DNA of 27,889 bases from a virus: IMG/VR virus record IMGVR_UViG_3300007735_000568, positions 1 through 27,889 of that record. One strand, 5' to 3'. The first letter of the stretch is position 1; the number at the start of each line of letters is the position of its first letter. Below the pieces are notes generated by a model. That model was not told where the DNA came from. It saw nothing but the letters and a program-made list of their open reading frames with translations, and did not search any database. Positions 1-27,889 of this stretch are shown here, piece after piece. Position numbers and translations under genes: made by a program.

Positions 1-2
1 GT

Positions 3-731
3 GGATTAAGTGGTAGCGGCGGTACATCTGGTACTTCAGGCACAAGTGGAACAAGTGGTACAAGCGGAAGTAGTGGAACCAGTGGCAGCTCCGGTGTTAG
101 CGGTGGAAGTGGTGCAAGCGGTGCAAGTGGTACCAGTGGTAGTAGTGGTACCAGTGGAAGTAGTGGAACAAGTGGTAGCAGTGGTACAAACGGAAGCAGT
201 GGAAATAGTGGAAGTAGTGGCAGCAGTGGTATAAGTAATACAAGTGGTACAAGTGGAACCAGTGGTACAAGTGGTAGCAGTGGTACAAGCGGAAGTAGTG
301 GATCAAGTGGAAGATCTGGTACCAATGGTAGCAGCGGTATAAGTGATACGAGTGGTACGAGTGGTACAAGCGGAAGTAGTGGTACGAGTGGTACAAGCGG
401 AAGTAGCGGTAGATCTGGAAGTACCGGTACAAGTGGTACAAGTGGTACAAGCGGAACCAGTGGTACAAGCGGAAGTAGTGGAACCAGTGGTAGCTCTGGT
501 GTTAGCGGTGGAAGTGGTGCAAGTGGTGCAAGTGGTACAAGCGGAACTAGTGGCAGCAGTGGAAGTAGTGGTACAGCTGGAACAAGTGGAACAAGTGGTG
601 TAAGTGCTGGAGGCGGTGCTAGTGCTAGCAGTGGCAGTAGTGGTGCATCTGGTACTAGTGGTAGTAGCGGAACAAGTGGCTCAAGCGGTATTAGTGCGCC
701 TAGTGGTACAAGCGGTATTAGCGGTGGTAGT
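3..731 (+). repeat. Nine-base-periodic repeat encoding Gly-X-Ser triplets
   Basis: The region is a string of GGN-ACN-AGY-type codons with 9-nt periodicity, read as GTS/GSS/GAS triplets. It holds a long in-frame duplication: 56-133 and 461-538 agree at about 75 of 78 bases, and the three differences are all synonymous. This suggests recombination or slippage within the shaft, followed by selection at protein level. Long open frames on the other strand or in other phases here are by-products of the repeat. Confidence 0.9.
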
Positions 732-1163
732 TTTACTGATCAGCCAAACTTTTTGGTAAAAACTACAAGTTTAACTACACTTCAAAGTGTTAATTTCTTG
801 AGTGTGGGTGCTAGTGGAACTACATTGACTGTTACTGGTACAGTTAGTGCTACTACATTGATTGAAACTTCTACTGAAAGTAGCAAAACTGATATTACAC
901 CGTTATTGCCTCCTCAATTGGATAAAATAGTACAATTAAATCCTGTATCGTTTAGATATAAGAGTAACAATGAATATAGCATTGGTTTAATAGCTGAAGA
1001 AGTGGTTAAAATATATCCTGAATTTGTTAGTTACGATGATTATGGAAATATATCTGGTATAAATTATAGTAAATTAACAGCTGTATTAATACAGGGTGTT
1101 AAAGAATTGAAGCAGATAGTTGATGAACAACAAATAACAATAAATCGATTGATAAATAAATAA
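3..1163 (+). CDS. Tail fibre/adhesin with Gly-Thr-Ser repeat and C-terminal S74 intramolecular chaperone (5' partial)
   Basis: The frame is open from base 3 to the TAA at 1161-1163, so the gene begins before the window. The first ~243 codons are almost pure Gly-X-Y triplets (GTS, GSS, GAS), a collagen-like or otherwise extended fibrous shaft. A short beta-rich stretch follows (TTLQSVNFLSVGASGTTLTV). The C-terminal ~95 residues match the peptidase S74 / endosialidase chaperone pattern: STESSK then TDI, LNPVSFRYK, IGLIAEEV, a YSKLTAVLIQGVKELK helix and a terminal coiled coil. Such domains trimerise the fibre and then cut themselves off before a serine. The Ser-x4-Lys spacing in STESSK suits this, but the exact cleavage site is inference. 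The second fibre gene starts 10 nt downstream. The role is probably receptor binding at the tail tip. Confidence 0.85.
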   Translation, partial: GLSGSGGTSGTSGTSGTSGTSGSSGTSGSSGVSGGSGASGASGTSGSSGTSGSSGTSGSSGTNGSSGNSGSSGSSGISNTSGTSGTSGTSGSSGTSGSSGSSGRSGTNGSSGISDTSGTSGTSGSSGTSGTSGSSGRSGSTGTSGTSGTSGTSGTSGSSGTSGSSGVSGGSGASGASGTSGTSGSSGSSGTAGTSGTSGVSAGGGASASSGSSGASGTSGSSGTSGSSGISAPSGTSGISGGSFTDQPNFLVKTTSLTTLQSVNFLSVGASGTTLTVTGTVSATTLIETSTESSKTDITPLLPPQLDKIVQLNPVSFRYKSNNEYSIGLIAEEVVKIYPEFVSYDDYGNISGINYSKLTAVLIQGVKELKQIVDEQQITINRLINK

Positions 1164-1172
1164 TTATATTAT

Positions 1173-4133
1173 ATGGCAATATTACAAGGCGCTAGAGTTA
1201 CAGGATCAATTATAGCTACGCAATTTATAAAAGCTACTAGTTTCAGTGGCAGTGTTACTTCATCTAAGTTGTATGTACAAGGATCAGTTGGTATAGGCAC
1301 AACAAGTCCATATTCTAAATTAACTGTTTCTGTACCCGCTACAAATACAATTTCAACCGCTGATAGTTCAAATACAGCAGGTCTTACAATTTCCGGAACT
1401 GGAAATTTGGTAAGATTACAATTCGGAGTTGGAAGCAATACACTTGGTCCATATGGTGGTTGGATACAAGCTAGTTATGATAATACGGGTGGAAACAATG
1501 GAATAGAACCACTTTTATTAAATCCATCAGGTGGTAATGTTGGTATAGGAACAAGTAGTCCGTCTCAATTGGTCGAAGCATACAAATCATCAAATTCTGA
1601 TATTGTTTTTAAAATAACCAATCCAAGCACAGGTAGTGTTGCAACAGCGCAATATTATGCAAGTAACGGTACAACACAATCTCAATTTTTTCATACAGGC
1701 ACAAATTTTGCTGGTGCTGGAGTACTTAACTATGCTGGTTTAGGTGGTATATACAATTCTGCTACAGGTATATCACTGGCTGCTACTAACGCATCTGGTG
1801 TAATATTATTTGGTACAGGCACATCTGCTACTGAAAGAATGCGTATTGCTAGTAATGGCAATGTTGGTATAGGCACAAGTAGTCCTGGTGCTAAATTGGA
1901 TGTAAATGGAGATGTATATATTTCGCCTAATACTGCGGGTAAAAATACATTTATACTTTCAACAAATGCTTCCAATGATGCTCGTTTGTTAATGAGAAGT
2001 GACACTACTACCAAAGTAGATATTCAAGCAAATGGTACATCTTATTTTAATGGTGGTAATGTTGGTATAGGCACAACAAGTCCATCTGCAAAATTACATG
2101 TAAGTGGTTCTTCCACAGCTTTAGGAGGATTATTTAACGGAAGATTGTTTGTTGGTACTACAACCGGTGTTGGTCAAGATTTTGTATCTGTAAAATTTAA
2201 TAGTGGCGGAACATATAGTCAAGCTATAAACATAGTTGATAGCAACAGTTCAGCAAATAATTCTGCTTATTTGGTTCTACGTAGATCAGATGATACTTAC
2301 ATGGGTAATATACGTCGTGGTAGCACTGATAATGCTATATACGTTGGTGGTAATAGTTATTTAGCATTGGGTTCAGGTGATACTGAAAGAGTAAGAATTG
2401 ATAGTAGTGGTAATGTTGGCGTTGGCACAACAAGTCCTACAAAATTATTACATTTATACGCCGGTAATGATTATGCAAGTGTACGTTTGCAAAATACTGC
2501 AGCTGATAAAGTATGGGATTTAGTTCCATCAGTTCCAGGAGTAGCAAATAGTGGATTTAGTATATATAATTTAACAGATACTAGTGTACCATTTCATATT
2601 AAAAATGATGGTAATGTCGGTATAGCCACAACAAGTCCTAATAGTTCACTGCAAGTAGCGGGCAGCGCTACGATAGGTCCATATAATACTTTGTATGCTG
2701 GTACGGGTGTAAATTCACTGAATATAAATGCTGCTTCATATCCAGTTTTAGCGCTTTATTATGGCACAACTTTAGCTGGTACTTTTACGGGTTATTCAGA
2801 TCACGTAGCTATAAACACACCAGCTTCAAAATATATTTCATTTGAACCGAATGATTCTGAAATAATGCGTTTGACAAGCGCTGGTAATGTTGGTATAGGC
2901 ACAAGTAGTCCTACTCAAAAACTACAAGTTCTCGGTGGTATAAAAATAGGTAATAAGTTATATGAAGTGCCTATTGATACACTAAGCGCTTCTGGCACAC
3001 AAGCTCAAAGATTTGAAATTGCTAGAGTATTTATAGACTATAACGATTGGAATCAAACCGGACCTGTAGAAATTGAAGTACGTGAAAACTATTATAGCGA
3101 TGGTTTCTTCAAGAGATATATATTTTCTTATGGTTATAACAGCGGCAATGTTGGTAGATTATTTTTGGTAGAATCAAACGCATTTAGTAGTACCGATTGC
3201 AGAGTTGGTATTGGATCTGCAGTACAAACTAGTGGTGATATCTATTATGTGCCAATTTATGTTGAATTGGATTATTATGCTAGAGCAGATGTATTGGTAC
3301 GTACAAATAGAGATAGAACAACCAATGATTCTTCTACATCTGGCGGAGTTATTTATATCAATTCTGGTCCAACTGGTACAAACATTTCATCATTTGACTC
3401 AGATGAAGTTACATATGTTTCAGCATACGCAAGCAAAACAAATTTAGGTAACGCTGGCAATGTAGGTATAGGTACAACAAGTCCTGTTAATAAATTGCAT
3501 GTATCTGGATCATCTACTAATTTGCCTTTAAAACTAGAAGGTTTGACAAGTAACGCAACTGGATATTTTCTAACAGTTGATAATACAACCGGCGTTGTAT
3601 ACAAATCTACCGGTGGTGCTAATGGAACAAGTGGTACCAGTGGCGCAAATGGCAGTCCAGGCAGTCCGGGTAGCAGTGGTACCAATGGAACGAGTGGTAC
3701 CAGTGGCGCAAATGGCAGTCCAGGCACCAGCGGCACCAGTGGTGCAAATGGTAGTCCTGGATCCAGCGGTGTCACTGGAACGAGTGGTAGTAGTGGTTCA
3801 TCTGTTGGTGGGTCACCTGTTAGAGCTTATGTTTATTTCAATGGTACAGGCACAGTTGCTATTAACGGATCAGATAACGTATCATCAATCACAGACAATG
3901 GCGTTGGTGATTATACTGTTAATTTTACCACCGCATTTGTGGATGCGTATTACACTGTTGCTGGTACTTGTACATTAGACTTTACAAATGCAAGTAGCTT
4001 ATATAACGTTGGATTGTTTGTACCTAGACAAGCCAATGCGCAAGTAGCAGGTAGTTGTAGATTGGCTTGTGAATATTATAATAATACATTATATGATTGT
4101 GTAGCTGTAAGAGCTGAATTTGTTAGAGCTTAA
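1173..4133 (+). CDS. Large tail fibre/adhesin with NVGIGTTSP modules, collagen-like linker and C-terminal tip domain
   Basis: A 986-residue protein. The N-terminus (MAILQGARVTGSIIATQF) is followed by eight copies of a motif close to N-V-G-I-G-T-(T/S)-S-P-x-x-K-L, spaced irregularly between residues ~39 and ~790. This motif is common in phage and bacterial fibre proteins and probably marks repeated beta-structured modules. Residues ~814-877 are Gly-X-Y triplets (GTS, GSP, GAN). The last ~105 residues (from VRAYVYFNGTGTVAI) form a tip domain of a type often found at the end of marine phage fibres, with the recognisable core SSITDNGVGDYTVNFTTAF. It lacks an S74 chaperone, unlike the upstream gene. 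It is probably a receptor-binding or decoration fibre; its exact place on the virion is unknown. It starts at ATGGC with no clear Shine-Dalgarno sequence. Confidence 0.85.
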   Translation: MAILQGARVTGSIIATQFIKATSFSGSVTSSKLYVQGSVGIGTTSPYSKLTVSVPATNTISTADSSNTAGLTISGTGNLVRLQFGVGSNTLGPYGGWIQASYDNTGGNNGIEPLLLNPSGGNVGIGTSSPSQLVEAYKSSNSDIVFKITNPSTGSVATAQYYASNGTTQSQFFHTGTNFAGAGVLNYAGLGGIYNSATGISLAATNASGVILFGTGTSATERMRIASNGNVGIGTSSPGAKLDVNGDVYISPNTAGKNTFILSTNASNDARLLMRSDTTTKVDIQANGTSYFNGGNVGIGTTSPSAKLHVSGSSTALGGLFNGRLFVGTTTGVGQDFVSVKFNSGGTYSQAINIVDSNSSANNSAYLVLRRSDDTYMGNIRRGSTDNAIYVGGNSYLALGSGDTERVRIDSSGNVGVGTTSPTKLLHLYAGNDYASVRLQNTAADKVWDLVPSVPGVANSGFSIYNLTDTSVPFHIKNDGNVGIATTSPNSSLQVAGSATIGPYNTLYAGTGVNSLNINAASYPVLALYYGTTLAGTFTGYSDHVAINTPASKYISFEPNDSEIMRLTSAGNVGIGTSSPTQKLQVLGGIKIGNKLYEVPIDTLSASGTQAQRFEIARVFIDYNDWNQTGPVEIEVRENYYSDGFFKRYIFSYGYNSGNVGRLFLVESNAFSSTDCRVGIGSAVQTSGDIYYVPIYVELDYYARADVLVRTNRDRTTNDSSTSGGVIYINSGPTGTNISSFDSDEVTYVSAYASKTNLGNAGNVGIGTTSPVNKLHVSGSSTNLPLKLEGLTSNATGYFLTVDNTTGVVYKSTGGANGTSGTSGANGSPGSPGSSGTNGTSGTSGANGSPGTSGTSGANGSPGSSGVTGTSGSSGSSVGGSPVRAYVYFNGTGTVAINGSDNVSSITDNGVGDYTVNFTTAFVDAYYTVAGTCTLDFTNASSLYNVGLFVPRQANAQVAGSCRLACEYYNNTLYDCVAVRAEFVRA
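3612..3803 (+). repeat. Collagen-like Gly-X-Y repeat inside the second fibre gene
   Basis: About 64 codons of Gly-X-Y triplets (GTS, GAN, GSP, GSS) link the modular fibre body to the C-terminal tip domain. Internally the block with GTSGANGSPG recurs three times, with near-identical DNA. Confidence 0.85.
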
Positions 4134-4152
4134 ATTAAAATTAATATAACAC

Positions 4153-4181
4153 TTGACTTTTGCTTTTATATAAAGTATAAG
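4153..4181 (+). promoter_or_regulatory. Candidate sigma70-type promoter for the HAD-nucleotidyltransferase gene
   Basis: TTGACT (4153-4158), a 17-nt spacer and TATAAG (4176-4181) lie about 112 nt before the start codon at 4294. The -35 region is part of the 10-mer TTGACTTTTG, which recurs exactly at 18879. A host-type early or middle promoter is the likely reading. Confidence 0.55.
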
Positions 4182-4190
4182 CTAAAGCTA

Positions 4191-4269
4191 GCGCTTAGTT
4201 AACTAAATGGTTAAGTTAATTATTAAATAATAATACTAAAATATTAATAGTTAAATTAACTGTAAGCGC
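4191..4269 (+). promoter_or_regulatory. Nested inverted repeats in the leader of the 4294 gene
   Basis: GCGCTTA (4191-4197) is complementary to TAAGCGC (4263-4269). Just inside, GTTAA (4198-4202) pairs with TTAAC (4256-4260). A further 8-base pair of arms, AGTTAATT (4214-4221) and AATTAACT (4254-4261), competes with part of this. The 160-nt intergenic stretch 4134-4293 is otherwise very AT-rich with no open frame of note. A structured mRNA leader is the inference. Confidence 0.4.
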
Positions 4270-4281
4270 ATAATATGCTAC

Positions 4282-4288
4282 TATTTAT
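4282..4288 (+). promoter_or_regulatory. TATTTAT box upstream of 4294 gene
   Basis: TATTTAT lies 5 nt before the ATG at 4294, within TATTTATTATAAATG. The same box precedes several tail genes at a similar distance. It may be a late promoter -10 element or a start-site element. Confidence 0.4.
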
Positions 4289-4293
4289 TATAA

Positions 4294-5457
4294 ATGATTA
4301 CTAATAAACATAAAATATATTTGGATATGGATGGTGTGATAAGTGATTGGGAATTGCAATTCAAGCGATATAGTGGTGGTGTACCTGTTGAAACTTATGA
4401 TGCTGAACACGGTAAAAAGAATAGATTTAAGTTTGTAGATAAGAATTGTCCTGAATACTATTCTAGTATGCCTTGGATGAAAGATGGCAGATTGCTTTAT
4501 AATTTTGTATCAAATTTGCCTGTAGAGATATTGAGTCATGCGCCTACCAATTTGGCATATGTTGGTAAAAAGCAGTGGTTAGCCAATAACAATATTGATA
4601 TTAAAGCTAATTTGGTACCGCATAGAAATTTAAAAGCAAAGTTTGCAACTCCTGATAGTATTTTGATAGATGACCGTGAAGATAATGTAAATGATTTTAT
4701 CAAAGCCGGTGGCAAAGCAATATTGCATAAAAGCGCAATAGATACAATTAATAAACTAAAAGAAATGTTGGGTATTAAAGAATCTCATAGAATTTATAAT
4801 AGCATTTTAAATCCTGAGATATGGGCTACTGAAAATGCTATTAAACCTGACGTATTAAACAAGTTATTAACTATTGCAAATACTTTTTACAAAGATACTG
4901 ATTTGAATGTACCGCTTGAAAATATATACTTTCTTGGCAGTACCGCTGGATATAATTGGACACCAACAAGTGATATTGACTTACATTTGGTTGTAGATTT
5001 TTCCAAAATTGATTCAAATGAAGAATTGGTTAAGAATTATGTGGATGGCTTAAAAAGCAAATGGAATGAAAACCACAACATTAGAATAGGCAATCATCCT
5101 GTGGAAGTTTACATTCAAGATATTAAAGAAATCAATAGAAGTCAAGCTGTATATAGTTTGATGAAAAATGAATGGGTAAAAAAGCCAAAAATAGAAGACA
5201 TTCAGATTGATAAAGATGCTATTACAAAGAAATACAAACAATATGTTTTGTTTATTTCCACAGCTATAAAAGAACAAAATTTAGATAAATTAAAGCGTCT
5301 GGTTAAACGTTTGTATGAAATGAGAGAAGCTGGATTAAGTAAGAGTGGCGAATATAGTACAGAAAACTTGGTATTTAAACTTTTAAGATCCACAGGTTAC
5401 GTTAATCAATTAAAAGATGCTATCACAAATATTACAGATAAAAATTTGAGTAAATAA
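4294..5457 (+). CDS. HAD-family 5'-nucleotidase-like phosphatase fused to a Pol-beta-type nucleotidyltransferase
   Basis: A 387-residue two-domain enzyme. Residues 1-155 have the HAD pattern: DMDG (D11, D13), a Ser motif in LSHAP (S81), and LIDDRED (D126-D127) followed by AGGKAILH, as in 5'(3')-deoxyribonucleotidase-type HADs. Residues ~170-280 carry a nucleotidyltransferase core: NPEIW, LGSTAGYNW (G215, S216), SDIDLHLVVDF (D227, D229) and a third candidate carboxylate in VEVYIQD (E271). The NTase part resembles a family widespread in phages with unknown substrate. Both active sites look intact, so the protein may couple dephosphorylation of a nucleotide with nucleotidyl transfer; that coupling is inference. 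It has its own sigma70-like promoter and a long leader. The minus-strand endonuclease ends 9 nt away and converges on it. Confidence 0.8.
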   Translation: MITNKHKIYLDMDGVISDWELQFKRYSGGVPVETYDAEHGKKNRFKFVDKNCPEYYSSMPWMKDGRLLYNFVSNLPVEILSHAPTNLAYVGKKQWLANNNIDIKANLVPHRNLKAKFATPDSILIDDREDNVNDFIKAGGKAILHKSAIDTINKLKEMLGIKESHRIYNSILNPEIWATENAIKPDVLNKLLTIANTFYKDTDLNVPLENIYFLGSTAGYNWTPTSDIDLHLVVDFSKIDSNEELVKNYVDGLKSKWNENHNIRIGNHPVEVYIQDIKEINRSQAVYSLMKNEWVKKPKIEDIQIDKDAITKKYKQYVLFISTAIKEQNLDKLKRLVKRLYEMREAGLSKSGEYSTENLVFKLLRSTGYVNQLKDAITNITDKNLSK

Positions 5458-5466
5458 TAAAAAACT

Positions 5467-6972
5467 TTATATATCAGTCCACACCCATTTACCATTGCCA
5501 CAGTCCCAAATTCGATCATATCCATTCAACTGCATATTTTGCCATTCGGTTAAAGATTGATCAAAATTGGTCATAAGTTTATTTAATTTATGTTTTTGAA
5601 ATGTCATTCGATTAAATAAAATTTTATAATCTGGACTTATATACCAATAATTTGGTGTGGTATTTTCAATAAAAATAAAACCTAAATTTTGATATACTAT
5701 TCCATCAAAATATCTTTTATCGTTGTAAGACACAATGCTTTTAGGAGAATGGTTTTTAATAAAATGTTTAAACAATCGTGATGCAGCTCCTACGACAGAT
5801 GTGTTTAGTTTATTGCAATAACGATACATTTCGTATTGAATTTTTTTATCAAATCTAGACTTAACAAATGTCATTAATGAAACCAATTGATTATTGTGGT
5901 ACAAGCCATATTTTATAGAAGATTTGTCTTTTCCTTGTAAATGATTAACTTCTAAAAAATTATTTTTTTCATTTTCAGTTACTGGACGTAAATCACAATC
6001 ACGCGCGTAAATTTTACTAATATTAGTTTTTAACAGATAATGAATCACAGATTGGACAATTTCTTTTTTATAAACCCATTCATTTTCAAATATGTGTATC
6101 AAACGTATACCCTTGGATCCACAACTGCGACTTTTATTTAAATGATAGTGTTTTTTAATGCCATTGCCATTTTCACTGTGCCAGTACAAACCATTTAGTT
6201 CAATAGCTAGATTTTCAGAGGGTATATAAATATCTAATTCTTTGCCATTAAGAACTGTTCTATCTTTTCTTTTTACAATAATGTTGTCTCCTACAATAGA
6301 TTTTACAAAATGATATATTTCATTTTCAATAGTATCTTTATCCAAAGGATTACAATAATTACAAAAAATGTGATTCAATTTATAAACATCAGTTTCAAAA
6401 ACCTTATTACACTTTGCACACGAAAACTTATATTTGTTTTTATACAAATACCCCTTATACTCAGATTCAGAAAACAAAGGAATTATGTTTCTAACTTCAC
6501 AATAACTTTTGATAAAACCAAATCGTTCTAGCTTATATTTTTCTGCAATATTTTTCCTCACAGTGATATCTTTTAAAACATTATCAACACCATATTTTTC
6601 AATGCATGTAGATTTTATTTTTTCAATGTTATTATAGTTTTCATTGCCGTATTTCTTTAGTTTTGTTTTTTTAACACTGTGTTTATATAAATCTAATTTA
6701 CTATAAAATTCCACTCCGTATTTATCAAAAATCGCTTTTTTAAAATTCCGTTTCGTTTCCTCAGTTTGCATTGGATGCATTCCATTATACTTTTGAAAAT
6801 ATGTTTTCTTTTGTGAATCACGCATTTTATTCAAAACATCTACGTTTGAATTCGAACATTTTTTACTACAATATGTTGATTTGTTTCTTTTATAAAAAGA
6901 AACTTGATACTTGTTATTGCAAGTACGACAAATCTTTTCAACAAAATCCGGATTATTTTTTGGTCTACTCAT
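5467..6972 (-). CDS. EDxHD (Vsr-like) homing endonuclease with zinc fingers
   Basis: A 501-residue protein and the only convincing gene on the minus strand. Residues 15-39 form a CxxC...CxxxC finger (C15, C18, C35, C39). Residues ~60-145 hold KYG-centred repeats typical of phage homing nucleases (FDKYGVEFYSK, EKYGVDNVLKD). A second finger lies at C185, C188, C204, C207. The nuclease core follows: E218 in ENEIYHFV, D247 in ELDIYI, E258 and W264-H265 in AIELNGLYWHSE, then GIRLIHIFENEW. This is the EDxHD arrangement known from Hef- and I-Bth0305I-like enzymes. The C-terminal ~200 residues (from ARDCDLRPV to the end) match an extension often seen in these proteins. It sits alone between the 4294 gene and the tail tube gene, consistent with insertion as a free-standing selfish gene. 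No clear promoter was identified in 6973-7075 on its strand. Confidence 0.85.
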   Translation of the reverse strand: MSRPKNNPDFVEKICRTCNNKYQVSFYKRNKSTYCSKKCSNSNVDVLNKMRDSQKKTYFQKYNGMHPMQTEETKRNFKKAIFDKYGVEFYSKLDLYKHSVKKTKLKKYGNENYNNIEKIKSTCIEKYGVDNVLKDITVRKNIAEKYKLERFGFIKSYCEVRNIIPLFSESEYKGYLYKNKYKFSCAKCNKVFETDVYKLNHIFCNYCNPLDKDTIENEIYHFVKSIVGDNIIVKRKDRTVLNGKELDIYIPSENLAIELNGLYWHSENGNGIKKHYHLNKSRSCGSKGIRLIHIFENEWVYKKEIVQSVIHYLLKTNISKIYARDCDLRPVTENEKNNFLEVNHLQGKDKSSIKYGLYHNNQLVSLMTFVKSRFDKKIQYEMYRYCNKLNTSVVGAASRLFKHFIKNHSPKSIVSYNDKRYFDGIVYQNLGFIFIENTTPNYWYISPDYKILFNRMTFQKHKLNKLMTNFDQSLTEWQNMQLNGYDRIWDCGNGKWVWTDI

Positions 6973-7046
6973 AATTTACTTTTGGCTCATACAAAGATAT
7001 ATATTAACAAATTATTACAATAAATCAAATAAATTTAAAATTTTAA

Positions 7047-7053
7047 TATTTAT
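7047..7053 (+). promoter_or_regulatory. TATTTAT box upstream of tail tube gene
   Basis: TATTTAT lies 22 nt before the ATG at 7076, within ATATTTATTATAAAG. The extra distance leaves room for a leader that contains a Shine-Dalgarno-like AGAAAGG (7059-7065), unlike the other genes that carry this box. Confidence 0.45.
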
Positions 7054-7075
7054 TATAAAGAAAGGTATATAATTT

Positions 7076-7567
7076 ATGGCAGAACTACTAAATCCAAGTG
7101 AAATATTCGCTACGGCATTCGAACCAAAAGTAAAGAATCGTTTTATTCTTTATGTTGATGGTATTCCATCATTCATTATCAAAAAGGTCAATCGTCCTAA
7201 ACTAACACAAGCCAAGAAGGAACTTGACCATATTAACGTAAAAACCTACTACAAGGGTAAAAGTGTATGGGATGAAATCAGTATGGAACTTTATGATCCA
7301 ATTGTACCATCCGGCGCTCAAGCAGTAATGGAATGGGTACGTTTGCACCACGAATCAGTTACTGGTCGCGATGGTTACCAAGACTTTTATAAGAAGGATT
7401 TAACAATTAACGTCTTGGGTCCAGTAGGTGACAAAGTAGAAGAATGGAAGTTGGTAGGTTCATTTATCGTAAGCGCTGATTTCCAAGAAATGGATTGGAG
7501 CGATGACGGTGCTGCTCAGATGATCAGTTTATCTGTAGCATACGATTACGCAATTCTCCAATATTAA
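7076..7567 (+). CDS. 19: Tail tube protein, T4 gp19-like
   Basis: 163 residues, the length usual for T4 gp19. The N-terminus MAELLNPSEIFATAFEPKVK, the segment RFILYVDGIPSFIIKKVNRP and the C-terminus with FQEMDWSDDGAAQMISLSVAYD fit the gp19-type tube fold that stacks as hexamers inside the contractile sheath. It has the best Shine-Dalgarno of the window's late genes (AGAAAGG about 10 nt before ATG) and ends at a strong terminator. Codon use looks more GC-ended than in its neighbours. Both features fit high expression of a protein needed in hundreds of copies. No sheath gene is present in the window. Confidence 0.92.
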   Translation: MAELLNPSEIFATAFEPKVKNRFILYVDGIPSFIIKKVNRPKLTQAKKELDHINVKTYYKGKSVWDEISMELYDPIVPSGAQAVMEWVRLHHESVTGRDGYQDFYKKDLTINVLGPVGDKVEEWKLVGSFIVSADFQEMDWSDDGAAQMISLSVAYDYAILQY

Positions 7568-7586
7568 TATTTATTGTATCAAAAAG

Positions 7587-7614
7587 AACCCCACATTTAT
7601 TTGTGGGGTTTTCT
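7587..7614 (+). terminator. Rho-independent terminator after the tail tube gene
   Basis: AACCCCACA (7587-7595), a 6-nt loop and TGTGGGGTT (7602-7610) form a perfect 9-bp stem running into TTTTCT. It lies 20 nt after the tail tube stop and isolates this highly expressed gene. It also argues that the next gene starts at 7627 or 7633, not inside the hairpin. Confidence 0.9.
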
Positions 7615-7620
7615 ATTTAT
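7614..7620 (+). promoter_or_regulatory. TATTTAT box upstream of the cytidylyltransferase-like gene
   Basis: TATTTAT directly follows the terminator and ends 6 nt before the ATG at 7627. After a strong terminator a new promoter is expected, so this copy favours a promoter role for the box. Confidence 0.45.
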
Positions 7621-7626
7621 TATTAT

Positions 7627-8535
7627 ATGCAAATGAGCAAGAAAACATTCGTAATATTTCCTGGAAGATTTCACCCATGGCATAACGGTCACAAAAGTGT
7701 ATACAACTACCTAACCACTAAATTTGGTGGTAATGATGTATACATAACAACCACAGGTGTTACAGAATTGCCAAAATCACCATTTACTTTTGATGAAAAA
7801 AAGCAAATGATGATTACCACAGGTATACCCGCAAACAAAATACTAAACGTCAAAAACAACTACAACTTGCAAAGTGTAGCTAATCAAATACCGATCAATA
7901 TAGAACGTGATAGTATTATTTTTGCGGTTAGTGAAAAGGATATGGCTGAAGATCCACGATTCAAAAACTTTGTAAAAAAAGATGGATCTCCTTCTTATTT
8001 GCAGCCATTGCCAAAAAATCAATCCAAATTAGACCCAGCCATAAAACACGGATACTTGATAACAGTACCAACTGTAGATTTTACAGTACTAGGGTTACCG
8101 GCTAGAAGTGCAAGTCAATTAAGATCTCAATATGCTACATTAACCCCAGAGCAACAAAAGGCTTTTATTATCGATTTGTTTGGTAATTACAATATAAATG
8201 TTCATAATATATTAAACAATAAATTGGGTAAAATTACTGGTAAATTAACCGAAAAGCAAAAGAAGTTATTAAAGAAATTGATTGTGGGTATAATGAAAGA
8301 AGACGAAGCTAAAATAAATTCTGCAAGAAAAAAGTATAATCAAGCTGGATTGGTTCTTCGTACCGCTGAACTTGATGCGGCACAACAAGAACTTACAAAA
8401 GCAAATGACGATTTAAAAGCTGCAACTACCCCCGAAGAAAAAGCTGCGGCTGAACTACGTGTAAAAAACAAAAAAGATGCAGTAGACAGTAAAAAAGCCG
8501 CTCGTGATGCTGCTCAACATCAATTAAATACCTAA
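7627..8535 (+). CDS. Cytidylyltransferase/NMNAT-like nucleotidyltransferase with C-terminal coiled coil
   Basis: 302 residues from ATG 7627; ATG 7633 (MSKKTFV) is equally possible. Upstream GTG codons in frame fall in the terminator. The N-terminal domain has the class motif GRFHPWHNGH (G13, H19, H22), which binds the nucleotide, and SASQLR (S161-R166) in the place of the ISSTxxR motif. The fold is that of nucleotidyltransferases making NAD, CDP-glycerol, CoA and similar products. The phage substrate cannot be told from sequence. After about residue 195 comes a Lys-rich segment (TEKQKKLLKKLIVGIMKED) and a highly charged Ala/Lys/Glu coiled coil (~215-300). The coiled coil and its place among tail genes hint at a virion-associated or assembly role; that is inference. 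Confidence 0.8.
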   Translation: MQMSKKTFVIFPGRFHPWHNGHKSVYNYLTTKFGGNDVYITTTGVTELPKSPFTFDEKKQMMITTGIPANKILNVKNNYNLQSVANQIPINIERDSIIFAVSEKDMAEDPRFKNFVKKDGSPSYLQPLPKNQSKLDPAIKHGYLITVPTVDFTVLGLPARSASQLRSQYATLTPEQQKAFIIDLFGNYNINVHNILNNKLGKITGKLTEKQKKLLKKLIVGIMKEDEAKINSARKKYNQAGLVLRTAELDAAQQELTKANDDLKAATTPEEKAAAELRVKNKKDAVDSKKAARDAAQHQLNT

Positions 8536-8584
8536 ATATAATAACATAAAAGTTATATAAAGTTCTATATATTGTTATAAAGTT

Positions 8585-9409
8585 ATGAGTGACGAAATTA
8601 TAATTCAAAAATTAAAGCAACAGCATTCAACTGCATCAACAACAGCTTCACCTACAAGTTATCCTGCGGAAACAATAGAATTGCCATCTAAAGGATATTT
8701 CTATGATGAGTCTAGTCCACTAAGCAAAGGTAGTGTGGAATTAAAGATGATGACCGCTAGAGAAGAAGACATTTTAACCAATGAAAACTTCATCAAAAAC
8801 GGCACGGTATTGGATAAATTGCTTGAATCTTTAATTGTTACGCCCGGCGTAAGAACACAAGATTTGTTGATGGTAGACAAAAATGCACTGTTTGTTGCTG
8901 CTAGACGTTTGGCATATGGTGACAAATACGGGCCTGTAAAAATTGAGTGCAAAAAATGTAATACCGAAAACAAAACATATATTGATTTAAGTACATTAAA
9001 TGAAAAAGAAGTGGACTTCAATAAGTTTCAGAAAGGCAGCAATGAATTTGAATTTGAGTTTCCATTCTGTAAACGTAAAATAACCTTTAAGCTCGTTACA
9101 TCTGGCGATCAAGAAAGCATTGATCGTGATATCAAAGCGATGACCAAGATCAAAAAACAAGCCAGCACAGAAGTAACTACCAGACTTAAAAAGTTGATTG
9201 TAAGTATAGATGGAAAACCAGATATTGCAGCTATCAATAAATTTGTTGACAATGAGTTGTTGTCAAAAGACAGTATGGCACTAAGAGCTTATATTAAAAC
9301 AATTGCGCCTGAATTGGATATGGGCTTTGACTTTGTATGTGAACACTGTGGTGAGGTGGAAAGGATGGATGTACCGATGACGGTACAGTTTTTTTGGCCT
9401 GAGTCCTGA
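8585..9409 (+). CDS. 26: Baseplate/hub assembly protein, T4 gp26-like
   Basis: 274 residues ending in QFFWPES. The core TIELPSKGYFYDESSPLSKG, KMMTAREEDIL and the Cys pairs C122-C125 and C252-C255 (a split zinc ribbon) fit the phage T4 baseplate protein family that includes gp26-like proteins. It lies just upstream of the tape measure, where other tailed phages carry tail assembly chaperones. Near its 3' end a run of seven T (9389-9395) connects in the +1 phase to a 70-codon open frame. A minor product of about 340 residues is therefore likely. An assignment to gp51 is possible, because gp26 and gp51 are adjacent in T4. Confidence 0.75.
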   Translation: MSDEIIIQKLKQQHSTASTTASPTSYPAETIELPSKGYFYDESSPLSKGSVELKMMTAREEDILTNENFIKNGTVLDKLLESLIVTPGVRTQDLLMVDKNALFVAARRLAYGDKYGPVKIECKKCNTENKTYIDLSTLNEKEVDFNKFQKGSNEFEFEFPFCKRKITFKLVTSGDQESIDRDIKAMTKIKKQASTEVTTRLKKLIVSIDGKPDIAAINKFVDNELLSKDSMALRAYIKTIAPELDMGFDFVCEHCGEVERMDVPMTVQFFWPES

Positions 9410-9608
9410 ATATAAGTTACAAGTTCACGGTCAAATATTTGAATTGAGTTATTTCTCGCAAGGAGCGGTAAATGTACAAATTGCGTATAATTTACCTGTA
9501 TTTTTACGTAATTTTTACTATGCTCAATTAGCAAACATAAAGAACAAAGAAAGTGATAGTTACAAAGAACCTGCTAAAAAGTCGGGTAAAGTAGATAAGC
9601 CTTTTTAG
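9381..9608 (+). CDS. Frameshifted C-terminal extension of the gp26-like protein, gp51/GT-like
   Basis: The frame is open from just after a TGA (9378-9380) to the TAG at 9606-9608. It contains no ATG or GTG; only CTG (9399) and TTG (9444) could start it. From the T run it reads FFGLSPEYKLQVHGQIFEL, then NLPVFLRNFYYAQL and a Lys-rich tail. The GLSPE...IF.L...NLPV.LR.FYY pattern resembles small proteins found after gp26 in other T4-like phages, as far as I recall. It is most likely made as a fusion to residues 1-270 of the upstream protein. Its position just before the tape measure matches the G/GT tail assembly chaperone arrangement. A sequencing indel in the T run is the main alternative, but the zero-frame end FFWP looks natural for this family. 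Confidence 0.65.
   Translation, partial: RYSFFGLSPEYKLQVHGQIFELSYFSQGAVNVQIAYNLPVFLRNFYYAQLANIKNKESDSYKEPAKKSGKVDKPF
9389..9395 (+). other. Seven-T slippery site, candidate programmed frameshift
   Basis: The zero frame reads CAG TTT TTT TGG and stops at 9407-9409. A +1 shift, a -2 shift or loss of one U by transcript slippage all enter the same downstream frame: FFGLSPEYKLQV. A simple -1 shift meets TGA at once. The downstream frame has no ATG. Confidence 0.6.
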
Positions 9609-9629
9609 TGTAAAATAATATAGTTGTCA

Positions 9630-9636
9630 TATTTAT
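9630..9636 (+). promoter_or_regulatory. TATTTAT box upstream of tape measure gene
   Basis: TATTTAT ends 7 nt before the ATG at 9644, in CATATTTATATATTATATGG. Confidence 0.4.
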
Positions 9637-9643
9637 ATATTAT

Positions 9644-12600
9644 ATGGCAGCACAACCATTTGATAAAGCAACAGCGGATAAACTAGTAGAGGCGTTTAAC
9701 AATTTAAACGCTGAAACCAAAGATACTCTGTCTAATCTAGACAAGATAGTTGATACTGAGAAAAGAATGGTTGATATAGCCAAACAGTTAGGACAGGCAT
9801 ATAAAACACAAAAAGATAAGCTTGATGAACAGTTAAAAGGAAAAAGTTTACAAGAAAAATTATCATCAAAATTTGTAAATTCTGAAAAAAAGTTAAATGA
9901 ATTTGCACAGGCACGTATCAACAGTTACATAAAAATAGAGAGTTTACAAAATGAATTATCGACAAAAGCAGCTGAACTTCTAGTAGAGCAAAGTAAAGAT
10001 CCTACCAGCGATACTGTTATAGCTTTACAAGATTTAATTAATAAAAAATCAACCGAGTTGAATTTGGAAGAACATTTATTGAAAAACAGTGCTTCCAAGT
10101 TAGAATCGTTAAAACGACATAATTTTTTACTAAAAGCAGCAAACGAGTTAATAGATTTATATAACAAATCATTGGAGATGGGTGTAAAGTTGTTAAACAA
10201 GATGGGTGATTTGGCTTCGGGTTTAGCAACTAAACTAAATATACCCACCACATTAGCTGGTACTTTTGAAAGAATATTAGACGTTTTTAATCAAATTGAC
10301 ACCGCTGCTACAAATGTTAGACAAAAATTTGGACTATTACCAAGTCAGGGTGCAATTTTTGAAAAAAACATACGAGAAGCTTCTATTGAGTTAGCTGAGT
10401 TTGGTATAAATGCTGAACAACTTGGCGGAACAATGAAACAAATAGGTTCAACTTTTACAAGTTTGCAATCTATGGAAAAAGGATTGGTTAAAGATATTTC
10501 AATAATGTCTGCTCAATTTGGAGTAGCTTCTGAAACAAGTGTTAAGTTTCTACAAACGTTAGGCGGTGTATCTGGAAAAAGTGCAATAGCCAAACAAAAT
10601 ATGTTGGGATTGGCAAAATTTGCTGCAAATGCTTATGGAGTTGGGTTGGACGATGTAATGAACGATGTCGCAAATGCATCTGAAGAAGCTAGAATGTTTG
10701 CTGGTAAAAATGCAGATGAAATGGTTAGAGCTGCAGCTCAAGCTAGACAAATGGGTACTACTCTTGACAATATGGCAAAAACTGCAAAGGGTTTGCTTGA
10801 CTTTGAAAGTAGTATTCAATCAGAATTAAAAGCTAGTGCATTGATTGGTAAAAACATTAACTTCAATGAAGCTCGTAGATTGGCATTCCAAGGTAAAGTT
10901 GTTGAAGCAAATAAATTAATATTGGACCAAGCTAAGAAAATTAAATTCAATCAGTTAAATCCAATTGCACAAGAGGCATTTGCGAAGGCAGCTGGTAAAA
11001 GTGTAAAAGAATTGCAAGACATGTTAAATGCTGAAGAAAATTTGAAAGAAGCATTAAAATCAAAAGATCCATTAGTAAGAGCCGAAGCAGAGAAGAAAAA
11101 GCAAATGGCGGAAATGATGAAGAACGATCCTATTGCTGCTAAAAAAGCTGCTCAAGCCGAATATGAAAAAGGGTTGATTCAAGAAAAAAATCAAACCAGA
11201 ATGAAACAGTTGCAAAATGAAATTAATGCAATTTTTATGGAATTTATTGGGCCTATATTGGAAGAAATTGGACCAATATTTACACAGTTATTAAAGTATA
11301 TAAAAGATAACAGAGCTCAAATTAAAGAATTTGCTCAAGAAATAGGCAAAGCATTTTTAGTATTTAAAAATTTACAATATATTTCTCAGTATGCGGAAAT
11401 TCTTGGCAAATCCGTAGGAAAAGTTGGGTCTGCGCTTAAATCAAGCGCATCAATTGCCGGTGGATTTTATAAAATAATAGGATCGGTGTTTACAACACTT
11501 TCTATTGGCACAAGCAAATTATCTACGGTTGGTAAAACAATAGGGAGTGTATTTAGTGGATTCGGTAAATTTATAAGTGGCGCTGGCGGTATAATAGGAA
11601 ATATTTTTGGAAAAATAGGAGGGGGAATTAGCGTTTTTTCAAAACTTGCTCCGATTTTTGGAGCAGTAGCTAAATTTTTAGGACCAATAGGACTAGTTGT
11701 ATCTGTGATCCAAGGCGGCATAGCATTTTTTAAAGCATTTAATGAAACTACAGGCACCGTGAGTCAAAAAGCAGTAGCCGGATTAAAAGCTGTAATTAAT
11801 TCTTTGGTAATAGAACCATTAAAAATGGTTTGGGATTTTCTTAAAAAGATACCATCATTTTTAGCTGAGATAGATTTTGGAGCAATATACAAAGATGTAA
11901 CCAACTTTTTATTAGATGCACTGACAAGTTTGCCTGATAAAATAGAAGAGTTATTTAGTGGTGGAGGTGGAGGAATTGATTGGGGTAAAATTTTTTATAA
12001 TATTGGACATTTAGCATATGAAATGATTGTATTTCAGTTTGTTAAATTGCCTATAGCTTTAGTTAAAATAGCTGCAAAATTAGGATTGGTGATTTTAAAA
12101 GGACTAGCATCTTTAGTAGTAGAAATTCCAAATATAATTATAGGAGCATTTAGTGCTGCTTGGGAAGGAATTAAAAAATGGTTAGGATTTTCCCCATCTG
12201 AACTTGGTTTATCAATTGTCGATGGTATTAAATCTGTAGTAGATATGTTATTTGATGTAATTACATATCCATTTAAAAAAGGATTTGAACTAATAAAGTC
12301 TGCTGTATCTGAAGTGGGCACTTTTCTCAAAGACACATTCAGTGGAGCGTTTACTTTTATTATTGGTGCTCTTGAAAAAGTATGGGAAAAAATGAAAGGT
12401 ATTGGTTCATTTATATCTGATACAATAGGAAAAACTTTTAGTTTTGTTGGTAGAATAGTGGGGGTATCAGAAGAAACTCCATCAAAAACTACAACTGAAT
12501 CAAAAACGAGTGTAAAAACTGATGATTTATTGATCAATACAATTGTAAATTCCAATAGAGTTTTAGCAGAAAAACTTGATAAATTGACTTCTATGATGGC

Positions 12601-12703
12601 ATCTGGTCAAATTGCTGTGTATATTGATGGTCAACGTGCAAATCAATTATTAGCAACAAGTAACTCAAAATTTGGTTCATTTGGTCAAGCAACAACCAAT
12701 TAA
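9644..12703 (+). CDS. Tail tape measure protein
   Basis: 1019 residues. Residues ~1-190 are charged and helical with heptad-like spacing (TKDTLSNLDKIVDTEKRMVD). A middle Ala-rich helical region (~200-500) includes AGTFERILDVFNQIDTAA and KSVKELQDMLNAEENLKEAL. The C-terminal half has Gly-rich hydrophobic stretches, for example LGPIGLVVSVIQGGIAFF (~677-695) and GLVILKGLASLVV (~808-820). That mix of long coiled coil and membrane-prone segments is typical of tape measures, which set tail length and later help DNA cross the cell envelope. It follows the gp26-like/frameshift pair and precedes the tube-cap-like gene, the T4 order 26-51-29-48. It is longer than T4 gp29 (590 aa), which points to a longer tail. 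Confidence 0.85.
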   Translation: MAAQPFDKATADKLVEAFNNLNAETKDTLSNLDKIVDTEKRMVDIAKQLGQAYKTQKDKLDEQLKGKSLQEKLSSKFVNSEKKLNEFAQARINSYIKIESLQNELSTKAAELLVEQSKDPTSDTVIALQDLINKKSTELNLEEHLLKNSASKLESLKRHNFLLKAANELIDLYNKSLEMGVKLLNKMGDLASGLATKLNIPTTLAGTFERILDVFNQIDTAATNVRQKFGLLPSQGAIFEKNIREASIELAEFGINAEQLGGTMKQIGSTFTSLQSMEKGLVKDISIMSAQFGVASETSVKFLQTLGGVSGKSAIAKQNMLGLAKFAANAYGVGLDDVMNDVANASEEARMFAGKNADEMVRAAAQARQMGTTLDNMAKTAKGLLDFESSIQSELKASALIGKNINFNEARRLAFQGKVVEANKLILDQAKKIKFNQLNPIAQEAFAKAAGKSVKELQDMLNAEENLKEALKSKDPLVRAEAEKKKQMAEMMKNDPIAAKKAAQAEYEKGLIQEKNQTRMKQLQNEINAIFMEFIGPILEEIGPIFTQLLKYIKDNRAQIKEFAQEIGKAFLVFKNLQYISQYAEILGKSVGKVGSALKSSASIAGGFYKIIGSVFTTLSIGTSKLSTVGKTIGSVFSGFGKFISGAGGIIGNIFGKIGGGISVFSKLAPIFGAVAKFLGPIGLVVSVIQGGIAFFKAFNETTGTVSQKAVAGLKAVINSLVIEPLKMVWDFLKKIPSFLAEIDFGAIYKDVTNFLLDALTSLPDKIEELFSGGGGGIDWGKIFYNIGHLAYEMIVFQFVKLPIALVKIAAKLGLVILKGLASLVVEIPNIIIGAFSAAWEGIKKWLGFSPSELGLSIVDGIKSVVDMLFDVITYPFKKGFELIKSAVSEVGTFLKDTFSGAFTFIIGALEKVWEKMKGIGSFISDTIGKTFSFVGRIVGVSEETPSKTTTESKTSVKTDDLLINTIVNSNRVLAEKLDKLTSMMASGQIAVYIDGQRANQLLATSNSKFGSFGQATTN

Positions 12704-12708
12704 TCTGA

Positions 12709-12715
12709 TATTTAT
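12709..12715 (+). promoter_or_regulatory. TATTTAT box upstream of 12721 gene
   Basis: TATTTAT ends 5 nt before the ATG at 12721, in GATATTTATAATTAATGG. Confidence 0.4.
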
Positions 12716-12720
12716 AATTA

Positions 12721-15333
12721 ATGGCAAATAGTAATACATATTCTAGCGCAATAGGTAATGATGGTGCGCAAGTTACCACACTTTCTAATATACAAGGTGC
12801 GGGTTTATCTTTGCCGCCAAATGCCGAACAATATATAAATCTAAGAGCGCCTGGCAAATTAGAAACATTATTCAATACTAATAATAACAACGAAGTATTA
12901 TATAGCAAGAATAAACCAACTGATTTATACGCAAGAGGATTAATTAGCAGCGAATTAGCACCTCCATTTTACGCAAATCCAAATCAAGGTCAACGTCAGA
13001 AGATAAATGTTAGCAGATCGTTTCCTATACAATCCGCATTGAGAGACGGTACCAGAATCAGAAGATTTTTGGGATCTGGTAAAGGTGGTACTTTTTTAAC
13101 AAAACAAATACTATTACAAGGATTTGCTCCATTTGACGAAACCAAGATTTATAATCCAGCAAGTCCTCTTTTGGCTGCGGTTAGATTATCAACATTTGGT
13201 GCTATAGAAAGACCCACCAGATTTATAGATAGTAGCAATATTGTTGGTGGATTAATGGGTGCTGCCGGTATAGGTGGTATTACAAAAGCTATTGGTGGAT
13301 TGTTTGGTGCAACTGAAGGCAATCCATCTCCGCCACGTAGTAGTGTGGCTAGTGCAGCTAGTGAGCCAAAGAGTGGATTGGGTGGATTTTTCAATTTTAC
13401 AGGATTACTTGGGGGTGGTGACAAAGCAGATCAAGTAATGCCTATTACAGGTCGAGATGGTGTTAAAGGATTACTAAGAGGTAATACAGCTACTGCTGGT
13501 TACAACAACAAACGATACAAGAGTTTGATGAGTAATTCTACAGGCAAAGGTGGATTCTTTGGTAATCTACTAAAAGCAGCTGGGTCATTTTTAAAGAATA
13601 ATACGATTCTAGGTGGATTGTTGCCACCTACTCAACCAATAGCAGGATTAAATTACAGAGCTGACGAAGATACATATGATCTGATGTTGAATACCAATAG
13701 ATGGAGCAATTCTATTACACACGACAGAACAAGTGGTAAGAAGAGTGCTAATCTAAATGTTAATTTGAATCAAGGTAACAATTTGTTATATACAGGCACA
13801 CAACCAAAATCAAAAGGTGGTTTTATTGGTGGATTGTTAAAAGCAGTTGGATTACAACAAATAACAGGAGGAAACAGCAGTGGTACAAGTGGAATGAGAT
13901 TTTTTGCCACTCCTCTGACAAACATAGTTTCTAAACGATTGAGACTATATGTTCAAAGCAATAAAAATCTAAGAAACAACAGCTTTTTATCTGTTACATA
14001 TTCAACTACACCTGGTGTTGGTAAATTAACAGATCCATATACAATTAGTAATGTTGAAATTAGTTCTGTAGACGGAGCTAATACAAACAGATATGGCGAT
14101 TTAGTTAAAATAGATGGAGATGTAGAATATAGTGATCAATTGTTAAACTATAAACAATATACCGATCCTAAATTATCTGTAAACTATCAACGCACACTTT
14201 CAGATAAAACAGATAAAACTGTAGAATATATTCAAGATTTAAGCAGAATTTTAAAAACCAAAATTGCTGGAAACGACAATTTAAAGTATGGCGTAGATCC
14301 TATATTTGGAAAAACACAACAGTATGCTACAGATGATGTTGGTTTTAATTATTTAGCAAAAGTAAAATCAGACAGAACCAATCCTGATGGATCTGATAGT
14401 GCAAATCAATACACTTACACTGGTCGAATCAGATATGAAAGAAAAGAAAAGTTTCCAACTCTATTGGGCAAAAAAGAAGGTAGAGACAGATTTATAAGAC
14501 CCACCAACAATGTTGACTATGTTAACAGTTTGGGTGTATTAAATGCGGATGAATTTGCTGAAAAATATAATGATCAATTTAACGGATTGGGTCCTGATTT
14601 GGTTAAGTTTTACTTCTATGATATAGTTAACAACAGATTTATACCATTTAATGCTACTGTAAAAGGGTTACAAGAAAACAATACATCTACTTGGGAACCA
14701 ATTGAATACTTGGGTAGACCTGACAAGTTATACTATTACAAAGGATTTACCAGAGACGTTAGTTTCAATTTTAAAGTGGTTGCACATTCTGTTAAAGAAT
14801 TACTACCTATGTGGCAACGTGTAAACTATTTGGTGGGTTTAACCAGACCTTCTAATTATACCTCTACTGTAAATGGTGGATTTATGATACCACCGATGGT
14901 GCAATTTACACTTGGAGATTTTTACAAAAACCACTGTGTGGTTTTAAATTCGTGCAATGTCAGTATACCTGAAGATGCATCTTGGGAATTAATTAACGAA
15001 AGTACTGTACAACAACAAGACTGGAGTTATAATTTAGGAAATATATTTACATTTGACAAAACCAGTATGAAAGGTAAAGTTGCACAATTTCCAAGAGAAG
15101 CGGAAATTACTATCAATATGTCATTGATGGAAAAAGACAGACCAAAAACAGGAAGAGCTTTGTGGGGAAATGCTCCTGTTGCAACTATTACTCAACCAGA
15201 ACTTGGAGAAACCGCAACCGTTTCTACTTTTGGCACAACTGATGTATATACAAACAAGGACTATTCTAACGTCGATAATAATGATTTCTCCACAAATATG
15301 AGATATGACGTTGATGTACAAGGAAATAAATGA
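12721..15333 (+). CDS. Baseplate / tail tube cap-like structural protein (gp48/gp54 position)
   Basis: 870 residues. The N-terminal third contains Gly-rich low-complexity blocks such as KGGFFGNLLKAAGSFL and KGGFIGGLLKAVGL. The C-terminal part (~625-780) carries a pattern seen in phage tube-initiator/baseplate proteins: LVKFYFYDI, FNATVKGLQENNTSTWEPIE, YLGRPDKLYYYKGFTRDVSF, VVAHSVKELLPMWQRVNYLV, VQFTLGDFY and a Pro-Glu-rich segment (SIPEDASWEL). In T4 the proteins after the tape measure are gp48 and gp54, which terminate the tape and nucleate the tube. This large protein may replace both; the equivalence rests on position and weak similarity. It ends in an ATGA overlap with the next gene. Confidence 0.6.
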   Translation: MANSNTYSSAIGNDGAQVTTLSNIQGAGLSLPPNAEQYINLRAPGKLETLFNTNNNNEVLYSKNKPTDLYARGLISSELAPPFYANPNQGQRQKINVSRSFPIQSALRDGTRIRRFLGSGKGGTFLTKQILLQGFAPFDETKIYNPASPLLAAVRLSTFGAIERPTRFIDSSNIVGGLMGAAGIGGITKAIGGLFGATEGNPSPPRSSVASAASEPKSGLGGFFNFTGLLGGGDKADQVMPITGRDGVKGLLRGNTATAGYNNKRYKSLMSNSTGKGGFFGNLLKAAGSFLKNNTILGGLLPPTQPIAGLNYRADEDTYDLMLNTNRWSNSITHDRTSGKKSANLNVNLNQGNNLLYTGTQPKSKGGFIGGLLKAVGLQQITGGNSSGTSGMRFFATPLTNIVSKRLRLYVQSNKNLRNNSFLSVTYSTTPGVGKLTDPYTISNVEISSVDGANTNRYGDLVKIDGDVEYSDQLLNYKQYTDPKLSVNYQRTLSDKTDKTVEYIQDLSRILKTKIAGNDNLKYGVDPIFGKTQQYATDDVGFNYLAKVKSDRTNPDGSDSANQYTYTGRIRYERKEKFPTLLGKKEGRDRFIRPTNNVDYVNSLGVLNADEFAEKYNDQFNGLGPDLVKFYFYDIVNNRFIPFNATVKGLQENNTSTWEPIEYLGRPDKLYYYKGFTRDVSFNFKVVAHSVKELLPMWQRVNYLVGLTRPSNYTSTVNGGFMIPPMVQFTLGDFYKNHCVVLNSCNVSIPEDASWELINESTVQQQDWSYNLGNIFTFDKTSMKGKVAQFPREAEITINMSLMEKDRPKTGRALWGNAPVATITQPELGETATVSTFGTTDVYTNKDYSNVDNNDFSTNMRYDVDVQGNK

Positions 15334-15623
15334 GATATCAATTTACGCCAACTGAAAAAAGATATGATGGAAAATTGGTATTTAAGACCACGTATTATCC
15401 TAATATACCAGAAACCGAGGACGATATATACATTACTGCGTCCAATGAAGATTATTTGGATGCTTTAGCCAAAAAGTATTATGGTGATGAAATGTACTGG
15501 TGGATAATTGCTTTGGCTAACAACATATCTGATGGCAAATTGTCCGTTAATGCAAATAAACAATTAAGAATTCCAGGCAACTTGCCGAATATATTACAGA
15601 ATCTCAAACAGATTAATAGTTAA
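15330..15623 (+). CDS. 53: Baseplate wedge protein, gp53-like LysM domain
   Basis: 97 residues. YPNIPETEDDIYITASNEDY, LDALAKKYYGDEMYWWIIAL and ANNI...LRIPGN make a LysM-like domain as in T4 gp53 and the P2 tail protein X family. T4 gp53 is about twice as long, so this is a minimal version. The ATG overlaps the upstream stop (ATGA), and AAGGA about 7 nt before it is a good ribosome binding site. It probably clamps the inner baseplate around the tube. Confidence 0.8.
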   Translation: MRYQFTPTEKRYDGKLVFKTTYYPNIPETEDDIYITASNEDYLDALAKKYYGDEMYWWIIALANNISDGKLSVNANKQLRIPGNLPNILQNLKQINS

Positions 15624-15628
15624 GTTAT

Positions 15629-18493
15629 ATGGCATACGAAGATGAAATTGCAGAAGAACCTAGATGGTGGGAAGTACAAAATATTCCTGTTGCATTGATT
15701 CGTGAGTTGAGACGTAGAAAAAACTCAAATAACGTTGGTTTCAACTATCCAAGTTCAGGAGATCCAAGTGGTGTAGTTTATGACTTTTTCAATAAACACG
15801 GTCAGTACAAAGGTCCAATGACTCCGTGGATACGTGTGTTTTCAAATGGAACTGGTATAGCCGGAAACGGATTGGTGCCACGTAGCACAATATTGAATAA
15901 GAATGGTAAAGAAAAAGAATACGATGGTTTTTTATTTATTCCTGGAAACGGTTTTTATGAATCGTATGGATTCAAACAAGAAGGTAATATCTTAAAACAA
16001 GACAAGGCTATCATTGGATATGAAGCCAATGGAGAAGCGCATTATATAGATCTTAAATACAGATCTCAATTTTCTTATAAGTGGCCAAGTACTTTTAACA
16101 AAAATGGTAATATTGTAGAGAGTGTACAGAAATCTGAAGTATCTTCTGTATTACCCCCTCCTAATTTGGATAGCATAGAAATAAAAACTAGCAAAGATAT
16201 GTTATCTTTTGCTACGATAAAATTCAAATGTTATGGATTGGCTCAATTAGAATATTTAGCGCCATTCTTTTTAACACCCAGAATAAATGTATTCGTTGAA
16301 ATTGGGTGGAATTTATTTAATATTAATTCATTAATTGAATTGAGTAATGCTAATGAATGTTGGTCTATAATACAAAGTCCTCAAAAAGTGATGGACAAGT
16401 GGTATCAGTCATATGGCAATTATGGATGTATAACGGGTATTATCACAAAATATAACTTTGCTACTCAAGACGGTACGATATATGATTGTAGTGTTGAATT
16501 AACTTCTCGTCAGGCATTGTTTGCTGGTATGCCAGCTGAAAACAACGTAAGTACCGCCGTAGAAACAAAAACAGATGCAAATGGAAAAAAGATTCCAACG
16601 GAAACAAAAGAGTATACTGGCCTAAAGACTTTCTTAAAAACAGCATTGCCTAAGTTAAAACAAGTTGTTATAGATAGAAAGAACTTTATGGAGTATATCG
16701 CAACAAACGGTATATCCAATTCAGAAGATTATGATAATTCAATAACTCAAGAATTTTTAAAACAACAAACATTTTACGATGGTAAAGTTGAAAATAGAAT
16801 TTTTATAGGCAGAACTGATGCGCCTAATGTGTACAAAAAACCGTCTATTCCAGTTGGTGATGAAGGTATATCGTACAAGTCTGTTCAAATTGGTGGGGTA
16901 AATTATAAAGCCATATCATATAAAGATGATAGATGTGATTTTGACACTAAAGGTGATGATGAAGTTTGGATGCAATTGGACTTTCTTTTTGAGGTGGCTA
17001 ACAAATTTTGTTCGGTTGTTTCAAATAAAACTTTTACTATAAATGTTGATAAGATTATTAACGCACATCCTAATTTAATAAGTTGTGATCCACACGTATT
17101 AATTCCAAATGGTATTGCTCCTAAATTTAACATTGGTAAGAAGTTACCAGACGAAAGTTATTTAAATACTATAAAAAATAATAAACTTGATCCAACTGCA
17201 CAAAGTAGAGTAGAAACAGAAATAAAATCAGGTGGTTATTTGAAAAATGGAGATCCAAATCAAAATAACTTTTTAAAATCTAAATACGATGTAGAAATTA
17301 CCGATGTAAATGATGAACTATATAGAGCTGCTAAAAAGGTAGAAACTGTGTTCAAAACAGCTGGTGCTTATAGAGATAATTTAGACACGGTTATAAATAG
17401 ATTGTATTATGATATTGGTGGATTGAGCGAAGACAGTCCATCTGACAATATATCATTTCCATTTATTTATGATAAAAACGTTGAAGTGAGTGGTCAAGAA
17501 TTGGTATTAACCGATCCACAAAAACAAAGATCTTCTACTATCAAGAGAACATATAAGAAATTTAGATATGGCAATTTAAAAAATATCTATATAAGCAAGA
17601 CTAAAGTGCTTGAAATTGTAGAAAATAAAGAAGTTCAAACTTGGCAACAATTTGCAAATGCTGTGTTAAACATTATCAATGAAGCTTCAAATGGATTTTG
17701 GAAGTTTCAAATATCACAGGATGATTTGGGTGGGTTATCAATATTAGACAACAATTATATTGATTTGGGTGATAAGGCTCCAAGTTTGAAACAGGTGTAT
17801 GTATTTGACGCGGGTGGAACTGATTCGTGTATAAAGAATATTAGTTTTGATACGTCTTTAACAAGTGAGCAAGCTACATTAACACTATTTCAAGCTGGTA
17901 TAAATAAACCAGATAATTCTGATACATCTATGAGTGCAAAGAATTCAAGTGTACCAGCAACTAGTTTCATAGATAGATTAGACGCTTTCAATAAAGAAGA
18001 AACTGGTACAGGTGAAAGCAACACTGTACCTTCACAAGATGAAATTACAGTGGATCAAAATCCATTAATTTCTACAATACAAACTCACGGCGCTATAGAT
18101 AAAGTATTAACTATTACCAGTGCTTATATAGCTACAGGTGAAAATGCAAATGATGCTTCAAAGAACTATAAACAATTAAACTTATCTACTGATTTGAAGG
18201 ATAAGTTAGGGCAAATTATAGATGATCAAGATATAGAAAACAACTTGTCATTGTATAGTGGTATATCGCCAAACTTTTCATTGACTGTAACGTTTGATGG
18301 TATATTTGGATTTAGAATGTTTCAACACTTTGGTATTTCTAATTTTCCAAAACCATATATTCCTGAAAACGTTATATTTATGATTACCGATGTTACACAT
18401 TACGTAACTGCTGGAAATGGTAAATGGGAAACTGTTGTTGGTTGTTTAGCTAGATGTGTAGCAGATCAAAATATTGAATTGGTGCCTGTATGA
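15629..18493 (+). CDS. Large baseplate hub-like structural protein
   Basis: 954 residues starting with MAYEDEIAEEPRWWEVQNIP. Residues ~172-235 contain LDSIEIKTSKDMLSFATIKF, LAQLEYLAPFFL and PRINVFVEIGWNLF, a pattern shared by large phage baseplate/hub proteins of the (R)PG..V.IEWGW type. The end (~880-954) reads NVIFMITDVTHYVTAGNGKW, also typical of hub proteins such as gp27/gpD relatives. It lies 5 nt after the gp53-like gene and overlaps the following gene by ATGA, so the three genes should be co-translated. Central hub or wedge component is the best guess. No lysozyme domain was seen. Confidence 0.6.
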   Translation: MAYEDEIAEEPRWWEVQNIPVALIRELRRRKNSNNVGFNYPSSGDPSGVVYDFFNKHGQYKGPMTPWIRVFSNGTGIAGNGLVPRSTILNKNGKEKEYDGFLFIPGNGFYESYGFKQEGNILKQDKAIIGYEANGEAHYIDLKYRSQFSYKWPSTFNKNGNIVESVQKSEVSSVLPPPNLDSIEIKTSKDMLSFATIKFKCYGLAQLEYLAPFFLTPRINVFVEIGWNLFNINSLIELSNANECWSIIQSPQKVMDKWYQSYGNYGCITGIITKYNFATQDGTIYDCSVELTSRQALFAGMPAENNVSTAVETKTDANGKKIPTETKEYTGLKTFLKTALPKLKQVVIDRKNFMEYIATNGISNSEDYDNSITQEFLKQQTFYDGKVENRIFIGRTDAPNVYKKPSIPVGDEGISYKSVQIGGVNYKAISYKDDRCDFDTKGDDEVWMQLDFLFEVANKFCSVVSNKTFTINVDKIINAHPNLISCDPHVLIPNGIAPKFNIGKKLPDESYLNTIKNNKLDPTAQSRVETEIKSGGYLKNGDPNQNNFLKSKYDVEITDVNDELYRAAKKVETVFKTAGAYRDNLDTVINRLYYDIGGLSEDSPSDNISFPFIYDKNVEVSGQELVLTDPQKQRSSTIKRTYKKFRYGNLKNIYISKTKVLEIVENKEVQTWQQFANAVLNIINEASNGFWKFQISQDDLGGLSILDNNYIDLGDKAPSLKQVYVFDAGGTDSCIKNISFDTSLTSEQATLTLFQAGINKPDNSDTSMSAKNSSVPATSFIDRLDAFNKEETGTGESNTVPSQDEITVDQNPLISTIQTHGAIDKVLTITSAYIATGENANDASKNYKQLNLSTDLKDKLGQIIDDQDIENNLSLYSGISPNFSLTVTFDGIFGFRMFQHFGISNFPKPYIPENVIFMITDVTHYVTAGNGKWETVVGCLARCVADQNIELVPV

Positions 18494-18882
18494 CAATAAA
18501 AGACACAGATATTATAACCAAGACAAAATTAAATTTGGGTAATTTCAATATTAACCTACCAAATACATTTTTGCCAAATCCGACTGATAAAGACTACAAA
18601 GTTGGATATATAGAAAGATATGTGGTTTCTAAAATAAATTACAATGAGATAACTGAAGTTTCATCTGATGTGTATAGTAAAATGGACAGTAACTTTTTTA
18701 AAAAGGCAAAATTCAAATGGAAGATTACAGGCGTATTAAATAGTAAATACGATGGCAAGATGTTATTACAACAGGGAGTAATAGAATTTAATAAAAAACA
18801 AGTGGAACAGATAAACACCATAATCAGAGGTGTTAATGATATTTTTTCAAATCTTACTCAATTTTACAAACAAACAAATTGA
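18490..18882 (+). CDS. Small conserved tail-module protein of unknown function
   Basis: 130 residues, ATGA overlap with the upstream gene. The pattern PTDKDYKVGYIERYVVSKIN followed by FKWKITG and a C-terminal helical part (VEQINTIIRGVNDIFSNLTQ) recalls a small uncharacterised protein that accompanies baseplate genes in other T4-like phages. Soluble, no signal peptide or membrane segment. Its stop codon lies inside the -35 hexamer of the next promoter. A baseplate or assembly role is inferred only from position. Confidence 0.6.
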   Translation: MTIKDTDIITKTKLNLGNFNINLPNTFLPNPTDKDYKVGYIERYVVSKINYNEITEVSSDVYSKMDSNFFKKAKFKWKITGVLNSKYDGKMLLQQGVIEFNKKQVEQINTIIRGVNDIFSNLTQFYKQTN

Positions 18883-18906
18883 CTTTTGATATCGTTGATG
18901 TAAAAT
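18879..18906 (+). promoter_or_regulatory. Candidate sigma70-type promoter for the DNA polymerase gene
   Basis: TTGACT (18879-18884), a 16-nt spacer and TAAAAT (18901-18906). The first ten bases, TTGACTTTTG, are identical to the promoter at 4153. The -10 ends 6 nt before the GTG start at 18913, so the mRNA may be leaderless. Confidence 0.55.
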
Positions 18907-18912
18907 TAAGTT

Positions 18913-20211
18913 GTGGAGTATTCATCTAAAATTTATTTAAAATTAGTTACAAAACACAATAATTATCATAATGCTTGTAATGATATTATTGCTGCTTTCA
19001 TTTATAATTTTAAAGATGGTACCAAACAGTATTTAAACTTTGCGCATACAGATTTACCTATAGATTGCAGCTTTGAAAAGTTTAAATCTGATATTGAGTC
19101 ACAAAATGTAAGTGTATATGTCAACAATAAGAAGACATACAAGTACTGGTTAAATTGTAATTTGATAGATGTTAATTTGTTTGGTTTCATTGATAACAAT
19201 GAAATACTAGATGAAGTGGAGTGTTTGACTGAGAACTTCCTAAAATATAGTTATCGTAATATCAATAACTTCAATATGATATTGCCTTATGTTATACACC
19301 AGCGAATATTTGACGTTGAAATAAAGCAAATTGAGTCTTTGGGTGACAAAGACACAGACAATTATTGTTTCAAGTTTTTCAATAATGTTATATCCGATAC
19401 TTTGTTTGAGGTGGAGAAAAATGGATTGAAAGTTGATACGGATGTATTTTCAAAATACTTTAAAAGCAAAACGTACAACAAATTCATATACACAAATTAT
19501 AACATTTATAATCCAACGGGTAGACCAAGCAATGCATATGATAATATCAATTATGTAGCGCTTAAAAAAGATGATGGATCTAGAGCTAGTTTTGTGTCTA
19601 GATATGGAGAATCTGGTCACTTAATGATGGTGGATTTCACTGGGTTTCATCCTTATATTGTGGCTAATTTGATTGATTATAAAGTTCCTGAAAAGGAGAC
19701 CATATATGAACATTTAGCGAAACACTATTTTGATATTGAAACCGTAACATCAGATGATATAGCTAAATCGAAGAAACTGACGATGGTTAATCTATATGGA
19801 CAAATTTCACAACAGTATTGTGATATTCCATATTTTGCGAAGGTAAATGAATTAAAGGACAAGTACTGGCAAAAATTTGAAAAGAACGGATACATAACAA
19901 CTCCTATCTATAAACGTAAGATTACAAATAAACACATTGTTGACCCCAACAAAAACAAATTGTTTTCTTATATTATTCAAGCTGCTGAAACTGAATATGG
20001 CATTGATAGTCTAAGCAAGTGCATTAAGTTTGTTAGTGATAAAAAAATCGTGCCTATACTATATGTGTATGACTCAATTGTATTTGATGTACACAATGAT
20101 ACGAATAAACAAGAACTAATTGATTTGGTTGATATTATCAAAAACAAACGATTTAAGGTAAAAACCTATACTGGAAATAATTACAATGATTTGAAATTAG
20201 TCCAATTGTAA
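18913..20211 (+). CDS. Divergent family A DNA polymerase, compact, no intact exonuclease domain
   Basis: 432 residues from GTG 18913; the next in-frame ATG is far inside, so GTG is the best start. Motifs of the family A palm and fingers are visible: NPTGRPSNAYDNINYV (the T-G-R-x-S region), motif A MMVDFTGFHPYIVANL (D241), motif B KSKKLTMVNLYG (K285-G296) and motif C LYVYDSIVFD (D387). Unlike the usual DYSQIELR and HDE, motif A has D-F-T-G-F-H and motif C has Y-D-S, so the two metal-binding Asp are kept but flanking residues differ. The first ~150 residues (YNFKDGTKQYLNFAHTD...) may be a decayed 3'-5' exonuclease, as no DxE pair stands out. T4 itself uses a family B polymerase. This may be the replicase or a repair enzyme. 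Confidence 0.75.
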   Translation: MEYSSKIYLKLVTKHNNYHNACNDIIAAFIYNFKDGTKQYLNFAHTDLPIDCSFEKFKSDIESQNVSVYVNNKKTYKYWLNCNLIDVNLFGFIDNNEILDEVECLTENFLKYSYRNINNFNMILPYVIHQRIFDVEIKQIESLGDKDTDNYCFKFFNNVISDTLFEVEKNGLKVDTDVFSKYFKSKTYNKFIYTNYNIYNPTGRPSNAYDNINYVALKKDDGSRASFVSRYGESGHLMMVDFTGFHPYIVANLIDYKVPEKETIYEHLAKHYFDIETVTSDDIAKSKKLTMVNLYGQISQQYCDIPYFAKVNELKDKYWQKFEKNGYITTPIYKRKITNKHIVDPNKNKLFSYIIQAAETEYGIDSLSKCIKFVSDKKIVPILYVYDSIVFDVHNDTNKQELIDLVDIIKNKRFKVKTYTGNNYNDLKLVQL

Positions 20212-20214
20212 ATA

Positions 20215-20233
20215 TATTTATATGTATATTTAT
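20215..20233 (+). promoter_or_regulatory. Tandem TATTTAT boxes upstream of 20239 gene
   Basis: Two copies, 20215-20221 and 20227-20233, start 12 nt apart. The second ends 5 nt before the ATG at 20239. Confidence 0.45.
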
Positions 20234-20238
20234 AACAG

Positions 20239-22398
20239 ATGAACTTTAAATCATTAGTAAACGAAATTGGTTGTGATAGTCGTATTAAAAACGGAGCATT
20301 GGATCTTAAAAATGAAGATCACGTTTTTGTATTGCAAGAGTACTTGGAGAAGGCTGGTTACGATATTAATGAAATCGTAGAAAAGACTGCGAAATTATTT
20401 GAAGCTGGTAGATTTCCTGATAGACAAGCATACAACAAAGATGGTATACTTGTAACATTTCCAAACAAACAATATAGAGATAGAGCTGTAAACAAAGGTA
20501 CTCACTTTGCAGAAAATCCTAAGAAGACTCAAGCTAATATTTTTAAAGCAGATGCTGAACAAGGAGCTGATCAAAAAGACGATTCTTCAAAACCAAAAGA
20601 CGAACCAGCTACATTGGATCAAACACTAGAAAAAGATATTGTTAGTGACAAAGATACCGATGATAGAACTCCCAAAGAAAAACAAATTGACGCTGGTGGT
20701 GTAGAAGCAATACTAATTGGACAAACTCCATTAGTAAACTATAGTGTAGACGAGGCTAAGAAATTTGGATTTTATAAAAAAGGATTTAATTGGTATGATA
20801 GTGAGGGTAGTTTAATTGGCGAACAGATATACGATGAATTGTTAAAAACAGCCGTAATTAAAAAATCATTAAAAGAAGCCAAGATGGTAAAATATAACGA
20901 TGATTTTTTTAAAATTGCAAAGGATAATTTGTTTTATGAACCTATTGCTGGAATGGATGACGCTGGTAAAACAATACCACCTGAACTTTATTTTCAAAAA
21001 ATATTTGAAACTACAGATTTCAACACATTTAAATTTCCAAGAGGTAGAGATGTACAATTTACATACGTCGATTTTGATAAATATCTATCTACCAATAATG
21101 TAAATTTAGTACCAGCTTCTGATTATGTAAAAATCAGAAGTTTATCCGACGAACGTTTAATTCAGTATAAAAAGAAAGATATACAAACAATTGCTGTATT
21201 ATCTACATTGTACAAAAAATATAAAAACAAGTTTATAGCTAGATCCAATAGTGATATGGACAAGTCTTGTCCTGCTAGAGAAATGGAAAACTACATAGGC
21301 GAGGAGTTTAATAGTTCAGGTGGATCAAAAAATGTAGTTGCTAAAAAAATAGCAGACAAGTTGAAAAGTGGAAAATATAAAGAAATTAGTGCACCTGTTA
21401 CCTCTATAGATGTATTGGGTAATACAGGGTGTAAATTGTCAGAAGAATTTGCGGGAATATCAAAAGTATCAAAAACAGATTTGGTAATTAACGGCACCAT
21501 TAAATGTAGTGCAAAAAAAGCTGGTGGGTCACAAATAGCATCTTCACAACATAAAGAGTTAACCACGGTAATTTCTGCGGTATTAAAGGATTTTCCAGAC
21601 ATTAAAAACAAGATAGTTACAAACATCACTCAGACTCTTGCTCATTTGATGGAAAAGTCTTTTTATTACCAGAATGCTGATGTTATCAACAAAAATTTAA
21701 CAATTTTATCAACAGCTACAGACTCAAAGAAAACAAAGGAAGCTGTAAATAACTTGACATCTCTTATAAAAAGTCCAGATGCTGTTAACGATATTAAGAT
21801 AGATGAAAAAGAAATGCATCAAATGTTGAGTGAATTGAATAAAATTTTTACCGAAGACAAGTATAAAAAAGCTTTATTAAGAGAATTCTCCACAGGTGAA
21901 AAGAGATTTATGGCTGGCGAAAAGTGTGTAGCTGATCATATTATGACTTGGGATTGTCAAGGTGATTGCTTGATTTATACAGTAGATGAATTCATCGACG
22001 ATAATTATAACAAAATTAAATTCGGTGTGCGTGACAGAGGAAATGAACGTGGCGGATCGCTACGAATTGGAATCTTAAAAGAACAATTCGATGAAACAGA
22101 TTATCTTTTGTTAGAGAATCAAGTAATAGAAGAAAGTTTGATGTCATTTATTAATACTTTAGGATCTGAATTTAAAAGTGTAGTGCAAAATAGTTTAGAA
22201 TTTGTAAAAAATTTATCTGCTACTGCCAAAAGTGCGCTAAATTCATTTTATGCTAAAGTCAAAGAATTTTTCAAACGCATGGTTCTAAAAATATCGATTG
22301 CAGTCAAACAAATTATAGATAAAGGGTTTGAACATTTTGCTAATTATTTTGATATGGAACCCGAAATTAGCGGTAAATTTGAATTTGAAATACCATGA
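20239..22398 (+). CDS. Large protein with possible PD-(D/E)XK-like core, probably virion-associated
   Basis: 719 residues. Residues ~110-150 are a charged Asp/Lys-rich linker. Around residues 408-450 the segment KVSKTDLVINGTIKCSAKKA, then GGSQIASSQHKELTTVISA, resembles a block found in several large-phage proteins (KTD...ISLKK.GGSQL...E). The D-x(n)-(S/E)-x-K spacing there is like that of PD-(D/E)XK nucleases, although the middle acidic residue is Ser. Later, LLREFSTGEKRFMAGEKCVA is also typical of that family. The C-terminal ~110 residues are amphipathic helices (FKSVVQNSLEFVKNLSATAK). No function is established; packaged nuclease or head/neck protein are possibilities. It is preceded by two late-type boxes and overlaps the next gene by ATGA. 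Confidence 0.5.
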   Translation: MNFKSLVNEIGCDSRIKNGALDLKNEDHVFVLQEYLEKAGYDINEIVEKTAKLFEAGRFPDRQAYNKDGILVTFPNKQYRDRAVNKGTHFAENPKKTQANIFKADAEQGADQKDDSSKPKDEPATLDQTLEKDIVSDKDTDDRTPKEKQIDAGGVEAILIGQTPLVNYSVDEAKKFGFYKKGFNWYDSEGSLIGEQIYDELLKTAVIKKSLKEAKMVKYNDDFFKIAKDNLFYEPIAGMDDAGKTIPPELYFQKIFETTDFNTFKFPRGRDVQFTYVDFDKYLSTNNVNLVPASDYVKIRSLSDERLIQYKKKDIQTIAVLSTLYKKYKNKFIARSNSDMDKSCPAREMENYIGEEFNSSGGSKNVVAKKIADKLKSGKYKEISAPVTSIDVLGNTGCKLSEEFAGISKVSKTDLVINGTIKCSAKKAGGSQIASSQHKELTTVISAVLKDFPDIKNKIVTNITQTLAHLMEKSFYYQNADVINKNLTILSTATDSKKTKEAVNNLTSLIKSPDAVNDIKIDEKEMHQMLSELNKIFTEDKYKKALLREFSTGEKRFMAGEKCVADHIMTWDCQGDCLIYTVDEFIDDNYNKIKFGVRDRGNERGGSLRIGILKEQFDETDYLLLENQVIEESLMSFINTLGSEFKSVVQNSLEFVKNLSATAKSALNSFYAKVKEFFKRMVLKISIAVKQIIDKGFEHFANYFDMEPEISGKFEFEIP

Positions 22399-22787
22399 TA
22401 CAAAAACAACTACTTTGCACATTTGCAAATAGCTTAAATTATATAGACGTATTAAAAGAAATACCAAATCAATATACTCTTATAGATAATAAGATATTTG
22501 TTTTTGCTAATGAAACTAATTTACGAGAACTATATCTTACCTTTAATGTAGAAAAGAATGACCGCAATAACCGATTCAAAGGCACTATCAGCATACATCG
22601 TAAGAAGCAAACAAATACACTATATACGCTCAACGCAATGAATAAGTTGATTGCTGACGAAAACAATGGTGTATTTGATAAGAGCTTTCAATTAAATTGG
22701 GATTTATATAAAAATAGCATCATTTTAACCAATGAAGTTGGGGTTAAAATAGTTCCATTAAAATTGTTTTCTATCTCCGAAATTTGA
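22395..22787 (+). CDS. Small conserved phage protein of unknown function
   Basis: 130 residues starting MIQKQLLCTFANSLNYIDVL. The segment HRKKQTNTLYTLNAMNKLIA followed by GVFDKSFQLNWDLYKNSIIL is a pattern I associate with small uncharacterised proteins near replication genes in T4-like phages. There are no Cys pairs, membrane segments or catalytic signatures. The start overlaps the stop of the upstream gene (ATGA), so translation is probably coupled. It is the last gene before the gp32 promoter region. Confidence 0.6.
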   Translation: MIQKQLLCTFANSLNYIDVLKEIPNQYTLIDNKIFVFANETNLRELYLTFNVEKNDRNNRFKGTISIHRKKQTNTLYTLNAMNKLIADENNGVFDKSFQLNWDLYKNSIILTNEVGVKIVPLKLFSISEI

Positions 22788-22796
22788 TATATATTT

Positions 22797-22830
22797 TTGA
22801 CTTGATTTTGGTCTGCACCTAGTGTAGACT
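22797..22830 (+). promoter_or_regulatory. Candidate promoter upstream of gp32 gene
   Basis: TTGACT (22797-22802) with TAGTGT 17 nt later, or overlapping TTGATT (22802-22807) with TAGACT (22825-22830) 17 nt later. The -10 match is imperfect and overlaps a strong inverted repeat (22811-22829), which could act as an operator. Confidence 0.4.
22811..22829 (+). promoter_or_regulatory. Inverted repeat overlapping the gp32 promoter
   Basis: GTCTGCAC, a CTA loop and GTGTAGAC pair along all 8 bases with one G-U pair. It may be an RNA hairpin in read-through transcripts or a DNA operator at the -10 element. Confidence 0.5.
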
Positions 22831-22852
22831 TAGTTTCAAGTTGGTTATACAA

Positions 22853-22912
22853 TCTGGTTTGAGTGAACCAGACGAATTAATTAACTAATTAAACATTAAA
22901 CATTAAATAATT
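22853..22912 (+). promoter_or_regulatory. Candidate gp32 translational autoregulation site
   Basis: A 7-bp perfect hairpin (TCTGGTT 22853-22859, loop TGAGTG, AACCAGA 22866-22872) is followed by 40 nt made almost only of A and T, with repeated TTAA/ATTAAAC units, ending at the ATG. T4 gene 32 mRNA has a folded nucleation site followed by an unstructured UUAAA-rich stretch to which gp32 binds. The resemblance is in layout, not sequence; no clear pseudoknot partner for the loop was found. Confidence 0.5.
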
Positions 22913-23749
22913 ATGGCATTAGATCTAAGTAAGTTGAAGAGCCGTTTGAGCTCTCTCTCAAACACAAATCAAAAATCTAACTTGATTTGGAAACCAAAGC
23001 CTGGAAAACAGGTAGTTCGTATTGTTCCGTACAAGTATGTACCTGAGAACCCATTCATCGAACTAAAGTTTCATTACAACATCAACAACAAGACATATCT
23101 ATCTCCTGATAGTTTTGGTCGTCCAGATCCAATCGTTGAATTTGCTAACCGTCTGAAGAAGACTGGATCAAAGGAAGATTGGCAGATGGGTCGTAAGATG
23201 GAACCAAAGATGCGTACTTTCGTACCAGTTATCGTTCGTGGTGAAGAAGGTGAAGGAGTTAAGTTCTGGGGTTTTGGTAAGCAAGTTTATCAAGAACTTC
23301 TATCAATCATCAGTGATCCTGACTTCGGTGATATTACTGATCTAACTAATGGTCGTGATATTGTTGTAGAATTCAAGACGGCTGAAGGTGGAGCTAGTTT
23401 CCCAGAAACCAGTATCCGAGTCAAACCAAACGTAAGTGTTGCAGTAGATCCTAAAAACGGTCAATTGCTTGACGCATTGAAGGCTCAAGTTAATATTTTG
23501 GATCTATTTGAGGAACTATCCTATAACGATCTAAAAGATGTTATGGATAAGTGGTTGAATCCAGAAGCATCTGCCACTGAGATTGCGGCTGAACCAACTA
23601 CAAGTGTGGATGATGACGAAGCTCCATTTACAGTTCCATCTACTCCAGCAGCAACAGCTCCTGCCAAACCAGTACAGTCACCAAGTACTGCTAAGGCTAA
23701 GGGTAAAGATAGTGTAGAACAAGCATTTGATGACTTGTTTAACTCCTAA
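22913..23749 (+). CDS. 32: Single-stranded DNA-binding protein, T4 gp32-like
   Basis: 278 residues. The N-terminus MALDLSKLKSRLSSLSN with basic residues suits the cooperativity domain. The core SNLIWKPKPGKQVVRIVPYK, then FIELKFHYNINNKTYLSPDS, matches the gp32 OB-fold start. The tail (~210-278) is Ala/Pro/Asp-rich and ends DSVEQAFDDLFNS, as in gp32 acidic tails that recruit replication partners. The protein has no cysteine at all, so the zinc finger of T4 gp32 (His plus three Cys) is missing. Codon use is more GC-ended than in most neighbours, which fits high expression. A leader with candidate autoregulatory structure and a strong terminator make it a single-gene unit. Confidence 0.9.
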   Translation: MALDLSKLKSRLSSLSNTNQKSNLIWKPKPGKQVVRIVPYKYVPENPFIELKFHYNINNKTYLSPDSFGRPDPIVEFANRLKKTGSKEDWQMGRKMEPKMRTFVPVIVRGEEGEGVKFWGFGKQVYQELLSIISDPDFGDITDLTNGRDIVVEFKTAEGGASFPETSIRVKPNVSVAVDPKNGQLLDALKAQVNILDLFEELSYNDLKDVMDKWLNPEASATEIAAEPTTSVDDDEAPFTVPSTPAATAPAKPVQSPSTAKAKGKDSVEQAFDDLFNS

Positions 23750-23760
23750 AAAATAAAAAT

Positions 23761-23795
23761 AAGCCGGTGGAGTTTTTATACCCCACCGGCTTTCT
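23761..23795 (+). terminator. Rho-independent terminator after gp32
   Basis: AAGCCGGTGG (23761-23770) and CCACCGGCTT (23783-23792) form a perfect 10-bp stem with a 12-nt loop, running into TTTC. It separates gp32 from uvsX. In-frame GTG codons inside it are not the uvsX start. Confidence 0.9.
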
Positions 23796-23808
23796 AGTTA
23801 TATACGTT

Positions 23809-24951
23809 ATGGCAAAAAAAAGTGTTAGTAAAGATACGGGTCAACGTGACGAGCTTATCGAAATGTTGGCAAATGAACTAAATAAAGCAAATAAAGACGG
23901 TGGAAAGATTGCTCATTTTCTAGATGAACAAGACAATCCATCGGAAATCACGGATTGGATTAGCACTGGTTCTTCTATTTTGGATTTGGCAATTAGTAAT
24001 CGTCCTCACGGCGGATTGCCAGTTGGTAAAATGGTAGAATTTAACGGCCTTGAGGGTACTGGTAAAAGTTTGCTATCCGCACACGTTGTTGCCGACACTC
24101 AGAAGAAAGGTGGAGTTGCAGTAGTAATTGATACTGAAAATGCAGCTGCTCCTGAATTCTGGAGAAGTTTGGGTGTAGATCTATCCAAGTTACTATATGT
24201 TCAATGTGAAACCGTTGAAGATATTTTTGCTCAGATGGAACGAATGATTGCTATTGTTCGTAAGAGCAACAAAGATCGTATTCTAACAATTATTGTTGAT
24301 TCTGTAGCAGCGGCATCAACCAAGGTAGAACTTGAAAGTGACCACGGTAAAGATGGTTATGCTACGGGTAAATCAATTATTATCAGTAAGGCAATGCGTA
24401 AGATTACTACTATGATTGGTAAACAGAAAGTATTGACTGTATTTACTAATCAACTACGTCAGAATTTAAATGCTATGGCATTTGGTGATAAGTACGTAGT
24501 AAGTGGTGGTAAGGCTTTAGCATATCATTGTAGTGTACGTGTTCGTTTGAATAATGCCGGTAAACTCAAGAAGGGTGAAGAAGTCATCGGAAACGAGTGT
24601 AAGGCAGTTGTTATCAAGAATCGTATGGGACCACCTCAACGTCAGGCCAATTTTGATATCTATTTTGATAGTGGAATTGCTGACTATGGCAGTTGGATTA
24701 AAGTTCTAAAAGAACAGAATCTAATTAAACAGGGTGGTGCTTATTATACTTATAAAAAGAACGATGGAAGCGAATGGAAGTTCCAATCCAAAGACTTTGT
24801 AAGTGTAATGCAGAGTGACAAACAATTGGGTGAAGAAATTTACCTGAAGATTTGTGACGCTGTAATTATGAAATACAAAGATCCCAATAGTCAAATTATT
24901 GAGGATGCTGTTGTGGACACACAAGAAGAAACTGCAGGCAACGAAGAATAA
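23809..24951 (+). CDS. uvsX: UvsX/RecA-like recombinase
   Basis: 380 residues from ATG 23809 (MAKKSVSK), close to T4 UvsX (391). Walker A is GLEGTGKS (G80-S87), Walker B is LTIIVDSVAA (D164). ISTGSSILDLAISNRPHGGL before the Walker A and TVFTNQLRQNLNAMAFGDKY later (the NQxR-type L2 region) are RecA-class features. The C-terminus is acidic (QEETAGNEE). It forms filaments on gp32-coated single strands and drives strand exchange and recombination-dependent replication. It starts 14 nt after the gp32 terminator with no clear Shine-Dalgarno sequence; no good promoter was found, so read-through may supply it. The next gene is a homing endonuclease behind a hairpin. Confidence 0.93.
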   Translation: MAKKSVSKDTGQRDELIEMLANELNKANKDGGKIAHFLDEQDNPSEITDWISTGSSILDLAISNRPHGGLPVGKMVEFNGLEGTGKSLLSAHVVADTQKKGGVAVVIDTENAAAPEFWRSLGVDLSKLLYVQCETVEDIFAQMERMIAIVRKSNKDRILTIIVDSVAAASTKVELESDHGKDGYATGKSIIISKAMRKITTMIGKQKVLTVFTNQLRQNLNAMAFGDKYVVSGGKALAYHCSVRVRLNNAGKLKKGEEVIGNECKAVVIKNRMGPPQRQANFDIYFDSGIADYGSWIKVLKEQNLIKQGGAYYTYKKNDGSEWKFQSKDFVSVMQSDKQLGEEIYLKICDAVIMKYKDPNSQIIEDAVVDTQEETAGNEE

Positions 24952-24965
24952 TACGTTGATAGGAT

Positions 24966-25017
24966 GTTTTTCCGCATTGCCTACTATTTATTAGTATGGA
25001 TAACAATGCGGAAAAAC
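24966..25017 (+). promoter_or_regulatory. Perfect 14-bp hairpin enclosing the start codon of the homing endonuclease
   Basis: GTTTTTCCGCATTG (24966-24979) and CAATGCGGAAAAAC (25004-25017) are exact reverse complements. The 24-nt loop holds the TATTTAT box (24985-24991) and the ATG (24996). Transcripts from uvsX would contain both arms; transcripts begun at the box would lack the left arm. A T run (25020-25025) follows, so partial termination is also possible. Confidence 0.75.
24985..24991 (+). promoter_or_regulatory. TATTTAT box inside hairpin loop
   Basis: TATTTAT ends 4 nt before the ATG at 24996. It is the same box as upstream of the tail genes, here lying within the hairpin loop. Confidence 0.45.
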
Positions 25018-25928
25018 TCTTTTTTGAAGACCGATCTGAACGATTATATCAAATCTTTATAAAAGATGAATCAATATGTGGATTTACTTCTTTATTTAAA
25101 CTGAATAAAATTGGTAGCAAAACTGGGGAAAAAATAAAAAAATATTTATATAATAAATATGGTGAAACTTATTTGAAAAAAATAAGTGCTGTTAGAACGT
25201 CTAAAGCTGCTCATCAAAAAAGAAACAAAGATAGTTATTTTATTTCTTCAGAAAGAAGACAAAAAATGTCGATTGGTATTAAAAAATATTACAAAAATAA
25301 TCAGTCCGCTAAGTCTAGATGTAGGGATTTAATGATTAAACACTGTTTACCAAAGTGTCAAACAATGGAGAGTAAAATAAAACGAGTAAAGAGTAGAGAC
25401 TGGTATAAACCCAGTAAAGATACTAAACAAAAAATGTCTCAATCTCAACTTGGAAAGTCATTAACAGAAGAACATAAGTTAAAATTAAGAAAACCAAAGA
25501 AAACCAAGCGATCTAATTTTAGACATACTACTGAAACAAAACACAAATTATCGTTAATTACTAAAAATCAGTGGAAAAGTGGAATTCATAAACCAATTTT
25601 TAAATCTAAAGGACAGCAGGAAGTAATTAGATTGTTAAAAGAACAAGGATATTCAATTCAAGATGAATATGTTGTTGGGGGGAAGCCATACGATGTGTTT
25701 GTAAAAGAAAAAAATTTATTAATAGAATTTAATGGTACTTATTGGCACAGAGATCCTAGATTTTTTACATCGTCCGATGAAGTTATTAAAATATGGGAAA
25801 AAGATAAAAATAAAATGTTGATTGCTGAATCGAATGGGTATATAATAAAAGTTATATGGCAACACGATTGGGAACAATGTAAAGACAAAAATATATACAT
25901 TAAAAAATTATTAAATGAGCAACTTTGA
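24996..25928 (+). CDS. EDxHD (Vsr-like) homing endonuclease with NUMOD3-type DNA-binding segments
   Basis: 310 residues. The N-terminal ~135 residues are basic with helical segments. NUMOD3-like repeats follow: SKDTKQKMSQSQLGKSLTEE (~140-159) and HTTETKHKLS (~177-186). The C-terminal nuclease has SKGQQEVIRLLKEQGYSI (E209), KPYDVFV (D233), LLIEFNGTYWHRD (E244, H251) and YIIKVIWQHDWE, the Vsr-like EDxHD core. It is separate from the minus-strand endonuclease but in the same nuclease class. It sits between uvsX and the 5' exonuclease, overlapping the latter's first ORF by 14 nt. Its start codon lies in a hairpin loop, suggesting it is silent on early transcripts. It is AT-richer than uvsX, in line with being a newcomer. 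Confidence 0.85.
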   Translation: MDNNAEKLFFEDRSERLYQIFIKDESICGFTSLFKLNKIGSKTGEKIKKYLYNKYGETYLKKISAVRTSKAAHQKRNKDSYFISSERRQKMSIGIKKYYKNNQSAKSRCRDLMIKHCLPKCQTMESKIKRVKSRDWYKPSKDTKQKMSQSQLGKSLTEEHKLKLRKPKKTKRSNFRHTTETKHKLSLITKNQWKSGIHKPIFKSKGQQEVIRLLKEQGYSIQDEYVVGGKPYDVFVKEKNLLIEFNGTYWHRDPRFFTSSDEVIKIWEKDKNKMLIAESNGYIIKVIWQHDWEQCKDKNIYIKKLLNEQL

Positions 25929-26043
25929 CAACAAAGAAATGAAGAAGTTATTTTCTTTATTTCAAAACATAGAAAGCGATTCCGTCACCGGAGGACTTAA
26001 AAAATCACTTAATAGTGATGTCCTTTTGGTTGACGGATTGTAG
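25915..26043 (+). CDS. N-terminal fragment of FEN-type 5' exonuclease
   Basis: A 42-codon ORF, MSNFDNKEMKKLFSLF to NSDVLLVDGL, ending at TAG 26041-26043. The last residues, VLLVDG, are the hydrophobic strand and first metal-binding Asp that open FEN/T4 RNase H-type 5' nucleases. The next ORF starts at the overlapping GTG and continues NTYIRSF, exactly what should follow. Removing the five bases TAGTG (26041-26045) would give one continuous gene. It starts within the 3' end of the homing endonuclease gene. Confidence 0.65.
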   Translation: MSNFDNKEMKKLFSLFQNIESDSVTGGLKKSLNSDVLLVDGL

Positions 26044-26987
26044 TGAATACTTACATTCGTAGTTTTATGGCTATTCCTTCACTCAATGAAGACGGATTAC
26101 ATACCGGGGGTATTGCTGGTTTCTTAAAGAGCATTGGATATGCAATTAAATTACTTTCTCCTACGCGAGTTATTATTGTATTTGATGGTAAAGGTGGTAG
26201 TCAGAAACGTAGAAAGATATATCCAGGTTACAAAAACGGCAGAAAGACTGATATTCGTCTCAACCGTAATTACGAAGAATTATCTTCATCACAGATTGAA
26301 TCTGTTAACTTCAAAAAAGAATTGATTCGTACTGTAAATTATTTAGATACATTGCCTGTAACAGTTATGGCAATTGATCAAATAGAAGCGGACGACACAA
26401 TTGCTTATTTAGCTAAAGAAACTTTTAAGGACAGTAATGTAACAATTATGTCTACTGATAAAGATTTTCTTCAACTAGCAAGTGACAAGATTAAAATCTG
26501 GAGTCCTGTAAAAAAGAAAATTTTTGGTTGTAAAGAAATAGTGGATGAATATGGAATTACTTGCAATAACTTTGTTTTATACAGAGTTATGGAAGGCGAC
26601 GTTAGCGACAACATACCTGGACTAGATGGTGTGGGTTTAAAACGTGTAGTAAAAGCATTTCCATTTTTATCAGATGGTCAACAATATGGATTACAAGAAA
26701 TTTATAATTACTCTGAAAACAACAGAGGTAAATATAAAATATATGATACCGTATTGGATAATAAGTTGTTACTAGAAAGAAATCACTCTTTGATGCAATT
26801 GAGTGATACGCAGGTTCAGTCATTTACACAATTACGTATAGAAGAAATAATAAAGACTCCTATTCGTAAAATAGATAAAATGACTTTTACGAAGTTGATT
26901 ACAGAAGACAAAATGTGGAATAATATCCCAAATTATCACATTTGGTTGAATGAGTGTTTTGGCAAACTAAACAGTTTCATCGAATAA
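26043..26987 (+). CDS. FEN-type 5'-3' exonuclease / T4 RNase H-like, main part
   Basis: 314 codons from GTG 26043, which overlaps the upstream TAG by one base (TAGTG). An ATG at 26067 (FMAIP) is a later alternative. Motifs: VIIVFDGKGGSQKRRKIYPG, IEADDTIAYLA (E115, D117, D118), STDKDFLQL (D139, D141) and EGDVSDNIPGLDGVG (D186, D189), the H3TH region. These are nearly all the metal ligands of the family. The first Asp (LVDG) lies in the 42-codon ORF upstream. The enzyme removes RNA primers and 5' flaps during lagging-strand synthesis. The split may be reinitiation, a damaged allele or a sequencing error; whether the two pieces work together is unknown. Confidence 0.8.
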   Translation: MNTYIRSFMAIPSLNEDGLHTGGIAGFLKSIGYAIKLLSPTRVIIVFDGKGGSQKRRKIYPGYKNGRKTDIRLNRNYEELSSSQIESVNFKKELIRTVNYLDTLPVTVMAIDQIEADDTIAYLAKETFKDSNVTIMSTDKDFLQLASDKIKIWSPVKKKIFGCKEIVDEYGITCNNFVLYRVMEGDVSDNIPGLDGVGLKRVVKAFPFLSDGQQYGLQEIYNYSENNRGKYKIYDTVLDNKLLLERNHSLMQLSDTQVQSFTQLRIEEIIKTPIRKIDKMTFTKLITEDKMWNNIPNYHIWLNECFGKLNSFIE

Positions 26988-26992
26988 AAAAT

Positions 26993-27010
26993 AAACGTTA
27001 TTTAAACGTT
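26993..27010 (+). repeat. Direct repeat AAACGTT upstream of gp41
   Basis: AAACGTT occurs at 26993-26999 and 27004-27010, spaced 11 bp (about one helical turn). AACGTT is itself palindromic. The second copy overlaps the possible -35 of the helicase promoter, so it could be an operator. No T run follows, so a terminator is unlikely. Confidence 0.4.
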
Positions 27011-27037
27011 GTGGTTGGTAAAAAACAGTGGTATAGT
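27009..27037 (+). promoter_or_regulatory. Possible promoter for gp41 helicase gene
   Basis: TTGTGG (27009-27014), a 17-nt spacer and TATAGT (27032-27037). The -10 is good, the -35 only half matched. The ATG lies 11 nt after the -10. Confidence 0.35.
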
Positions 27038-27048
27038 AGAGTTATCTT

Positions 27049-27889
27049 ATGGAAAACAAAAAAGCAATTGATTCATTAACAAAATATGGCCGTGACTTCC
27101 AAATCAAGTGTATTTCGTGCTTGATATCTGATCGTTCATTTATTGAACGAATCCACGATATTATCGAAGTAGACTTCTTTGAAAGTGATGCAAATAAGTG
27201 GGTAGTAAAAGAAAGTATTAAATATTTCAATGAGTATAAAGATCTTCCAACATTAACAGTATTCAAAATTAAATTAGATGAGATCAATGATGAACTTCTA
27301 AAACGAAGCATCGTAGACAATCTCAAATTGGTATATCAAAAGGTTAGTGATAGTGATTTGAAATTTGTCAAAGAACAGTTTTTGGAATTCTGTAAGAATC
27401 AAAAGCTAAAGAACGCTATTATTGAAAGTGCTGATCTATTGGCACTTGGTCAATACGAAAAGATTAAAAACGTAGTTGACCACGCAATGAAAGCTGGTAT
27501 GGAACGTAATATCGGTCACGATTACTCTGAAGACGTTGAAAAACGTATGAGTGTAATGAGTCGTAATTGTATTAAAACCAATTGGACTGAAATTGATACC
27601 ATTATGGATGGTGGATTAGCAGCTGGTGAACTTGGTATTATTACAGCTTGTGCTGGTAGTGGTAAGAGTTGGGTACTATCCAAGTTGGGTGCCGAAGCAA
27701 TGAAGCAGGGTAAGAATGTAGTTCATTTTACTCTTGAGTTGAATGAAAACTACGTGGGTCTACGTTATGATGCTTGTTTTACTGGAATTGATTTCCAGAA
27801 CATTCGTAACAACGTAGACATCGTAAAGCAGAAGATTGCTGATGTGCCTGGGAAGTTGAAGATCAAGTACTTTCCAATTAAAACTGTAA
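27049..27889 (+). CDS. 41: Replicative DNA helicase, T4 gp41/DnaB-like (3' partial)
   Basis: The frame is open from ATG 27049 (MENKKAIDSLTKYGRDFQIK) to the window end, 280 codons. The first ~175 residues are a helical N-terminal domain with DnaB-like layout (FIERIHDIIEVDFFES, QFLEFCKNQKLKNAI). The RecA-like motor begins with TNWTEIDTIMDGGLAAGELG, the Walker A ITACAGSGKSW (~residues 197-207), then HFTLELNENYVGLRYDA (the E-x-N/S region after the H1a strand). These features identify a hexameric DnaB-class helicase that unwinds at the fork. Walker B, the Arg finger and the C-terminus are beyond the window. Codon use is more GC-ended, as in gp32 and uvsX. Confidence 0.88.
   Translation, partial: MENKKAIDSLTKYGRDFQIKCISCLISDRSFIERIHDIIEVDFFESDANKWVVKESIKYFNEYKDLPTLTVFKIKLDEINDELLKRSIVDNLKLVYQKVSDSDLKFVKEQFLEFCKNQKLKNAIIESADLLALGQYEKIKNVVDHAMKAGMERNIGHDYSEDVEKRMSVMSRNCIKTNWTEIDTIMDGGLAAGELGIITACAGSGKSWVLSKLGAEAMKQGKNVVHFTLELNENYVGLRYDACFTGIDFQNIRNNVDIVKQKIADVPGKLKIKYFPIKTV

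Follow-up and report, generated by a model that had tools for sequence, protein, structure and literature searches.

The leader of the gp32 gene in the DNA analysed here (the window, a virus record of 27,889 bases) is, with a probability of roughly two in three, an operator of the T4 gp32 type for autogenous control of translation, but one with a nested two-helix fold in place of the pseudoknot. Comparison among relatives establishes the inner hairpin of this fold (P2), a UUAAA tract and the tie of both to gp32; binding and repression by gp32 at this leader would be expected by analogy with T4 and RB69. The features, in window coordinates, are:

22802-22807, plus strand: -35-like hexamer TTGATT (TTGACA in many relatives), part of the conserved TTGAHN-N17-TANNNT pattern
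22811-22829, no strand assigned: inverted repeat over the -10, arms 22811-22818 GTCTGCAC and 22822-22829 GTGTAGAC, with 7 Watson-Crick pairs and one G-T
22825-22830, plus strand: -10-like hexamer TAGACT, part of the same conserved pattern
22839-22847, plus strand: P1 5' strand AGUUGGUUA, from its predicted pairing with 22878-22886 and the strand-swapping test
22853-22872, plus strand: P2 hairpin, stem 22853-22860 with 22865-22872 and tetraloop GAGU at 22861-22864, from covariation and RNAalifold
22878-22886, plus strand: P1 3' strand UAAUUAACU, from the predicted fold and strand swapping (alternative register 22840-22847 with 22882-22889)
22887-22912, plus strand: predicted open A/U tract with UUAAAC, UUAAAC and UUAAA (unpaired probability at least 0.85 through 22887-22914)
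22913-23749, plus strand: gp32-type single-stranded-DNA-binding protein, 278 aa (Pfam PF08804 (gp32), 5e-13, 50 bits against a cut-off of 26.8; phrog_1192, 1.3e-16)

The two profile matches agree with the earlier assignment of the 22913-23749 reading frame as gp32, and a UvsX-like recombinase gene comes after it. In the mechanism we favour, a message started from the promoter at 22802-22830 would begin near 22838. Its first ~50 nt would form the nested element, made up of P1 as the outer helix around an internal loop and, inside it, P2 with its RNGU tetraloop, and its last ~26 nt before the AUG are predicted to stay open, with UUAAA-type units. By inference from T4 and RB69, gp32 in excess of the available single-stranded DNA would load at P1/P2, then spread cooperatively across the UUAAA tract and the start codon, and so block ribosomes. 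As no Shine-Dalgarno sequence is seen, the open tract covered by gp32 would also be where ribosomes enter.

Leaders of relatives were collected by scanning viral contigs six times with gp32 proteins, and P2 was tallied in loci with a leader of at least 110 nt. Among the matches listed, with some contigs counted more than once, P2 was found in 76/78, 76/78, 25/70 (new loci), 70/71 (new loci) and 74/77 leaders in five of the scans, and in 0/74 leaders in the scan with a marine gp32 query, although the gp32s are homologous. Counted by distinct 110-nt leader, again among the matches listed, P2 is present in 104 of 178. In the scan that gave 25/70, the absences begin at locus L185, where identity to the query is ~61% or lower.

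P2 had been noticed as a 7-bp hairpin, and its arms (22853-22859 and 22866-22872) are indeed complementary at all seven positions; as RNA, U22860-G22865 makes an eighth pair. Folding the leader and looking for covariation among relatives, as the earlier note had suggested, gave strong support for this hairpin. In an alignment of 35 of the 38 distinct hairpins (L212, L192 and L067, which has a shifted register, were omitted), 94.6% of cells were paired, 89 cells showed double changes compared to 25.2 ± 5.0 after shuffling, and there were 29 further pair types compared to 21.7 ± 1.8. The covariation score was 0.914, against 0.297 ± 0.029 for shuffled and no more than 0.206 for slid controls. Hairpins entered the search only if they had 5 or more pairs and a loop ending in GU, a condition that biases the result towards RNGU and towards pairing in the innermost five positions of the stem; the three outermost pairs, unconstrained by the search, likewise covary. 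RNAalifold, given 43 of 49 leader segments aligned by sequence alone (omitting the near-duplicates L076, L084, L164, L169, L175 and L179), returned P2 as its sole helix, with double changes at all six pairs. The mean pair probability of P2 was above 0.5 in 85 of 89 leaders. Exceptions to the standard form are L005 (5 pairs), L054 (interrupted stem), L105 (UCGU loop, by eye) and the L443-type leaders (GAAU loop).

The loop is much more constant than the stem. Across 89 distinct leaders it reads GAGU in 60, AAGU in 13, GUGU in 10, GGGU in 3, GCGU in 2 and GAAU in 1, in a tally for which such a loop was required by the search, though the loci were chosen by protein alone. That the loop stays constant while the stem drifts suggests that it is read by some factor or has to take a fixed shape. 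P2 was also considered as a general phage hairpin and rejected as such. Defined by an RNGU loop placed 38-100 nt upstream of the start and at least 6 pairs, P2-like hairpins occur in 0/196 leaders of other genes and in 16/3560 shuffled leaders, and the three other matches in the window lie within or opposite coding sequence.

The A/U tract is similarly typical of gp32. The TTAAAC/TTAAA units reported to run up to the ATG are where they were described (TTAAAC at 22889-22894 and 22896-22901, TTAAA at 22903-22907, ATG at 22913). Counted over the final 45 nt before the start, UUAA[AC] occurs 4 times in the window leader and between 0 and 2 times before the 17 other plus-strand window reading frames that reach 100 aa. 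Likewise, 29 distinct gp32 leaders have a mean of 3.9, and 175 leaders of other genes a mean of 0.17 with a maximum of 2. Among the 111 distinct P2 leaders, 11 have five units, 59 have four, 19 have three, 9 have two and 13 have one. The 22 leaders with only 1 or 2 units speak against the operator reading; a few of the low counts are due to loci at which the match begins two residues too late, and few exact units are found in the subgroups L176, L188 and L410. The earlier proposal of a folded element followed by a UUAAA-rich tract, on the same principle as in T4 but with a different fold, holds up in these comparisons: P2 covaries, and both P2 and the tract mark gp32 leaders, in contrast to the leaders of the other genes that were compared.

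From the inferred start of the message, the predicted fold has P1 (22839-22847 with 22878-22886) enclosing P2. This replaces the two separate hairpins first proposed as the folded element, and it divides the claim that the stretch after the second hairpin is unstructured: the sequence from 22887 onwards is predicted to be open, whereas 22878-22886 is predicted to pair. Overall, 22837-22915 folds at -16.5 kcal/mol compared to -8.54 ± 2.55 kcal/mol for shuffled sequences (z -3.12; 2/200 as good). P1 was not returned by RNAalifold from the mixed 43-leader alignment. In one register, 88.8% of P1 cells are paired, mostly through one-sided changes, and 1/8 pairs changed on both sides. As the register of P1 differs between lineages, P1 was tested by strand swapping. 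Using 33 of 36 leader clusters (L192, L212 and L186 were omitted), the mean pairing energy was 7.86 kcal/mol for own partners and 6.84 ± 0.26 kcal/mol for swapped ones (fraction 0.0002), and for 15 divergent leaders the values were 7.74 and 6.02 ± 0.50 kcal/mol (fraction 0.00055). The signal was weaker by longest helix (fractions 0.003 and 0.006, respectively), and the window's own strands paired better than shuffled ones with a fraction of 0.03. By duplex energy, pairing with the leader's own partner is worse than pairing with partners from the main clade in two cases, L063 and L072, and by longest helix 7 of the 15 divergent leaders do no better with their own (these two, L080, L086, L093, L176 and L188). 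Joint changes can be seen by eye in L005, where AUUGAUAGUU faces AAUUAUCAAU, and in L178, where GUAAUAAGUUA faces UAACUCAUUAC with one mismatch. The folding predictions give at least 4 expected P1 pairs in 87 of 89 leaders, a figure without a shuffled control. Thus, P1 is likely to be a real helix, moderately supported and less secure than P2.

A P1-like stem without P2 is also found upstream of a different gene in two relatives (G005 and G006), so such a stem is not strictly confined to gp32. At these loci (L489 and L503, G005:C1:35407-35485; L496, G006), a small basic reading frame of 69-84 aa (MYTRTNARNKTNFVGHN...) is preceded by a promoter, then CAAGTTGGT/TAAGTTAGT, then a hairpin of the form GUURGU-GAUGA(A)-ACUAAC. 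The G005 promoter and 5' box match a covariance model of the gp32 leader at an E of 0.10, the hairpin there is GUUGGU-GAUGA-ACUAAC, and the G006 leader is alike. We count these stems, together with the absence of P2 from the 74 marine-scan leaders, against the operator reading. The stems suit another explanation, in which P1/P2 is a 5'-terminal stem-loop that shields an abundant message from decay, the A/U tract is an open ribosome entry site that needs no Shine-Dalgarno sequence, and gp32 reads neither; the predicted position of the element, very close to the 5' terminus of the message, would fit this too. Stability alone, however, needs neither a conserved RNGU loop on a drifting stem nor UUAAA units restricted to gp32, and P2 was absent from all 196 other-gene leaders. 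We regard message protection as unlikely, though it is the strongest of the competing explanations.

The small, conserved P2 tetraloop resembles a hairpin read by a protein, and the protein might be one other than gp32. A phage or host factor, such as a RegA-, RegB- or polymerase-like regulator, could read the loop, with gp32 merely the controlled gene; the operator of T4 gp43, as described in PMC3014915, is itself a hairpin whose loop is conserved. Further sites would be expected of a general regulator, whereas the leader covariance model, run on 20 phage records, gave exactly one match at E <0.001 in each of 13 and no second one. By coordinates, all 13 are gp32 leaders. Most of the 20 records hold a leader used in building the model, so the informative part of this result is the lack of a second copy. 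In the window, the sole match at E values up to 10 is 22825-22901 (71.8 bits). Weak second matches elsewhere have E of at least 0.09; six places were inspected, among which that in G011 is its own gp32 leader and that in G005 is the promoter and box before another gene. These searches scored 150 of 213 first-look candidates in G002 and 150 of 366 in G013. As the UUAAA tract also suits spreading by gp32, we consider a different reader improbable, somewhat more so than simple message protection.

The start of the message was placed from the promoter. The pattern TTGAHN-N17-TANNNT, 70-105 nt upstream of the start codon, occurs in 92 of 111 distinct P2-bearing leaders and in 4 of 77 leaders without P2, compared to 1/201 leaders of other genes and 24/2220 shuffled leaders. 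The case for a promoter at 22802-22830 rests on this conservation, because a consensus promoter scan of the window omits the pair (8/12 consensus letters, below the scan threshold) and its 44 sites are not clearly more than the 35.5 ± 6.7 found after shuffling. That scan does contain TAGACT-17-TACAAT at 22825-22853, from which the message would start inside P2; this candidate, which was rejected, recurs in 12 of 188 distinct leaders. With the spacing that normally separates a -10 from the start site, the gp32 message would begin at ~22836-22839.

The 8-bp inverted repeat described at 22811-22829 is in place, and it overlaps the -10-like hexamer. As it lies upstream of the inferred start, it is probably outside the gp32 message and a feature of promoter DNA, and not the first hairpin of the leader RNA as had been supposed. 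It may act as an operator in the DNA, or it may form a hairpin in messages made by read-through. Across 40 distinct promoters, 5.83 of 8 positions are paired compared to 5.10 ± 0.13 with the arms permuted, and 4.45 compared to 3.56 ± 0.13 for Watson-Crick pairs alone, although kinship among sequences can by itself exceed such permutations; at least 6 pairs are present in 25 of the 40. This joint change of the arms would suit control at the promoter, with the repeat as the operator of a DNA-binding repressor and the RNA fold secondary, but 15 of the 40 promoters keep the same hexamers and spacing with no more than 5 pairs, and P2 and the UUAAA tract would be left unexplained, making this the least credible of the alternatives.

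We now compare the proposed autogenous operator with the known systems. In the gene 32 operators of T4, T2 and RB69, as in the window, a gp32-type gene is preceded by a folded element and then by a less structured UUAAA/UAAA stretch that leads to the start codon (described in PMC535899 and PMC3014915). In T4 and RB69 the order is folded element, UUAAA units, AUG, and the window leader matches it in order and spacing; the T4 model has the pseudoknot as the nucleation site from which gp32 spreads over the UUAAA repeats and the ribosome site (both according to the account in PMC535899). By our count, the T4 gene 32 leader has 3 UUAA[AC] units in its last 45 nt and ten other T4 genes in the stretches examined have 0 to 2. 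Measured against this type of operator, the window leader (22837-22912) belongs to a gp32-type gene, has in silico a folded element 5' of the ribosome entry site, as judged by P2 covariation and the folding energy, and carries 4 UUAAA/UAAA-type repeats between that element and the AUG.

It differs from T4 in two respects. First, T4 has an RNA pseudoknot, whereas the window leader has P1 nested around P2 with its RNGU loop. In a search for pairing of the P2 loop with downstream sequence, a pseudoknot of this type was not supported, since the loop complement averages 3.25 nt compared to 3.82 nt after shuffling (104 leaders; 3 nt in the window). Second, the T4 leader has a Shine-Dalgarno sequence and reads aaaaaggaaataaaaATG, and none was seen by eye in 22887-22912. 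Because a P2-loop pseudoknot and a Shine-Dalgarno sequence were both sought and neither was found, we do not class the leader as a T4-type pseudoknot operator. A gp32 leader without a pseudoknot has a precedent in RB49, whose gene 32 leader, as characterised in PMC535899, lacks one and keeps UUAA/UUAAA units; unlike the window leader, it has a strict UUAA[AC] count of 0 in the last 45 nt.

A marine sister group (L199-L230 and L316-L395) provides a further comparison. Its gp32s are homologous (those of L200 and L204 are 56-57% identical to the window protein), and its leaders also have a hairpin ~45-75 nt upstream of the start, followed by a UUAA-rich tract. The stems include GAGUG/CACUC, GAGUC/GACUC and GAUUCC/GGAAUC, among others, and some loci are without such a stem. 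In contrast to the window leader, these are long-loop stems, capable of forming a pseudoknot as in T4, and none of the 74 leaders among the matches listed has P2. From 112 loci we obtained 32 distinct stem-loop combinations, taking the GC-richer stem as fixed. In the 26 with a loop of at least 8 nt, downstream pairing averages 7.4 bases compared to 5.1 for shuffled loops (median p 0.096; 10/26 at p ≤0.05), L226 and L350 being exceptions; the 6 combinations with a 7-nt loop gave no downstream-pairing signal. Pseudoknots in the sister group are thus a lead from sequence comparison and not proof. On the same basis, the fold seems to change between clades while the A/U tract stays.

These comparisons raise the prospect, to which we give about even odds, of a new family of phage cis-regulatory RNA, in which gp32 would load at a nested P1/P2 element that stands at the 5' terminus and has an almost invariant RNGU tetraloop. 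P1/P2 and pseudoknot-type folds would replace each other among related gp32 genes with the UUAAA spreading tract kept, making the fold exchangeable and the tract the conserved core of autoregulation. Rfam gave no match in the window at gathering score, and at E values up to 5 only two weak matches, far below their cut-offs, in 22700-23000; a description of the P1/P2 element was not recognised in the open-licence literature, judged by titles and the beginnings of abstracts. The 104 distinct P2 leaders, with a different, covarying fold and a UUAAA tract, form with the pseudoknot-capable sister group a natural set that bears on which part of the operator confers specificity.

Several other features of the window were observed. 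The gp32 protein (22913-23749) contains no cysteine, so its core presumably holds together without the zinc site described for T4 gp32, a zinc metalloprotein (PMC3014915). A further hairpin is predicted at 22941-22963, just within the gp32 coding region. Two reading frames, 5467-6972 (minus strand) and 24996-25928 (plus strand), resemble homing-type endonucleases, judged from translation alone. The motif TATTTAT occurs at 4282, 7047, 9630, 12709, 20215/20227 and 24985. It lies no more than 45 nt upstream of 6 of the 16 listed gene starts (random positions give a mean of 0.39, and 0/2000 draws reach 6), and is possibly a late-promoter element of this phage. It is not found upstream of gp32 in the window; a similar element, TATTTATATA, lies upstream of many marine gp32 leaders. 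At L200, L203, L205, L214 and similar marine loci, this element is flanked, by eye, by an inverted repeat CGGTGT...ACACCG (or CGGTGG...).
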